A DNA stretch of 64,000 nucleotides, taken from the NCBI RefSeq assembly GCF_900476395.1, contig NZ_UIHB01000002.1, positions 713,126 to 777,125 on the forward strand. The letters run 5' to 3'. Position 1 is the first letter of the stretch. Every line of letters starts with the position of its first letter. Position numbers and translations under genes: made by a program. The stretch is from Xanthomonas euroxanthea (GTDB lineage: Bacteria > Pseudomonadota > Gammaproteobacteria > Xanthomonadales > Xanthomonadaceae). This document shows positions 1 to 64,000 of this stretch, one piece after another. The notes beneath the pieces were generated by a model. It did not search any database, was not told the DNA's origin, and was given only the letters and a program-made list of their open reading frames with translations.

Positions 1-415
1 CGATGTTCAAGCCCATGAAGATCGCATACGCACCGATCGCGGCGATGCGCGGGTCCAGGGTCGGGAATTGCACATTGAGATAGGCGCCGATGGCCATCGC
101 AATGGCCGGCGGCGCGAACACGAACTCGATCAGCGTGGCCAGGCCCGCCAGCATGCCGCCATAGGTGCCGAACGCGCGCAGGCTATAGGCGAACGGCCCG
201 CCCGCATTGGGAATGGCGGTGGTCAGCTCGGTGAAGCTGAAGATGAAGCAGGTATACATCACCGCGACCAGCAGCGTGGTCACCAGAAAGCCCAGCGTGC
301 CGGCGGTGCCCCAGCCGTAGCTCCAGCCGAAATATTCGCCGGAAATCACCAGACCCACGGCGATCCCCCATAGTTGCCAGGTGCCCAGGGTGGGTTTGAG
401 CTGCTCGTTGCGCAT
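1..415 (-). CDS. Ethanolamine-type amino acid permease, N-terminal part (runs off window)
   Basis: Partial gene: the ATG is at 415 and the frame is open to base 1, so only about 138 N-terminal residues are present. The translation has the APC-superfamily start, with the motif GLVISGEYFGWSYG near residue 25, then hydrophobic segments and the motif NAGGPFAY. The GEYFGW and EFVFAPPAIA motifs resemble ethanolamine permeases (Eat family), which import ethanolamine across the inner membrane. No ethanolamine ammonia-lyase gene is visible here. It lies downstream of the M23 peptidase gene on the same strand, 216 bases away, and probably has its own promoter. The substrate is inferred from family resemblance; another APC substrate is possible. 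Confidence 0.75.
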   Translation of the reverse strand, partial: MRNEQLKPTLGTWQLWGIAVGLVISGEYFGWSYGWGTAGTLGFLVTTLLVAVMYTCFIFSFTELTTAIPNAGGPFAYSLRAFGTYGGMLAGLATLIEFVFAPPAIAMAIGAYLNVQFPTLDPRIAAIGAYAIFMGLNI

Positions 416-631
416 GTCGCACATCTCCTGCGGTCGGGGGAGGGGAGATGAAGCGGTCCGGCGCCTAAACGCGGGACCGACCGCCAGCGACCGCCCGCCC
501 GCTGCTGCAGGGCGACGATCGACGGTCGTTCCGGTTATACCCCAAAGGTCCGCGGCGAACACGAGCACGGCGGGTGGGGCGCAGCGACCATGCCGCCACG
601 CGCCGGCCTTGTTCGGATCCCGACGCTCCGA

Positions 632-1471
632 CTATTGATTGCGTTCCAGCACCAGCAACGGATCGATCCGCACGTCGAACCAGTTCATTCCCCAATGCAG
701 GTGTGGCCCGGTGGCGCGCCCGGTGGCACCGACCGCGGCAATCACCTGGCCTTGCTCCACCCGGTCGCCCACCTTCACGTCGATGCGCGACAGGTGCAGG
801 AAATTCGAACTCACCCCGAAGCCATGGTCCAGCAGCACGGTGCCGCCGGTCAGGTACAGGTCCGGCGCGGCGAAGGTCACCACGCCGGCGGCCGGCGCCT
901 TGACCGGCGTGCCGGTGGGCACGGCGATATCCATGCCCGAATGGCCGGCACCGGGCTGGCCGTTGTAGACGCGTGCATTGCCGAAGCGCCCGCTGATGCG
1001 GCCCTGCACCGGCCAGATGAAGGCTTGCGCGAAATCGGGGCGGGCATCGTCGCGATCGCGCGCGGCGGTGACCTGCGCCTGCTCGCGCTTGATCCGCTCG
1101 GCGATCGCCGCAGGCGGATTGACGGTCTTGGGCGGCACGCCGTTGACGCGTTCCACCGGCCAGTCGCGCGGCGTCACCGCGATGCTGGCGGTCTGCGTGC
1201 TGCCATCGGGGCGGGTGATCTGCACCTGCAACGGGCCGGTGGCATCGCGGCCGATGCCGAACACCACGCTGCCGTAGCCGCTGACGCGCAGCGTGCGGCC
1301 GGCGTACTGCACCTGGCTACCCGCCGGCACCTTGCCGATCACCAGCGCGCCCTGCGACGCGCTTTGCGGAAACACCACGTCCGCCGCCGCCGCGGACTGC
1401 GCAACGGCACTGCCGACGGCGAGCGACAGCGGCGCCAGCGCAAGCCAGGCGCCAAACAGGGCTGCGCGCAT
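632..1471 (-). CDS. M23 family metallopeptidase (LytM-type), periplasmic
   Basis: 279 residues with a signal peptide of about 25 residues ending at AVAQS. A beta-rich N-terminal region precedes a C-terminal M23 domain. The zinc-binding motifs are intact: HSGMD (H177, D181) and HLHW (H257, H259). The family cleaves peptidoglycan cross-bridges or activates amidases; which applies here cannot be told. The start ATG overlaps the pyrC stop by one base (TGATG), so translation is coupled to pyrC in a yidD-pyrC-peptidase operon. The longer open frame upstream of 1471 runs through pyrC and is not used. Confidence 0.88.
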   Translation of the reverse strand: MRAALFGAWLALAPLSLAVGSAVAQSAAAADVVFPQSASQGALVIGKVPAGSQVQYAGRTLRVSGYGSVVFGIGRDATGPLQVQITRPDGSTQTASIAVTPRDWPVERVNGVPPKTVNPPAAIAERIKREQAQVTAARDRDDARPDFAQAFIWPVQGRISGRFGNARVYNGQPGAGHSGMDIAVPTGTPVKAPAAGVVTFAAPDLYLTGGTVLLDHGFGVSSNFLHLSRIDVKVGDRVEQGQVIAAVGATGRATGPHLHWGMNWFDVRIDPLLVLERNQ

Positions 1472-2820
1472 CAGCGGTCGAAGGTCAGGCGCTGGCCGGC
1501 GGCACTGCCGAGCAACTGTTCGCCATCCCACACCTGCTGGCCGTTGACCCAGGTCGCGGCGATGCGCGAGCGGAACGTGGTGCCTTCGAACGGCGACCAA
1601 CCGCACTTTGACAGCACCTGCTCGCGCTTCACGGTGAACGGGGTGTTGTCGATCATCACCAGGTCGGCGAAATAGCCTTCGCGCAGGAAGCCGCGTTCTT
1701 CCACATCGAACAACTGCGCCGGCGCATGCGCGAACTTCTGCACGATGCGGGTGATCGGCAGCTTGCCCTCGTGCACCAGCTCCAGCGCGGCGACCAGCGC
1801 GTACTGCACCAGCGGCAGGCCGGAGGGCGCCTGCGCGTAGGGCTTCTGCTTCTCTTCCCAGGTGTGCGGCGCATGGTCGGTGGCGAGCACGTCGATGACG
1901 TCCTCGGCCAGCGCCTCGATCAACGCCACGCGGTCCTCGGCGTCCTTGATCGCAGGGTTGCACTTGATCAGGTTGCCCAGCCGCGCGTAATCGCTGCGGT
2001 CGAAGCGCAGGAAGTGGATGCAGGTCTCGGCGGTGATGCGCTTGCGCAGCTTGCCGTCGGCATCGACCAGCGGGCCGGCCTCGAACAGCGCCAGCTCGTC
2101 GGCGGTGGAGATATGCAACACGTGCAGGCGGGTGTTGTGCCTGCGCGCCAGCGCCACCGCCAGCTGCGACGACTTCAGGCAGGCCTGCCGCGAGCGGATG
2201 TCCGGATGCATCTCCGGGGTCAGTGCGTCGCCGTACTTCTCCTTGTACTGCGCCAGCGTCGCATCGATGGTCGGGGTGTCTTCGCAGTGGGTGATGATCG
2301 GCGTCGGTGCGTCGCGGAAGATCGCGTCCAGCGTCTCGGGGTTGTCGACCAGCATGTTGCCGGTGGAGGCGCCCATGAACACCTTGATGCCCGGCGCGGT
2401 CTTCGGGTCCAGGGTCTGGATCGCGGCCAGGTTGTCGTTGCTGGCGCCCATGTAGAAGCCGTAGTTGGCCCAGGCGCGCCCGGCTGCAGCGTCGTACTTG
2501 GCCTGCAGTGCGGCCGCGTCCAGGGTCGGCGGATTGGTGTTGGGCATGTCCATGAAGCTGGTCAGGCCACCGGCCACCGCGGCGCCGGATTCGGTCGCGA
2601 TGTCGCCCTTGTGGGTCAGGCCCGGCTCGCGGAAGTGCACCTGGTCGTCGATCATGCCCGGCAGCACCCAGCGTCCGGCGGCGTCCACCACGGTGTCGCC
2701 GGCGGCCGGGGGGATCTTGCTGGCGATCTTCGCGATGCGGCCGGCGTCGATCAGCAGATCGGCGTCGAATTCCTTGCCTTCATTGACCAGGCGGGCGTTG
2801 ACGATGAGGGTTCGGCTCAT
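1471..2820 (-). CDS. pyrC: Dihydroorotase, class I-like
   Basis: 449 residues of the amidohydrolase superfamily. Dihydroorotase interconverts N-carbamoyl-L-aspartate and L-dihydroorotate in pyrimidine synthesis. Visible motifs are [14 protein letters not shown] around residues 54-67, DMPNTNP, and a C-terminal ATDHAPH. The usual first HxH metal ligand is Gln60 (QxH instead of HxH); as I recall, the same substitution occurs in a related group of Bacteroidetes and xanthomonad enzymes, so it is probably natural for this subgroup. The ATG overlaps the yidD stop by four bases (ATGA), which supports this start rather than the upstream ATG at 3099. Confidence 0.9.
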
Positions 2821-3092
2821 GGATGAGGTCCTTTGCAACTGCAGGAAGGGGAGACGGGCGAGGCTGCAGACGCAGGCGCGTCGGGCACGGGATCGAACCC
2901 GCCCGGATGGAATGGATGGCAGCGGCCGAGCCGGCGCGTGGCCAGCCAGCAACCGCGCAGTGGGCCGAAGCGGCCGATCGCGGTCATCGCATACTCCGAA
3001 CAACTGGGCGCAAAACGGCAGCGCGGCCCCAGCAAGGGGCTGATGAACCGCTTGTAGAAGCGCAGCAGCGCGATGAGCAGGCGTGAGATCAC
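2817..3092 (-). CDS. yidD: YidD, membrane protein insertion efficiency factor
   Basis: 91 residues from the GTG at 3092 (a GTG at 3110 would add six). The sequence begins with an amphipathic/hydrophobic helix and carries the diagnostic YidD cysteine block ([13 protein letters not shown]) followed by [13 protein letters not shown]. YidD assists YidC-dependent insertion of inner membrane proteins. In most bacteria it sits between rnpA and yidC beside rpmH; here it leads a pyrC operon and overlaps pyrC by four bases. The tail is rich in Pro, Ser and Cys. No clear Shine-Dalgarno decides between the two GTG starts. Confidence 0.88.
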
Positions 3093-3126
3093 TTGCCAAT
3101 GATATGCCACTTGGATTAATACGTGG

Positions 3127-3156
3127 TTGCCGGGGGTCCGTGGGGTAAGCTATAAA
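3127..3156 (+). promoter_or_regulatory. Predicted sigma-70 promoter of the dksA-like gene
   Basis: A -35 element TTGCCG (3127-3132) and a -10 element TATAAA (3151-3156) are separated by 18 bases. The -10 is followed at once by a very GC-rich stretch (GGCCCGC) and an inverted repeat of CCCGGGCC type. A GC-rich discriminator is typical of promoters inhibited by ppGpp and DksA, so feedback is possible. Predicted from sequence only. Confidence 0.5.
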
Positions 3157-3200
3157 GGCCCGCTTTCCCGGGCCCCGGGGGAACCAAGGATGAGCGTTTC

Positions 3201-4244
3201 GTGGCTGCTAAAAAACCTGCAAAAAAGGCCGTAGAGGCCGCCAAGAAGTCCGCCAGACCCGTTGCGAAGAAGGCAGCGGCGCCCGCCGCTGTAAAACCGG
3301 CCGCCAAGCAGGCGACACCGCCCGCCAAGCCGCCTGTCGCCAAGAAGGCAGCTGCGACGAAGACCACGGCCAAGCCGGCGCCGGTCTCCAAGAGCGCAGC
3401 GTCCAAACCCGCGGCCTCCAAACCTGTAAAATCTCCTGTCGCCAAGAGTGCTGCCAAGCCGGCGGCGAACAAGGCAGCTCCGGCTGCCGCCAAACCGGCC
3501 GCCAAGCCGGTGGCGCCCAAGTCCGCACCGAAGCCGGCTACCAAGTCGGCTCCGGCCAAGTCAGTCCCGGTCAAGGCTGAAAAGCCCGCGCCCGCACCGG
3601 TCTCCAAGGCCGTCCCTGCGAAGCCGGCAAAGCCTGCGACCCCGTCACCTAAGAATCCCGTGCCCGTTTCGAAATCTTCAGCAAAAACGCCAACCAAAAC
3701 CGAAGCCCCCGCCAAGCCCGCCGCGACCCGTCCGGTCGGCAAGGTGGCCGTGGCCGTGACCTCCAAGCCGTCCAGCCCGACCCCCAAGACCAAGTACAAG
3801 GTGGTCGAGTACAAGACCGATGAAGCCACCGGTCGTCCGATCCTGCCGCAGGGCTACAAGCCTGCGGCCGATGAGGAGTACATGAGCAAGCTGCAGCAGG
3901 AGTACTTCCGTCAGCGGCTGCAGAGCTGGCGCAACGACCTGGTCGAAGAGTCCAAGCAGACCATCGAAAACCTGCGCGAAGAAGTGCGCGACATCGGCGA
4001 CGAAGCCGAGCGTGCCACGCGCGAGACCGAGAACTCGCTGGAGCTGCGTACCCGCGACCGTCACCGCAAGCTGATCGGCAAGATCGACAGCACGCTCAAG
4101 CGCCTGGAAGACGGCGATTACGGCTATTGCGTGGACACCGGCGAAGAGATCGGCATCGACCGCCTGGAAGCGCGTCTGACCGCCGAGCGCACCATCGACG
4201 CCCAGGAGCGTTGGGAGCACCTGCAGAAGCAGCAGGGCGACTGA
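3201..4244 (+). CDS. dksA: DksA-like RNA polymerase-binding protein with H1-like N-terminal tail
   Basis: 347 residues from the GTG at 3201; the ATG at 3190 is out of frame, and AAGGA at 3186-3190 lies 10 bases upstream. Residues 1 to about 200 are a low-complexity Lys/Ala/Pro tail like histone H1. The C-terminal 130 residues are a DksA domain: coiled-coil, tip motif DEAERA (second acidic residue Glu instead of the usual Asp), then ENSLELRTRDR. The zinc finger is degenerate: only Cys310 of four cysteines remains, as in zinc-independent DksA forms. The family binds the RNA polymerase secondary channel and acts with ppGpp. The tail suggests extra DNA or RNA binding, which is inference. Monocistronic between its own promoter and a terminator. 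Confidence 0.85.
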   Translation: MAAKKPAKKAVEAAKKSARPVAKKAAAPAAVKPAAKQATPPAKPPVAKKAAATKTTAKPAPVSKSAASKPAASKPVKSPVAKSAAKPAANKAAPAAAKPAAKPVAPKSAPKPATKSAPAKSVPVKAEKPAPAPVSKAVPAKPAKPATPSPKNPVPVSKSSAKTPTKTEAPAKPAATRPVGKVAVAVTSKPSSPTPKTKYKVVEYKTDEATGRPILPQGYKPAADEEYMSKLQQEYFRQRLQSWRNDLVEESKQTIENLREEVRDIGDEAERATRETENSLELRTRDRHRKLIGKIDSTLKRLEDGDYGYCVDTGEEIGIDRLEARLTAERTIDAQERWEHLQKQQGD

Positions 4245-4278
4245 TCGTTCGACAGGGTCCAGGCCTTGTCCGTCGACT

Positions 4279-4307
4279 AAAAAACCCCGCCATGTGCGGG
4301 GTTTTTT
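4279..4307. terminator. Rho-independent terminator, probably bidirectional
   Basis: A perfect hairpin of AAAACCCCGC and GCGGGGTTTT arms around a five-base loop, with T-run on one side and A-run on the other. It lies 35 bases after the dksA-like stop. It can also terminate transcripts arriving from the opposite strand. Confidence 0.9.
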
Positions 4308-4490
4308 GTGCGCATCGCGCACACGCAATGGCGTTCGATGCATCGACATGCCTGACGCAGGGCAGGCGGCCTGGTGGGGGTCGCTTGCCTGATGTGGGCC
4401 AGATGTACGGGCGTGCCGTGCCCGGCCCGGCATACGCAGCGAAACAGTGCCGGCTGCATTGGTGCAACCGGCACCGCATCGTTGCAGGGC

Positions 4491-5741
4491 TCACTGCAGG
4501 TCGCGCAGATCCAGCGTGCGCAGCTTGGGCGCCTTCCACGCGGTGGTGGCGACCACGCCCAGGGTCACGCAGCCGCCGATCACCACCGCCGGTACCAGGC
4601 CGACCAGGCGCGCCATCACCCCGTCGTAGAACGCGCCCAGCTCGTTGGACGAGCCGATGAAGATGCCGTTGATCGACGACACCCGGCCGCGCATCGCATC
4701 GGGCGTGGCCAGCTGCAGGATGGTCTGGCGCACCACCACCGACACGCCGTCGCACATGCCGTACACCAGCAGAATCGCCGCCGACAGCCAGAAGTGCCGC
4801 GACAGGCCGAATGCGATCGTGCACAGCCCGAAGCCGGCCACCGACAGCATCAGGATGCGCCCGGCATTGCGTTGCAGCGGGTGCCGGGCCAGCCACACCC
4901 CGACCACGATCGACCCCAGCGCCGGGGCACCGCGCAGGATGCCCAGGCCTTCCGGGCCGTAATGCAGGATGTCGTGGATGAAGGCCGGCAGCATCGACAC
5001 CGCGCCGCCCAGCAGCACCGAGAACATGTCCAGCGCCATCGCGCCCAGCATGATCTGGTTGGACAGCACGAACTGCGCCCCTTCGGCGATGCTGCGGAAG
5101 ATCGGCGCGCGCGGGCCTGTGTTGACCGGCTCGCTGACCCGTAACAGCGCCAGTGCCAGGATCGCCACCAACGCCACGCTGGCGGCCACGCCATAGGCCA
5201 GCCCCTTGCCGCCCCAGCCGACCAGCACGCCGCCCAGCGCCGGGCCGATCACCATGCCGGCCTGGAAGGTGACGCTGCCGATGCTGGCGCCACGGGCGAA
5301 GGCCTCGCGCGGCAGCGCACGTGCGAACAGCGCGTTATAGACCGGCGACAGGAACGAGCGTGCCGCACCGGTCAGCGCGATGGCTGCATAGATCGGCCAC
5401 ACGCCTTGCACCGGCAGCCAGCCATGGGTGATGGCCAGCAACAGCAGCGCGGTGGCGACCAGGCCCAGCACCGCGATCGTGCCCAGGCGGCGGCGCGGCA
5501 GGTGATCGACCAGATAGCCGGCAAACGGCGCGATGCAGAAGAACGGCAGGATCTCCGCCAGGCCGATCAAGCCGAGCGAGAGCGGATTGCGGGTGATCTC
5601 GTAGATATGCCAGCCGACCGTGACCGCAACGATCTGGTACGACAGCATCGCCGCCACGCGATACAGCAGCACCAGGCCGAAGCCGGGGTGGGCGAGCAGC
5701 GTACGCAGCGAGGCGGCGGGCGAGGGCGTCGGCGTACTCAC
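4491..5741 (-). CDS. MFS transporter, EntS/DHA3-like
   Basis: 416 residues, about 12 hydrophobic segments. N-terminal text such as LLYRVAAMLSYQIVAVTVGWHIYE and the loop GYLVDHLPRRR resemble the EntS/DHA3 group of major facilitator exporters (enterobactin exporter, macrolide efflux). The substrate is unknown. It starts with GTG at 5741, overlapping the sufE stop by four bases (GTGA), so it is co-translated with sufE. There is no siderophore gene nearby, so an iron role is not supported by context. Confidence 0.82.
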   Translation of the reverse strand: MSTPTPSPAASLRTLLAHPGFGLVLLYRVAAMLSYQIVAVTVGWHIYEITRNPLSLGLIGLAEILPFFCIAPFAGYLVDHLPRRRLGTIAVLGLVATALLLLAITHGWLPVQGVWPIYAAIALTGAARSFLSPVYNALFARALPREAFARGASIGSVTFQAGMVIGPALGGVLVGWGGKGLAYGVAASVALVAILALALLRVSEPVNTGPRAPIFRSIAEGAQFVLSNQIMLGAMALDMFSVLLGGAVSMLPAFIHDILHYGPEGLGILRGAPALGSIVVGVWLARHPLQRNAGRILMLSVAGFGLCTIAFGLSRHFWLSAAILLVYGMCDGVSVVVRQTILQLATPDAMRGRVSSINGIFIGSSNELGAFYDGVMARLVGLVPAVVIGGCVTLGVVATTAWKAPKLRTLDLRDLQ

Positions 5742-6175
5742 TGCTGCGCGCGGGCGGTGTCGCGGATGAAGGCCAGCATGGCCGCCACGCCGTTGCTGCG
5801 GGTCGGCGACAGATGCTTGGCCAGCCCGATTCCGGCGATGTAGTCCGGCTCGGTGGCCAGGATCTCCTGCGCGCTACGCCCGGAGTACACGCGCAAGGCC
5901 AGATAGATCAGCCCGGACACGATCGCTGAGTCGCTGACGGCGTGGAAGTCCAGCCGCTCGGCATTGCCCTCCGGCACGATCCACACCATCGACTGGCAGC
6001 CATGCAGGCGGTGTTCTTCGGTCTTCCACTGTTCGGGGAAGCTGGGCAGCTTGCGGCCCAGGTCGATCAGGTACTGGTAGCGCTCGGACCAGTCGCCGAA
6101 GAAGGAGAACTCCTCGGCGATGGCGGCCTGTGCGTCGACGGCGGTGGGTTCGAGCGGAAAGGAGGTGGTGGTCAT
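5738..6175 (-). CDS. sufE: SufE-family cysteine desulfuration protein
   Basis: 145 residues from the ATG at 6175 (preferred over an upstream in-frame start at 6223, since SufE homologues begin here). The active cysteine is Cys60 in the motif RLHGCQSMVW. SufE accepts persulfide sulfur from SufS and passes it to iron-sulfur cluster assembly in the cytoplasm. It overlaps the MFS gene downstream. No other suf genes are in the window. Confidence 0.9.
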   Translation of the reverse strand: MTTTSFPLEPTAVDAQAAIAEEFSFFGDWSERYQYLIDLGRKLPSFPEQWKTEEHRLHGCQSMVWIVPEGNAERLDFHAVSDSAIVSGLIYLALRVYSGRSAQEILATEPDYIAGIGLAKHLSPTRSNGVAAMLAFIRDTARAQQ

Positions 6176-6473
6176 CAAAAATCCAGAGTCGGTCGGTGAG
6201 CGCGCTGCCCGGCGACACCGCAAGGGTGCCCCTCTCCCGCCGGGGCGAGAAGGCGCGGTTTGCGCGCCATGGGCGCGCGTGCCTTGGAGCGCCCGCGCCG
6301 CCAGCGCGGGCCGGGGCGCGGAGCGGGGGTTGGGGGTGAGGGTAGGGGTGACGCCTCGCTGGAATTCGATGCGGGTGGCGTCGCTCTTACCTCAAGGAAG
6401 GTGCATGTGGCTTCGCTCGCAGCCTCATCCGCCCCGGCGGGGCACCTTCTCCCGACGGGAGAAGGAAAGAGGG
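6176..6473. repeat. Gene-free spacer with Xanthomonas-type intergenic palindromes
   Basis: About 300 bases without a gene. It contains several short inverted repeats: CCCGCCGGGGCG near 6240, GCGCGCCATGGGCGCGC near 6265, and at about 6437-6468 a block of CGCCCCGGCGGGGCACC followed by CTTCTCCCGACGGGAGAAGG. The last block recurs in a variant form at about 11700-11745. It looks like a dispersed REP-like element and may serve as the 3' hairpin for cysS or sufE readthrough. Confidence 0.6.
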
Positions 6474-7904
6474 TCATGCGCGCTTCCAACGCACGCCTTG
6501 CGGGGTGTCTTCCAGCACGATGCCTTCGTCGGCCAGCTGCGTACGGATGGCATCGGCGCGGGCAAAATCCCTGGCCTTCTTCGCGGCATTGCGTGCTTCG
6601 ACCAGCGCAGTGATGCGCGCATCGTCGCCGGCGCCGGTGCCGCGCGAGAACCAGGCGGCCGGATCCTGCTGCAGCAAGCCCAGTGCCAGGCCTGCGCCGA
6701 GCAGCCGCGACTTCAGCCCGGACAGCGCGGCAACACCTGCCGGTGCGTCGCCGCCATGCGCAAGTTGGGTGCGCAGCGCGCGGGCCTCGGAGGCGATGCT
6801 GGCGATGACCGACAGCGCAAGCGGCGTATTGAGGTCGTCGTCGAGCGCGGCCTCCACCTCGTCGGGAATCGCGGCCGGCGGCGCGGGGGCGATCCCTGCG
6901 GCGTGCTCGGCCGCGGCCAGGTCGCGCACGGTGCCGTACAGCCGATCCAGCGTGTTCTTGGCCTGTTCGATCAAACCATCGGACCAGTCCAGCGGCTGCC
7001 GGTAATGCGCGCTCAGCAGCGCGTAGCGCAGCGCCTCGGGCGGGTGCCTGGCGATCAGGTCGTGCACGGTCTCGATGTTGCCCAGCGACTTGCTCATCTT
7101 GGCGCCGCTGAAATTGAGCATGCCGTTGTGCAGCCAGAAGCGGGCGAAGGTGGCGCCGCCATGTGCGCATTCGCTCTGCGCAATCTCGTTCTCGTGATGC
7201 GGGAACTGCAGGTCCACGCCACCGGCATGGATGTCGATGGTCGGGCCCAGGTGCGCGGCGGCCATCGCCGAGCATTCGATATGCCAGCCCGGGCGGCCGC
7301 GGCCCCAGGGCGAGTCCCAGCCGGGCAGCTCGTCGCTGGACGGCTTCCACAGCACGAAGTCGCCCGGGTCGCGCTTGTACGGCGCCACGTCCACGCGCGC
7401 GCCAGCCAGCATCTCGTCCGGATCGCGGCGCGAGAGCTTGCCGTAGTGCGCGAAGCTGGCCACCGCGAACAGCACATGGCCCTCGGCGGCATAGGCATGC
7501 CCATTGGTGATCAGCTGCTCGATCATCGCCACGATCTGCGGGATATGCGCGGTGGCTTCCGGTTCGATGTCCGGCGGCAGCACGCCGAGCGCGGCCATAT
7601 CCTGGCGATAGATCGCCGCGAAGCGGTCGGTGATGGTCGAGATCGGCACGCCCTGCGCCTGCGCGGCGGCATTGATCTTGTCGTCCACGTCGGTGATGTT
7701 GCGCGCGTAGCGCAGCGCCCCGAAGCGCCGCCGCAGCAGTGCGGCCAGCACATCGAACACGACCGGGCCGCGGGCGTTGCCGATATGCGCGTAGTTGTAG
7801 ACGGTGGGGCCGCACACATACAGGGTGGGGCTGGACGGATCGAGCGGTGCGAACGGCTCGACCCGCCGCGTCAGGTTGTTGTGCAGGCGCAGGCTCATCG
7901 GCAT
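6474..7904 (-). CDS. cysS: Cysteine--tRNA ligase
   Basis: 476 residues, near the usual 460 of bacterial CysRS. Class I signatures are complete: [18 protein letters not shown] (zinc cysteine and HIGH-type motif) near residue 30, the zinc residues in GWHIECSAM and FPHHENE, and KMSKSLGN. It charges tRNA-Cys. A second in-frame ATG at 7898 would shorten it by two residues; neither has a clear Shine-Dalgarno. It is divergent from the secreted unknown at 8064. Confidence 0.96.
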
Positions 7905-8063
7905 CTGGAAAAGGATAACCGGGCGATTCTAGCCGGTCGCGGCGGGATGGCGAACCAGCCGTCTGCCTCCCATGATGCCGGTGACCGGATGGGCTGCGTT
8001 CAGCCCAAGGGATCGCAAGCTCCATACACTTACGTATTGCTTCGCTCCGCCCCCCTGGTACTG

Positions 8064-8576
8064 ATGCGACCTTCCCCGTTCTTCCTGCTGCTGTGTGTGT
8101 TCGCCGGGCAGGCACCGTCAGCGCATGCGGCAGAGACCGATCCCAAGAACAGGGTGGTGGTGATCGAGAACGTGAAGCTGGATTACGCGCAGGTGCTCAA
8201 TGTCGAGCCGGTCTACCAGACCTTGCGCGCCACCCGCATCGAGGAGCAGTGCGAGGCCGAGCCGGTCGCGCCGGTGGTGCCGGCCGAGGACGAAGGCCGC
8301 ATCAACCGGATGGTGGATTCGGTCAAGGAGATGTTCTCGCGGCGCCCCGAGCCGGCCGCCGTGCCGATGGCAGTGCCACCGACCAGCACGCGGCGCAACT
8401 GCCGGGTGGTGGAAGTGCCGCGCGAGTTCCGGCGGCCGATCGCCTTCGACGTGGACTACGTCTACAAGGGCACCAAGTACCGCTCGCGGCTGCCGGAAGA
8501 CCCGGGCAACCGGCTGCGCATCCGTGTGTCGGTTACCCCCTACATCCCCGACGCCATCGTCGCGCCGCCGCGTTGA
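8064..8576 (+). CDS. Secreted protein of unknown function
   Basis: 170 residues; the first 22 form a signal peptide (LLLCVFAGQAPSAHA before AETD) with no lipobox. The mature part has the motif VVVIENVKLDYAQVLNVEPVYQ, two isolated cysteines, a proline-rich middle and a basic C-terminal half ending SVTPYIPDAIVAPPR. I do not recognise the family. The ATG at 8064 is chosen because the signal peptide starts there; the frame stays open far upstream through the opposite strand of cysS. It ends 50 bases before the predicted arginine leader ORF. Confidence 0.75.
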   Translation: MRPSPFFLLLCVFAGQAPSAHAAETDPKNRVVVIENVKLDYAQVLNVEPVYQTLRATRIEEQCEAEPVAPVVPAEDEGRINRMVDSVKEMFSRRPEPAAVPMAVPPTSTRRNCRVVEVPREFRRPIAFDVDYVYKGTKYRSRLPEDPGNRLRIRVSVTPYIPDAIVAPPR

Positions 8577-8626
8577 GCTGCGCAGCGGTTGCGCCGTACC
8601 CGCATGCATGCGAGGATTCGCGCCCT

Positions 8627-8728
8627 ATGCACGCAAACGCCTTTCAGCACGACACCAGCGCCGCCCGGATGGCCTCCGGCATGACCTCGCGTGCCCGCCG
8701 ACCGGAATCCCACATTTTCGCTGGGTAA
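8627..8728 (+). CDS. Predicted arginine leader peptide (33 codons)
   Basis: Short ORF with ATG at 8627, GAGGA (8612-8616) ten bases upstream, and stop TAA at 8726-8728. It contains four Arg codons, three of them clustered as CGT-GCC-CGC-CGA at 8690-8701. Its last codons and stop contain GCTGGGT (8720-8726), identical to the 3' arm of the terminator at 8756-8783 and able to pair with its 5' arm. This is the arrangement of a ribosome-dependent attenuator ahead of the arginine genes. Coding is inferred from layout only. Confidence 0.45.
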   Translation: MHANAFQHDTSAARMASGMTSRARRPESHIFAG

Positions 8729-8755
8729 CCGGAGCGTTTGGCTGTTCCGCTGTTG

Positions 8756-8783
8756 AAAACCCAGCCCTGAGGCTGGGTTTTTT
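8756..8783 (+). terminator. Terminator in the argF' leader, candidate attenuator
   Basis: Stem AAAACCCAGCC (8756-8766) and GGCTGGGTTTT (8771-8781), loop CTGA, followed by T residues. It lies 28 bases after the leader ORF stop and 105 bases before argF'. GCTGGGT at 8720-8726 can pair with ACCCAGC at 8759-8765 and so prevent the stem, giving a switch. It could instead be a plain terminator for the gene ending at 8576. Confidence 0.8.
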
Positions 8784-8888
8784 CGTTTTGACGTCACAAA
8801 AGTTTCAACCGCAAGAAACGCGCATGTCGCGCACCCCGTCGCTCCTGGCGGACCACGCAGCAGAAGCACGCAGCACAAGGACCGATCG

Positions 8889-9908
8889 ATGTCACTGAAG
8901 CACTTCTTGAACACCCAGGACTGGAGCCGCGCCGAACTGGACGCGCTGTTGACCCAGGCTGCGTTGTTCAAACGCAACAAGCTGGGAAGCGAGCTGAAGG
9001 GCAAGTCGATCGCGCTGGTGTTCTTCAACCCGTCCATGCGCACGCGGACCAGCTTCGAGCTGGGCGCGTTCCAGCTGGGCGGGCATGCAGTGGTGCTGCA
9101 GCCGGGCAAGGATGCCTGGCCGATCGAGTTCAATCTGGGCACGGTGATGGATGGCGACACCGAGGAGCACATCGCCGAAGTGGCGCGCGTGCTGGGCCGC
9201 TATGTCGACCTGATCGGCGTGCGCGCGTTCCCGAAGTTCGTCGACTGGTCCAAGGACCGCGAGGACCAGGTGCTCAGGAGCTTCGCCAAGTACTCGCCGG
9301 TGCCGGTGATCAACATGGAGACGATCACCCACCCGTGCCAGGAGCTGGCGCACGCGCTGGCCTTGCAGGAACACTTCGGCACCCAGGATCTGCGCGGCAA
9401 GAAGTACGTGCTGACCTGGACCTATCACCCCAAGCCGTTGAACACCGCAGTGGCCAATTCCGCACTGACCATCGCCACCCGCATGGGCATGGACGTGACC
9501 CTGCTGTGCCCGACGCCGGACTACATCCTGGACGAGCGCTACATGGACTGGGCAGCGCAGAACGTTGCCGAAAGCGGCGGCTCGCTACAGGTCAGCCACG
9601 ACATCGACAGCGCCTATGCCGGTGCCGACGTGGTGTATGCCAAGAGCTGGGGCGCACTGCCGTTCTTCGGCAACTGGGAGCCGGAAAAGCCGATCCGCGA
9701 CCGGTACCAGCACTTCATCGTCGACGAACGCAAGATGGCGCTGACCAACAACGGCGTGTTCTCGCACTGCCTGCCGCTGCGTCGCAACGTCAAGGCCACC
9801 GACGCGGTGATGGATTCGCCCAACTGTATCGCCATCGACGAGGCCGAGAACCGCCTGCATGTGCAGAAGGCGATCATGGCAGCGCTGGTCGGCCAAGGCC
9901 GGGCATGA
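8889..9908 (+). CDS. argF': N-acetylornithine carbamoyltransferase
   Basis: 339 residues. The carbamoyl-phosphate site is intact (NPSMRTRTSFE near residue 50), with HPCQELAH and the C-terminal HCLPLRR. The overall sequence, including TWTYHPKPLNTAV, matches the acetylornithine (not ornithine) transcarbamylase of Xanthomonas. The product is N-acetyl-L-citrulline, which the deacetylase encoded at 11801 turns into citrulline. First structural gene of the arginine block; it overlaps the OsmC gene by four bases (ATGA). The attenuator-like leader upstream suggests control by arginine supply. Confidence 0.93.
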   Translation: MSLKHFLNTQDWSRAELDALLTQAALFKRNKLGSELKGKSIALVFFNPSMRTRTSFELGAFQLGGHAVVLQPGKDAWPIEFNLGTVMDGDTEEHIAEVARVLGRYVDLIGVRAFPKFVDWSKDREDQVLRSFAKYSPVPVINMETITHPCQELAHALALQEHFGTQDLRGKKYVLTWTYHPKPLNTAVANSALTIATRMGMDVTLLCPTPDYILDERYMDWAAQNVAESGGSLQVSHDIDSAYAGADVVYAKSWGALPFFGNWEPEKPIRDRYQHFIVDERKMALTNNGVFSHCLPLRRNVKATDAVMDSPNCIAIDEAENRLHVQKAIMAALVGQGRA

Positions 9909-10375
9909 GCGGCCACACCCATCACTACACCGCGCAGGTCACCTGGACCGGCGATCGCGGCGAGGGCACTGGGAGCTACCGCGGCTATGGCCGCGAGCAC
10001 GAGATCGCCATCGCCGGCAAGCCGACGCTGGCCGGTTCGGCCGACTCGGCGTTCCGCGGCGACGCCTCGCGGCACAACCCCGAGGATCTGCTCGTGGCCT
10101 CGCTGTCGGCCTGCCACATGCTCTGGTACCTGCATCTGGCCGCCGAGTCCGGCGTGGTGGTGCGCGGCTACGTCGACGAGGCCGGCGGCACGATGCTGAC
10201 CGACGCCGGCGGCGGCCAGTTCCGCGAGGTGGTGCTGCATCCGGTCGTCACGATTTCCGCCGGTGATCCGGCGGCCGCGCAGGCGCTGCACCATGCCGCG
10301 CACGCGGCCTGTTTCATCGCCCGTTCGGTCAACTTCCCGGTGCGCTGCGAGCCGCGCGTCGTGGTTGTCGAGTAG
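9905..10375 (+). CDS. OsmC/Ohr family protein
   Basis: 156 residues. The two family cysteines are present: Cys70 in [18 protein letters not shown] and Cys136 in HAACFIARS. OsmC/Ohr proteins reduce organic hydroperoxides with lipoyl partners in the cytoplasm. The ATG overlaps the argF' stop by four bases, so it is translated with the arginine genes; no reason for that link is evident. argG follows 35 bases later. Confidence 0.88.
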
Positions 10376-10410
10376 GTTCCCTTTTCTACCTTCCCCCCAG
10401 GATCTTCGTC

Positions 10411-11604
10411 ATGAGCAGCAAAGATATCGTTCTCGCCTTCTCCGGCGGCCTCGACACCAGCTTCTGCATTCCGTATCTGCAGGCGCAGGGCTATGCGGTG
10501 CACACCGTGTTCGCCGATACCGGCGGCGTGGATGCGGAGGAACGCGACTTCATCGAGAAGCGCGCCGCCGAGCTGGGCGCGGCCAGCCATGTCACCGTCG
10601 ATGGCGGTCCGGCCATCTGGCAGGGCTTCGTCAAGCCGTTCGTGTGGGCCGGCGAGGGCTACCAGGGCCAGTACCCGTTGCTGGTGTCCGACCGTTACCT
10701 GATCGTCGATGCCGCGCTCAAGCGCGCCGGGGAACTGGGCACGCGCAGCATCGCCCACGGCTGCACCGGCATGGGCAACGACCAGGTGCGCTTCGATCTG
10801 GCGGTCAAGGCGCTGGGCGACTACCAGATCGTGGCGCCGATCCGCGAGATCCAGAAGGAGCACACCCAGACCCGCGCCTACGAGCAGAAGTATCTGGAAG
10901 AGCGCGGCTTCGGCGTGCGCGCCAAGCAGCAGGCCTACACCATCAACGAGAACCTGCTCGGGCTGACCATGTCCGGCGGCGAGATCGACCGTTGGGAAGC
11001 GCCGGGTGAAGGTGCGCGTGGCTGGTGCGCGCCGCGCAGCGAGTGGCCGGCCGAAGCGCTGACCGTCACCCTGACGTTCGTCGAAGGCGAGGCTGTTGAA
11101 CTCAACGGCAAGGCGCTACCGGGCGAGCAGATCCTGGCCAAGCTCAACAGGCTGTTTGCGCCCTACGGCGTGGGCCGCGGCGTGTATACCGGCGACACCG
11201 TGATCGGTTTGAAGGGCCGCATCGTCTTCGAAGCGCCCGGCCTGATTTCGCTGCTGACCGCGCACCGCGCGCTGGAAGATGCGGTGCTGACCAAGCAGCA
11301 GAACCGCTTCAAGCCGGATGTGGCGCGCAAGTGGGTGGAGCTGGTGTACGAAGGCTTCTATCACGATCCGCTCAAGACCGACATCGAGGCGTTTTTGAAG
11401 TCGTCGCAGTCCAAGGTCAACGGCGAGGTCACGCTGGAAACCCGCGGTGGCCGCGTCGATGCGGTGGCGGTGCGTTCGCCGCATCTGCTCAACACCAAGG
11501 GCGCGACCTACGCGCAGTCGGCCGACTGGGGCGTGGAAGAGGCGGAAGGCTTCATCAAGCTGTTCGGGATGAGCTCGACGCTGTACGCCCAGGTGAATCG
11601 CTGA
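10411..11604 (+). CDS. argG: Argininosuccinate synthase
   Basis: 397 residues, the usual length. The ATP pyrophosphatase motif AFSGGLDTS is near residue 10, followed by [10 protein letters not shown] and [14 protein letters not shown]. It condenses citrulline with aspartate using ATP to give argininosuccinate. It sits between the OsmC gene and the acetylcitrulline deacetylase gene, from which it is separated by a 196-base spacer with repeat palindromes. Confidence 0.95.
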
Positions 11605-11800
11605 GGCGACCGCTCCGCAGGCAGCCGGCATCTTGCTTCTCCCGCGTGCGGGAGAAGCTGGCGCATCGCGCCGGATGAGGGCGACCTGCCGCATGCCCCC
11701 ATCCGCCCTGTCGGGCACCTTCCCCCGCAGGCGGGGGAAGGGCCAGAGGGGCGTTAGAAAGACCGACTACCCTCTGGCCGACGCAATCAAGACGCGATCA
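11605..11800. repeat. Intergenic palindromic repeat between argG and argE'
   Basis: Holds two hairpins: GCTTCTCCCGCGTGCGGGAGAAGC near 11635-11660 and a block near 11700-11745 with CATCCGCCCTGTCGGGCACC followed by CTTCCCCCGCAGGCGGGGGAAGG. The second block is a variant of the one at about 6430-6470. No gene is seen. It may act as mRNA-stabilising or processing structure inside the arginine cluster. Confidence 0.6.
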
Positions 11801-12901
11801 ATGACCACACTGCTCGACAACACACTGCCGCATCTGCAAAAGCTGGTGTCCTTCGACACCCGCAATCCGCCGCGGGCGATCGCTGCCGAGGGCGGCATCT
11901 TCGATTATCTGCGCGCGCAGCTGCCCGGGTTCCAGGTCGAGGTGATCGACCACGGTGCCGGTGCGGTAAGCCTGTATGCGGTGCGCGGTGCGCCCAAGTA
12001 CCTGTTCAACGTGCATCTGGATACGGTGCCGGATTCGCCGCACTGGAGTGCCGATCCGCACGTGATGCGGCGTACCGACGATCGCGTGATCGGTCTGGGC
12101 GTCTGCGACATCAAGGGGGCGGCAGCGGCGCTGGTGGCGGCGGCCAATGCCGGGCAGGGCGATGCGGCATTCCTGTTTTCTTCCGACGAGGAAGCCAACG
12201 ACCCGCGCTGCATCGCCGCGTTCCTGGCGCGCGGCGTGCCGTATGAGGCGGTGCTGGTCGCCGAGCCGACCATGAGCGAGGCGGTGCTGGCGCATCGCGG
12301 AATCAGCTCGGTGCTGATGCGCTTTGCCGGGCGTGCCGGGCATGCGTCGGGCAAGCAGGATCCATCCGCCAGTGCGCTGCACCAGGCGATGCGCTGGGGC
12401 GGCAGGGCACTGGAGCATGTGGAGTCGCTGGCGCATGCGCGCTTCGGCGGCCTGACCGGCCTGCGTTTCAACATCGGCCGCGTCGAGGGTGGCATCAAGG
12501 CCAACATGATCGCGCCGGCGGCCGAGCTGCGTTTCGGCTTTCGTCCGCTGCCGTCGATGGACGTGGATGGCTTGCTGGCCACGTTTGCCGGCTTCGCCGA
12601 TCCTGCGGCAGCGCAGTTCGAAGAAACCTTTCGCGGGCCGAGCCTGCCGTCGGGTGACATCGCGCGTGCCGAGGAACGCCGCCTGGCCGCACGCGATGTC
12701 GCCGATGCGCTGGACCTGCCGATCGGCAATGCAGTGGATTTCTGGACCGAGGCCTCGCTGTTCTCGGCCGGTGGCTATACCGCACTGGTGTACGGACCGG
12801 GCGACATCGCCCAGGCGCACACCGCCGACGAGTTCGTGATGCTTGCGCAGTTGCAGCGTTACGCCGAGTCGGTCCATCGCATCATCAACGGCTGCAACTG
12901 A
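11801..12901 (+). CDS. argE': N-acetyl-L-citrulline deacetylase, M20 family
   Basis: 366 residues from the ATG at 11801, the start that fits the family N-terminus. Metal ligands are visible in FNVHLDTVPD (H72, D74), GVCDIKGA and SSDEEAND. Xanthomonas uses this ArgE-like enzyme to deacetylate acetylcitrulline, matching the acetylornithine carbamoyltransferase upstream. Generic annotation as acetylornithine deacetylase would be misleading here. The argAB gene follows 48 bases later. Confidence 0.9.
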   Translation: MTTLLDNTLPHLQKLVSFDTRNPPRAIAAEGGIFDYLRAQLPGFQVEVIDHGAGAVSLYAVRGAPKYLFNVHLDTVPDSPHWSADPHVMRRTDDRVIGLGVCDIKGAAAALVAAANAGQGDAAFLFSSDEEANDPRCIAAFLARGVPYEAVLVAEPTMSEAVLAHRGISSVLMRFAGRAGHASGKQDPSASALHQAMRWGGRALEHVESLAHARFGGLTGLRFNIGRVEGGIKANMIAPAAELRFGFRPLPSMDVDGLLATFAGFADPAAAQFEETFRGPSLPSGDIARAEERRLAARDVADALDLPIGNAVDFWTEASLFSAGGYTALVYGPGDIAQAHTADEFVMLAQLQRYAESVHRIINGCN

Positions 12902-12949
12902 AGCCGCGTTCCGCGCCTGGCGCGGCCATTCCTCTCTTCGATCACGGCA

Positions 12950-14293
12950 ATGTCCCTCTCCGCACAGCCCCACAAACAGACCCGTCAGACCATCGTGCGC
13001 CTGCTTTCGAGCATGGCCAGCGCCAAGGAAATCAGCCAGTACCTCAAGCGTTTCTCGCAGCTGGATGCCAAACGCTTTGCGGTGGTCAAGGTGGGCGGCG
13101 CGGTGCTGCGCGACGACCTGGACGCGCTGACCTCGTCGCTGTCGTTCCTGCAGGAAGTGGGCCTGACCCCGATCGTGCTGCATGGCGCCGGCCCGCAGCT
13201 GGATGCGGAGCTGTCTGCAGCGGGCATCGAAAAACAGACCGTCAACGGCTTGCGGGTGACCTCGCCCGAAGCCCTGGCGATCGTGCGCAAGGTGTTCCAG
13301 GCCTCCAACCTCAAGCTGGTGGAAGCGCTGCAGCAGAATGGCGCGCGTGCGACCTCGATCACCGGCGGCGTGTTCGAAGCGCAGTATCTGGATCGCGACA
13401 CCTATGGCCTGGTCGGCGAGGTCAAGGCGGTGAACCTGGCGCCGATCGAAGCCAGCCTGCAGGCCGGCTCGATTCCGGTGATCACCAGCCTGGGCGAGAC
13501 GCCGAGCGGGCAGATCCTCAACGTCAACGCGGATTTTGCCGCCAATGAGCTGGTGCAGGAGCTGCAGCCGTACAAGATCATCTTCCTCACCGGCACCGGC
13601 GGTCTGCTGGATGCCGATGGCAAGGTCATCGACTCGATCAACCTGTCCACCGAGTTCGACCATCTGATGCAGCAGCCGTGGATCAACGGCGGCATGCGGG
13701 TGAAGATCGAACAGATCAAGGACCTGCTCGATCGCCTGCCGCTGGAGTCGTCGGTGTCGATCACCCGGCCGGCCGATCTGGCCAAGGAACTGTTCACCCA
13801 CAAGGGCTCGGGCACGCTGGTGCGGCGCGGCGAGCGCGTGCTGCGTGCGACCTCCTGGGACGAACTGGACCTGCCGCGGCTCAGGACCCTGATCGAATCC
13901 AGCTTCGGCCGCACGCTGGTGCCCGATTACTTCAGCAACACCAAGTTGCTGCGCGCCTATGTCAGCGAGAACTACCGCGCCGCGGTGATCCTCACCGACG
14001 AAGGCATGCTGGGTGCAAGCGCGCTGATCTACCTGGACAAGTTCGCCGTGCTCGACGACGCCCAGGGCGAAGGCCTGGGCCGTGCAGTGTGGAACGTGAT
14101 GCGCGAGGAAACCCCGCAACTGTTCTGGCGCTCGCGTCACAACAACCAGGTCAACATTTTCTATTACGCCGAGTCCGACGGCTGCATCAAGCAGGAGAAG
14201 TGGAAGGTGTTCTGGTACGGGCTGGAGAACTTCGAGCAGATCCAGCACTGCGTGGCGCATTGCGCGACGCGTCAGCCGACGCTGCTGGGCTGA
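12950..14293 (+). CDS. argB: Bifunctional N-acetylglutamate synthase/kinase
   Basis: 447 residues, much longer than a stand-alone kinase (about 300). Residues ~60-290 are an amino acid kinase domain ([40 protein letters not shown]). Residues ~300-447 are a GNAT acetyltransferase domain of the vertebrate-like NAGS type ([28 protein letters not shown]). The enzyme makes N-acetylglutamate and phosphorylates it, the first two steps of arginine synthesis. It may be feedback-inhibited by arginine, as known for NAGS/K of Xanthomonas. The gene fills both argA and argB roles. Confidence 0.93.
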
Positions 14294-14298
14294 GTACG

Positions 14299-14910
14299 AT
14301 GGCGCCCGTCGCATTGCCAGCGCTTTGGCGCGAGCTGCCCACGTTGCGCGGGCAACACGCAACACTGGAACCATTGCAGGCTGCGCATGCCGATGGTCTG
14401 CGCGCTGCGCTGGGCGACGGGGCCTTGTCGCGGCTGTGGTACACCGGCGTGCCGGCACCGGCGCAGGTGGACGACTACGTGGGCGCGGCCTTGGATGCGC
14501 AAGCCGACGGGCGGGTGCTGCCTTACGTGGTGCGCGATGCGGCCGGCGAGGTCGTCGGCTGCACACGCTATTACGGGCTGGATGCGACAGTGCCCAAGCT
14601 GTCGATCGGCTACACCTGGTACGCGCCGCGCGTGCAGCGCAGCGGCGTCAATACCGACACCAAGCGGATGCTGCTGCAGCACGCCTTCGAGACGCTGGGC
14701 TGCCTGAGCGTGGTGTTCGAGACCAGCTGGTTCAATCACACCTCGCGCGCGGCGATTGCGCGGCTTGGTGCAAAGCAGGACGGCGTGCTGCGCAATTACA
14801 CCCGTCACCCTGACGGCACGCCGCGCGACACCGTGGTGTTCTCCATCATCGATACGGAATGGGCCGGGGTCAAACGCCACCTGCAGTTTCGCCTGGAAGC
14901 AAACGCATGA
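14299..14910 (+). CDS. GNAT family N-acetyltransferase
   Basis: 203 residues, RimJ/RimL-like GNAT fold: [16 protein letters not shown] at the start, then [40 protein letters not shown] and an [12 protein letters not shown] helix with acetyl-CoA binding character. The acceptor is unknown; proteins, amino acids or antibiotics are all possible. It starts five bases after argAB and overlaps argC by four bases, so it is firmly inside the arginine operon. Confidence 0.85.
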
Positions 14911-15857
14911 CTGTTCAAACAACGACCATTGGCATCGTCGGGGCCCGCGGGCATACCGGATCGGAATTGATCAAGCTGGTGGTGGCACACCCGCATCTGC
15001 AGCTGCTGTTCGTGTCCTCGCGCGAGCTGGCCGGGCAACCGGTGGCCGAGCACAACGCGGCGTATCGCGGTGAGCTGCGCTACGAGAGCCTGGATGCCGA
15101 TGCGGTGGCCGCCAAGGCCGCCGACGTGGTGATCCTGGCATTGCCCAACGGCAAGGCCGAGCCCTTCGTCGCGGCGATCGATGCGGTCAGGCCGCAGACG
15201 CTGCTGATCGATCTGTCGGCCGATTACCGCTTCGATCCGGCCTGGTATTACGGGTTGCCGGAGCTGACGCGCGGCAGCTACGCCGGGCAGCGACGCATCA
15301 GCAATCCGGGCTGCTATGCCACCGCGATGCAGCTGACGATCGCGCCCTTGCTCGACCAACTGGCCGGCCCGCCACAGTGTTTCGGCGTGTCCGGGTATTC
15401 CGGCGCGGGTACCACGCCGTCGGACAAGAACAACCCCGAGTTGCTGGCCGATAACCTGATGCCGTATGCGCTGACCAACCACATGCACGAGCGCGAAGTC
15501 TCTGCGCAGCTCGGGGTGCCGGTGGAGTTCATGCCGCATGTGGCGCCGCATTTCCGCGGCATCACCATGACCGTCAACCTGTGGCTGCAGCAGCCGCTGA
15601 CACGCGAGCAGATCCAGGCGCGCTACACGCAGCGTTACGCCGACGAGCCGTTGATCGAGATCGTCGATGAAGCGCCGTGGGTCAGCCGCATCGCCGGCAG
15701 GCATGGCGTGCAGATCGGCGGCGTGACGCTGGCGCCGGGCAACAAGCGCGTGGTGGTTGTGGCAACGCTGGACAACCTGCTCAAGGGCGCGGCGACGCAG
15801 GCGATGCAGAATCTCAATCTGGCGTTGGGCTGGGACGAATTGACTGCGATTGGCTGA
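14907..15857 (+). CDS. argC: N-acetyl-gamma-glutamyl-phosphate reductase
   Basis: 316 residues, short form. The NADP-binding start is [14 protein letters not shown]; the catalytic cysteine is Cys136 in [10 protein letters not shown]; a conserved HMHERE motif follows. It reduces acetylglutamyl phosphate to the semialdehyde. The start at 14907 overlaps the GNAT stop (ATGA). argD, the next enzyme, is not in the window. Confidence 0.94.
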
Positions 15858-15861
15858 TGAT

Positions 15862-15954
15862 GCGAGTCCCTCGCAAGAGCCCGCACATCCTTGTGCGGGG
15901 ATTCAAAGGTGCGAGTCCCTCGCAGAAGCCCGCACCTCCATGTGCGGGGATTTA
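15862..15954. repeat. Tandem duplicated hairpin repeat before argH
   Basis: Two copies of a 49-base unit start at 15862 and 15911. Each begins GCGAGTCCCTCGCA and contains CCCGCACxTCCxTGTGCGGGG, a hairpin. The copies differ at a few positions. They fill the argC-argH spacer and might act as partial terminators, processing sites or RNA stability elements. No T-run follows, so full termination is unlikely. Confidence 0.85.
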
Positions 15955-15984
15955 ACTGGACGACTTATTTCGAGACGCTTTCCG

Positions 15985-17280
15985 ATGACCAATCTGTTGT
16001 GGCAAAAACCCGGCGTGGCGGTGGACGCCAAGATCCAGAGCTTCCTGGCCGGCGACGACGTCATCCTGGACCGCGAGTTCTTCCTGTACGACATCGCTGC
16101 CAGCAAGGCGCATGCGCAGGGACTGCAGCACATCGGCATCCTGTCGCTGCAGGAGCTGGGCGGACTGAGCGAACAGCTTGACCTGCTGGCGGCCGATTTC
16201 CGCAGTGGCACGTTCGTGCTGGACGAGCGCTACGAGGACTGCCATTCGGCGATCGAGGCGCGCCTGACCGAACGGCTGGGCGATGCCGGCCGCAAGATCC
16301 ACACCGGGCGCAGCCGTAACGACCAGATCCTGGTCGCTACCCGCCTGTGGTTGAAGGACAAGCTGCAACGCGTGGCCGAGCTCGGCGCGGAGATCGCCAA
16401 GGTGGCGCTGGACCGCGCGCAGGCAGAAGCCGCGTTGCCAGTGCCGGGCTATACGCATATCCAGCGTGCGGTGGTGTCCTCGGCCGGCATGTGGTGGGCG
16501 GGCTGGGCAGAGGCCTTTATCGACGACGCGGTGCGTGCGGCCGATACCTTGCGCCTGGTGGACAGCAATCCGCTCGGTACTGCGGCCGGCTATGGTGTCA
16601 ACCTGCCGCTGGACCGTGCGCATACCACCGCCGAGCTGGGCTTTGCACGGCTGCAGGTCTCGCCGATCTATGCGCAGCTCTCGCGTGGCAAGTACGAACT
16701 GGCCGCGCTTGAGGCGCTTGGCAGCGCAACGCTGGACCTGCGCCGGATTGCCTGGGACCTGTCGTTGTTCACCAGCGGCGAGTTCGCCTTCGTCGCGCTG
16801 CCGGCGCAGTACACCACCGGCAGCTCGATCATGCCGAACAAGCGCAACCCCGACGTGATCGAGCTGATGCGCGCCACCCACGCCAGCGTGGCCGCCGCGC
16901 GCACCGAGATCGAACAGCTGCTGTCGCTGCCATCGGGCTATCACCGCGACCTGCAGAGCAGCAAGGGGGCGATCGTGCATGGCTTCGGGCGCGGCCTGGC
17001 GGCGCTGGAACTGCTGCCGGCCCTGCTGGCCAACCTGGAATGGCGCCCGGACAAGCTGCGTGCGGCGATCGATTCGGGCATGTACGCCACCGATGTGGCG
17101 GTGGAAGCAGCCGTTGCCGGCGTGCCGTTCCGCGAGGCCTACAAGGCCGCGGCGGAATCGGCCGACACCGCCGGGCAGGGCCGCACGCCGGAAGGCAGCC
17201 TGGCCGCGCGCGTCTCGCCAGGCGCCGCCGCGGACCTGCAGCTGGACGTGCTGCGTGCCCGCTGGGAGGCGCTGGTCTGA
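15985..17280 (+). CDS. argH: Argininosuccinate lyase
   Basis: 431 residues from the ATG at 15985. Fumarase/aspartase superfamily signature [13 protein letters not shown] is present, with HTGRSRNDQ and YTHIQRAV. It splits argininosuccinate into arginine and fumarate, ending the pathway. The stop TGA overlaps the start of the cupin gene (TGATG). Confidence 0.95.
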
Positions 17281-17633
17281 TGGCCGTGATCAGTACCGAC
17301 AGCGCAGAACATTATCCCTGGGGCGAGGCCAGCGATGGCTGGCACCTGCTGCGCGACCCCACCCTGAGCGTGCTGGAAGAACGCATGCCGCCGGGCGCTG
17401 CCGAACTGCGCCATCGGCACAGCCGCGCACGGCATTTCTTCTATGTGCTGGCCGGCGAGGTGATGCTGCAGCTGGACGGCGAGCAGCATGTGCTGCGCGC
17501 GGGGCAGGGCCTGCATGTGCCGCCCGGTTCCACCCACCAGATGCACAACCTGTCCGAGAGGGAAGCGCGCTTTCTGGTGATTTCCACGCCGTTCGGTCGT
17601 AGCGAAGCAACACCCGACAAGGAGGCCGGCTGA
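17280..17633 (+). CDS. Cupin-domain protein
   Basis: 117 residues, one conserved cupin barrel: RHRHSRARHFFYVLAGE supplies two His ligands and the Glu-like position, and GLHVPPGSTHQMHN the second motif. Small cupins bind metals and act as isomerases, dioxygenases or sensors; the role here is unknown. It overlaps argH and the YciI gene by single-base TGATG junctions, so all three are translationally coupled. Confidence 0.85.
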   Translation: MAVISTDSAEHYPWGEASDGWHLLRDPTLSVLEERMPPGAAELRHRHSRARHFFYVLAGEVMLQLDGEQHVLRAGQGLHVPPGSTHQMHNLSEREARFLVISTPFGRSEATPDKEAG

Positions 17634-17893
17634 TGGCGACGCGCTATCTGGTATTGGCGATGCGCAAGCCGGATTTCCCGGCCGATGTGGTGCAGCCGCA
17701 TCGTGCATTTCTCGACACGCTTCGTGCGGCCGGGCAGCTGGAGCTGACCGGCGGCTTCAGCGATGGCAGTGGTGGCGCCTACGTGCTGGTCAACGTGGAC
17801 AGCCTGCAGCAGGCGCAGCAGATCGTGGCACGTGATCCGCTGGTACTGCGCGATGCCTCCACGCTGACCGTCCATGAGTGGAACACGCACTGA
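17633..17893 (+). CDS. YciI-like protein
   Basis: 86 residues with the YciI pattern: YLVLAMRKPDF, VQPHRAFLDTLRAAGQLELTGGF, and LVNVDSLQQAQQIVARDPL. The conserved His (PH) and Asp (DPL) of the family are present. Its function is unknown; such proteins are ferredoxin-like alpha/beta barrels that may be small enzymes. It is tightly coupled to the cupin upstream; proB begins 13 bases after its stop. Confidence 0.83.
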   Translation: MATRYLVLAMRKPDFPADVVQPHRAFLDTLRAAGQLELTGGFSDGSGGAYVLVNVDSLQQAQQIVARDPLVLRDASTLTVHEWNTH

Positions 17894-17906
17894 GCAGATC
17901 GTCGCC

Positions 17907-19061
17907 ATGAGCACGCCCATCGCCACTGCTGTGTCGTTTACCGAGCAGGCGCTGCCGCCGTGGCGACGCGCAGTGCTCAAGGTCGGCAGCAGCCTGCTGG
18001 CCGCCGATGGCGGTGGCTTGTCGCCACGGTTCGCATTGGGCCTGGCGCAATTCGTCTCGGCCAATCTGGCCGCCGGGCGCGAGCTGGTGATCGTGTCGTC
18101 GGGCGCGGTGGCGGCCGGCCGGGCGATCCTGCCGAAGGCGGCCGAGGCCGGCGCACCGATCGCCGCGCGCCAGGCGCTGGCTGCGCTCGGGCAGGCGCAG
18201 TTGATCGCGCTCTGGCAGCGCTTCTTCGAGCGCCCGGTGGCGCAGGTGTTGCTCACCCACGACGACCTGCGTAACCGCCGCCGCTATCTCAATGCACGCG
18301 CCACCCTGGGCGAGTTGTTGCGGCTGGGCGCGTTGCCGGTGATCAACGAAAACGACACCGTGTCGGTGGACGAGCTCAAGCTGGGCGACAACGACAACCT
18401 GGCCGCGATCGTCGCCGCCCTGGTCGATGCCGATGCCTTGTTCATCGCCACCGATATCGACGGGTTGTACAGCGCCGACCCGCGCAGCAATCCGCTGGCG
18501 CGGCCGCTCGACGAAGTGCCCGAGCTCACTGCCGAGGTGCTGGCGATGGCCGGCGGCAGCGGCAGCAGCGTGGGCACCGGCGGCATGCGCACCAAGCTGG
18601 AGGCCGCTGCCAAGGCCGGCGCGGCCGGCATCGAGACCTATCTGTTCAACGGCCGCAATGGCGATGTGGTGCGCGCCCTGGCGCAGGATCGCCTGCATGG
18701 CACGCGGATCCATGCCGCGCGCACGCGCATCGCCGCCCGCAAGTACTGGCTGCGCCACGCACCGGTGGAGGCGGGCGCAATCCTGATCGATGCCGGTGCC
18801 GCCGCCGCGCTGACCGACAAGGGCGCCTCGCTGCTGCCGGGCGGGGTGGCCGGTGCGCACGGCGACTTCCGGCGTGGCGACATGGTGGAGATCCGCCTGC
18901 GCGATGACGCCGGCGAGCGCTGCCTGGCACGCGGCGTCAGCCAGTATTCGGCCGTGGATATCCGCCGCATCGCCCGCCGCCACTCGCGCGATATCGAGCC
19001 CGTGCTCGGCTACAGCTACGGCGAGAACGTGGTGCATCGCGATGATCTGGTGCTTTTGTAG
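17907..19061 (+). CDS. proB: Glutamate 5-kinase
   Basis: 384 residues from the ATG at 17907 (an in-frame start at 17874 would overlap the YciI gene). Amino acid kinase domain: AVLKVGSSLLA, VSSGAVAAGR, NENDTVSVDELKLGDND, GTGGMRTKLEAA. A C-terminal PUA domain spans roughly residues 285-370. It phosphorylates glutamate for proline synthesis. Proline feedback inhibition is typical of this form. proA lies 137 bases downstream. Confidence 0.95.
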   Translation: MSTPIATAVSFTEQALPPWRRAVLKVGSSLLAADGGGLSPRFALGLAQFVSANLAAGRELVIVSSGAVAAGRAILPKAAEAGAPIAARQALAALGQAQLIALWQRFFERPVAQVLLTHDDLRNRRRYLNARATLGELLRLGALPVINENDTVSVDELKLGDNDNLAAIVAALVDADALFIATDIDGLYSADPRSNPLARPLDEVPELTAEVLAMAGGSGSSVGTGGMRTKLEAAAKAGAAGIETYLFNGRNGDVVRALAQDRLHGTRIHAARTRIAARKYWLRHAPVEAGAILIDAGAAAALTDKGASLLPGGVAGAHGDFRRGDMVEIRLRDDAGERCLARGVSQYSAVDIRRIARRHSRDIEPVLGYSYGENVVHRDDLVLL

Positions 19062-19065
19062 CGGG

Positions 19066-19198
19066 GAATTGAGAATCGGGAATCGGGAATCGGGAATCGC
19101 AAGAGCGTTTCCAGCCAACTTTCCCGCTGCCGATTCTGCCGCAGTAAAGTGATGGCGCGTGCTTTTACCATTCCCGATTCCCCACTCCCGATTCCACA
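19066..19198. repeat. GGGAATC heptamer repeat, inverted pair
   Basis: The proB-proA spacer carries about four direct copies of GGGAATC (19075-19100) and, 70 bases on, the complement (CATTCCCGATTCCCC... up to 19197), so the RNA can fold into a long imperfect hairpin. The same heptamer family recurs at 33355, 42650 and 43595 in this window. Confidence 0.75.
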
Positions 19199-20443
19199 AT
19201 GACCATCAAATCCCTCGCCCTGCAATGCCGTGATGCGGCGCAAGTACTGTCGCAACTGTCCGCGCAGGCCAAGCAGGCCTTGTTGGAGGCGATGGCTGCC
19301 GCGCTGGAAGCCGATGCCGCATCGATCCTTGCCGCCAACGCGCGCGATCTTGAAGCCGCCCGCGCCAAGGGCACCGGCACGGCCATGCTCGACCGGCTGG
19401 CACTGGACGACAGGCGCCTGGCCGGCATCGCCGCAGCCTTGCGCGAGGTTGCGCAATTGCCCGATCCGGTCGGGCAGGTCACGCGCGAGGATGTTCGCCC
19501 CAATGGCATCGTCGTGCAGAAGGTGCGCGTGCCGCTGGGGGTGATCGCGATGATCTACGAAGCACGCCCGAATGTGACTGCCGATGCGGCAGCGCTGTGC
19601 ATCAAGGCCGGCAATGGCGTGATCCTGCGGGGCGGCTCGGAAGCGATCCACTCCAATACCGCGATTGCGCGCGCCCTGCAGCGCGCCTTGCGCGAGGCCG
19701 GCGTGCCGGAAGCGGCGCTGACGCTGGTCGAGGATCTACGCCGCGAGACCATGCTGGAGCTGCTGCAACTCAGCGATATCGTCGATCTGGCGATTCCGCG
19801 TGGTGGCGAAGGACTGATCCGCTTCGTCGCCGAGCATGCGCGCGTGCCGGTGATCAAACATTACAAGGGCGTGTGCCATCTGTTCGTAGATGCGTCGGCG
19901 GACGTGGATCTGGCCGTGCGCTTGCTGGTCGATGGCAAGGCCAGCCGGCCATCGGCCTGCAATGCGCTGGAGACCTTGCTGGTGCATGCCGACATCGCCG
20001 CGCGTTTCCTGCCGGCGGCGGCGCAGGCCCTGCGCGGCCGTAACGTGGAGCTGCGTGGCGATGCGGCAACGCGCGCACTGTTGCCGGATATTGGCGCAGC
20101 CAGCGACGAGGATTACGCCGCCGAATTTCTCGACCTGATCCTGGCCATCCGCGTGGTGCCGGATCTGGACACCGCGCTGGCGCATATCCGCCAGTACGGC
20201 TCGGACCACACCGAGGTGATCGCCACGCGGGACGCCGCCAATGCCGAGCAGTTCGTGCAGTCGCTGCGCTCGGCCGTGGTGATGGTCAATGCGTCCTCGC
20301 GCTTCTCCGACGGCGGCGAGCTCGGCCTGGGTGCGGAGATCGGCATCTCCACCACGCGCTTGCATTCCTACGGCCCGATGGGCCTGGAAGCGCTCACCGT
20401 GGAGCGCTTCGTGGTGCGTGGCGAAGGCCAGGTACGCCATTGA
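19199..20443 (+). CDS. proA: Gamma-glutamyl phosphate reductase
   Basis: 414 residues, the usual length. Aldehyde-dehydrogenase superfamily: [33 protein letters not shown], the catalytic-Cys segment [17 protein letters not shown], and a C-terminal [20 protein letters not shown]. It reduces glutamyl-5-phosphate to the semialdehyde. A perfect hairpin at 20471-20495 separates it from the convergent effector gene. Confidence 0.95.
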
Positions 20444-20470
20444 AGTGGCATGCGTTGCCGGCTCAGTCCT

Positions 20471-20495
20471 GTGGCGCTGTGCATTGCAGCGCCAC
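20471..20495. terminator. Hairpin between proA and effector gene
   Basis: Perfect nine-base stem GTGGCGCTG / CAGCGCCAC with a seven-base loop, placed between the convergent ends of proA (20443) and the effector gene (20514). There is no T-run on either side, so it may end transcripts only weakly or with Rho. Confidence 0.4.
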
Positions 20496-20513
20496 TGGCC
20501 GACATCGACTCGA

Positions 20514-21284
20514 TCACGTGGCCCGCTTTTCTCCTCCAAGCACCGTGCTCATCCATTCATCGCTTGTTGGGGAAACGAAGCCAGTTCCTGACAGCCACAC
20601 CTGTTTCCCGGCGCGGTCCCACTTTTCCATCTTTTCTTTGAATTCGGCGGGATAGTCGTTTGCCCTGCAGGCGATATTGCACCAGGGGTCGCAGACATAG
20701 ATGTCCGCGTCCCAATCTGTCATGTCCGAAGGTAAGGTGCCTGCGCGCGGCACTGGGCCGACGATCGCGGCGGTGTGCGTTGTTCCATTGAAGAAAGCAA
20801 GGCGTGCGATCTGGTTGTGATCTTGCTGCAAATAGTGGACGGCCAGGGTAGCCAGCTCACCGCAGTTGTGCGCATTCCCCTCCATGGCCGCCGACACCAC
20901 ATCCTCTTCCAGGTTATCCACCTGCTGTCGCATCCGGGCGATCTCTGCAGTCGCATTGTGGATTCGAACGGCGTCCTCAAAGCCAGCGTTTCTCTTTTTG
21001 TTGCTCGATTTCAAGCGGGGCGCCTTGTAGTACTCGGCCCTGACGGACTGCATGACCTCGCTGACAGCCCTAAGGCTCGGCGAGAGGGAGCGCTGTCGTG
21101 AAGACGGTCTGCTCGCACTCCTGCGATGGCTCGCGCTGCTCAGTCCTGCCAGCACGCCACCTGTGTGGTCGGGGCTGTTGACACGCTGCGAAGTGCTGCC
21201 CGCTGGCGGCTGCTGGGCCGGAGAACTTTCGGTATATGTGAATCTTCCCGACTGGACACGATCGACGGAACCGCAAATACCCAT
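20514..21284 (-). CDS. Predicted type III secreted effector, Cys-His-Asp enzyme fold
   Basis: 256 residues from the ATG at 21284. This start lies after the PIP-box promoter, whereas the upstream ATG at 21332 would lie before the -10. It begins MGICGS, a good N-myristoylation site with a nearby Cys for palmitoylation, pointing to the host plasma membrane. The next 80 residues are rich in Ser, Pro, Gln and Arg, as in type III secretion signals. The C-terminal half has Cys141 (NCGELATLA), His170 (THTAAIVG) and Asp199 (CDPWCN), a papain/transglutaminase-like triad. I suspect the XopE/HopX group but it is shorter than those. Base composition is lower in GC than neighbours, which suggests transfer. 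Confidence 0.75.
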   Translation of the reverse strand: MGICGSVDRVQSGRFTYTESSPAQQPPAGSTSQRVNSPDHTGGVLAGLSSASHRRSASRPSSRQRSLSPSLRAVSEVMQSVRAEYYKAPRLKSSNKKRNAGFEDAVRIHNATAEIARMRQQVDNLEEDVVSAAMEGNAHNCGELATLAVHYLQQDHNQIARLAFFNGTTHTAAIVGPVPRAGTLPSDMTDWDADIYVCDPWCNIACRANDYPAEFKEKMEKWDRAGKQVWLSGTGFVSPTSDEWMSTVLGGEKRAT

Positions 21285-21352
21285 GGATGAGCACCTGATT
21301 GGTAAAGGCCGCTCCATCATGTGCGGGAACATCCCTTTCGAAAAATGGAAGC

Positions 21353-21377
21353 GCGAAGCGATCGACTTGCGTGCGAA
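21353..21377 (-). promoter_or_regulatory. Perfect PIP box (HrpX-dependent promoter)
   Basis: On the minus strand TTCGC-N15-TTCGC spans 21377 to 21353, matching the consensus TTCGB-N15-TTCGB with exact spacing. About 31 bases downstream is CATGAT, fitting the YANNNT -10 of PIP-box promoters. HrpX activates such promoters in planta. The distance to the ATG at 21284 is suitable. Between 21378 and 21676 I see no gene; that stretch is the spacer to the divergent hydrolase. Confidence 0.85.
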
Positions 21378-21676
21378 TCGTGGATATCAGCAACGCCTCC
21401 AGCACGCGATGCGCGAGCAATGGCATATTTCGCTGCTGATCGTTGGGCTTGATCGCGCGCGACTTGGCGGCAGTGATGCGCTGGTCATTGTTCTCGCCAG
21501 GCCTTCGCGGCTGCCAGCTGAGCGATACATGGACTCCGTTGGTTCAGATGCCGGGGCCGCGCCTTGCGGTTGGCCCGCGTGTTCCCATCCCGCCAACCAC
21601 GACCTTTGACACTCCCCCGGCAGGCCGCGTCCTGCCTACAGTCGAGGACTGCCCCCCGCACGTTCCGGAGTCGTCG

Positions 21677-23593
21677 ATGCGCCGTTTTGCCGCCTGCCTG
21701 CTCGCCACTGCCATTGCCGCCGCCGCCACCGGCGGCGCGCTGGCGCAAACCTCGCCGATGACGCCGGACATCACCGGCAAGCCGTTCGTGGCCAGCGATG
21801 CCGCCAACGACTACATCAAGCGCGAGGTCATGATCCCGATGCGCGACGGGGTCAGGCTGCATACGGTGATCGTGCTGCCCAAGGGCGCGCGCAACGCACC
21901 GATGGTGCTGACACGCACCCCGTACAACGCCAGCGGGCGCACCGAGCGCATGGCCTCGCCGCATATGAAGGACCTGCTCGCACAGGGCGATGACGTGTTC
22001 GTGGAAGGCGGCTACATCCGCGTGATCCAGGACGTGCGCGGCAAGTACGGCTCGGAAGGCGATTACGTGATGACCCGGCCGCTGCGCGGTGCGCTCAATC
22101 CCAGCGAGGTGGACCATGCCACCGATGCCTGGGACACCATCGACTGGCTGGTGAAGAACGTGAAGGAGTCCAACGGCAAGGTCGGCATGATCGGCTCGTC
22201 CTACGAAGGTTTCACCGTGGTGATGGCGTTGACCAACCCGCATCCGGCGCTTAAGGTCGCAGTGCCGGAAAGCCCGATGATCGACGGCTGGATGGGCGAC
22301 GACTGGTTCAACTATGGTGCGTTCCGCCAGGTCAACTTCGACTATTTCACCGGCCAGCTCACCCAGCGCGGCAAGGGCATCGGCATCGCGCGCCAGGGCC
22401 ATGACGACTACAGCAACCTGCTGCGTGCCGGCTCGGCGGGGGATTTCGCCAAGGCCGCCGGCCTGGAGCAGCTGCCGTGGTGGCACAAGCTCACCGAACA
22501 CGCCGCCTACGACACGTTCTGGCAGGAGCAGGCGCTGGACAAGGTGATGGCGCGCACGCCGCTCAAGGTGCCGACCATGTGGCTGCAGGGGCTGTGGGAC
22601 CAGGAGGACATGTGGGGCGCGATTCATAGCTACGCGGCGATGGAGCCGCGCGACAAGGGCAATACGCTCAACTACCTGGTGATGGGCCCGTGGCGGCACA
22701 GCCAGGTCAACTACGACGGCAGCGCGCTGGGCGCATTGAATTTCGACGGCGATACCGCGCGCCAGTTCCGTCACGACGTGCTGCGCCCGTTCTTCGATCA
22801 ATACCTGGTCGATGGCGCACCCAAGGCGAACACGCCGCCGGTGTTCATCTACAACACCGGAGAGAATCACTGGGACCGTCTGCAGGCCTGGCCGCGCAGC
22901 TGCGCCAAGGGCTGTGCCGCGGCCAGCAAACCGCTGTACCTGCAGGCCGGCGGCAAGCTGTCGTTCCAGCGGCCGGCGGCGGGGCAGCCGGGCTTCGAGG
23001 AGTACGTGGCCGACCCGGCCAAGCCGGTGCCGTTCGTGCCGCGCCCGGTGGACTTCGGCGATCGCAGCATGTGGACCACCTGGCTGGTGCAGGACCAGCG
23101 CTTCGTCGACGGCCGCCCGGATGTGCTGACCTTCGTCACCGAGCCGCTGACCGAACCCCTGCAGATCGCCGGCGCACCGGAAGTGCATCTGCAGGCCTCC
23201 ACCAGCGGCAGCGACAGCGACTGGGTGGTGAAACTGATCGATGTCTATCCGGACGAGATGGCGTCCAGTCCGAAGATGGGCGGTTACGAATTGCCGGTGT
23301 CGCTGGCGATCTTCCGCGGCCGCTATCGCGAGAGTTTCAGCACGCCCAAGCCGCTGGCGTCCAATCAGCCGCTGGCGTTCCAGTTTGGCCTGCCGACTGC
23401 CAACCACACCTTCCAGCCGGGCCACCGGGTGATGGTGCAGGTGCAGTCCAGCCTGTTTCCGCTGTACGACCGCAACCCGCAAACCTACGTGGACAACATC
23501 TTCTTCGCCAGGCCCGGCGATTATCAAAAGGCCACCCAGCGCGTCTACGTGACCCCGGAGCAGCCCAGCTACATCAGTCTGCCGGTACGTTGA
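21677..23593 (+). CDS. Alpha-amino-acid ester hydrolase (CocE/NonD family), periplasmic
   Basis: 638 residues with a signal peptide of about 23 residues (GGALAQ). The catalytic serine is in GSSYEG (Ser175), preceded by QDVRGKYGSEGDY, with a C-terminal galactose-binding-like X-Pro dipeptidyl-peptidase domain from about residue 440. Length and sequence match the alpha-amino-acid ester hydrolase studied from X. citri, which acylates or hydrolyses beta-lactams with alpha-amino side chains. The natural substrate is not settled. Its 3' end overlaps the convergent MFS gene by 20 bases. Confidence 0.88.
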   Translation: MRRFAACLLATAIAAAATGGALAQTSPMTPDITGKPFVASDAANDYIKREVMIPMRDGVRLHTVIVLPKGARNAPMVLTRTPYNASGRTERMASPHMKDLLAQGDDVFVEGGYIRVIQDVRGKYGSEGDYVMTRPLRGALNPSEVDHATDAWDTIDWLVKNVKESNGKVGMIGSSYEGFTVVMALTNPHPALKVAVPESPMIDGWMGDDWFNYGAFRQVNFDYFTGQLTQRGKGIGIARQGHDDYSNLLRAGSAGDFAKAAGLEQLPWWHKLTEHAAYDTFWQEQALDKVMARTPLKVPTMWLQGLWDQEDMWGAIHSYAAMEPRDKGNTLNYLVMGPWRHSQVNYDGSALGALNFDGDTARQFRHDVLRPFFDQYLVDGAPKANTPPVFIYNTGENHWDRLQAWPRSCAKGCAAASKPLYLQAGGKLSFQRPAAGQPGFEEYVADPAKPVPFVPRPVDFGDRSMWTTWLVQDQRFVDGRPDVLTFVTEPLTEPLQIAGAPEVHLQASTSGSDSDWVVKLIDVYPDEMASSPKMGGYELPVSLAIFRGRYRESFSTPKPLASNQPLAFQFGLPTANHTFQPGHRVMVQVQSSLFPLYDRNPQTYVDNIFFARPGDYQKATQRVYVTPEQPSYISLPVR

Positions 23594-24839
23594 CCACGCC
23601 GGCGCCGCGCGGCGCCGGTGCCCAGACGTCTTCCAGCAGCTGCGGGCGGCAGGCCACCCAGGCTGCCGCCAGTTGCAGCAGGATGCAGATCACCAGGAAG
23701 ACGAATGGCGAGGTCCAGCCGCCGTGGTGGGCGTGCAGCCAGCCGAACAGGAACGGCCCCAGGCAGCTCATCGCATAGCCCATGCCCTGCGAAAACCCGG
23801 ACAGGGCGGCCGAGCCGGCCGCGGTGCGGCTGCGCTGGTTGACCAGCACCAATGCCAGCGGAAACGTGCTCGGCCCCAGGCCGAGCAGGGTCACCCACAG
23901 GATCGGCGCGGCCAATGGCGCCCACCACAGCCCGGCGAACGCGACCAGATGGCAGGCCGCGCACAGCAGCACGATCGGAAACGGGTTGCGCATGCGCACT
24001 GCCAGCGCCGGCATGGTCAAGGCACCGACCATGCCCAGTGCGGCGAACAACGCCACCATGGTGCCGCCGAACGCGGGCGAGGCGCCGGCTTCGCGCAGCA
24101 GGGTCGGCAACCAGGTGAACATCGAATAGGTGACCAGCGAGGTCATGCCGAAGGTCACCGCCATGCTCCAGCCCAGGGCGGTGCGTGCCACGCGGCCCTC
24201 GGCTTCGGGCGTGGGCGTGACCGGTGCCGGTCCGGTCGCGCGGAGACGGCGGTGGTTGGTGTGCACCATGGCCCAGGCCACCAGTGCCAGCAGCGCCGGC
24301 AACACCCACACCACCATCGAGCTGCGCCAGCCCAGCGCATCGGCCACCGGTACCGCCAGCAGTGCCGGCAGCAGGGTGCCGACCTGCAGCACGGTGATGT
24401 AGAGCGTGCTGACGCCGCCGACGCGATCGCCGAAATAGCGCTTCACCAGCGGCGGCAGCACCACGTTGCCCATGCCCATGCCGGCCAGCGCCACCAGCGA
24501 TCCGATGAACAGTCCGGTGGTCTGGGGCAACAGCGGGCGCAACACCAGGCCGAGGGTGGCCAATGCCATCGACAGCAGCGCCGTGCGCAGCAGGCCGTAG
24601 CGGCGCAGCAACGCCGGCGTGGCAACCCCGGTCAATGCGAATGCCGCGGTCGGCAACATGCCGAGCGCGCCCATGGTGGGCGCGCCGAATGCGTACTCGT
24701 GGGCAATGCGTTCCAGCAGCGGCGTCAACGAGGTCACCGCGGTGCGCAGATTGAACGCAGACAACAAAATGGCAGCCAGCACCAGGCCGCGACCACGCAA
24801 CCGGGCGGACGGGGAGGCAGCGGCAATGACAACAGACAT
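23574..24839 (-). CDS. CynX/NimT-family MFS transporter
   Basis: 421 residues from the ATG at 24839, about 12 hydrophobic segments. The N-terminal AILLSAFNLRTAVTSLTPLL is characteristic of the CynX/NimT group (cyanate, nitroimidazole and similar). Also seen: LVALAGMGMGNVVLPPLVKRYF. The substrate is unknown. The last 20 bases overlap the end of the convergent ester hydrolase gene. A frame open further upstream (24899) would add a hydrophilic stretch and is less likely. Confidence 0.83.
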   Translation of the reverse strand: MSVVIAAASPSARLRGRGLVLAAILLSAFNLRTAVTSLTPLLERIAHEYAFGAPTMGALGMLPTAAFALTGVATPALLRRYGLLRTALLSMALATLGLVLRPLLPQTTGLFIGSLVALAGMGMGNVVLPPLVKRYFGDRVGGVSTLYITVLQVGTLLPALLAVPVADALGWRSSMVVWVLPALLALVAWAMVHTNHRRLRATGPAPVTPTPEAEGRVARTALGWSMAVTFGMTSLVTYSMFTWLPTLLREAGASPAFGGTMVALFAALGMVGALTMPALAVRMRNPFPIVLLCAACHLVAFAGLWWAPLAAPILWVTLLGLGPSTFPLALVLVNQRSRTAAGSAALSGFSQGMGYAMSCLGPFLFGWLHAHHGGWTSPFVFLVICILLQLAAAWVACRPQLLEDVWAPAPRGAGVVNVPAD

Positions 24840-24881
24840 GACAGACCATCCGCACTGCGCACCTGCATGCGCCAGCGCCTG

Positions 24882-24918
24882 AAAACACAAAACCGGCACG
24901 AGGCCGGTTTTGTGTTTT
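24882..24918 (-). terminator. Terminator of the tRNA-Pro gene
   Basis: Sixteen-base-pair stem (AAAACACAAAACCGGC against its complement) around a five-base loop, giving a T-rich end on the minus strand. It starts six bases after the tRNA 3' end. Confidence 0.88.
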
Positions 24919-24923
24919 GAAAC

Positions 24924-25000
<77 letters not shown>

Positions 25001-25012
25001 AAGGAGCCGCGT

Positions 25013-25041
25013 ATGTTACATAGGGAATGCCAGATCGGCAA
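25013..25041 (-). promoter_or_regulatory. Predicted promoter of tRNA-Pro
   Basis: On the minus strand TTGCCG (25041-25036) and TAACAT (25018-25013) are 17 bases apart, 13 bases before the tRNA 5' end. A GC-rich discriminator follows, as is usual for stable RNA promoters. Confidence 0.6.
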
Positions 25042-25061
25042 GCATCTATCGAAAATATTTT

Positions 25062-25172
25062 TTACCGATGCGGCTGGCCACGCTCGGGCTCGCGTGCTTC
25101 GAACCACATGCCGTTGAGCACCGCGGCCAGTGCGGCCAGGCCGGTGCCGAGGATCCAGGCGAAATACCACAT
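25062..25172 (-). CDS. cydX: CydX, small subunit of cytochrome bd oxidase
   Basis: 36 residues beginning MWYFAWILGTGLAAL, the CydX signature, with one membrane helix and a charged tail. AAGGAG lies seven bases before the ATG at 25172, which decides for this start over the ATG two codons upstream. CydX stabilises the CydAB complex and its hemes. It follows cydB by 86 bases. Confidence 0.9.
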   Translation of the reverse strand: MWYFAWILGTGLAALAAVLNGMWFEAREPERGQPHR

Positions 25173-25258
25173 TGTCATTCTCCTTGAGTCGTTGAAATAC
25201 GTGAGACGTTGAAGGCCCGCCGCGGGCGCCATGCGCGCAGCAGCGCAGCGGGGCATGC

Positions 25259-26410
25259 TCAGTAGGCGTTTGGATTGGCCGACAGTTCGTCGGCGGTGAC
25301 CTTGCCCTTGAGCACGCGATAGACCCAGCTCGTATAGGCCAGCACGATCGGCATGAACAGCGTGGTCGCCAGCAGCATGATCCACAGCGTCAGGCGGCTG
25401 CTGGAGGCATCCCACAGCGTCAGGCTTGCGCTCGGTGCGGTGGACGAGGGCAGCAGGAACGGGAACAACGCAAAGCCGACGGTGAAGACGATGCCGACGA
25501 TGGCGCAACCCGACGCGATGAATGCCAGGCCGCCGCGACGTACGCGCAACAGCAGCGCATTCATCGCAAGCCCGATCAGGCCGACCAGCGGTGCGATCAA
25601 GGTGGCCGGCATGCTGCTGTAGTTGTGCAGCCAGCCGCCGGCCGCGGTGAGTGCGGCGGTCTTGGCCAGTGGGTTGGTCGGCGCATCGGTGGCCAGCACC
25701 GAGGTCACTGCATACCCCGGCAGACCCAGCGCCACCCACGCACCGGCGGCCGCAAACAACGCCACCGCGCCGAGCGCGGCGATGCTGCCGAAACGCGCGG
25801 CGCGCGCGGCCACCGGTCCGTCGGTCTTGAGCACCAGCATCGCTGCGCCGTGCGCCATCAGCATGGCCACGCTGAGCAGGCCGGCGAGCAGCGCGAACGG
25901 TGTCAGCAGTCCGAACAGGTTGCCGGTGTAGAAGATGCGCATGCTGTCGTCGAAGTGGAACGGCACACCGAGCAGCACGTTGCCGACCGCCACGCCCATG
26001 ATCAGCGCCGGAATGCAGCCGCCGACGAACAACGCCCAGTCCCAGTTGTTGCGCCAGCGCTGGTCGACCAGCTTGCCGCGGAACTTGAAGCCGACCGGGC
26101 GCAGGATCAGTGCGAACAGGATCAGGAACATCGCCAGGTAGAAGCCGGAAAAACTCACCGCATACAGCGGCGGGAATGCGGCGAAGATCGCGCCGCCGCC
26201 CAGGATCAGCCACACCTGGTTGCCTTCCCAGACCGGGCCGATGGTGTTGATCACCAGCCGCCGTTCGGCATCGTTGCGGGCAACCAGCGGCAGCAAGGTG
26301 CTGACGCCCAGGTCGAAGCCGCCCATCACTGCGTAGCCGGACAGCAATACGCCAAGCAACAGCCACCAGATCACGCGCAGTGTGGTGTAGTCGAGCAAGA
26401 TGAAATCCAT
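25259..26410 (-). CDS. cydB: Cytochrome bd ubiquinol oxidase subunit II
   Basis: 383 residues, about nine hydrophobic segments, with [24 protein letters not shown] near residue 55 as in CydB. It partners CydA in the inner membrane, oxidising quinol and reducing oxygen at low oxygen tension. It starts 15 bases after cydA in a cydABX operon. Confidence 0.95.
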
Positions 26411-26425
26411 GGTGTCTCTCCTGGC

Positions 26426-28048
26426 TTACGGTGCGCCGCCGGCCAGCGCGCCGGTGCTCAGTGGGGCGTTGGGTGAGGACGCGTGGGGCGAGTCGTTGTG
26501 CGGTGCCGGGGTGCGGTGCGTCGGCGGGAACAGCGCATCCGGGCCCTTGCGGATCGTCTTCAGCGACAGCTTGATCGCGATCACCAGCAGCGTGGTGTAC
26601 AGCGCGGTGAAGCCGACCAGGGTCAACACGATCTCGTACAGGTCCAGTCCCGAGGCGGCATAGAAGGTCGGCAATACGCCTTCCACCGCCCACGGCTGGC
26701 GGCCGTATTCGGCCACAAACCAGCCGCACTCGATCGCGATCCACGGCAGCGGCAAGGTCCACAGCGCCACCGTCAGGAACCAGCGTTTGTCCTGGAAGTT
26801 GTGCTTGCAGGCGAACCAGAACGCGATGGCGAAGAACGCAATCAGGTAGATGCCGATGGCAGCCATGATGCGGAAGGTCCAGAACAACGGCAGTACCCGC
26901 GGCACCGTGTCCATGGCGGCCTGGGCAATCTGCTGCGGCGTGGCATTGCCGATGTCGTCGCGATAGCGCTTGAGCAGCAGGCCGTGGCCCAGATCCTGCC
27001 AATGCGCATTGAAGACCTGGCGTGCCTGGGCATCGTCCTTGTTGGCGCGGATGCGCTCCAGCGCGCCGTAGGCGATCTGGCCGCCGCGGATGCGGTGTTC
27101 GGCACGGCCGACCAGTTCCAGGATGCCGGGGATCGGCTGGTCCAGCGAACGTGTGGCGATCAACCCCATCAGATACGGAATCTTGATCGCGTAGTCGTTG
27201 CGATGGGTCTGCTGGTTGGGAATGCCGAACGCGGTGAAGTCGGCCGGCGCGGCTTCGGTCTCCCACATGGCCTCGATCGCGGCCAGCTTCATCTTCTGAT
27301 GTTCGTTGGCGGCATAGCCGCTCTCATCGCCGAGCACCACCACCGACAGCGACGACAACAGGCCGAACGCGGCAGCCACCGCGAACGAACGCCGTGCCAT
27401 CTCCACATGCTTGCCGCGCAGCAGGTAGAACGCGCTGATGGACATCACGAACACCGCACCGAGCACGTAGCCGGCGCTGACGGTGTGCACGAACTTGGCC
27501 TGCGCCACCGGGTTGAACAGCACCGCCATGAAATCGACCACTTCCATGCGCATGGTGTCCGGGTTGAACACCGCGCCGGTCGGGTTCTGCATCCAGCCGT
27601 TGGCGATCAGGATCCACAACGCGGAGAAGTTGCTGCCGAGTGCCACCAGCCAGGTGGTGGCCAGATGCTGCACCTTGCTCAGCCGGTTCCAGCCGAGAAA
27701 GAACAGGCCCAGGAAGGTCGCTTCCAGGAAGAACGCCATCAGGCCCTCGATCGCCAGCGGTGCGCCGAAGATGTCGCCGACGTAATGGCTGTAGTACGAC
27801 CAGTTCATGCCGAACTCGAACTCCATCACGATGCCGGTGCCCACGCCCATGGCGAAGTTGATGCCGAACAGCACGCCCCAGAACATGGTCATGCGCCGCC
27901 AGATCTCCTTGCCGGTCATCACATAGACGCTCTCCATGATGCCGAGCAGGAACGACAGGCCCATGGTCAGCGGCGGAAAGATGAAGTGGTACATCGCGGT
28001 GACTGCGAACTGCAGCCGCGACAGTTCAACAACTGTCGAGTCGATCAT
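26426..28048 (-). CDS. cydA: Cytochrome bd ubiquinol oxidase subunit I
   Basis: 540 residues from the ATG at 28048. Contains the N-terminal RLQFAVTAMYHFIFPPLTMG with the heme ligand His21, the quinol-binding Q-loop region, and the usual helices; GEETGW-type variation is seen in the central part. It carries hemes b558, b595 and d. The gene is divergent from cydDC, and an FNR-type box lies 71 bases upstream of the start. The longer frame to 28156 is unlikely. Confidence 0.95.
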   Translation of the reverse strand: MIDSTVVELSRLQFAVTAMYHFIFPPLTMGLSFLLGIMESVYVMTGKEIWRRMTMFWGVLFGINFAMGVGTGIVMEFEFGMNWSYYSHYVGDIFGAPLAIEGLMAFFLEATFLGLFFLGWNRLSKVQHLATTWLVALGSNFSALWILIANGWMQNPTGAVFNPDTMRMEVVDFMAVLFNPVAQAKFVHTVSAGYVLGAVFVMSISAFYLLRGKHVEMARRSFAVAAAFGLLSSLSVVVLGDESGYAANEHQKMKLAAIEAMWETEAAPADFTAFGIPNQQTHRNDYAIKIPYLMGLIATRSLDQPIPGILELVGRAEHRIRGGQIAYGALERIRANKDDAQARQVFNAHWQDLGHGLLLKRYRDDIGNATPQQIAQAAMDTVPRVLPLFWTFRIMAAIGIYLIAFFAIAFWFACKHNFQDKRWFLTVALWTLPLPWIAIECGWFVAEYGRQPWAVEGVLPTFYAASGLDLYEIVLTLVGFTALYTTLLVIAIKLSLKTIRKGPDALFPPTHRTPAPHNDSPHASSPNAPLSTGALAGGAP

Positions 28049-28118
28049 GGCGGGTGGGCCTGGTTGGGTGTCGATGAAGGAATGCAGCCGATCATGTGCG
28101 CTTGCCGCGACATGCGCG

Positions 28119-28132
28119 TTGATCCAGATCAA
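28119..28132. promoter_or_regulatory. FNR/ANR-type binding site between cydA and cydD
   Basis: TTGATCCAGATCAA is a perfect match to the FNR/ANR consensus TTGAT-N4-ATCAA, in the 178-base region between the divergent cydABX and cydDC operons. It suggests oxygen-dependent control of both. A CRP/Clp-family protein is the alternative binder. Confidence 0.8.
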
Positions 28133-28226
28133 TGCCGGGGCGGACGGGTGCGGCACAATGCGCAGCCCGGAGCGGGAGGTGGCGCCTTACAATCGCCTGC
28201 AACACGATGTCTTCCCAGAGAGCGAT

Positions 28227-29942
28227 GTGAGCCAGCCCAGCGTGCGAGCCAGCGAAACGCCAGCCCAGCGCCGCCAACGCGGCCGGTGGCTGGATGCACT
28301 GGCAGCCCCGGCCACGCGTGCGCGACGCCTGGCCGGCGTGGCGGTGGCGGTGTCCGGCGTGCTGCTGCTGGCGCAGGCGGCGGCGATCGCCTGGTTGCTG
28401 CAGGCCGTGCTGGTGCAGCATCTGGCGCTGACGCAGCTGCGCGACGTGGGCGCGGGGCTGGTCTGTGCGCTGGTGGGGCGGGCGATGCTCAATGCCTGGG
28501 CGCAGTCGCTGACCGGCGAGGTGGCCGATGTGGCCAAGCGCGAGCTGCGCGCCCGCATCGCGCGGCGCCTGGTGCAGCACGGGCCGGTGTGGTTGCGCCG
28601 GCAACGCAGCGGCGAACTGGGCGAGCTGAGCCTGGCGCACACCGATGCGTTGGAGGGCTACTTCGTCGGCTACCAGCTCGCGCGCACCGAAATGACGCTG
28701 GTGCCGCCGCTGATCCTGCTCGCGGTGTTCTCGGTCGATTGGGTGGTGGGCCTGGTGTTGCTGCTGACCGCGCCGCTGATTCCGTTTTTCATGATGCTGG
28801 TGGGCTGGGGCGCCGAAGCCGCCGGGCGCGAGCAGTTGGGCGAACTGGCACGCATGGGCGGGCACTTCGCCGATCGCCTCAAAGGCTTGGGCTTGCTGCG
28901 CGTGTATGGCCGCGGCGACGCCGAGTTGAGCGGCATTGCCGCCGCGGCAGAAGGCGTGCGCGAGCGCTCGCTCAAGGTGCTGCGCATCGCCTTCCTGTCG
29001 TCCACGGTGCTGGAGTTCTTCGCCTCGGTGAGCGTGGCGATCGTGGCGCTGTACTTCGGCCTGACCTATCTGGGCATGTTGAATCTGCATGGCTTGCCGA
29101 CGCTGGGCGAGGGCATGTTCTGCCTGCTGCTGGCGCCGGAATTCTTTGCGCCATTGCGGCGGCTGGCCGCGCATTACCACGACCGCGCCAATGCCCTGGC
29201 GGCGGTGGCCGAAGCCGAGCGTCTGCTGGAAGGATTCGAGCCACCGTCGGCAACGGTGCGGGTGCCGGTGCCTCCGTTGCGTGTGATGGAACCTGCCCAG
29301 ACGCAGGCCCCATTGCTGCAAGCGCATGATCTTGCGCTGCGGCCGCCGGGCGCGCCACACAGCGTGGTCGCGCATTTTTCGCTGACCTTGCAGCCCGGCC
29401 AGCGCGTGGCGGTGATCGGTGCCAGCGGTAGCGGCAAGAGCACCTTGCTCGAGGGGCTGGCCGGCTGGCTTGCGCCGGAGGCAGGCAGCGTGGTGCTGCG
29501 TCCGGATGCCCGCATCGGCTATGCCACGCAGCGGCCGTACCTGTTTCACGGCAGCATCGCCGACAACCTGCGCCTGGCCGATCCACAGGCCGGCGCGGCG
29601 CGCCTGCACGCGGTGGCCGATGCCGCGCAGGTGCTGCGCTTCGCTGCGCAGTTGCCTGCGGGCCTGGACACGGTGATCGGCGAACGCGGTTTCGGGCTTT
29701 CCGGCGGCGAGGCACGGCGCGTGGCCCTGGCACGGCTGTTGCTGCGTGAGCCGGACCTGTTGCTGCTGGACGAACCCACCGCCTTTCTCGACCCGGACAC
29801 CGAAGCGGAGTTGCTGCGCACGCTGGGTGTATTCGCACGCGGCCGCGCGGTGGTGGTGGCCACGCACAGTGCGGCGGTGATGCAATGGGCCGATACGGTG
29901 ATCGACCTGCGCGGCGCCACCGTGGTATCGGAGCAGCCATGA
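28227..29942 (+). CDS. cydD: Heterodimeric thiol exporter subunit CydD
   Basis: 571 residues from a GTG at 28227; other in-frame starts nearby cannot be excluded. ABC exporter half: membrane domain ~35-330, then nucleotide-binding domain with Walker A GASGSGKST, signature LSGGE and Walker B LLLLDEPTAFLD. CydDC exports cysteine and glutathione to the periplasm and is needed to assemble bd oxidase and c-type cytochromes, linking to cydABX and the ccm operon in this window. The stop overlaps the cydC start (ATGA). Confidence 0.9.
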   Translation: MSQPSVRASETPAQRRQRGRWLDALAAPATRARRLAGVAVAVSGVLLLAQAAAIAWLLQAVLVQHLALTQLRDVGAGLVCALVGRAMLNAWAQSLTGEVADVAKRELRARIARRLVQHGPVWLRRQRSGELGELSLAHTDALEGYFVGYQLARTEMTLVPPLILLAVFSVDWVVGLVLLLTAPLIPFFMMLVGWGAEAAGREQLGELARMGGHFADRLKGLGLLRVYGRGDAELSGIAAAAEGVRERSLKVLRIAFLSSTVLEFFASVSVAIVALYFGLTYLGMLNLHGLPTLGEGMFCLLLAPEFFAPLRRLAAHYHDRANALAAVAEAERLLEGFEPPSATVRVPVPPLRVMEPAQTQAPLLQAHDLALRPPGAPHSVVAHFSLTLQPGQRVAVIGASGSGKSTLLEGLAGWLAPEAGSVVLRPDARIGYATQRPYLFHGSIADNLRLADPQAGAARLHAVADAAQVLRFAAQLPAGLDTVIGERGFGLSGGEARRVALARLLLREPDLLLLDEPTAFLDPDTEAELLRTLGVFARGRAVVVATHSAAVMQWADTVIDLRGATVVSEQP

Positions 29943-31615
29943 ACCCCGCACAGCCCGATCGTCTGCGCACCGTGTTCCGCCGGCATGCCTGGCGCCTGCT
30001 GCTGTCGGCCCTGCTGGTATTGGTCACCATGCTGGCCGGCGTGGGCCTGCTCGGCCTGTCCGGCAGCTTTCTGACCGCCGCTGCCCTGGCCGGTGTCGCG
30101 GGCATGGGCGCCGGTTTCAATTTCTTCTCGCCTTCGGCCGGCATCCGTGCGCTGACCTTCGCGCGCATCTTTTCGCGCTATGGCGAAAAATTGATCGGCC
30201 ACGACGCCACGCTGCGCATCGCCCGCGATCTGCGCGTATGGTTCTTCCGCCGCGCGTTGCCGCTCGCGCCGGGGCGCCTGTCGGCCACGCGCACCGGCGA
30301 TCTGCTGGCGCGGCTGATGTCCGACATCGGCGAGGTCGATGGCGTGAGCGTGCGCGCGCTGGCACCGTTGAGCGCATTGCTCGGCATCTGGCTTGCCGGT
30401 GTGGTTGCCGCGGCGCTGATCCACCCGCCGGCTGGCCTGTTGCTGGTGGTGCTTGGCGTGGTCATCGGTGGTGTGGTGCCGTGGCAGGTGGCGCGCGGCG
30501 GGGCGCAGCGCGAACAGCTGCGCGCCCGGCAACGCACGGCATTGCGCACGCATGCATTCGAGGGCCTGGAAGGTGCGGCCGATCTCGCCGCGGTGGATGC
30601 GCAAGGTGCCTGGCTGCATCAGGTCGATGCGGCGGCGGCGGCAGTGGTCGACGGCGATCGCCTGCAGCGCCGCCGGCTGATCGGCGGCAATCTGCTGCAT
30701 GCAATCTGCGGCGGTCTCGGCCTGGCCGGCATGCTGTGGCTGGCACTGGGCGCGGCCGAACGCGGATCGATTGCGGCGGGCATGGCGGCCGGGCTGGTGT
30801 TCCTGACCATGGCGCTGCTGGAAGTCTGGGCCGGCGCCGGGCTCGCCTTGCAGGCGCTGCAGAGCGCACGCGTTGCAGCCAGGCGCCTGCAGTCCATCGT
30901 CGATCAGGCGCCATCGGTGCTCGATCCCCCGCAGCCGGTGGAGGTGCCACGCAGCGGCACGCTGCAGCTGGATCAGGTCGGCTTTGCATGGCCGGGCAGC
31001 GCACGTCCGGTGCTGCAGGCGCTCGATCTGACGCTGGCGCCCGGCGAACGCATCGCCATCAGCGGCGACAGCGGCAGCGGCAAGAGCACCTTGTCCGCAG
31101 TGCTGCTGCGGCTGTGGGACCCGCAGGCCGGGCAGGTGCGCTACGCCGGTATCGACCTGCGCCACGTGGCGCAGACGCACTGGCATCGCCGCATCGCCTG
31201 GCTGCCGCAGAATGCCCCGGTGTTTGCCGGCACGGTGCGCGATAACCTGGCCATCGGCGATGCGGACGCAAGCGATGCGGCGATGTGGAGCGTGCTGGAC
31301 CAGGTGCGTCTGCGCGCCTGGGCCAGCGCGCAGAACGGCCTGGACACCTGGGTCGGTGAAAACGGCGCCACGCTCTCGGCCGGCCAGGCGCGCCGGCTGG
31401 CGCTGGCGCGAGCCTTGCTGCGCGATGCAGCGATCCTGTTGCTGGACGAACCCACCGACGGCCTGGACGTGGATACCGCGCACGCCTTGCTGCTGGATCT
31501 ATCGGCGGCACTGGGCGAACGCAGCCTGGTGATGATCACCCACGACAGCGTGCCCGAGGGTGTAGTGCAGCGGCGCTACCGCATGCGCGCCGGTGCACTG
31601 GAGCCGTTGGTCTAG
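29939..31615 (+). CDS. cydC: Heterodimeric thiol exporter subunit CydC
   Basis: 558 residues. Membrane domain ~15-310, then an ATPase domain with Walker A SGDSGSGKST, signature LSAGQ and Walker B ILLLDEPTDGLD. Forms the CydDC exporter in the inner membrane. It overlaps cydD by four bases and ends 64 bases from the convergent DUF1294 gene. Confidence 0.9.
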   Translation: MNPAQPDRLRTVFRRHAWRLLLSALLVLVTMLAGVGLLGLSGSFLTAAALAGVAGMGAGFNFFSPSAGIRALTFARIFSRYGEKLIGHDATLRIARDLRVWFFRRALPLAPGRLSATRTGDLLARLMSDIGEVDGVSVRALAPLSALLGIWLAGVVAAALIHPPAGLLLVVLGVVIGGVVPWQVARGGAQREQLRARQRTALRTHAFEGLEGAADLAAVDAQGAWLHQVDAAAAAVVDGDRLQRRRLIGGNLLHAICGGLGLAGMLWLALGAAERGSIAAGMAAGLVFLTMALLEVWAGAGLALQALQSARVAARRLQSIVDQAPSVLDPPQPVEVPRSGTLQLDQVGFAWPGSARPVLQALDLTLAPGERIAISGDSGSGKSTLSAVLLRLWDPQAGQVRYAGIDLRHVAQTHWHRRIAWLPQNAPVFAGTVRDNLAIGDADASDAAMWSVLDQVRLRAWASAQNGLDTWVGENGATLSAGQARRLALARALLRDAAILLLDEPTDGLDVDTAHALLLDLSAALGERSLVMITHDSVPEGVVQRRYRMRAGALEPLV

Positions 31616-31679
31616 GGGCGTCCTGCCGCTGTTGCTCGCGTTGATTGATTGGGTGCGTGAATCGCGGCGGGCCCGTCGC

Positions 31680-32120
31680 TCACTCCAGCAGCGCGTGGAG
31701 TGCAGTCATCAACGCAGGCTGCCGGCATGCCCAACACAAGGCAGCGACGTTCACCACGACGGTGATCCAGAACCGTAGCTGGAAGGTCGCCTTGCTGGAT
31801 TTGTGCCGGAACAGTTGCTGCGCCAGCAACGCGCCCGGCCAGCCGCCGAGCAGCGCGATGAGGTGCAGGGTCGCTTCCGGTGTGCGTTGCCCGCCGCGTT
31901 GGGCCGCGCGCTTGTCGCGCCAGTAGGCGAGCATCGCCACGATGCTGGTGGCCGCGTACCACAGCGCCAGCAGCGTTGGCAGGCGACCTGCAAACGCCAT
32001 CGCGGCCATGCCGACCAGAAACAGCAGCGCCAGCGTCTTGCGCGGCAGGCCATGCGGGTGCGACGGGCCACGCGGGTGCGACGAGCCACGCCGCCGTTGC
32101 GCAGGTCTGGAAATCAGCAA
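31680..32120 (-). CDS. DUF1294 membrane protein
   Basis: Up to 146 residues from a TTG at 32120; the true start is uncertain. After a basic N-terminal stretch come three hydrophobic segments and the DUF1294 signature YWRDKRAAQRG...RTPEATLHLIALLGGWPGALLAQQLFRHK. The function of the family is unknown. In other bacteria the domain often follows a cold-shock domain, which is missing here. The 5' end overlaps metX by seven bases. Confidence 0.75.
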   Translation of the reverse strand: MLISRPAQRRRGSSHPRGPSHPHGLPRKTLALLFLVGMAAMAFAGRLPTLLALWYAATSIVAMLAYWRDKRAAQRGGQRTPEATLHLIALLGGWPGALLAQQLFRHKSSKATFQLRFWITVVVNVAALCWACRQPALMTALHALLE

Positions 32121-33316
32121 GCGTCCAGGAAGTTGCGTACCGCCGGCCCGAAGCGCGCGAAGTCGACCAGGAAGGCATCGTGGCCTTGTGGCGAATCCAG
32201 CCCGATGAAGCGTGCATCGGCACCGCCGGCACGCAGGCCTTCGGCGATCTGTTCCTGTTGCTGCACCGGGAACAGGATGTCGGTATTGGCACCGATCGCC
32301 AGCGCACGCGCGATGCGGATCTGCGCCAGGCCGGCCAGTACCGTGGCGTCGGTCGAGGCGCCCATGTCCGGCTTGGCGGCGACAGCAGCGCCGCCAGCTT
32401 GCGTGCCATCAGAACGTGTGTCGATGGCCGGTGTGTCATCGACATACTCGGCCAGGTCGAACCAGTCCATCGAGCGGCTCAGATACAGATAGCAGTTGGG
32501 ATCGAAGAAGCGCACGAAGCGGCGCGCATGGCCTTCCAGATAACTTTCGACCTGGAATTCCAGCCCGAACGGATCATCGGCAGCCTGCTCGGAATCCAGC
32601 CGCACCCGGCCAAAACGGCCGTCCCATTCCAGCGCCGAGCGATAGGTGATCACGCCAAGCTTGCGCGCCATGCGCATGCCCGATTCCGGGTAACGGGTAT
32701 CGTCGTAATGGCCGCCGTTCCAGTGCGGATCCAGGCGGATGGCTTCGCGCTGCAGCGAGCGGATCGCGATCGAGAACGGCAATGCCTGCGCACTGCCGGA
32801 GATATTGATATGGCTGCGCGCGATACCCGGGTGCCGCAGCAGCAACGCCAACGCGGTCATGCCGCCCATCGAATTACCGATCAGGCAGGCGAGTTGTGCG
32901 ATGCCCAATGCGCGCACCACGTCGGCGGCGGCATCGGCCACATCTTCGATCGACAATTCCGGGAAGCTCAGGCGATACGGCGCGCCGGTGGCAGGGTTGA
33001 TCGATGCCGGACCGGTCGAGCCCTTGCAGCTGCCCAGGGAATTGACGCAGACCACGAACCAGCGTCCGGTATCGATCGGCTTGCCTGGCCCCAGCATCGC
33101 CTCCCACCAGCCCGGCTCGGCATTGGCCTGATTTGCCGCAGCATGGGCGTTCGGCGACAGGCCGGTGACGATCAACACCGTGTTGCTGCGATCGGCGGCC
33201 AGCGTGCCCCAGGTTTCGTAGGCCACGTGCGCCTGGTGCAACACGCCGCCGCGCTTCATCGGAAACGGCGAGGGCAGCGCGTGGAACAGCGTGCCGGGGG
33301 GAATGAATTCGGTCAT
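32114..33316 (-). CDS. metX: MetX-family acyltransferase (homoserine acetyl- or serine succinyltransferase)
   Basis: 400 residues, alpha/beta hydrolase fold. Substrate loop NSLGSCKGSTGPASINP, nucleophile Ser in IGNSMGGMTAL, and a C-terminal GHDAFL with the catalytic His. The family acylates homoserine or serine for methionine or cysteine synthesis. MetX homologues of Xanthomonas have been reassigned as serine O-succinyltransferases, so annotation as homoserine acetyltransferase should be treated with care. A 30-residue Ala/Asp/Gly-rich insert near residue 300 is unusual. Confidence 0.85.
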   Translation of the reverse strand: MTEFIPPGTLFHALPSPFPMKRGGVLHQAHVAYETWGTLAADRSNTVLIVTGLSPNAHAAANQANAEPGWWEAMLGPGKPIDTGRWFVVCVNSLGSCKGSTGPASINPATGAPYRLSFPELSIEDVADAAADVVRALGIAQLACLIGNSMGGMTALALLLRHPGIARSHINISGSAQALPFSIAIRSLQREAIRLDPHWNGGHYDDTRYPESGMRMARKLGVITYRSALEWDGRFGRVRLDSEQAADDPFGLEFQVESYLEGHARRFVRFFDPNCYLYLSRSMDWFDLAEYVDDTPAIDTRSDGTQAGGAAVAAKPDMGASTDATVLAGLAQIRIARALAIGANTDILFPVQQQEQIAEGLRAGGADARFIGLDSPQGHDAFLVDFARFGPAVRNFLDAC

Positions 33317-33468
33317 GCGGCAATTCTATCTGCCATGGCATGCGCCGGGGTGCAGGATGGAAATGGGAAATGGGAAATGGGGAATGGGGAATGGGGAATC
33401 GGTTTGAGGCCTTCCGCTGTGCGATGCCACTCTGCAGAGCGGCGGACCTGCGGCCTGGCTGCAAGGCC

Positions 33469-33568
33469 CTTGCCCGCCCACCATCGCGGGACACGCCGCA
33501 AGTACGTCCATGTAGGCTCCGGCGCGGCATCCATGCCGCTCAGGGTCCCGCGACGGTGAGCGGGCAAG
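33469..33568. repeat. 100-base hairpin element, copy 1
   Basis: Starts CTTGCCCGCCCACCATCG and ends with the near-complement CGACGGTGAGCGGGCAAG, giving a terminal stem of about 24 pairs. An inner CGGCATCCATGCCG hairpin is present. Almost identical to copies at 33676 and 34049. Confidence 0.92.
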
Positions 33569-33675
33569 AGCCAGTCAAGACGGTCGGTGTGCATGGTTTT
33601 CAATAAAGCAGCCGACCAACTGTCTGGTGCGGTGAGGGCGCCGCGCCCTCGACACTGCGAGTTTGCTGCAGGGCC

Positions 33676-33775
33676 CTTGCCCGCCCACCATCGCAGGACA
33701 CGCCGCAAGTACGTCCGTGTAGGCTCTGGCGCGGCATCCATGCCGCTCAAGGTCCCGCGACGGTGAGCGGGCAAG
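33676..33775. repeat. 100-base hairpin element, copy 2
   Basis: Same length as copies 1 and 3, with a few substitutions (for example CGCAGGAC for CGCGGGAC). It shares about 45 further bases on its left with copy 3 (GCGGTGAGGGCxCCGCGCCC onward), so the duplicated unit is longer than the hairpin. Confidence 0.92.
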
Positions 33776-33934
33776 GACCAGTCGAGATGGTCGGTACGCA
33801 TAGTTAAGAGCAGCGCCTGATGCGCCTTGTTCGATCGTGAAGCATCGTGTCCACGTCTGATGCGCACCGCGCGACAAACAGCTCTTCAAACAAAGAGCCT
33901 ACCAATTGTCTGGTGCGGTGCCCTTGCCGGTTGC

Positions 33935-33972
33935 GGGACCGTGTGGCGGCATGGATGCCGCCACACGGTCCC
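33935..33972. repeat. 38-base perfect palindrome
   Basis: Arms GGGACCGTGTGGCGGCAT and ATGCCGCCACACGGTCCC around two bases. Its flank TGTCTGGTGCGGTG also occurs before copy 2, so it belongs to the same repeat family. Confidence 0.92.
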
Positions 33973-34048
33973 CAGGGACGGGTTCACGGCGTGTCCCGCA
34001 AGCGGTGAGGGCACCGCGCCCTCGACGCTGCGGGTTTGCTGCAAGGCC

Positions 34049-34148
34049 CTTGCCCGCCCACCATCGCGGGACACGCCGCAAGTACGTCCATGTAGGCTCC
34101 GGCGCGGCATCCATGCCGCTCAGGGTCCCGCGACGGTGGGCGGGCAAG
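34049..34148. repeat. 100-base hairpin element, copy 3
   Basis: Near-identical to copy 1 over the full length; GGTGGGCGGGCAAG instead of GGTGAGCGGGCAAG makes its outer stem perfect at that position. It lies 122 bases from the ccmI stop. Confidence 0.92.
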
Positions 34149-34270
34149 GACCAGCACAGATGGTCGGTATGCGTGGGTTTCAGTCGGTGTGCGTGGGTTT
34201 CAACAGTGCAATCGACGCACTTCGTTGCAGTGTCATCGTTGATTGCGTCGCAACGACATATGGCGAGCAA

Positions 34271-35293
34271 TCAGCGGCCGATCATCAACTCCACTGGCGC
34301 GGCGGCGGGCAGTTCCACCATCACCGGCGCGCTCTCGATATCATCGGCCTGGCGTATCGCGTTGCCGCTGCGCGACAGTCGCGCCAACACCTGCACGGTG
34401 TCCAGCGACGACAGCGCACGTGTCGGCATCGGGCTGTCGCCATCGTCCAGGGTGATGGTCAACGGCAGCTCGCTCAGCGTGTGTCTTTCCACTGCTACCG
34501 GCATCGGGGTGTCTGCAGCGCGTGCGATGACGAAGACGCTGGTATCGCCGGGCATTCCGGCGCGTTTGGCAAACTCGGCATCCAGCGTCACCCGCACCTT
34601 GATGCGTTTTCCGCTGGCTGCATTGGTGGTAGGGGCGGCAGGCGCCGCCGGTGCCTGGATCGGCGCCAGCCTGGCTTCCTGGCGCGCGGCATTGATCTGT
34701 TCGAGCAGGCCGGGGCGGGTCGCGGCATCGACCACACGCAGCAACGGCTCCCAGGTCTCGCTGGCCTTGGCCGGCTGACCGGCCTGTCGTTGCACCACAC
34801 CCAGGAACCAGCGCGCACGTTGATGGTCCGGTTGCACGCTGAGCGCATGTTCCAGCAGACGCATGGCCTGCGGATCCGGGCGCCCGCTGTCGTCGGCGAG
34901 CATGCGCGACTGCGCGGCGGCCACCAGTACGTCCGGCTCGTCCGGACGCAGTGCGACCGCGCGCGCAAACGCATCGCGCGCTTCGGCAAATTTCTGTTGG
35001 CTGGACAGCGAGCGCCCCAGCAACACCCAGCCTTCGGCCTGGTCGGGATCGCGCGCCAGTGCCGCGCGCAGCTGCATGATGGCTTCATCCAGCGAGCGTG
35101 GCGTGGCCGGTCGCTCGGCGGGCGCCCGGATCGCGCCCGGCGTGCCGACCTGCCAATACAGCGCCGCGCTCGCCGCCAGCAGCAACACCGCGATGCCGGC
35201 AGTCAGCCCGCGCGCATCGCGCCACAGCGGCCGCAGCGCCACGCCGAAAACGACCAGGGCCAGCACCACCACCGCAATGACGAAGCCGACCAT
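34271..35293 (-). CDS. ccmI: Cytochrome c maturation protein CcmI
   Basis: 340 residues from the ATG at 35293 (AGGAG five bases upstream). Two hydrophobic helices at the N-terminus, then TPR repeats (for example EGWVLLGRSLSSQQKFAEARDAF, split over ~85-200), then a beta-rich periplasmic C-terminal domain. CcmI/CycH binds apocytochrome c and hands it to CcmFH. The start overlaps the ccmH stop (TGATG). Last gene of the ccm operon. Confidence 0.88.
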   Translation of the reverse strand: MVGFVIAVVVLALVVFGVALRPLWRDARGLTAGIAVLLLAASAALYWQVGTPGAIRAPAERPATPRSLDEAIMQLRAALARDPDQAEGWVLLGRSLSSQQKFAEARDAFARAVALRPDEPDVLVAAAQSRMLADDSGRPDPQAMRLLEHALSVQPDHQRARWFLGVVQRQAGQPAKASETWEPLLRVVDAATRPGLLEQINAARQEARLAPIQAPAAPAAPTTNAASGKRIKVRVTLDAEFAKRAGMPGDTSVFVIARAADTPMPVAVERHTLSELPLTITLDDGDSPMPTRALSSLDTVQVLARLSRSGNAIRQADDIESAPVMVELPAAAPVELMIGR

Positions 35294-35727
35294 CACCACT
35301 CCTGCTCATCGGCGGGCAAGGCGGGCGCAGCCACGCTGCGTCGGCGCACCACCAACGCGACGGCGCCACCGCCGATCAACAGCGCCAGCAGCGGACCGAA
35401 CCACAGCAGCCAGGTCCGCGATTCCACACGCGGGCGGTACAGCACGAACTCGCCATAGCGCGCGACCAGGAACTGGCGGATCTGCGCATCGCTGCGGCCT
35501 GCGTGCATCAGCGCCAGCACTTCGCGGCGCAGGTCCTGGGCGATCTGCGCATTGGAGTCGGCCAGCGACTGGTTCTGGCACTGCACGCAGCGCAGCTCGG
35601 CGGTGAGGGTATGGAAGCGTGCCTCTTCCTCGGCCGAGGCATAGCGCAGCGGCGCCGGGTCGCCGACCGGCTGGGCCAGCGCCAGCCAGGGCAACAGCAG
35701 CAGCGTCAGCAGCCAGGCGCGCATCAT
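35293..35727 (-). CDS. ccmH: Cytochrome c maturation protein CcmH
   Basis: 144 residues: signal peptide of about 18 residues, the redox motif CVQC (Cys47, Cys50) in ELRCVQCQNQSLADSNA, and one C-terminal membrane helix. It keeps the apocytochrome CxxCH cysteines reduced. It overlaps ccmG and ccmI. Confidence 0.93.
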   Translation of the reverse strand: MMRAWLLTLLLLPWLALAQPVGDPAPLRYASAEEEARFHTLTAELRCVQCQNQSLADSNAQIAQDLRREVLALMHAGRSDAQIRQFLVARYGEFVLYRPRVESRTWLLWFGPLLALLIGGGAVALVVRRRSVAAPALPADEQEW

Positions 35728-36326
35728 TGCGTGGCGTGCAGGTCCGGTGCGGCACTGGGCGAGCGCTCGATCTTGCTCAGCACCGGAATCAGCTGCGTGT
35801 CGATGATGGATTGGGTGAGCATGCCGCTGTACTTCCAGCGCACCACGCCGCGCCCGTCGACCAGAAAGGTCTCCGGTGCCGCAGCGATGCCGAAGTCGAT
35901 CGCGGTACGGCCGTCCTTGTCGGCGACCACCAGCAGGTAGGGGTTGCCCAGCTGTTCGAGCCAGCGCAGCGCATCGTTGCGCTCGTCCTTCCAGTTGTAG
36001 CCGATCACGCGCACGCGCTTGGTCAGCGCAAAGCGGCTCAATACCGGATGCTCTTCGCGGCAGGCCGGGCACCAGCTGCCCCACACATTGATGATGTACG
36101 GTGCGCCGCGTAGTTCGCGCGCGTGCACCACAATGCTGGGGTCGTGCAGCAGCGGCAGCGCGAACTCCGGCGCAGGCTTGCCGATCAGCGCAGAGGGCAG
36201 GGCATCGCGATCGTCCTGACCGGAGCGCACCACCGCATAGACCAGCAGCGCTGCCAGTGCGAGCAGCAACACGATGGCACCCACCAGAACCGCAGTGGGC
36301 AGGCGGGGTGAACGTGACTCAACCAT
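35724..36326 (-). CDS. ccmG: Thiol:disulfide oxidoreductase CcmG/DsbE
   Basis: 200 residues: N-terminal membrane anchor, then a thioredoxin fold with WCPAC (Cys86, Cys89) and the cis-proline loop AAPETFLVDG. It reduces CcmH/apocytochrome in the periplasm. It overlaps ccmF upstream by eight bases. Confidence 0.94.
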   Translation of the reverse strand: MVESRSPRLPTAVLVGAIVLLLALAALLVYAVVRSGQDDRDALPSALIGKPAPEFALPLLHDPSIVVHARELRGAPYIINVWGSWCPACREEHPVLSRFALTKRVRVIGYNWKDERNDALRWLEQLGNPYLLVVADKDGRTAIDFGIAAAPETFLVDGRGVVRWKYSGMLTQSIIDTQLIPVLSKIERSPSAAPDLHATQ

Positions 36327-38256
36327 CTTGGATCTCCGGAGAACGACGAAAACGCCGGTCGGCCGCGGTAACCAGGCCGCCGAGCGCCATCAGCAGCGCT
36401 CCCAGCCAGATCCAGCGGACGAACGGTTTGAGGTGGACGCGGACCGCCCAGGCCTGATTGCCCAGCGGTTCGCCAAGGGCGACATACAGGTCGCCGAACG
36501 GGCCGGGGCGGATCGCCGCCTCGGTCAGGGTCTGCCCGCCGCTGGCGTAGCGGCGTTTTTCCGCGTGCAGCAGGCCGACCGGCACATCATCCTCGAACAC
36601 CTGCAGGTTGGCACGGTCGGAAACGTAATTGGGCCCGCGCAGTTCTTCGACGTCATCAAAGTGCAGCATGTAGCGGCCGATCTGCATCTGCTGCCCGGGC
36701 GCCAGCGCGACCTCGCGCTGCAGGCTCAGCGATTCCACCAGCAACGCACCGGCCAGGAAGACCGCCACGCCCAGGTGGGCCAGCACCATGCCCAGCATTT
36801 CGGCGGTGAATTTACGGCCCTTGGCGGCGCGCCGTGTCCACAAAAAGCGCAGCGTGCCCAACAGCACCCAAGCCGCGCCGGCCACGCCGATCGCCGCCTT
36901 CCACTGCCCCTGCGGCGCGGCGAACCAGGCCAATACGCCTGCGGCAACCGCCAGTCCGGCCCAGGGCCCGAGCATCGCCACCGGGCGCGAGGCCTGCTCG
37001 CGCTGCCAGCGGGTCAGCGGACCGAACGGCAGCAGCGCCACCAACGGCGCCATCAGCACCACGAACAAGGTGCCGAAGTAGGGCGGGCCGACCGACAGCT
37101 TGCCCAGGCCCAAGGCGTCGGCGAGCAGCGGATACAGCGTGCCCAGCAACACCATCGCGCAGGCGCAGGTGAGCAACAGGTTGTTCAACAGCAACAAGGT
37201 TTCGCGCGAGCTGCCGGCAAAGGCGCGGCGCGGATCATCGACCAGCGACAGGCGGGGCGCGCGGATCGCGTACAGCACCAGCGAGCCACCGACCACCGCC
37301 AGCAGGAACACCAGAATGAACAGGCCGCGCGAGGGATCGGCCGCAAACGCATGCACGCTGGTCAGCACGCCCGAGCGCACCAGGAAGGTGCCCAGCAGCG
37401 ATAGCGAAAACGCGGCGATCGCCAGCAGCAAGGTCCAGCTGGCGAAGCTGCCGCGCTTTTCGGTGACCGCCTGCGAATGCAGCAACGCGGTGCCCACCAG
37501 CCACGGCATGAAACTGGCGTTTTCGACCGGGTCCCAGAACCACCAGCCACCCCAGCCCAGCTCGTAATACGCCCACCAGCTGCCGAGCGCGATGCCGACG
37601 GTGAGCATCGCCCAGGCCACATTGGTCCATGGCCGGGTCCAGCGCAGCCAGCGCGCATCCATGCGGCCTTCCAGCAGCGCGGCGATGGCGAAGGCGAATG
37701 GCACCGCAAAGCCGACATAGCCGCAGTACAACATCGGCGGATGGATGATCAGCCCCGGGTCCTGCAACAGCGGATTGAGGTCGGCGCCTTCCAGCGGCAC
37801 CGGCAACAAGCGCGCGAACGGATTGGAGGTGAACAGCAAAAAGGCCAGGAAGCCGATGCTGACCAGGGCCATCACCCCGAGCACGCGCGCGATGACGTGT
37901 GCGGGCAGCTGCCGCGACCACAACGCCACCGCACCGGTCCACAGCGCCAGCACCAGCGTCCACAGCAGCAATGAACCTTCGTGCGCGCCCCACACCGCCG
38001 AATAGCGATACATCACCGGCAGCAGGCTGTTGGAATTCTCGGCGACGTAGCGCACCGAAAAATCCTGCACCAGGAATGCATGCGTCAACAGCGCGAAGGC
38101 CGCCGCGATCAGGCCCAGCTGCACAAACGCGGCTGGCCGCGCCACGGCCATCCAGCTGCTGCGTCCGCGCTGCGCACCGGCCAGCGGCAACGCGGCCTGC
38201 AGCAGGGCCACCAGCAACGCCAGAATCAGCAGGAAGGTACCGAGCTCAGGCAGCAT
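36319..38256 (-). CDS. ccmF: Heme lyase subunit CcmF
   Basis: 645 residues from the ATG at 38256, about 14-15 hydrophobic segments. The WWD domain reads GGWWFWDPVENASFMPW; flanking His residues for heme are present. CcmF, with H and I, ligates heme to apocytochrome c. The 171-base gap before it (38257-38427) holds nothing I recognise. Confidence 0.95.
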   Translation of the reverse strand: MLPELGTFLLILALLVALLQAALPLAGAQRGRSSWMAVARPAAFVQLGLIAAAFALLTHAFLVQDFSVRYVAENSNSLLPVMYRYSAVWGAHEGSLLLWTLVLALWTGAVALWSRQLPAHVIARVLGVMALVSIGFLAFLLFTSNPFARLLPVPLEGADLNPLLQDPGLIIHPPMLYCGYVGFAVPFAFAIAALLEGRMDARWLRWTRPWTNVAWAMLTVGIALGSWWAYYELGWGGWWFWDPVENASFMPWLVGTALLHSQAVTEKRGSFASWTLLLAIAAFSLSLLGTFLVRSGVLTSVHAFAADPSRGLFILVFLLAVVGGSLVLYAIRAPRLSLVDDPRRAFAGSSRETLLLLNNLLLTCACAMVLLGTLYPLLADALGLGKLSVGPPYFGTLFVVLMAPLVALLPFGPLTRWQREQASRPVAMLGPWAGLAVAAGVLAWFAAPQGQWKAAIGVAGAAWVLLGTLRFLWTRRAAKGRKFTAEMLGMVLAHLGVAVFLAGALLVESLSLQREVALAPGQQMQIGRYMLHFDDVEELRGPNYVSDRANLQVFEDDVPVGLLHAEKRRYASGGQTLTEAAIRPGPFGDLYVALGEPLGNQAWAVRVHLKPFVRWIWLGALLMALGGLVTAADRRFRRSPEIQDG

Positions 38257-38427
38257 CGGGTCGGCGTATTGGTGAGCATGCAGTGGGGCAACGAATACGG
38301 GCGCAAGGCAGGGGCGGCATCCATGCAGCATCTGCCTGCGCCTGCCTGCGCGCAGCGACGGCGTCGGCCGCGCAAGCACCTTGCACGCCAACACCCCGCA
38401 GCAACGCGAACGTCGTGATGCCTGACA

Positions 38428-39814
<1,387 letters not shown>

Positions 39815-39908
39815 GCGATGGCAACGGCCTTTGGAATGGCATTGGCTCTCGAAACAGCAACAACGCAGTGAGTGGAGCGTCTTATCGACAGCGCATCGAC
39901 CGCACGGC

Positions 39909-40600
39909 TCAACTCAACGAAATCCGGATCGCGGCAGCCGCAGCCAGCGGTGCCAGCACCACGCCGATCACCAGCCCGGCGCCCAGCAACAACAACGCAC
40001 CCACCGCATCCTGGCCCTGGCCGCTGGCCGCCACGCTGCCGGCACCGAACACCAGCACCGGTACGTACAACGGCAACGCCAGCAACGCCACGAGAATACC
40101 AGAGCGTTTCATCGTCACCGTCAGCGCCGCGACCACGGCGCCAAGCAGACTCAGAAGCGGTGTACCCAGCGCCAACGATGCCAGCAGCACCGGCAGTTGG
40201 TCATGTGGCAGGTGCAGCAATTCGCCCAGCAGCGGGGTCACCGCAATCAACGGCAGCGCGCTGGTGGCCCAGTGCAGCAGCACGCGCACCGCGATCAGCC
40301 ACGCCAATGGCACCGGCGCCAGCAGCCATTGCTCCATCGAGCCGTCTTCCACGTCGCTGCGGAACAGCGCATCCAGCGACAGCAGGCCGGCCAGCAGCAC
40401 CGACAGCCACAGCACCGCCGGTGCGGCCTGCGCCAGCAGGTCGGGGCGCCCGCCCAGGCCCAGCGCGAACAACACCACGATCAGCAGGGCGAACAATGCC
40501 GGCTGCAAGGCATCGCTGCGACGGCGCCACAGCAGCTGCAGGTCGCGGCTGAGCAGTGCACGCGCGGCCTGCCACAGCGACGGTTGTGGCGAATGCAGGC

Positions 40601-40604
<4 letters not shown>
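39909..40604 (-). CDS. ccmB: Heme exporter membrane subunit CcmB
   Basis: 231 residues from the ATG at 40604, about six hydrophobic segments, with [20 protein letters not shown] typical of CcmB. Membrane part of the CcmAB ATPase that releases holo-CcmE. It overlaps ccmA by four bases. Confidence 0.93.
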
Positions 40605-41245
<641 letters not shown>

Positions 41246-41490
41246 CGGCGCAGCGGGCTCCCGTCGCAGGACGGCATGGGGTGGGCGAGCGGGTGTCGTG
41301 CCATCGCGGGGAAGCAGCTGGCACGACACGCTGTGAGGCAGGGCGCGCATTGTAGCGACGATGGCGCGCTGCCGGGGGCGCATCGGGCGGCGTGATGTGT
41401 CCGGGAACGCTGTTTTGCATCGCCCGGACGCAACCGCCTGGCGGCTTTGCGTACACTCGCGGTCCCCCGTTTGCTGCCCGGACAGGCCCG

Positions 41491-42639
41491 ATGCCCCTCA
41501 CGACCAAGCTGCCCAAGGTGGGCACCACCATCTTCACCGTCATGTCGCAGTTGGCGGCCGAACACGGCGCGGTGAATCTGGGCCAGGGTTTTCCCGATTT
41601 CGCGGTGCCGTCGCGGCTGGTCGATGAACTGACCAAGGCCATGGCGGCCGGCCACAACCAGTACCCGCCGATGACCGGCGTGGTGGCCCTGCGCCAGGCC
41701 ATTGCCGGCAAGGCGCAGCGCTGCTATGGCGCGCAGGTCGATGCCGACAGCGAGATCACCGTCACCAGCGGTGCCACCGAGGCGATCTTCAACGCCATCC
41801 ACGCGGTGGTGCGTGCCGGCGAGGAGGTCATCGTGCTGGACCCGGCCTACGACTGCTACGAGCCGGCGATCGACCTGGCCGGCGCGCGCGCGGTGCACGT
41901 GGCGCTGGACCCGCAGACCTTCGCCGTCGACTGGCCGGCGCTACGCGCGGCGATCACGCCGAAGACGCGCCTGCTGATGATCAACTCGCCGCACAATCCC
42001 TCCGGCGCGATGCTGTCTGCCGACGACATGCAGACCCTGACCGAGCTGCTGCGCGGCAGCGACATCTTCCTGCTCTCGGACGAGGTGTACGAACACATCG
42101 TGTTCGATGGCCGCCGCCATGAATCGGTGCTGCGCTGGCCGGAATTGCGCGAGCGTGCGTTCGTGATTTCCAGCTTTGGCAAGACCTATCACTGCACCGG
42201 CTGGAAGATCGGCTACGCCATCGCGCCAGCGGCACTGAGCGCCGAGTTCCGCAAGGTGCACCAGTACAACACCTTCACCAGCTTCGGGCCGGCCCAGCAT
42301 GCATTTGCCGCGATGATCCGCGACGAACCCGAACACGACGAGCAACTCGGCGCGTTCTACCAGGCCAAGCGCGACCGTTTCCGCGAGCAGTTGCTGACCA
42401 CGCGCCTGCAGCCGTTGCCGGTGCCCGGCGGCTATTTCCAGCTGGTGGACTATTCGGCGGTCAGCGACCTGCCTGACACCGAGTTCGTGAAGTGGCTGAC
42501 GGTGGAGAAGGGCGTGGCCGCGATTCCGCTGTCGCCGTTCTACCAGACGGCGCCGCAAGGACAACGGCTGGCCCGGCTATGCTTTGCCAAGAACGATGCG
42601 ACCCTGGATGCGGCGATCGCGCGGTTGCAGCAGCTTTGA
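41491..42639 (+). CDS. Methionine/glutamine-type aminotransferase (YbdL-like)
   Basis: 382 residues from the ATG at 41491. Class I PLP enzyme: NLGQGFPDF near the N-terminus, [23 protein letters not shown], and the PLP lysine in [16 protein letters not shown]. It resembles methionine aminotransferase YbdL and kynurenine/glutamine transaminase K. The omega-amidase gene that follows supports a role in transamination of ketomethylthiobutyrate with glutamine (methionine salvage). The spacer to that gene carries heptamer repeats. Confidence 0.88.
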
Positions 42640-42647
42640 CGAGCCGG

Positions 42648-42796
42648 GATTCGGGAATGGGGATTCGGGAATCGTAAGAGCGGTTGGTCGCTCTCGATCT
42701 GAATCTGCACTTGGCCCGATGCCGTAACGCCCTCACCAAACCGCTGTCCGATTCCCTATTCCCTATTCCCTATTCCCGATTCTCCATTCCCGAGCC
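42648..42796. repeat. GGGAATC/GATTCCC inverted heptamer repeat
   Basis: Direct copies of GGGATTC/GGGAATGG at 42648-42675 face complementary runs of ATTCCCT/ATTCCCG at 42749-42792. It has the same architecture as the proB-proA spacer and can form a long hairpin. Confidence 0.75.
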
Positions 42797-42801
42797 TCAG
42801 C

Positions 42802-43602
42802 ATGCACGACCTCCGCATCTCGCTTGTCCAAGGCGATACCCGCTGGCATGACCCGGCCGGCAATCGCGACTATTACGGTGCGTTGCTGGAGCCCTTGGCC
42901 GGGCAGACCGATCTGGTGATCCTGCCGGAGACCTTCACCAGCGGGTTCTCCAACGATGCCATCGACAAGGCCGAGGACATGGACGGGCCGACTGTTGCCT
43001 GGGTGCGTGCGCAGGCTGCGCGGCTGGGGGCGGCGGTCACCGGCAGCGTGCAGCTGCGCACCGGGCAGGGCGTGTTCAACCGGCTGCTGTGGGCCACGCC
43101 GGACGGGGCGCTGCAGTCCTACGACAAGCGCCATCTGTTCCGCTTCGGCAACGAGCACCTGCGCTACGCAGCCGGGCGCGATCGCCTGACGGTGGAGTGG
43201 AAGGGCTGGCGGATCAATCCGCAGGTCTGCTACGACCTGCGCTTTCCGGTGTTCTGCCGCAATCGCTTCGATGTCGAGCGGCCGGGTCAGCTGGATTTCG
43301 ATCTGCAGCTGTTCGTTGCCAACTGGCCATCCGCGCGCGCCTATGCCTGGAAGACGCTGCTGCGCGCACGTGCGATCGAGAACCTGTGCTTCGTGGCGGC
43401 GGTCAACCGCGTCGGCGTCGATGGCAATCAGCTGCACTACGCCGGCGACAGCGCGGTGATCGATTTCCTCGGCCAGCCGCAGGTGGAAATCCGCGAGCAG
43501 CCGCAAGTGGTCACCACCACCCTCAGCGCCGCCGCCCTGGCCGAACATCGCGCACGCTTCCCGGCGATGCTGGATGCGGATGTCTTTGAGATCAGGGATT
43601 AG
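42802..43602 (+). CDS. Omega-amidase, nitrilase family (YafV-like)
   Basis: 266 residues. The nitrilase triad is present: Glu43 in LPETFTSGF, Lys109 in YDKRHLF, Cys143 in QVCYDLRFP. YafV/Nit2-type enzymes hydrolyse the omega-amide of ketoglutaramate or ketosuccinamate. With the transaminase upstream this makes glutamine transamination irreversible. The pairing is seen; the pathway is inferred. Confidence 0.9.
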   Translation: MHDLRISLVQGDTRWHDPAGNRDYYGALLEPLAGQTDLVILPETFTSGFSNDAIDKAEDMDGPTVAWVRAQAARLGAAVTGSVQLRTGQGVFNRLLWATPDGALQSYDKRHLFRFGNEHLRYAAGRDRLTVEWKGWRINPQVCYDLRFPVFCRNRFDVERPGQLDFDLQLFVANWPSARAYAWKTLLRARAIENLCFVAAVNRVGVDGNQLHYAGDSAVIDFLGQPQVEIREQPQVVTTTLSAAALAEHRARFPAMLDADVFEIRD

Positions 43603-43688
43603 GGATTGGGGATTGGGGATTGGTGCAAGCAGGCCACGGCTGTCTGCTCGTTGCCGTTGCAAACCCCAATCCCAAATCCCCAATCCCG
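43595..43688. repeat. GGGGATT heptamer repeat, inverted pair
   Basis: Four consecutive GGGATT(G)-type units (43601-43622) face CCCCAATCCCAAATCCCCAATCCC (given in part; 43667-43687). It lies between the convergent omega-amidase and glutaminyl cyclase genes and may terminate both. Confidence 0.75.
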
Positions 43689-43689
43689 G

Positions 43690-44460
43690 CTACTCACCCA
43701 GCTTGATCTCGTAGATCTTCGGCCACCGCTTGCCGGTGACGAACAGGCGATCGTGCCCGGCGTCGTAGGCGATGCCGTTGAGCACATCGTTGCCGGGGTC
43801 GGTCAGGATGTCGGCGTCCGGTACCAGCGCCTGCAAGTCGATCCAGGCGATCACCTTGCCGCTGGCCGGGTCGATGCGCGCGATGCGGGTGGTCAACCAG
43901 AGGTTCGCCAACAGCTCGCCTTTCACCCATTCCAGCTCGTTGAGATTGTCCAGCGCCTTGCCGCCGGCAGTGACCTTGATGCTGCCGACCTGCTGCAGCG
44001 TCTGTGGATCCAGCCGCCGAATGCGGGCAGTGCCATCGCTCATGTACAGGCTGCTGGCGTCGCGGGTCAGCGCCCACCCCTCGCCGGAATAGCTGAACTG
44101 CGTGCGCGGCGTCAGCGTGGCCAGGTCGTAGACAAACCCGCGCTGGTTGCGCCAGGTCAGCTGGATCAGGCGGTCGTGCCAGGCCACGATGCCTTCGCCA
44201 AAAAAAGGCAACGGTGTCGTGACCTGCTGCAGGACGCGGCCGGTCTCCAGCTCGACCTTGCGCACGCTGGAGCGGCCCAACTCACCGGTGCTCTCGTACA
44301 GGAACCCGTCGAGATAGAACAGGCCTTCGGTAAAGGCGGCGGTGTCGTGCGGATAAGTGCGCACGACGGTATAGCCCTGGGTCGGGACGGCGTCGCTGCA
44401 ATGGGCGAGCGGAGGCAGTAGCAGGGCGGCGAGGAGCAGGCTGTAGGCAATTGGTGGCAT
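43690..44460 (-). CDS. Glutaminyl-peptide cyclotransferase, periplasmic
   Basis: 256 residues with a signal peptide of about 21-24 residues. The rest is a five-bladed beta-propeller of the plant-type glutaminyl cyclase (YPHDTAAFTEGLFYLDGFLYESTG, WALTRDASSLYMSDGT, NELEWVKGELLANLW, NGIAYDAGHDRLFVTGKRWP, each a separate motif). It converts N-terminal Gln to pyroglutamate; an X. campestris enzyme of this type has been characterised. Divergent from the secreted unknown at 44624; a 16-base inverted repeat GCGAATAATCATTCGC lies at 44515. Confidence 0.88.
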   Translation of the reverse strand: MPPIAYSLLLAALLLPPLAHCSDAVPTQGYTVVRTYPHDTAAFTEGLFYLDGFLYESTGELGRSSVRKVELETGRVLQQVTTPLPFFGEGIVAWHDRLIQLTWRNQRGFVYDLATLTPRTQFSYSGEGWALTRDASSLYMSDGTARIRRLDPQTLQQVGSIKVTAGGKALDNLNELEWVKGELLANLWLTTRIARIDPASGKVIAWIDLQALVPDADILTDPGNDVLNGIAYDAGHDRLFVTGKRWPKIYEIKLGE

Positions 44461-44623
44461 GCGGCGATCATCCCACGCCGCGGTTGCAGACCGTCATGGC
44501 GCAGGCAGCCAGCGGCGAATAATCATTCGCTGAACGGTCGCCTGCGCGGTGCCGGCATGTTGTCGCGGCTGCCACATCGGCGCTGCTAGGCTCGGCGCCA
44601 CGTTCACCAACCGGAATGCCCGC

Positions 44624-45061
44624 ATGATCAAGTCACTTTCCCTTTTCGCGCTGCTGGGCGCCGCCACGCTGGCACCGCAGGCGCAGGCCGCCGGCAACAT
44701 CGACTGCCAGCTGTCGTTCAACCTGTCGGGCTGGTCGGTGTTCTACAAGACCGCCAGCGGCACCGGCACCATCACCTGCGACAACGGCGCGGTGATCCCG
44801 GTCAAGATCTCCAGCAAGGGCGGTGGCCTGACCGTCGGCAAGTCCAAGATCGTTGGTGGCCGCGGCAGCTTCTCCGGCGCCTACAGCCTCAATGATCTGT
44901 TCGGCACCTATGCAGCGGCCGAAGCGCATGCCGGCATCGTCAAGTCCAGCACCGCACAGGTGGTCACCAAGGGCGACATCTCGCTGGCACTGGCCGGAAC
45001 GGGCGAGGGCGTGGATCTGGGTGTCAATGTCGGCAACTTCGTGATCGAGCGCCGCAAGTAA
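44624..45061 (+). CDS. Secreted protein of unknown function
   Basis: 145 residues with a clear signal peptide (about 22 residues, ending APQAQA). The mature protein is small, Gly/Ser/Val-rich and probably all-beta, with two Cys (IDCQL, ITCDNG) about 25 residues apart that could form a disulfide. Motifs: LSFNLSGWSVFYKTASGTG and GDISLALAGTGEGVDLGVNVG. I do not recognise the family; a possible match would be small periplasmic DUF992-like proteins, unverified. Confidence 0.75.
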   Translation: MIKSLSLFALLGAATLAPQAQAAGNIDCQLSFNLSGWSVFYKTASGTGTITCDNGAVIPVKISSKGGGLTVGKSKIVGGRGSFSGAYSLNDLFGTYAAAEAHAGIVKSSTAQVVTKGDISLALAGTGEGVDLGVNVGNFVIERRK

Positions 45062-45186
45062 TTCGCCGGTCGAGCGCGCAGTGCCTCGCCGCTCGCGCGG
45101 TCCGCGGTGACTTCATCGAGCGGGGCAGATCACACCGACCCATCCGCGCTTTGACCTGGACGTCTGGCGTGCTCTGAGCGGCAATG

Positions 45187-45214
45187 AAAAACGGCCCTTC
45201 GCAGGGCCGTTTTT
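45187..45214. terminator. Bidirectional terminator after rluB
   Basis: Stem AAAAACGGCCC / GGGCCGTTTTT with a TTCGCA loop, T-run on one side and A-run on the other. It lies 19 bases after the rluB stop (minus strand) and also serves the secreted unknown gene on the plus strand. Confidence 0.92.
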
Positions 45215-45232
45215 CATGTGCGTCTTGCCAGC

Positions 45233-46870
45233 TTAGCGACCGCGATTACCGCCGCCTGGCGGGCGACGATTGCCGCCACCCGGCGGACGACCACCCGGGC
45301 CGCCGGGGCCACGCGACGCGCCGCCGGGACCACCGGGACCGCGATTGCCGCCCGGACCACGGTTGCCACCGGGGCCGCCTGCACGTGCGCCGCTCGGGCG
45401 GCCGGCTGCCGGACGTGCCGCGCCATACGGGCTGAAGCCCGGGTTGGCGTGGTCGGACGGAAAGCTCGGCGCATTGCCCGGATGACCATAGGGATGCTTG
45501 CGCTGGCCTTGGCCCTGCGACTGGCCCTGTCCGCCACCGGCGCCGCCACGCCCCTGGCCAGCTGCGCCGGGACGTGCATTGCCCGGGCCGCCGCCTGGAC
45601 GCGCGCCACCCGGACCCTTCTTCGCATATGGGCGCGCCTGGCCGGTGCCGGGGCCACTGGGACCGGCATTGCGGTGACCGCTGGGGCCGGTACTCACGCC
45701 ATCGGGCACGTACCAGCTGCGGAACGCGGCCGGGTTGCCGTCCGGCAGGGCACGGTCGCCCTTGCCGGGAGCGCGCTGCTTGAACGGGCGCTGCTGCGAC
45801 TGCTTGGCCGCCGCCTCGCCGCTGACGGTGAGGCCGCCGCGGAAACCGCCCGGCTTGCCACGGCCACGGCCGCCGCGATCCTCGCGCAGATTGTCGAAGC
45901 GACGCAGCTCACGGCCTTCGTCGGCGCCGGAGGTCTGGCCGTTGACATAGGCATTGCTGCGGCCATCGCGCGAGACGTGCACGGTGGACTTGGCGGCGCG
46001 GCGCTGGCCGATCACCGGCTGCAGCGTCAATGCCGAGGGCGCGCCTTCTTCCAGCTTGAGTTCGGCGCGCAGGGCATCGACCTTGTCCTGCGCCACTTCG
46101 ATCGACTGCCCGCGCAGCAGCTCGCGCGGCAGCGAGATCTTGCCGTAGCGGCTGCGCTTGAGGCGACTGACCTGGCAGCCCTGCGACTCCCACAGCCGGC
46201 GCACTTCGCGGTTGCGGCCTTCCTTGACCACCACGCGGAACCAGTCGTGCGAGTCGGTGCCGCCGATGCGTTCGATCTCGTCGAACTTGGCGCCGCCGTC
46301 TTCCAGCAGCACGCCGCGCGACAGGCGCTCGATGATCGCGTCGGAGACCTTGTCCTCGCCTTCCGGCGCACGCACGCGCACCACGTATTCGCGCTCGACC
46401 TCGTAGGAGGGATGCATCATCGCGTTGGCCAGCTCACCGTCGGTGGTCAGCAGCAGCAGGCCGGTGGTGTTGATGTCCAGGCGGCCGATCGCGATCCAGC
46501 GCGAACCCTTCAATACCGGCAGCGACTCGAACACGGTCGGCCGGCCTTCGGGATCTTCGCGCGTGGTCACTTCGCCTTCGGGCTTGTTGTAGATCAGCAC
46601 GCGGGCCGGTTCGGTCAGCGCGCTGGCCACGAAACTGCGGCCGTCGAGCTCGATCTTGTCGCCGCTGCGCACCGACATGCCGGTCTGCGCGACGGCGCCA
46701 TTGACCTTGATCAGACCATCGGCAATGCGCTGTTCCAGCGCGCGGCGCGACCCCAGGCCGGCCTGGGCCAGCACCTTGTGCAGGCGCTCTTCCAGCTTGG
46801 GCGCTTCGGGCGCGCTGTCGCGCTTGAGGGAAAGCTTGTTCAACGACAGCTTGCGGGGGGTGTCACTCAT
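45233..46870 (-). CDS. rluB: 23S rRNA pseudouridine synthase RluB with RG-rich tail
   Basis: 545 residues, roughly twice the usual length. S4 RNA-binding domain ~26-72, then a RsuA/RluB catalytic domain with the nucleophile Asp132 in GRLDINTTGLLLLT. From about residue 280 the protein is a Gly/Arg/Pro/Gln-rich disordered tail ending in GGNRGPGG-like repeats, similar to RGG RNA-binding regions. The core modifies U2605 of 23S rRNA (E. coli numbering). It overlaps scpB by eight bases. Confidence 0.9.
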   Translation of the reverse strand: MSDTPRKLSLNKLSLKRDSAPEAPKLEERLHKVLAQAGLGSRRALEQRIADGLIKVNGAVAQTGMSVRSGDKIELDGRSFVASALTEPARVLIYNKPEGEVTTREDPEGRPTVFESLPVLKGSRWIAIGRLDINTTGLLLLTTDGELANAMMHPSYEVEREYVVRVRAPEGEDKVSDAIIERLSRGVLLEDGGAKFDEIERIGGTDSHDWFRVVVKEGRNREVRRLWESQGCQVSRLKRSRYGKISLPRELLRGQSIEVAQDKVDALRAELKLEEGAPSALTLQPVIGQRRAAKSTVHVSRDGRSNAYVNGQTSGADEGRELRRFDNLREDRGGRGRGKPGGFRGGLTVSGEAAAKQSQQRPFKQRAPGKGDRALPDGNPAAFRSWYVPDGVSTGPSGHRNAGPSGPGTGQARPYAKKGPGGARPGGGPGNARPGAAGQGRGGAGGGQGQSQGQGQRKHPYGHPGNAPSFPSDHANPGFSPYGAARPAAGRPSGARAGGPGGNRGPGGNRGPGGPGGASRGPGGPGGRPPGGGNRRPPGGGNRGR

Positions 46871-48029
46871 GTGTCTGGCTCCGGCCGACGCGTTGCGGGT
46901 CGGCCTCTGGGTCGGAATCGGCTTCGTCAACAGCCACGGTCGTCGTCGCGACGGCGTTGTCTTCGTCTTCGTTCACTGCTTCCGCGCGCGTTCCCGGCGC
47001 GGTGTCGGGGTCGCCCTCACGGGCGTCATCTGGGTCCAACGGGTTCGTGTCCTGCGCCGAGGCATGCCCGGCGCGTTGCGCTGTCTGGTCACTCGCCTCA
47101 TCGGCGCTGGCGCGGTCATCGACCGCGTCGGCGTGGTATTCGTTTTCTTCGTCGACGGCAGTTGCGGTGCCGGCCGTCTGATCCTCGACATCGCCATCGA
47201 CGTGCATTGCATCATCGGTGTCGCCGGTTGCGTCGGCCGTGCTGTCCGCTGCCGGCAGACCGTCTGCATCGCGGTGTTCCGGCGCAGCGTCGCTCGGGCC
47301 GGCATCGGCGTCAGCGCCACCCTCCGACTCCACGCCAGCCGCAGCGGTGGTCGCCGCACCAGCGCCGTCAGCACCCGCCATCTGCGCATCGGCGTCCGCA
47401 GCCGGACCTGCCTCGGCAAGCTCGGCATCCATTGCTGCCGACGCCGGGACCGCGCCATCCAGTTGCCCGTCGCGGTCCAGCGGCAGCTGCGGTTCCAGCT
47501 CGGCGATGTCCTTCAACTCAGACAATGGCGGCAGCTCGTCCAATCGCTTGAGCCCGAAGTAATCCAGGAAGCCCTTGGTGGTGCCGAACAGGGCCGGCTT
47601 GCCGGGCACGTCGCGGTGGCCCACCACGCGGATCCACTCGCGTTCTTCCAGCGCCTGGATGATGTTGCTGCTGACCGCCACGCCGCGTACCTGTTCGATC
47701 TCGCCGCGGGTGATCGGCTGGCGGTAGGCGATCAGTGCCAGGGTTTCCAGCGTGGCGCGGGTGTACTTGGTGCGGCGCTCGGTCCACAGCCGGGCAACCC
47801 AGCCATGCACCTCGGCCTTGACCTGGAAGCGGAAGCCCGAGGCCACCTCGACCAGTTCCACGCCGCGCTCGGCGCAGCCCTCGCGCAGCAGTTCCAGCGC
47901 GCGCTCGACGCTGCCGGGCGGCGCCGGCTCTTCTTCGGGAAACAGTCCCTGCAGCTGCGCCAGCGTCAGCGGCTGGCTGCTCGCCAGCAGGGCGGCTTCG
48001 ATAATGCGGGTGATCAACGCTTGATCCAT
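46863..48029 (-). CDS. scpB: Segregation and condensation protein B with acidic tail
   Basis: 388 residues; a normal ScpB is about 200. Residues 1-185 are the two winged-helix domains (LITRIIEAALLASSQPLTLAQL, YRQPITRGEIEQVRGVAVSSNII, KGFLDYFGL). The remaining ~200 residues are Asp/Glu/Ala-rich and very acidic. ScpB with ScpA and SMC compacts and separates chromosomes. The tail must be disordered; its role is unknown. Start at 48029, 13 bases after scpA. Confidence 0.9.
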   Translation of the reverse strand: MDQALITRIIEAALLASSQPLTLAQLQGLFPEEEPAPPGSVERALELLREGCAERGVELVEVASGFRFQVKAEVHGWVARLWTERRTKYTRATLETLALIAYRQPITRGEIEQVRGVAVSSNIIQALEEREWIRVVGHRDVPGKPALFGTTKGFLDYFGLKRLDELPPLSELKDIAELEPQLPLDRDGQLDGAVPASAAMDAELAEAGPAADADAQMAGADGAGAATTAAAGVESEGGADADAGPSDAAPEHRDADGLPAADSTADATGDTDDAMHVDGDVEDQTAGTATAVDEENEYHADAVDDRASADEASDQTAQRAGHASAQDTNPLDPDDAREGDPDTAPGTRAEAVNEDEDNAVATTTVAVDEADSDPEADPQRVGRSQTHE

Positions 48030-48042
48030 TCGGTGATCGGCT

Positions 48043-48948
48043 TCAGATAGGTTCGTTGGCGGCATCGCTGTCATCGAATTCGCTGGAGAATTGCAACGGC
48101 GCATTGGTGTTGCCCAAGGCCAGCGACTTCACGTAGATCGGCGCCAGCGGCGCTTCCTGCACGATGTCCAGCAATTGCTCCTTGGCCAGTTCGAGCAGCG
48201 CCAGGAAGGTGACCAGCACGCCGAGCTTGCCTTCCTCGGCCGTGAACAGCGATTCGAAGCGATAGAACCTGCCATCGTCCAGACGGCTCAGCACATCGCC
48301 CATGCGCTGGCGCACACTCAGCGCCTCGCGCTTGATCGCATGGCCGGTGAACAGTTCGGCGCGCTTGAGCACGTCGTACAGCGCCATCAGCATTTCTTTC
48401 AGTTCCACCGGCGGCGGCAGCTTGACCGCGGCGCGCTCGGGCAGATGCGCCTGCACCGGCGCACTGTCGCGGCCCATGCGCGGCAGGGTGTCCAGATCCT
48501 CGGCGGCCTGCTTGAAGCGTTCGTATTCCTGCAGGCGGCGTACCAGCTCGGCGCGCGGATCGTTTTCCTCGCCTTCCTGGCTGGGCGGGCGGGGCAACAG
48601 CATGCGCGACTTGATCTCGGCCAGGATCGCGGCCATCACCAGATATTCGGCCGCCAGTTCGAAGCGCAGCTCCTGCATCACGTTGATGTAGGCCACGTAC
48701 TGCCGGGTGATCTCGGCGACGGGGATGTCCAGGATGTCCAGGTTCTGGCGGCGGATCAGATACAGCAGCAGGTCCAGCGGACCTTCGAAGGCATCCAGGA
48801 TGACTTCCAGCGCGTCCGGCGGAATATACAGATCCTGCGGGATCTGCAGCACCGGTTGCCCATGCACCACCGCCAGCGGCATTTCCTGCTGCTGTGGCGG
48901 CGCGCTCGTGGCTGGCGGATTCGCGTCGTGCGCGAGTTCGGAATTCAT
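48043..48948 (-). CDS. scpA: Segregation and condensation protein A
   Basis: 301 residues from the ATG at 48948; the frame extends to 49029 (328 residues) and either could be used. Kleisin features: FEGPLDLLLYLIRRQNLDILDIPVAEITRQYV (in parts) near residue 60, and AAYLVMAA-type helices. It bridges SMC heads with ScpB. The operon order is scpA-scpB-rluB. Confidence 0.93.
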   Translation of the reverse strand: MNSELAHDANPPATSAPPQQQEMPLAVVHGQPVLQIPQDLYIPPDALEVILDAFEGPLDLLLYLIRRQNLDILDIPVAEITRQYVAYINVMQELRFELAAEYLVMAAILAEIKSRMLLPRPPSQEGEENDPRAELVRRLQEYERFKQAAEDLDTLPRMGRDSAPVQAHLPERAAVKLPPPVELKEMLMALYDVLKRAELFTGHAIKREALSVRQRMGDVLSRLDDGRFYRFESLFTAEEGKLGVLVTFLALLELAKEQLLDIVQEAPLAPIYVKSLALGNTNAPLQFSSEFDDSDAANEPI

Positions 48949-49299
48949 CAGGTCGACATCGGGTCTTACGGTCGCCGGCCGCGGTCTGGGCCGCGCCTGC
49001 AGGGCTTTGCCTTGAGTTATTGCAATCAATGTCGTGCCCGTGCCGGCACGATCCTACAAATCCACATACAACGTGCGCCGCGTGGCATGCGGCGACGGGA
49101 CAGCGAGGAGGTCGTCTACGCGGGTCGGCGGTGGGCAGCGAATCGGTCGTCGAGTGAGGCGTGGGGCCTGGGCCGACGGGCCGCTGCGTCCGATTGCGTG
49201 TGCAGTGGTGTCAAGGGTAATGCGTGCGCAGGGCCGGTGTCCAGCGCCGAGGCGGCTAGAATCCCACGGCTGATCTTCAGGTTCTTGGCGAGGTGGTGA
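48949..49299. other. Divergent spacer between scpA and the YciI gene
   Basis: About 350 bases holding the promoters of the scpA and YciI operons and possibly the first 27 codons of scpA. I see no further gene, repeat or terminator. Confidence 0.5.
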
Positions 49300-49599
49300 A
49301 TGTGGTACGTAATCGAAGGGTATGACCGGGACGATGCACTGGCGGCCCGGCAGCAGGCGCGACCGGCGCATCTGGCCCGTTTGCAGGCGCTGGCGGCGGC
49401 AGGTCGTTTGCTGGTGGCGGGCCCGTGCCCGGCGATCGATGCCGAGGATCCGGGCCCGGCCGGTTTCAGCGGCAGCGTGGTCATCGCCGAATTCGACGCG
49501 CTGGACGACGCGCGCGCCTGGGCCGATGCCGATCCGTATGTGGAGGCGGGCGTGTATGTGCGCACCGAGGTCCGCCCGTTCCGCCGGGTGCTGCCATGA
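49300..49599 (+). CDS. yciI: YciI family protein
   Basis: 99 residues: [18 protein letters not shown] at the start, the conserved RPAHLARLQ His, and [12 protein letters not shown] with the Asp-Pro-Tyr motif. Small ferredoxin-fold family of unknown activity. It overlaps the bolA gene by four bases (ATGA). It resembles the YciI/BolA pairing seen near septation genes in other proteobacteria. Confidence 0.88.
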
Positions 49600-49865
49600 G
49601 CCGGGTCGAGCGGATCCGCGCCGCGCTGCAGTCGGCCCTGGCGCCGACCGAGCTGGAGGTAGTGGACGACAGCCATCGCCATGCCGGGCATGCCGGTGCG
49701 CGCGACGGGCGGGGGCATTTCAATGTGCGCGTGGTCAGCGCCGCCTTTGCCGGCAAGCCGCCGTTGGCACGTCACCGCGCGGTCTATGCCGCGGTCGGCG
49801 AGATGATGCAGACCGATATCCACGCGCTATCGATCGAGGCCTTCGCACCAGGCGAGGCGAGGTAA
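49596..49865 (+). CDS. bolA: BolA family protein
   Basis: 89 residues with the BolA fold: [27 protein letters not shown], then [24 protein letters not shown] and a C-terminal [13 protein letters not shown]. The conserved His for iron-sulfur binding with monothiol glutaredoxin is present (ARHR). BolA proteins act in iron-sulfur trafficking or morphology control. Coupled to yciI. Confidence 0.9.
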
Positions 49866-49887
49866 CCAGGCCGATCAAGCCGCCGCC

Positions 49888-49955
49888 GTAGGAGCGCACC
49901 CGGGCGCAAGGCAGGTTACACCGGTAAGGCCCGTCGCGCCCGGGTGCGCTCCTAC
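49888..49955. repeat. Inverted-repeat element, left copy
   Basis: GTAGGAGCGCACCCGGGCGC is answered by its exact complement ending at 49955, giving a 20-pair stem. The copy at 63274-63338 has the same arms with one base changed. It lies between bolA and the LacI operators. The remaining bases to 50188 hold the operators and promoter listed separately. Confidence 0.92.
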
Positions 49956-50086
49956 GGGGTCCATGCGCAGCGGACCAAACCGCCCCAACCGTGATCGCCG
50001 TCGGCCTTCATCCGTGGACATATGGGCAGTATTTGTTGCGTCGCAACACGGTGCTTCACGTATTCATCACTTGCAGATGCTTGATC

Positions 50087-50146
50087 TGTAAGCGTTTTCA
50101 CGGGCGTGAAGACAGGGGTTTACGCCCTTGTATGAAAACGCTTACA
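50087..50146. promoter_or_regulatory. Twin LacI-type operators and promoter of the lacI-family gene
   Basis: TGTAAGCGTTTTCA (50087-50100) and its exact reverse complement TGAAAACGCTTACA (50133-50146) fit LacI-family operators with a central CG. Their centres are 46 bases apart, suiting DNA looping. TTTACG (50119-50124) and TTACAG (50142-50147) with a 17-base spacer form a candidate promoter overlapped by the second operator, so autorepression is likely. Confidence 0.75.
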
Positions 50147-50188
50147 GTCCGCGCCAGTTTTGGGACTCGGTCGCGGAGGGCGACACGA

Positions 50189-51211
50189 ATGGCCAAGGGT
50201 GCGGTCACCATCAAAGATGTCGCTCGGGAAGCACAGGTCTCCGTTGCAACGGTGTCGCGTGCGCTCAATGGGCATGACAACGTCGCCGGGCCGGTGCGCC
50301 AGCTGGTGCAGGACGTGGCCGCACGCTTGCGCTACAGCCCGCATGCGGCGGCGCGCAGCCTGAGCAGCCGGCGCACCCAGACCCTGGGCGTGGTACTGCC
50401 CGATCTGTACGGCGAATTCTTTTCCGAGCTGATCCGCGGGATCGACGGCGCGGCGCGTGCTGCCGGCCAGCATCTGCTGGTGTCCAGTTACCACGGCGAC
50501 CCCGAAGCGCAGGGCAGGGCGTTGCAGTCCATGCGCGGGCGGGTGGATGGTCTGCTGGTGCTGTCGCCGTATGCCGAGCAGCCCGGGTTCCTCACCGACA
50601 ACCTGCCGCAGGCGCTGCCCACGGTGCTGATCAACGCGCACGTTCCGGGCGACGCCTATCCGGTGCTGAGCATCGACGACCATGCCGGCGCGATGGCGAT
50701 GACCGAACACCTGCTCTCGGCCGGGCATCGGCGCATCGCCTTCATCGGCGGGCCGGCGCTCAACTTCGATGCGCGCGAACGCCTGCGCGGCTTCCGCGAT
50801 GCGATCGCCGCACACGGCGACACCGCGCAGGGCATCGAATTCCCTGGCGACTTCGACGAGGCCTCCGGCCACCGTGCCGGGCAGGCGATGCTGGCCGACG
50901 GCGCGCTGCCCGACGCGGTATTCGCCGCCAACGACATGACCGCACTGGGCTGCCTGTACGCCTTTGCCCAGGCCGATGTCTCGGTACCCGGCGACGTGGC
51001 ACTGGCCGGCTTCGACGACATTCCGCTGGCCCGTTTCGTCCATCCGGCGCTGACCACGATGCGGGTCAGCATCGCGCGCCTGGGCGAACAGGCGATGAGC
51101 CGGCTGATGCGGCTGGTGGACCAGCCCGGCCACGACGACGGCATCCGCCAACTGCTCACGCCCGAGCTGGTGGTCCGCGCCTCCTGCGGCGCCGGCGAGC
51201 CCGGCCTCTGA
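50189..51211 (+). CDS. LacI-family transcriptional regulator
   Basis: 340 residues from the ATG at 50189 (GGAGGG upstream). N-terminal helix-turn-helix TIKDVAREAQVSVATVSRALNG, hinge, and a periplasmic-binding-protein-like sensor domain (LGVVLPDLYGEFF, RVDGLLVLSP, VFAANDMTALGCL, GDVALAGFDDIPLARF). The effector is presumably a glycan-derived sugar. It leads the glycan locus and is likely to be transcribed into the TonB receptor gene 119 bases downstream, which has no LacI-type operator of its own. Confidence 0.93.
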   Translation: MAKGAVTIKDVAREAQVSVATVSRALNGHDNVAGPVRQLVQDVAARLRYSPHAAARSLSSRRTQTLGVVLPDLYGEFFSELIRGIDGAARAAGQHLLVSSYHGDPEAQGRALQSMRGRVDGLLVLSPYAEQPGFLTDNLPQALPTVLINAHVPGDAYPVLSIDDHAGAMAMTEHLLSAGHRRIAFIGGPALNFDARERLRGFRDAIAAHGDTAQGIEFPGDFDEASGHRAGQAMLADGALPDAVFAANDMTALGCLYAFAQADVSVPGDVALAGFDDIPLARFVHPALTTMRVSIARLGEQAMSRLMRLVDQPGHDDGIRQLLTPELVVRASCGAGEPGL

Positions 51212-51330
51212 CGTTTCCAGCCCCTGACCCTTTCGCGGACGTCCTGTCCGCTCCCGCTGCCCCCCGCAGCGGTCGTTCCTGCAAGCCGCAACGCCACAAC
51301 AACATTCTGTACCGATCCCTGGAGGGACCA

Positions 51331-54309
51331 ATGCGCCACCACTACCCCCATTCCGCCAGTCCGGCGCGCAAGCTGCTCAGCTGCGCCCTGGCCAGTTGCC
51401 TGCTGCTGGGCGCCGCCCCGGCCTTCGCGCAGAGTGCTGCCGCGACGATCCGCGGCCAGGTCACCGTCGACTCGGCACCTGCCAGCCAGGCCCAGGTCAC
51501 CGCGACCAACCTCGCCACCGGCCTGACCCGCACCGTACAGGTCAGCAACGGCGGCTACTCGCTTGGTGGCCTGCCGCCGGGTTCGTACCGCCTGGACGTC
51601 ACCGCCAACGGCCAGACCACCTCGCAGAACGTCACCGTGCAGGTCGGCCAGACCGCGACCCTGAACCTGGGCGTCGGCGGCGAACCGGCCACGGCCGAAG
51701 GTGGTAACGCCACCACGCTGGACGCGGTGCAGGTCAAGGCGCCGCCGGTACTGGTGGAAACCCGTACCTCCGAGAACGCCACCTACATCTCCAACGTGCA
51801 GATCCAGAACCTGCCGCGTGCCACGCGCAACTTCCTGGAACTGGCCGACACTGTGCCGAACGTGCAGTTCACCCGCGATGCCAACGGCACCACCAAGGTC
51901 CGTTCGGGCGCCACCTCGGCCGAAGGCACCAACGTCTATATCGACGGCGTCAGCCAGAAGAACTACGTGCTCACCGGCGGCGTCAGCGGCCAGGACTCCA
52001 GCCGCGGCAATCCGTTCCCGCAGTCGGCGATCGGCGAATACAAGGTCATCACCTCCAACTACAAGGCCGAGTTCGACCAGGTCAGCGGCGCGGCCATCGT
52101 CGCCTCGTCCAAGTCCGGTACCAACGATTTCCACGGCAGCTTCTTCTGGGACACCAGCAACGACAGCTGGCGTGAAGAGAGCCCGCTGGAAAAGCGCGCC
52201 GGCGTGCGTGACGACTTCGAGGAGACCCAGTACGGCGCGACCTTCAGCGGCCCGATCCTCAAGGACAAGGCACATTTCTTCGTCGCCTATGAAGCCAAGG
52301 AATACACCACCCCGAACGTGGTGATCCCCGGTTCGATCTATTCGGACCGCGTCGATCAGCTGCCTGCGCAGTTGCAGCCGCTGGTCGCCACCTACAGCAC
52401 GCCGTTCAAGGAAGACCTGTACTTCGCCAAGATCGACTGGACCATCGGCGACAACAGCCTGTTCGAGCTGAGCGGCAAGTACCGCAAGGAAGACGAGCTC
52501 AACGACGTCGGCGGCACCTCGACCCTTGAGCACGGCAGCATCAACGGCCAGGAAGAAAAGCGCGCCAACCTGCGTTGGCAGTACAGCGGCGCCAACTTCC
52601 TCAACGAGGCCAACCTCAGCTACGAGAGCGCGTTCTGGAACCAGGCGCCGATCAACAACGGCAACGGTTACATCCTCAGCTACACGCCCAACCGCGGCAA
52701 CGAGACCGATGTGCTTGCCGCAGGCGCCGGCAGCAGCTTCCAGCGCAAGGGGCAGAAGGGCTGGACCTTCCAGGACGACCTGACCTTGAACAGCCTGGAA
52801 TGGCACGGTGCGCATACCGTCAAGATGGGCGTGAAGTTCAAGAGCATCGATCTGGACTCCACCCAGTTCAACCCGGCCAACCCGCAGTACTACTACAACA
52901 TCCTCAGCGATGTGGAAACGCCGTACCGGGTGCGCTTCGGTGCGCCGCTGGTCGAAGGTGGCGGCTCGGTGGTGTCCGAGAACAAGCAGTACGGCATCTA
53001 TCTGCAGGACGACTGGGAGGTCAACGAGCACTGGACCCTGAACCTGGGCGTGCGCTACGACTACGAAGAAACCCCGGCGTTCCTGGACTTCGTGACCCCG
53101 TCCGACGTCGCCGGCGCCTTGCAGAACTGGACCAATCTGCAGAATGCCAACTACGACATCAACAACTTCATCAGCACCGGCAACAACCGCAAGGCGTTCA
53201 AGAATGCCTGGCAGCCGCGCCTGGGTGCCTCCTATGACCTGTTCGGCGATCAGGCCCACGTGATCTACGGCGGTGCCGGCCGCGCCTACGACCGCAACAT
53301 CTTCGACTACCTGGCGCTCGAGCAGCTCAACAACTCGTTCAATTCCTACAGCTACTACTTCACCAGCGCCAACAACCAGGCCTGCCTGGGCGACCCATGC
53401 ACGGCATGGAATCCGGCCTACGGCACGCAGGAAGGGCTGAACACCCTGACCGGCAGCAGCACCGGCGGCGGCGGGCGCGAGGTCTACCTGATCGACAACA
53501 ATATCAAGACCCCGTACTCGGACCAGTTCAGCATCGGCATGCGCAACATGGTGCCGCTGTGGGGCCAGGACTGGTTCACCGACGTGACCCTGAGCCGTAT
53601 CGAAAGCCATGACGGCTTCGCGTTCGTGCGCGGCAACCGCCTGCCGGACGGTTCCTTCTTCCAGCCGGGCACCACCTCCGGCTCGCCGACCGACGGCCCG
53701 GACGGCTACAGCGCCATCGTGCTCGGGACCAACGGCGTGGAAACCCGCAACAACCAGCTCGCCCTGCAGGTCGAAAAGCCGTTCGACGAGGAATCGGGCT
53801 GGGGCCTGACCGTGGCCTACACCTATTCCGATGCCAAGGAGAACCGCCAGTTCGGCGAGCACTACGCACTGGATCGCGAACGCATCGAGGACTATGGCTG
53901 GCGCGAGGCCGGCGGCATTCCGAAGAACCGCCTGGTGGTCACCGGCATCTACGAGCTGCCCTACGAGGTCAAACTGTCCGGCAAGCTGTCGCTGGCCAGC
54001 CAGACCGCGCGTTACGGGCAAAATTGCCTGGCCGGCAACGACCAGTGCTACATCGTCCAGTTCAAGCCGGACGGCACGCTGGGCTACAAGGAGTTCAGCA
54101 TCGCCGCCAATAAAGAATGGGATACCGGCGGCGGTGTCAAATTCAATGTGCGTGCGGATATCCTCAACGTGTTCAATTGGGTGAACTACGCCAACTTTAA
54201 CGGCGAGACCGGGACACTCGGAGACTTGAACACGGCTTACGGCACCCCGACCGGTGTGCTGGCGTCGCCGATGCGTACCTTCCGTCTGGCCTTCGGCCTG
54301 AACTGGTGA
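51331..54309 (+). CDS. TonB-dependent receptor, Oar-like
   Basis: 992 residues. Signal peptide ~1-34 (APAFA|QS), a carboxypeptidase-regulatory-like beta-sandwich ~37-112, a TonB box TTLDAVQV (129-136), a plug domain ~150-270 (GTNVYIDGVSQKNYV), and a 22-strand barrel ending in an aromatic (LAFGLNW). Typical of Oar-type receptors that import glycan oligomers through the outer membrane. GGAGGG lies just before the ATG. A 30-base perfect hairpin (54316-54345) follows the stop. Confidence 0.93.
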   Translation: MRHHYPHSASPARKLLSCALASCLLLGAAPAFAQSAAATIRGQVTVDSAPASQAQVTATNLATGLTRTVQVSNGGYSLGGLPPGSYRLDVTANGQTTSQNVTVQVGQTATLNLGVGGEPATAEGGNATTLDAVQVKAPPVLVETRTSENATYISNVQIQNLPRATRNFLELADTVPNVQFTRDANGTTKVRSGATSAEGTNVYIDGVSQKNYVLTGGVSGQDSSRGNPFPQSAIGEYKVITSNYKAEFDQVSGAAIVASSKSGTNDFHGSFFWDTSNDSWREESPLEKRAGVRDDFEETQYGATFSGPILKDKAHFFVAYEAKEYTTPNVVIPGSIYSDRVDQLPAQLQPLVATYSTPFKEDLYFAKIDWTIGDNSLFELSGKYRKEDELNDVGGTSTLEHGSINGQEEKRANLRWQYSGANFLNEANLSYESAFWNQAPINNGNGYILSYTPNRGNETDVLAAGAGSSFQRKGQKGWTFQDDLTLNSLEWHGAHTVKMGVKFKSIDLDSTQFNPANPQYYYNILSDVETPYRVRFGAPLVEGGGSVVSENKQYGIYLQDDWEVNEHWTLNLGVRYDYEETPAFLDFVTPSDVAGALQNWTNLQNANYDINNFISTGNNRKAFKNAWQPRLGASYDLFGDQAHVIYGGAGRAYDRNIFDYLALEQLNNSFNSYSYYFTSANNQACLGDPCTAWNPAYGTQEGLNTLTGSSTGGGGREVYLIDNNIKTPYSDQFSIGMRNMVPLWGQDWFTDVTLSRIESHDGFAFVRGNRLPDGSFFQPGTTSGSPTDGPDGYSAIVLGTNGVETRNNQLALQVEKPFDEESGWGLTVAYTYSDAKENRQFGEHYALDRERIEDYGWREAGGIPKNRLVVTGIYELPYEVKLSGKLSLASQTARYGQNCLAGNDQCYIVQFKPDGTLGYKEFSIAANKEWDTGGGVKFNVRADILNVFNWVNYANFNGETGTLGDLNTAYGTPTGVLASPMRTFRLAFGLNW

Positions 54310-54315
54310 GGTACC

Positions 54316-54345
54316 CGACCGCCCCGGCAGCTGCCGGGGCGGTCG
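54316..54345 (+). other. Perfect hairpin after the TonB receptor gene
   Basis: CGACCGCCCCGGCAG and its exact complement form a 15-pair stem with no loop-spacing bases and no T-run. It probably protects or partly terminates the receptor transcript; the glycosidase gene lies 66 bases on. Confidence 0.6.
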
Positions 54346-54382
54346 AACTCGGCGCTTGGATAGGGTAGGTTGGCGTGCGAGA

Positions 54383-54396
54383 TGTAATCGATTACA
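54383..54396. promoter_or_regulatory. LacI-type palindromic operator before the GH144-like gene
   Basis: TGTAATCGATTACA is a perfect 14-base palindrome with the central CG of LacI-family operators, 14 bases before the ATG at 54411. It differs from the twin operators at 50087 in four central positions. If occupied it would block transcription or initiation of the downstream six-gene run. Confidence 0.75.
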
Positions 54397-54410
54397 CGAG
54401 TGGGGGGCGG

Positions 54411-56048
54411 ATGAACAGGGGCAGGACTTCGTATTGGTTGACGATTCCACTATTGCTGGGCGCGCTGGTGCTGGCGTCCTGCAAACAGGCAGAGGAGCCC
54501 AAGGTGGCCGAAAAGAAGGCACCGGTGAAAGTCATCCTGGTGGAAGCACAGCTGCCACCCAAGCCGGTCAAACCGGCGCTTCCGCCGCTGTTCTCGGACA
54601 TCGAGCGTCGCACCTTCCAGTTTTTCTGGGACACCACCAACGAACTCAATGGGTTGTCGCCGGACCGGTTTCCGTCGCGCCCGTTCGCCAGCATCGCCTC
54701 GGTGGGGTTCGCGCTGACCGCGTATCCGATCGGGATCGAGAATGGCTGGGTCAGTCGCAATCAGGCGATCGACCGCACCTTGACAACACTGAAATTCTTC
54801 CGTGATGCGCCGATGGGGCCGCAGCGGACCGGTAGGGCCGGGTACAAGGGCTTCTACTACCACTTTCTGGACATGCAGCAGGGCAACCGCTACGACAGCT
54901 GGGTCGAGCTGTCGAGCGTGGATACCGCGCTGCTGATGATGGGCGTGCTGTTCACCCAGTCGTACTACGACGGCGACGACCCGCGCGAAAAAGAGATCCG
55001 CCAGATCGCCGATACGCTGTACAAGCGCGTGGACTGGCGCTGGCTGCAGCAACGCGCACCGCTGATCTCGATGGGCTGGTTCCCCGAGAGCGGCTTCATC
55101 GACCACGACTGGATGGGCTACAACGAGGCGATGATGCTGTACATCCTCGCGCTCGGCTCGCCGACCCATGGGGTGGATGTGGATGCGTGGACCAGCTGGA
55201 CCCGCACCTACAACAACGACTGGGGCGTCTACCAGGGCCAGGAATACCTGTCTTTCGGCCCGCTGTTCGGTCACCAATACAGCCATGTCTGGATCGATTT
55301 CCGCGATATCCAGGACCAGTACATGCGCGAACGCGGCATCGACTATTTCCTCAACAGCCGCCGCGCCACCCTGGCCCAGCGCGACTACGCCATCGACAAC
55401 CCGATGAAGTGGAAGGACTACGGCGAGAACGTCTGGGGTCTGACCGCCGGCGACGGCCCGCAGAACACCAGCCAGGAATACCGTGGCGAGCAGCGCCAGT
55501 TCCGCCATTACTCCTCGCGTGGCGCCGGCCTGCGCGAGAACTTCGACGACGGCACCATCGTGCCGTCGGCGGCGATTTCCTCGATCGTGTTCGCCCCGGA
55601 AGTGGTGATCCCGGCCACCGAGGAGATGCACAAGCGCTATGGCGACTTCCTGTACTCGAGCTACGGCTTTCTGGATTCGTTCAATCCCAGCTTCAACTAC
55701 GACATCCCGCTCAAGACCGGGCGCATGGTGCCGGACCGCGGCTGGGTGGCCAGCGACTACATCGCCATCGACCAGGGCCCGATCCTGGCGATGATCGCCA
55801 ATTACCAGAACGAATTCGTCTGGACCGTGATGAAGAAGAACCCCTACATCCGGGCCGGTCTGGAACGCGCCGGCTTCACCGGCGGCTGGCTCACCCCCGA
55901 AGGCGAGCCGCAGCCGGCGCCGCAGAAGGACGAGCAGAAGGCCGCCGCGCGTTCGCTGGGCATGGCCGAGTCGCGTGCCGCCGCTGCCCAGGCCCAGCAA
56001 GACCCCTCGCAACGCCAAAACTCCACGCAACGCCCCAAACCCGAGTAA
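54411..56048 (+). CDS. GH144-like glycosidase (glucoamylase/endo-beta-1,2-glucanase family), lipoprotein
   Basis: 545 residues. Lipobox LVLASC with Cys24 makes it a lipoprotein. Catalytic region ~65-490 is an (alpha/alpha)6 barrel with IERRTFQFFWDTTNE, SPDRFPSRPFASIASVGFALTAY, ISMGWFPESGFIDHDWMGYNEAM and WIDFRDIQDQYMRERG (quoted as separate short motifs). This is the family that holds endo-beta-1,2-glucanases (GH144) and proteins annotated as glucoamylase. The C-terminal 50 residues are a Gln/Ala/Pro linker. Beta-1,2-glucan is the best substrate guess by family. Confidence 0.8.
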   Translation: MNRGRTSYWLTIPLLLGALVLASCKQAEEPKVAEKKAPVKVILVEAQLPPKPVKPALPPLFSDIERRTFQFFWDTTNELNGLSPDRFPSRPFASIASVGFALTAYPIGIENGWVSRNQAIDRTLTTLKFFRDAPMGPQRTGRAGYKGFYYHFLDMQQGNRYDSWVELSSVDTALLMMGVLFTQSYYDGDDPREKEIRQIADTLYKRVDWRWLQQRAPLISMGWFPESGFIDHDWMGYNEAMMLYILALGSPTHGVDVDAWTSWTRTYNNDWGVYQGQEYLSFGPLFGHQYSHVWIDFRDIQDQYMRERGIDYFLNSRRATLAQRDYAIDNPMKWKDYGENVWGLTAGDGPQNTSQEYRGEQRQFRHYSSRGAGLRENFDDGTIVPSAAISSIVFAPEVVIPATEEMHKRYGDFLYSSYGFLDSFNPSFNYDIPLKTGRMVPDRGWVASDYIAIDQGPILAMIANYQNEFVWTVMKKNPYIRAGLERAGFTGGWLTPEGEPQPAPQKDEQKAAARSLGMAESRAAAAQAQQDPSQRQNSTQRPKPE

Positions 56049-56051
56049 TCC

Positions 56052-57410
56052 GTGCGCCTTTTGAAACTGTTGATACTGTCCGCCACACTCTGTCTGGGTG
56101 TGGCCGGATGCGAACGCTCCGATCCAGGCAAGACCACCGTGCGCTTCTGGGCCATGGGCAAGGAGGCCGAAGTGGTCGCCGAGCTGGTGACCGACTTCGA
56201 GAAGCAGAACCCGGGCATCCACGTGGATGTGCAGAACATCCCGATGACGGCGGCGCACGAAAAGCTGCTGACCGCCTTTGCCGCAGACGGCTTGCCGGAC
56301 GTGTGCCAGCTCGGCAACACCTGGCTGCCGGAGTTCGCCCTGCTGGACACGCTGGAACCGATGCAGCCGTACGTGGCGCGTTCCAGGATCGTCGACCCGC
56401 AGGATTATTTCCCCGGCGTGTGGGACACCAACCTGGTCGACGGCACCTTGTATGGCGTGCCGTGGTATGTGGACACCCGGCTGCTGTTCTATCGCAAGGA
56501 TCTGCTGCGCGAGGCCGGCTACAGCCAGATGCCCAAGACCTGGGCCGAGATGGAACAGGTGATGGCGGCGATCAAACGCAAGGTCGGCCCGGACCGCTAC
56601 GCCATCCTGATGCCGCTCAACGAGTTCGAGCAGCAGCTGTCGTTCGCACTGCAGCAGGACGACCGCCTGCTGCATGACCACGACAACTACGGCAACTTCC
56701 GCGGCGAAGGCTTCCGCAAGGCGCTGGGCTTCTACGACACCATGTACCAGAAGGGCTGGGCGCCGAAGGTCTCCGAGACCCAGGTCTCCAATGTCTGGTA
56801 CGAGTTCTTCAACGGCTATTACGCGTTCTACCTGTCCGGCCCGTGGAACGTGCGCGAGTTCAAGCTGCGCCAGCCGCCGGGCATGGAAGGCAAGTGGGGC
56901 ACCGCGCCGCTGCCGGGCCCCAACGGCCTGGGCGCGGGCATCGCCGGCGGTTCCAGCCTGGTGATCTTCAAATCGTCGCAGCACAAGGACGCCAGCTGGA
57001 AGCTGATCGAATACCTGTCGCAGCCGCAGGTGCAGGCGCGCTTCCACGCCATCATCGGCGACCTGCCGCCACGTCGCAGCACCTGGAAGTTGCCCTCGCT
57101 GGCCAACGATGAACTGGCGCATGCCTTCGGCGACCAGCTGGAGCGGGTCAAGGCCACGCCCAAGGTGCTGGAGTGGGAGCGCATCGTGCAGGAAATGCGC
57201 CTGGTGACCGAGCGCGTGGTGCGTGGCGGCCAATCACACGAGGCCGCCGTGCAGGAGCTGGATAAACGCGTGGACGAGATCCTGGCCAAGCGCCGCTGGA
57301 TCTTCGAACAGGAGGGTGGGCATGTCGGTCCGGCCGGTGAATCAGCAATGCCTGCGGCGGGACCCGCCGCAGCGCCAGCGCCGGCAGCAGGCAAGGGAGC
57401 GGCACGATGA
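56052..57410 (+). CDS. ABC transporter substrate-binding lipoprotein
   Basis: 452 residues from a GTG at 56052. Lipobox LGVAGC with Cys20. Extracellular solute-binding family 1 (sugar type): VRFWAMGKEAEVVAELVTDFEKQNPGIHV, VCQLGNTWLPEFALLDTL, LYGVPWYVDTRLLFYRKD and a C-terminal Pro/Ala-rich linker. It binds a sugar oligomer in the periplasm. It overlaps the permease gene by four bases. Confidence 0.92.
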   Translation: MRLLKLLILSATLCLGVAGCERSDPGKTTVRFWAMGKEAEVVAELVTDFEKQNPGIHVDVQNIPMTAAHEKLLTAFAADGLPDVCQLGNTWLPEFALLDTLEPMQPYVARSRIVDPQDYFPGVWDTNLVDGTLYGVPWYVDTRLLFYRKDLLREAGYSQMPKTWAEMEQVMAAIKRKVGPDRYAILMPLNEFEQQLSFALQQDDRLLHDHDNYGNFRGEGFRKALGFYDTMYQKGWAPKVSETQVSNVWYEFFNGYYAFYLSGPWNVREFKLRQPPGMEGKWGTAPLPGPNGLGAGIAGGSSLVIFKSSQHKDASWKLIEYLSQPQVQARFHAIIGDLPPRRSTWKLPSLANDELAHAFGDQLERVKATPKVLEWERIVQEMRLVTERVVRGGQSHEAAVQELDKRVDEILAKRRWIFEQEGGHVGPAGESAMPAAGPAAAPAPAAGKGAAR

Positions 57411-58291
57411 TGAAGCGTAATTCCGTCGCCGGCTGGGTGTTCGCCGCCCCGTCGATCCTGGTGCTGGGCATGTTCTTCGGCGTGCCGGTGTTCGCCGCGC
57501 TGGTGCTCAGCGTCACCGACTTCGACCTGTATGCATTGGCCGACAGCAGCCACCTGCGCTTCGTCGGCCTGGGCAACTACATCGACCTGCTGCAGACGCC
57601 GCTGTTCTGGAAGTCGTTGTGGAACACCACGTACTTCGTGCTGCTCGGCGTGCCGATGTCGATCGGCGTGTCGCTGGGCGCCGCGTTGCTGCTCAACGCC
57701 AAGGCCTCGCGCTTCAAGGCCCTGTTCCGCACCGCCTTGTTCGCTCCGGTGGTGACCACGCTGGTGGCGGTGGCGGTGATCTGGCGCTATCTGTTCCACA
57801 TCAAGTACGGCCTGGTGAACTTCGGCCTGAGCCATCTGGGCATCGCCCCGATCGACTGGCTGGGCGATCCGCGCTGGGCGATGCCGACCATCATGCTGTT
57901 CGCGGTATGGAAGAACTTCGGCTACAACATGGTGATCTTCCTGGCCGGCCTGCAGGCGATCCCGCAGGACCTGTACGAGGCCGCGCGCATCGATGGCGCC
58001 TCGCGCTGGAAGCAGTTCCTGCATATCACCCTGCCGATGCTCGGCCCGGTGCTGATGGTGGTCGGGGTGATCACCATTTCCGGCTATTTCCAGCTGTTCG
58101 CCGAACCCTATGTGATGACCCGCGGCGACCCATTGCAGAGCACCGTGAGCGTGCTGTACTTCATGTTCGAGGAAGGCTTCAAGTGGTGGAACCTCGGCCG
58201 CGCGTCGGCGGTGGCGTTCCTGCTGTTCCTGATTATTCTGGCGGTGACCACGGTGATGCTGCGCTTTGGCCGCAAGAGGGATTTGATATGA
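57407..58291 (+). CDS. Sugar ABC transporter permease 1 (MalF/UgpA type)
   Basis: 294 residues, six membrane segments, with the permease loop motif EAARIDGASRWKQFLHITLPMLGP that contacts the ATPase. It overlaps the solute-binding protein and the second permease gene by four bases each. Forms the inner membrane channel with the next gene. Confidence 0.94.
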   Translation: MMKRNSVAGWVFAAPSILVLGMFFGVPVFAALVLSVTDFDLYALADSSHLRFVGLGNYIDLLQTPLFWKSLWNTTYFVLLGVPMSIGVSLGAALLLNAKASRFKALFRTALFAPVVTTLVAVAVIWRYLFHIKYGLVNFGLSHLGIAPIDWLGDPRWAMPTIMLFAVWKNFGYNMVIFLAGLQAIPQDLYEAARIDGASRWKQFLHITLPMLGPVLMVVGVITISGYFQLFAEPYVMTRGDPLQSTVSVLYFMFEEGFKWWNLGRASAVAFLLFLIILAVTTVMLRFGRKRDLI

Positions 58292-59124
58292 GTCGTGATG
58301 TCGGCCAATCGCGCTGGAATGCCGTGCTGATCAACGGTGGCCTGCTGGTGCTGGCGCTGGTCAGCCTGGCGCCGCTGCTGTGGATGCTGTCGGTGTCGTT
58401 CATGCCCACCGGCGAGGCCAGCCGCTTCCCGCCGCCGATGCTGCCCTCGGCGTTCACCACCGCCAACTACCACGAGCTGTTCGCGCGCACCGGCATGGCG
58501 CGCAATTTCGCCAACAGCCTGATGGTGTCCGGGCTGATCACGCTCGGCTCGCTGCTGATCAACACCATGGCCGGCTATGCGTTCGCCAAGCTGCAATTCG
58601 TCGGCCGCGAGCGCATCTTCAAGATCCTGATGGCCGCGCTGGTGATCCCTGCGCAGGTGGCGATGCTGCCGTTGTTCCTGTTGATGAAGCAGCTGCATCT
58701 GGTCAACAACATCGGCGGGGTGGTGGTGCCGGCATTGGCGACGGTGTTCGGCATCTTTCTGGTGCGCCAGTACGCGCGCAGCATTCCCGACGAGCTGATC
58801 GAAGCCGCCCGCATCGACGGTGCCAGCGAGATGCGGATCTTCTTCCAGATCGTGCTGCCGATGCTCAAGCCGGTGCTGGTCACCTTGACCATCTTCACCT
58901 TCATGGGCTCGTGGAACGACTTCATGTGGCCGCTGATCGTGCTGACCGACCAGGAGCAGTACACCTTGCCGGTGGCATTGGCGGCGCTGTCGCGCGAGCA
59001 CATCATGGACGTGGAGCTGATGATGGCCGGCGCGGTGGTGACGGTGATTCCGGTGCTGCTATTGTTCGTGGCGCTGCAGCGTTACTACATCCAAGGTCTT
59101 CTGCTGGGGAGTGTGAAGGGGTGA
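58288..59124 (+). CDS. Sugar ABC transporter permease 2 (MalG/UgpE type)
   Basis: 278 residues from the ATG at 58288, six membrane segments, loop motif EAARIDGASEMRIFFQIVLPML. Pairs with permease 1. No ATPase gene is in the locus, so a shared MsmX/UgpC-type ATPase elsewhere is expected. It overlaps the glycosidase gene by four bases (GTGA). Confidence 0.94.
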   Translation: MSRDVGQSRWNAVLINGGLLVLALVSLAPLLWMLSVSFMPTGEASRFPPPMLPSAFTTANYHELFARTGMARNFANSLMVSGLITLGSLLINTMAGYAFAKLQFVGRERIFKILMAALVIPAQVAMLPLFLLMKQLHLVNNIGGVVVPALATVFGIFLVRQYARSIPDELIEAARIDGASEMRIFFQIVLPMLKPVLVTLTIFTFMGSWNDFMWPLIVLTDQEQYTLPVALAALSREHIMDVELMMAGAVVTVIPVLLLFVALQRYYIQGLLLGSVKG

Positions 59125-62100
59125 AACCAGTGTTCCTGCGACTGTTTGCCATGACCGCTGTTGCGACGTTTGCGGGCACGGCGCAGGCGCAGGAGCGCGT
59201 GCTCGACGGCTTCAACGACATCGGCGCCTGGCGCCTGGTGGTGTCCAACCAGGTCAGTGGTTCGCTGCGGCCGGTAGCCACCAGTTCCGGCGGCCACGCC
59301 CTGTGCCTGGACTACAACTTCAATGGCGTGTCCGGCTATGTCGGCATCCGCCGCAACCTGCCGATCACCTATCCGGACAATTACCGCATCGGCTTTTCGC
59401 TGCGCGGCGATTCGCCGTCCAACGACCTGCAGGTCAAGCTGATCGATGCCAGCGGCGACAACGTGTGGTGGGTCAACCGGCCCGGCTTCAACTTCCCGAA
59501 GAACTGGACCACCGTCGGCTATCGCAAGCGCAACATCGAAAAGGCCTGGGGCCCGGGCCAGGACAAGCAACTGCGCAGCAGCGCAGATGTCGAGTTCACC
59601 ATCTACAACAAGGTCGGCGGCAAGGGCACGGTGTGCTTCGACCGTCTGACGCTCACGCCGCTGCCGCCGGAAGACACCTCGCCGTTGAAGGCCGAGGCCA
59701 TCACCGACACCGCGCCCGCGCTGGAACAACGCCTGGCCGACGGCAAGCCGGACACCTTCTGGCTCAGTGGCGCGGTCAAGCAGCAGACCGTCACGCTGGA
59801 TCTGGGCAAGGTGCGCGAATTCGGCGGCGCGGTGGTGCAGTGGGTTCCTGGTTTGCAGGCCTCGCAATACGTGGTGCGCGCGTCCAGCGATGGGCGCGGC
59901 TGGCGTGATCTGCGCACCGTCACCGCCGGTGCCGGCGGCACCGACTGGCTGGCCTTGCCCGATACCGAGGCACGTTACCTGCGCTTCGATCTCAAGGACG
60001 GCCCCAACTGGCGCTACGGCATCAAGGAAGTCCAGCTGCAGCCGCTGGCCTTCGCCGCCACACCGAACGATTTCATCAAATCGCTGGCCGCGCAGGCGCC
60101 GCGCGGCAGCTATCCACGCGGTTTCTCCGGCGAGCAGCCGTACTGGACCATCCTGGGCCTGGATGGTGGTACCGAGCAGGGCCTGATCGGCGAGGACGGC
60201 GCGGTGGAAGTGGGCAAGGGCGGCTTCAGTATCGAGCCGTTCGTGGTCACCGGCGGTAAGCTGCTGCATTGGTCCGACGTCAGCAGCGAGCAGAGCCTGC
60301 AGGACGACTACCTGCCGATTCCCAGCGTCGACTGGCATCACGACCTGATGAACCTGCGCGTCACCGCGTTCGTGCAGGGCACGCCCGATCAGGCGCAACT
60401 GGTCGCGCGCTATCAGCTGCACAACACCGGCAAGGACGCGCGTGAGTTCACCCTGGCCTTGGCGGTGCGTCCGTTCCAGGTCAATCCGCCGACCCAGTTC
60501 CTCAACACCCTGGGCGGCGTTAGCCGGATCGACCAGCTGGCGGTGCAGGGCGCACAGGTCAGCGTCAACGGCAAGCCGCGCGTATTCGCCGCGCAACCTC
60601 CGGATGCCGGCTTTGCCAGTGCCTTCGACAGTGGCATGGACGTCAGCCATCTCACCGCCGCCACGCCGCCGGCGATCACCCAGGTCAAGGACGAGACCGG
60701 CCTGGCCTCGGGCGTGCTGCTGTATCGCTGGAAGCTGGAGCCTGGTCAACGGCGCGAGGTGGCGCTGGTGATTCCGCAGACCGGCACCGCGCAGCTGCCG
60801 GCCGGCTTCGATGCAGACAAGGCGCAGCAGCAGGTGGCCCAGCAGTGGCGCAGCAAGCTCGATCGCGTGCGCATCAGCGTGCCGGCCGAAGGCAAGCCGG
60901 TGATCGACACCTTGCGCACCGCGCTGGCGCATATGCTGATCTCGCGCATCGGCCCGCGTCTGCAGCCGGGGACGCGTTCCTACTCGCGCAGCTGGATCCG
61001 CGACGGCGCAATGATTTCCGAAGGCCTGCTGCGACTCGGCCGCGAGGACGTGGTGCGCGAATACGTCGACTGGTTCGCGCCATACCAGTTCGCCGATGGC
61101 ATGGTGCCGTGCTGCGTGGACGACCGCGGCAGCGATCCGGTGCCGGAGAACGACAGCCACGGCGAGCTGATCTTCAACATCGCCGAGTATTACCGCTACA
61201 CCGGCGACAAGGCATTCCTGGAAAAGATGTGGCCGCACGTGACCGGTGCGTACGACTACATGGAAACGCTACGTGCCAGCGAGCGCACCGAAGACAACTT
61301 CATGCGCAACCCAGCCTTCTACGGAATGATGCCGGTGTCGATCAGCCACGAAGGCTATTCGGCCAAGCCGGTGCATTCGTACTGGGACAACTTCTGGGCG
61401 CTGCGCGGCTACAAGGACGCGGTGATGCTGGCCGGCGCGCTCGACAAGCCCGACGAGGTCGCCCGCTTCAGCACTGCACGCGACGAATTCAGTGGCGACC
61501 TGATCGCCTCGCTGGGTGCGACGGTGCGCCAGCACTCCCTGGATTTCCTGCCCGGCTCGGCCGAGCTGGGCGACTTCGATGCGACCTCGACCACCATCGC
61601 ACTGGCACCGGGGGGCGAGCAGCAACGCCTGCCGCAGGACCTGTTGAGCAATACCTTCGAGCGCTACTGGAAGGAGTTTTCCGACCGCCGCGACGGCAAG
61701 CGCGAATGGAAGGACTACACACCCTACGAATGGCGCAACGTGGCCGCATTCGTGCGCCTGGGCTGGCGCGAACGCGCCTGGGATGCCACCGCGTTCTTCT
61801 TCAAGGACCGCGCGCCGCAACCCTGGAACCAGTGGGCCGAGGTGGTCTCGCGTACGCCGCGTACGCCGTTCTTCGTCGGCGACCTGCCACATGCCTGGGT
61901 CGCCTCGGATTTCGTGCGCTCGGTGCTGGACATGTTCGCCTACGGGCGCGAATCCGACGCCAGCCTGGTCATCGCTGCCGGCACGCCGACGCGCTGGTTC
62001 GAGGGCAAGGGCATCGGCATCGCCGAATTGCGCACTCCGTATGGGCGCCTCAATTACACCTTGCAGCGCACCGACAAACAGCTGGTGCTGCAACTGCAGC

Positions 62101-62288
62101 CGGGGCTGATCCTGCCGCCGGGCGGGGTGGTGTTGCCATGGCCGTACCAGGGCACGCCGGGCAAGGCCAGCATCAATGGCGAATCGGCCGAGTGGCAGAA
62201 CGGCGAATTGCGGATTCAACAGCTGCCGGCCAATGTGCAGATCGATGTGCCCAGCGCGGTGCGGCGGGCCGAGCGCGCCACGCAATGA
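59121..62288 (+). CDS. Large secreted glycosidase with carbohydrate-binding and discoidin domains
   Basis: 1055 residues from a GTG at 59121. Signal peptide ~1-24 (AGTAQAQ). Residues ~26-180 are a beta-sandwich carbohydrate-binding domain (VLDGFNDIGAWRL, FDRLTLTPL); ~184-311 an F5/8 type C (discoidin) domain; ~320-560 a beta domain; ~580-1000 an (alpha/alpha)6 barrel with RSWIRDGAM near 625, ENDSHGELIFNIAEYY near 675 and PHAWVASDFVRS. The core resembles GH15/GH65/GH94-like clans; activity unknown, probably trimming of imported or released oligomers. It overlaps both neighbours. Confidence 0.8.
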   Translation: MKPVFLRLFAMTAVATFAGTAQAQERVLDGFNDIGAWRLVVSNQVSGSLRPVATSSGGHALCLDYNFNGVSGYVGIRRNLPITYPDNYRIGFSLRGDSPSNDLQVKLIDASGDNVWWVNRPGFNFPKNWTTVGYRKRNIEKAWGPGQDKQLRSSADVEFTIYNKVGGKGTVCFDRLTLTPLPPEDTSPLKAEAITDTAPALEQRLADGKPDTFWLSGAVKQQTVTLDLGKVREFGGAVVQWVPGLQASQYVVRASSDGRGWRDLRTVTAGAGGTDWLALPDTEARYLRFDLKDGPNWRYGIKEVQLQPLAFAATPNDFIKSLAAQAPRGSYPRGFSGEQPYWTILGLDGGTEQGLIGEDGAVEVGKGGFSIEPFVVTGGKLLHWSDVSSEQSLQDDYLPIPSVDWHHDLMNLRVTAFVQGTPDQAQLVARYQLHNTGKDAREFTLALAVRPFQVNPPTQFLNTLGGVSRIDQLAVQGAQVSVNGKPRVFAAQPPDAGFASAFDSGMDVSHLTAATPPAITQVKDETGLASGVLLYRWKLEPGQRREVALVIPQTGTAQLPAGFDADKAQQQVAQQWRSKLDRVRISVPAEGKPVIDTLRTALAHMLISRIGPRLQPGTRSYSRSWIRDGAMISEGLLRLGREDVVREYVDWFAPYQFADGMVPCCVDDRGSDPVPENDSHGELIFNIAEYYRYTGDKAFLEKMWPHVTGAYDYMETLRASERTEDNFMRNPAFYGMMPVSISHEGYSAKPVHSYWDNFWALRGYKDAVMLAGALDKPDEVARFSTARDEFSGDLIASLGATVRQHSLDFLPGSAELGDFDATSTTIALAPGGEQQRLPQDLLSNTFERYWKEFSDRRDGKREWKDYTPYEWRNVAAFVRLGWRERAWDATAFFFKDRAPQPWNQWAEVVSRTPRTPFFVGDLPHAWVASDFVRSVLDMFAYGRESDASLVIAAGTPTRWFEGKGIGIAELRTPYGRLNYTLQRTDKQLVLQLQPGLILPPGGVVLPWPYQGTPGKASINGESAEWQNGELRIQQLPANVQIDVPSAVRRAERATQ

Positions 62289-63262
62289 CTGACGCACCCC
62301 GACCGGCCTGGGCAGCGCCGGCGCGGCGACGTGCCGGATGGCCGGTCGTGTTGGCGGCGCTGCTGCCGTGCTCTGTTGCCGTACAAGCCACGCAGGCGAC
62401 CCGGGCCGTGCAGGCCGCGCAACCTGTGCAGGTCGACAGGCCCGATCGCGCAGAACCCGCATCCCGGGCAGTGCCATCGACCAGCGCAGTGCAGCGCGAG
62501 ATGACCCTGGTCACGCTCAACCTGCATCACGACCGCGAAGACTGGCCGGCGCGTCGTGCCCATATCGCCAAGGAACTCAGGCAACTGGCGCCGGACGTGA
62601 TCGCGCTGCAGGAAGTGATCGAACGCCGCGGCAGCGTGGAGAACCAGGCCGCCTGGCTGGCGCGCAAGCTAGGGTACGACTACAGCTTTGTCTCTGTCGA
62701 CCCGGTCGATGCGCCCAAGCGCTACGGCAACGCATTGCTGAGCCGGCGCAAGGTGCTGGCCCGGCATCAGCGCCTGCTGCAGCCGCTGGACGATTACCGC
62801 GTTGCCGCGCATCTGCAGGTCGATATCGACGGCCAGCCAATCAACGTCTACGTCACCCATCTCAACGAGCGTGCCGATGCACGCGGCACGGCCACGCGCA
62901 CGCGCCAGGTCGCGGACCTGCTGGATTTCATTTCCTCCACCAGCAATCAGGCACCGGTCGTGATTGCCGGCGACTTCAACACCGCCGCCGATGCCCTGGA
63001 TCTGGAGGCGCTACGCAAGGGCTATGGCGACAGCTACGGCAGCGTGCATCGCAACAGCGACGCCACCGTGAGCACCTTGAACCTGCATGTCTTCGACAAG
63101 CCGGCGCGTATCGACCATGTGTTCTTCCAGCAGAAGCGCCTGCTCGCCCGCGAAGCACGCATCCTGTTCGACACGCCGTATGCCGAGGGGCGCTGGGCCT
63201 CGGACCATTACGGCGTCTGGGTACGCTTGCAGCTGGCGCCCGATCAGCCAGCTACTCCGTAA
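62285..63262 (+). CDS. Endonuclease/exonuclease/phosphatase family protein, probably secreted
   Basis: 325 residues. A hydrophobic, Ala-rich N-terminus (WPVVLAALLPCSVAVQATQA) suggests export, followed by a low-complexity Val/Gln/Ala linker. The DNase I-like fold has TLVTLNLHHDREDW, VIALQEVIERR, THLNERA, IAGDFNTAAD and WASDHYGVW. It could act on nucleic acid, phosphodiesters or phosphorylated lipids. It overlaps the glycosidase gene by four bases and ends the locus. Its part in glycan use is unexplained. Confidence 0.85.
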   Translation: MTDAPRPAWAAPARRRAGWPVVLAALLPCSVAVQATQATRAVQAAQPVQVDRPDRAEPASRAVPSTSAVQREMTLVTLNLHHDREDWPARRAHIAKELRQLAPDVIALQEVIERRGSVENQAAWLARKLGYDYSFVSVDPVDAPKRYGNALLSRRKVLARHQRLLQPLDDYRVAAHLQVDIDGQPINVYVTHLNERADARGTATRTRQVADLLDFISSTSNQAPVVIAGDFNTAADALDLEALRKGYGDSYGSVHRNSDATVSTLNLHVFDKPARIDHVFFQQKRLLAREARILFDTPYAEGRWASDHYGVWVRLQLAPDQPATP

Positions 63263-63273
63263 CTCGACCACAC

Positions 63274-63338
63274 GTAGGAGCGCACCTGGGCGCGACGGCA
63301 TTACCGATAACGCCCGTCGCGCCCAGGTGCGCTCCTAC
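63274..63338. repeat. Inverted-repeat element, right copy
   Basis: GTAGGAGCGCACCTGGGCGC pairs with GCGCCCAGGTGCGCTCCTAC at the end, a 20-pair stem with a 25-base loop. It matches the left copy at 49888-49955 except for the central C/T change and loop. It starts 11 bases after the last gene of the locus. Confidence 0.92.
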
Positions 63339-63378
63339 AAGGCGTCGATAGACCACACGTCGTGACGGCTTTTTTTAA

Positions 63379-64000
63379 TCACCCGTGCAGGCGATTGAAG
63401 ATCTGCACACCGGCCAGCCATACACCGGCCATGCTGCCGACGTTGGTCAGCAGGAACGTCAGCACCACGCGCGAGACGCGGTTGCGGTACCAGCCACGCA
63501 AGGTCTGCGCATCGTCGCGCAGCGACAGGAAATCGCCATAGGCCGGTTTGCGCATGTGCACCTCGACCAGCGCGGCAAACGCGCCGGTCGGCACACTCAG
63601 GCGGAACGGCTTGAAAGGCGCCACGACCGCCGCGGTGAGAATGCTCAGCGGGTGGCTGCCGGCCAGCAGACAGCCCAGCGCGGCCAGGCCGCCGGTATAC
63701 ATCGCCCATTGCAACAACAGGTCCGCGCCCATGCTCAGGCCGCCGCGCCAGAACCCGATGCCGATGCCGGTGATGATGATCGCCAGAATGCCCAGCGTGA
63801 TCCACGGAATGCGCTTGCGCTGCTGCACATACTCCAGCGACTCGCGCAATGGGCCGGGCGCGTCGGTGTCCTGTTCCAGGTGGCGCGCAAGACCGGCCAG
63901 GTGTCCTGCGCCGACCACCGCCAGTATCTCGCGCTGGTCCGTCCTGGCTTCCTCGCGCAGGCGCGCGGCCATGTACTGGTCGCGCTCGGCAATCACGGTC
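63379..64000 (-). CDS. TraB-family membrane protein, C-terminal part (runs off window)
   Basis: Partial: the frame is open to base 64000, so at least 206 C-terminal residues are shown. VIAERDQYMAARL and EILAVVGAGHLAGL are TraB/PrgY family motifs; then three or four membrane segments and the loop EVHMRKPAYGDFLSL. The family is predicted to be peptidase-like and regulates pheromone or signal peptides in some bacteria. The N-terminus lies beyond the window. Confidence 0.85.
   Translation of the reverse strand, partial: TVIAERDQYMAARLREEARTDQREILAVVGAGHLAGLARHLEQDTDAPGPLRESLEYVQQRKRIPWITLGILAIIITGIGIGFWRGGLSMGADLLLQWAMYTGGLAALGCLLAGSHPLSILTAAVVAPFKPFRLSVPTGAFAALVEVHMRKPAYGDFLSLRDDAQTLRGWYRNRVSRVVLTFLLTNVGSMAGVWLAGVQIFNRLHG

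What the first reader, a model, noticed from the sequence alone, without database searches (positions are those of the whole stretch)
8612..8783. Candidate ribosome-dependent attenuator ahead of the acetylated arginine operon
Seen: a 33-codon ORF (8627-8728) with a plausible ribosome site, three Arg codons within four codons at 8690-8701, and GCTGGGT at its stop codon (8720-8726). That segment is identical to the 3' arm of the terminator at 8756-8783 and can pair with the terminator's 5' arm (7 bp, ACCCAGC at 8759-8765). This is the trp/his-type logic: stalling at Arg codons frees GCTGGGT to pair and open the terminator, while completing translation hides it and lets the terminator form. Known: ribosome-mediated attenuation is classic for trp, his and leu operons and rarely described for arginine. 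Inference: argF' onward is attenuated by charged tRNA-Arg.
Basis: partly seen in the sequence, partly recalled or inferred. Interest (0 to 1): 0.75.

Follow-up and report, generated by a model that had tools for sequence, protein, structure and literature searches.

The report
Arginine-sensing attenuator before argF'
Just before the arginine-making genes lies a tiny gene for a 33-residue peptide whose arginine codons probably let the bacterium read on into those genes only when arginine runs short; it is conserved in most relatives examined, although part of it is filed as a non-coding small RNA.

Summary
The reading holds, with one correction. ORF 8627-8728, Arg codons 8690-8701, GCTGGGT 8720-8726 and terminator 8756-8781 are real. 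The supposed ribosome site (GAGGA, 8612) lies upstream of the mapped 5' end of the homologous Xanthomonas oryzae RNA (Rfam Xoo5, window 8625-8748) and is better read as the -10 box, so the leader ORF is almost leaderless. Of 90 loci chosen by argF' protein alone, 89 carry the leader core (ARMA[A/S]GMTSRARRP) and the terminator. The core is under purifying selection in this frame (pN/pS 0.19) while its flanks drift (1.05, 0.94). The stop-codon copy pairs 7 of 7 with the terminator's 5' arm in 110 of 120 genomes, with matched A-U/G-C changes in all three segments. The regulatory Arg codons are CGY, CGY, CGA (CGG in 3 of 291). In more distant families the peptide differs but an Arg cluster remains (29 of 33 loci). 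ArgR was not found in this genome. I judge it a ribosome-mediated arginine attenuator, new for an arginine biosynthesis operon as far as my searches reached; nothing was tested at the bench. Unexplained: the conservation of non-Arg core residues, and the short measured length of Xoo5.

The parts
8589..8594 (+). -35 box TTGCGC
   Evidence: TTG-n16..18-xAxxxT found in 84 of 85 f1 loci, spacer 17 in 81 of 84; 2% of shuffles have such a site
   Evidence: ends 8 nt before the 5' end placed at 8625 by homology; gap from -10 to start codon 6-10 nt in 80 of 85 f1 loci, 0.2% of shuffles
8625..8748 (+). Rfam RF02242 Xoo5 RNA; first base = transcription start by homology
   Evidence: 144.2 bits; 5' RACE and Northern in X. 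oryzae (PMC3039613)
8627..8728 (+). leader ORF, 33 codons, MHANAFQHDTSAARMASGMTSRARRPESHIFAG
   Evidence: sequence; in-frame purifying selection on its core
8663..8704 (+). conserved peptide core ARMASGMTSRARRP (codons 13-26)
   Evidence: pN/pS 0.19 over 97 distinct segments, flanks 1.05 and 0.94
8690..8701 (+). regulatory Arg codons CGT (8690), CGC (8696), CGA (8699)
   Evidence: Arg in 97 of 97 at each of the three sites
8720..8726 (+). antiterminator 5' segment GCTGGGT, overlapping the stop codon
   Evidence: 7 of 7 pairs with the terminator 5' arm in 110 of 120 genomes
8756..8781 (+). intrinsic terminator; 5' arm ACCCAGC 8759-8765 can also pair with 8720-8726; 3' arm GCTGGGT 8772-8778
   Evidence: arms 7 of 7 paired and at least 4 T in the next 8 nt in 120 of 120; covariation on alignment A1
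8889..9908 (+). argF' (N-acetylornithine carbamoyltransferase), first regulated gene
   Evidence: Pfam OTCace_N and OTCace; the gene downstream of Xoo5 in X. oryzae, PXO_00353, is named N-acetylornithine carbamoyltransferase
9905..17280 (+). rest of the likely operon: OsmC-like, argG, M20 peptidase (argE-type), kinase-NAT fusion (argB/argA-type), GNAT, argC-type, argH-type lyase
   Evidence: Pfam, gene names inferred from the domains; co-transcription inferred from spacing and strand only

Best explanation
A ribosome-mediated transcription attenuator that senses arginine supply through charged tRNA-Arg. Transcription starts about 2 nt before the leader ATG. A ribosome translates the leader behind RNA polymerase. 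When arginine is plentiful it runs to the stop codon, covers GCTGGGT (8720-8726), and the terminator 8756-8781 forms, giving a short RNA. When charged tRNA-Arg(ACG) is scarce it stalls at CGT GCC CGC CGA, 18 nt short of GCTGGGT, which then pairs with ACCCAGC (8759-8765) and keeps the terminator from forming, so argF' and the genes behind it are transcribed. Shown by sequence: conserved ORF and frame, Arg codons, two alternative pairings. Shown in a relative (X. oryzae): the 5' end and a short RNA. Inferred: stalling, antitermination in vivo, arginine as the signal, co-transcription of the operon.
For: Leader core plus terminator in 120 of 121 near genomes; 89 of 90 among loci fetched by argF' match alone. 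All 36 loci fetched by the Xoo5 family have argF' behind them. In-frame selection: core pN/pS 0.19, three Arg codons pN 0, flanks 1.05 and 0.94, shifted frames 1.77 and 4.06. Antiterminator 7 of 7 in 110 of 120 (13 of the 110 use a G-U pair), at least 6 in 118 of 120; offset 18 nt in 103 of these 118. Terminator covariation: cells changed on both sides 36 against 13.4 +/- 2.6 in shuffles. CGG at the three Arg sites in 3 of 291 against 37 of 85 at the less constrained Arg site -11; tRNA-Arg ACG genes present; this fits selective-charging theory (PMC1183508, passages). Ensemble folding with an assumed footprint: antiterminator favoured with a ribosome on the last Arg codon in 116 of 120, terminator with a ribosome at the stop codon in 120 of 120. 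Far families: 29 of 33 loci have a terminator and a leader ORF with at least 3 Arg in 6 codons. ArgR not found in G000 nor in 112 of the 120 other order genomes searched.
Against: No bench test. The mapped X. oryzae RNA is 124 nt (bands about 130 and 100), shorter than the roughly 160 nt predicted for termination near 8785; trimming must be assumed. The X. oryzae Xoo5 deletion had no growth phenotype in rich or minimal medium. With the complete terminator present, equilibrium favours it even in the stalled state in 110 of 120, so antitermination would have to be kinetic. Without a ribosome the antiterminator still forms in 51 of 120, so a protecting 1:2 hairpin is not general. Non-Arg core residues are strongly conserved (pN/pS 0.14), which tRNA sensing alone does not need. 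For the far families, a reverse-strand control for Arg clusters was as positive (26 of 29) as the forward count (23 of 29), so those clusters alone are weak evidence. L120 and 3 of 5 f9 loci lack the system.
Confidence: 0.8

Rival explanations
1. Nascent-chain arrest: the core MA[A/S]GMTSRARRP stalls the ribosome at the Arg-Arg-Pro step, alone or with a small pathway molecule (arginine, ornithine or N-acetylornithine) in the exit tunnel; stalling opens the terminator as above. It may act together with tRNA sensing, so it does not exclude the best explanation.
For: Non-Arg core residues under strong selection (pN/pS 0.14), placed where the tunnel would hold them (inference); Pro follows in 91 of 97. 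Same direction of control. Recalled precedent: SpeFL arrest by ornithine.
Against: Distant families keep an Arg cluster but not the peptide sequence. Codon-level bias towards one tRNA box. No Pfam or NCBIfam match up to E 10 for three leaders.
Confidence: 0.25
2. Untranslated or trans-acting sRNA (the Rfam view): Xoo5 is a stable small RNA acting on other targets, the ORF being incidental.
For: Northern bands of about 130 and 100 nt that change with growth phase in X. oryzae (PMC3039613).
Against: Selection acts in one reading frame; argF' lies behind all 36 Xoo5-chosen loci; the deletion showed no growth phenotype. A trans role of the released RNA or peptide, as for rnTrpL/peTrpL (PMC7298713, passages), could exist in addition.
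Confidence: 0.07
3. The CGA and TCG codons and the G ending codon -10 are kept by small RNA hairpins (UCGCG/CGxCGA and GCC/GGC), for example an RNA polymerase pause hairpin, and not by tRNA sensing. This concerns codon choice only and can coexist with attenuation.
For: Paired third positions are nearly fixed (G 96 of 97 at -4, A 93 of 97 at 0, G 96 of 97 at -10 although the residue changes) while the unpaired ones at -3, -2 and -1 vary; 3 of 4 exceptions to CGA are CGG, which keeps a G-U pair.
Against: The hairpin is weak (0 to -3.1 kcal/mol in the 12 commonest forms listed, and its predicted shape differs among them) and shows no pair changed on both sides. It does not explain the Arg residues.
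Confidence: 0.2
4. Ordinary constitutive terminator of the upstream gene, with no control.
For: A terminator stands between two genes on the same strand.
Against: Own conserved promoter, leader ORF and antiterminator copy.
Confidence: 0.02

Closest known systems
trp/his/leu-type ribosome-mediated transcription attenuators
   Same: Short leader ORF with codons for the pathway's end product, intrinsic terminator, competing antiterminator near the ORF end
   Different: Amino acid is arginine; start almost leaderless in f1; stop codon itself inside the antiterminator; a protecting 1:2 hairpin is not general; long peptide core conserved
Rfam RF02242 Xoo5 (Xanthomonadaceae sRNA)
   Same: Same RNA: 144.2 bits, whole model matched
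   Different: Filed as an sRNA gene ending before the terminator; here read as a translated leader that includes the terminator
orf34/speF leader of Salmonella (PMC6386406, abstract and passages)
   Same: Consecutive Arg codons in a leader ORF sense arginine; pausing there under low arginine favours the downstream gene
   Different: Polyamine gene; works through Rho and RNase G, not an intrinsic terminator; no Pfam match (PF10940 included) for our leaders
rnTrpL/peTrpL of Sinorhizobium (PMC7298713, passages)
   Same: Leaderless attenuator ORF, small RNA released by attenuation
   Different: Tryptophan; trans roles reported there, not tested here

Membership tests
Ribosome-mediated transcription attenuator | Translated short ORF in the transcript before the first gene | tested here: met
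   In-frame selection, RACE 5' end before the ATG in a relative; translation itself was not measured
Ribosome-mediated transcription attenuator | Intrinsic terminator between ORF and gene | tested here: met
   Arms 7 of 7 paired and at least 4 T in the next 8 nt in 120 of 120 leader-bearing genomes; in the window
Ribosome-mediated transcription attenuator | Mutually exclusive antiterminator, conserved | tested here: met
   7 of 7 pairs in 110 of 120, 13 of these with a G-U pair
Ribosome-mediated transcription attenuator | Cluster of codons for the end product at the right distance | tested here: met
   Arg at three sites in 97 of 97; offset 18 nt in 103 of 118
Ribosome-mediated transcription attenuator | 1:2 hairpin that protects termination without a ribosome | tested here: inconclusive
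   Antiterminator probability without a ribosome above 0.5 in 51 of 120, not above in 69; in the window 0.20
Ribosome-mediated transcription attenuator | Read-through rises when the amino acid is limiting | not testable with these tools
   Needs reporters
RF02242 Xoo5 | Match above gathering score | tested here: met
   144.2 against 50 bits
RF02242 Xoo5 | Non-coding RNA | tested here: not met
   In-frame selection on the ORF core
Arrest peptide (SpeFL, TnaC type) | Peptide residues conserved beyond the sensed codons | tested here: met
   Non-Arg core pN/pS 0.14
Arrest peptide (SpeFL, TnaC type) | Ligand-dependent stall | not testable with these tools
   Needs toeprinting
SpeFL (PF10940) | Pfam match | tested here: not met
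   No Pfam family up to E 10 for three leaders
Riboswitch or T-box | Match to an Rfam riboswitch or T-box | tested here: not met
   Only Xoo5 passes its gathering score in this region

The most novel reading that the evidence does not exclude
The leader peptide is a dual sensor: besides reading tRNA-Arg charging, its 14-residue core is a nascent-chain arrest sequence that responds to an arginine-pathway metabolite such as N-acetylornithine, the substrate of argF', so that the operon opens on either product shortage or substrate build-up.
Probability: 0.18. Interest if true: 0.85.

Novelty: new member of a known kind. Interest (0 to 1): 0.64.

Why it matters
It would supply an arginine control for an order in which ArgR was found in only 8 of 121 genomes searched, all of one family. 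It turns an Rfam sRNA into a translated leader, adds arginine biosynthesis to the operons run by ribosome-mediated attenuation, and offers a natural test of selective tRNA charging theory, because codon use at the three key sites is almost confined to one tRNA box. The conserved peptide core makes an open question testable: can an attenuator peptide also be an arrest peptide?

Tried and rejected
The Rfam view (non-coding sRNA) as the main reading: rejected because selection follows one frame. Model R1 outside the order: best matches outside family f1 were 37.7 bits in the class sample and 38.7 bits in the phylum sample, against a gap from 63.4 to 41.1 bits inside the order. I treat matches of about 41 bits and less as terminator-like noise, so the E <= 0.001 tallies of those calls (184 of 250, 39 of 274, 34 of 150) overstate. 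Some weak order matches (for example in G137, G191, G085, G182, G060) lie just before argF' and proved to be diverged leaders by reading them. Arg-cluster counts in far families: forward 23 of 29, reverse strand 26 of 29, mononucleotide shuffles 18%; I therefore rest on ORF anatomy, where the ORF was chosen for Arg content, which is a bias. A second copy of the core in the genome: 1 match only, the leader itself. Family f11, which has ArgR: argF 38-43% identical; in the 300 bases upstream no SRARR in the one frame translated, 0 of 8, and at most 4-5 Arg in 8 codons, not above the shuffle background by much; the other frames were not checked for SRARR and terminators were not sought there. Papers: searches gave no arginine-biosynthesis leader-peptide attenuator among the listings and passages seen; a carA motif in beta-proteobacteria is described in PMC8632094 (passage) as an extended hairpin; most subscription papers are not held.

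Full report
What is there. The window region reads: TTGCGC (8589-8594), 17 nt, GAGGAT (8612-8617), 9 nt, ATG at 8627, a 33-codon ORF ending TAA at 8728, a 27-nt linker, a terminator at 8756-8781 with T's behind it, and argF' at 8889. The Xoo5 paper (PMC3039613; abstract, passages, sections 7 and 17 seen) reports a 124-nt RNA with a 5' end by RACE (the farthest of six to ten clones) and Northern bands of about 130 and 100 nt, both in early growth and only the short one later. The model is 124 positions long and is matched from position 1, so the 5' end falls at 8625 by homology. The 5' UTR is then 2 nt long, which removes the proposed Shine-Dalgarno sequence.

Conservation. argF' was sought in 250 genomes of the order; 217 matched at E <= 1e-60. 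I fetched upstream DNA for 90 of these 217 by argF' match (L031-L120, mostly the best matches) and for 36 genomes by the Xoo5 family (L001-L030, L121-L126). Five genomes are in both sets, leaving 121. The leader core and the terminator are present in 120; the exception is L120. Among the 90 loci chosen by argF' 89 have it. The 36 Xoo5-chosen loci have it by construction, but all 36 also prove to have argF' behind it. Six more f2/f3 loci fetched later all show the core.

Selection. 97 distinct leader segments were compared codon by codon. Codons -12 to +1 around the last Arg have pN/pS 0.193; codons -22 to -15 have 1.047 and +2 to +6 have 0.942; the core read in shifted frames gives 1.77 and 4.06. 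The three Arg codons show no amino acid change. The core thus evolves as a translated peptide in this frame. The closing Ala-Gly-stop seems to follow from the RNA copy GCYGGGTAR and not from the peptide: where the stop comes earlier (L047, L055, L056, L068, L070) the RNA copy stays in place.

RNA alternatives. The leader copy pairs with the terminator's 5' arm at 7 of 7 positions in 110 of 120 genomes (G-U allowed; 13 use one) and at 6 or more in 118; shuffled regions reach 7 in 1.2% and 6 or more in 23%. Matched types are ACCCAGC/GCTGGGT/GCTGGGT (69) and ACCCGGC/GCCGGGT/GCCGGGT (28), so one pair changes from A-U to G-C in all three segments; L112, in family f12 where G-C prevails, has the A-U type in all three. 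Of the 10 genomes with fewer than 7 pairs, L075 breaks the match at that pair (leader C against A). The distance from the last Arg codon to the copy is 18 nt in 103 of the 118. Folding with an assumed ribosome footprint of 13 nt from the start of the A-site codon favours the antiterminator in 116 of 120 with the ribosome at the last Arg codon, and the terminator in 120 of 120 with it at the stop codon; without a ribosome the antiterminator is favoured in 51 of 120; with the complete terminator present, the stalled state still favours the terminator at equilibrium in 110 of 120. The antiterminator would have to win by forming first, as is held for known attenuators (recalled).

Codons and tRNA. 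At the three key sites the codons are CGT 68/CGC 29, CGC 76/CGT 21 and CGA 93/CGG 3/CGT 1 of 97; at the less constrained Arg -11, CGG makes up 37 of 85. Seven window genes hold 175 Arg codons: CGC 120, CGT 25, CGG 22, AGG 7, CGA 1. Among 22 of the 30 tRNA loci fetched (54 tRNA matches in all), tRNA-Arg genes ACG (two), CCG (one) and TCT (two) were seen. That the ACG tRNA reads CGU, CGC and CGA is recalled; these are 146 of the 175 Arg codons. By selective charging theory (PMC1183508, passages) heavy use can make such a tRNA lose charge first; tRNA amounts were not measured. CGA is read slowly in a his-leader assay in Salmonella (PMC4046918, passages). A rival for the CGA itself is a small RNA hairpin UCGCG/CGxCGA in which the nearly fixed third positions pair.

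Distant families. Upstream DNA of 33 further loci from families f6-f9 was read. 29 have a terminator and an ORF before it with at least 3 Arg within 6 codons (143 Arg of 700 residues; 131 of 143 in the CGU/CGC/CGA set); peptides differ (for example MFTDNTQPTSSFIRRLRRPGFYQVGWVAI). Three f9 loci have no such terminator, one contig was truncated. The ORF was picked for Arg content, and the reverse-strand control was also positive, so this is supporting evidence only. Model R1 gives matches of 63 bits or more only in families f1, f2, f3 and f12.

Promoter. TTG-n16..18-xAxxxT precedes the start in 84 of 85 f1 loci (2% of shuffles), with 6-10 nt from -10 to the start codon in 80 (0.2% of shuffles); in f12 29 of 30 have it, 24 of these 23-27 nt from the start; in f2/f3 2 of 5. 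The near-leaderless start is thus usual in f1 and not in f12, if the start codons are right. The only measured 5' end is the X. oryzae one.

Other regulators. No ArgR N-terminal domain was found in G000 and no ArgR C-terminal domain in 113 of 121 order genomes, G000 among them; the 8 with it are all of family f11, whose argF is 38-43% identical to ours.

Downstream genes by Pfam: carbamoyltransferase, OsmC-like, argininosuccinate synthase, M20 peptidase, amino acid kinase-NAT fusion, GNAT, semialdehyde dehydrogenase, lyase, consistent with the acetylated arginine pathway.

Judgement. The sequence-level features of a ribosome-mediated attenuator that I tested were met, except that a general 1:2 hairpin is inconclusive; the physiological response was not testable. 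It works like trp/his attenuation: likely. Member of that kind: met as far as sequence can show. What remains odd is the constraint on non-Arg residues of the core, and the short measured size of Xoo5. The closest arginine-sensing leader in print that I saw is orf34 of speF (PMC6386406, abstract and passages), which acts through Rho and RNase G on a polyamine gene. PMC2965389 holds the words arginine and argF 0 times in its main text. PMC8632094 (passages) describes a carA motif and a cysS leader peptide, no argF one.

Noticed in passing
window 8663-8704 and homologous codons: Codon -10 of the core ends in G in 96 of 97 segments although the residue changes (Met, Gln, Ala, Leu), and Ala -12 is GCC in 93 of 97: an RNA-level constraint of unknown role.
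   Followed up: partly
window 9905-10375 and 14296-14910: An OsmC-like gene and a GNAT acetyltransferase gene sit inside the arginine gene cluster.
   Followed up: no
PMC3039613, section on sRNA-Xoo1: A table in that section lists N-acetylornithine carbamoyltransferase (PXO_00353) and argininosuccinate synthase (PXO_00352) among proteins whose amount changed when another X. oryzae RNA, sRNA-Xoo1, was deleted (passage): the genes behind this leader.
   Followed up: no
L169 (JAHREJ010000037.1): A record titled Bacillus subtilis SK7B5 encodes an argF' 92% identical to the Xanthomonas one: probably a contaminated or mislabelled assembly.
   Followed up: no
L242, L243, L264 (family f9, genus g11): No leader terminator was found before argF' in these three. 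None of the 8 ArgR hits is in f9, but whether these genomes were in that sample is not shown: their arginine control is unknown.
   Followed up: no
L247, L248 (family f3): Leaders with the core ...GMTSRARRRSD* whose ORF stops three codons after SRARR; terminator arms GCCCGGC/GCCGGGC.
   Followed up: no
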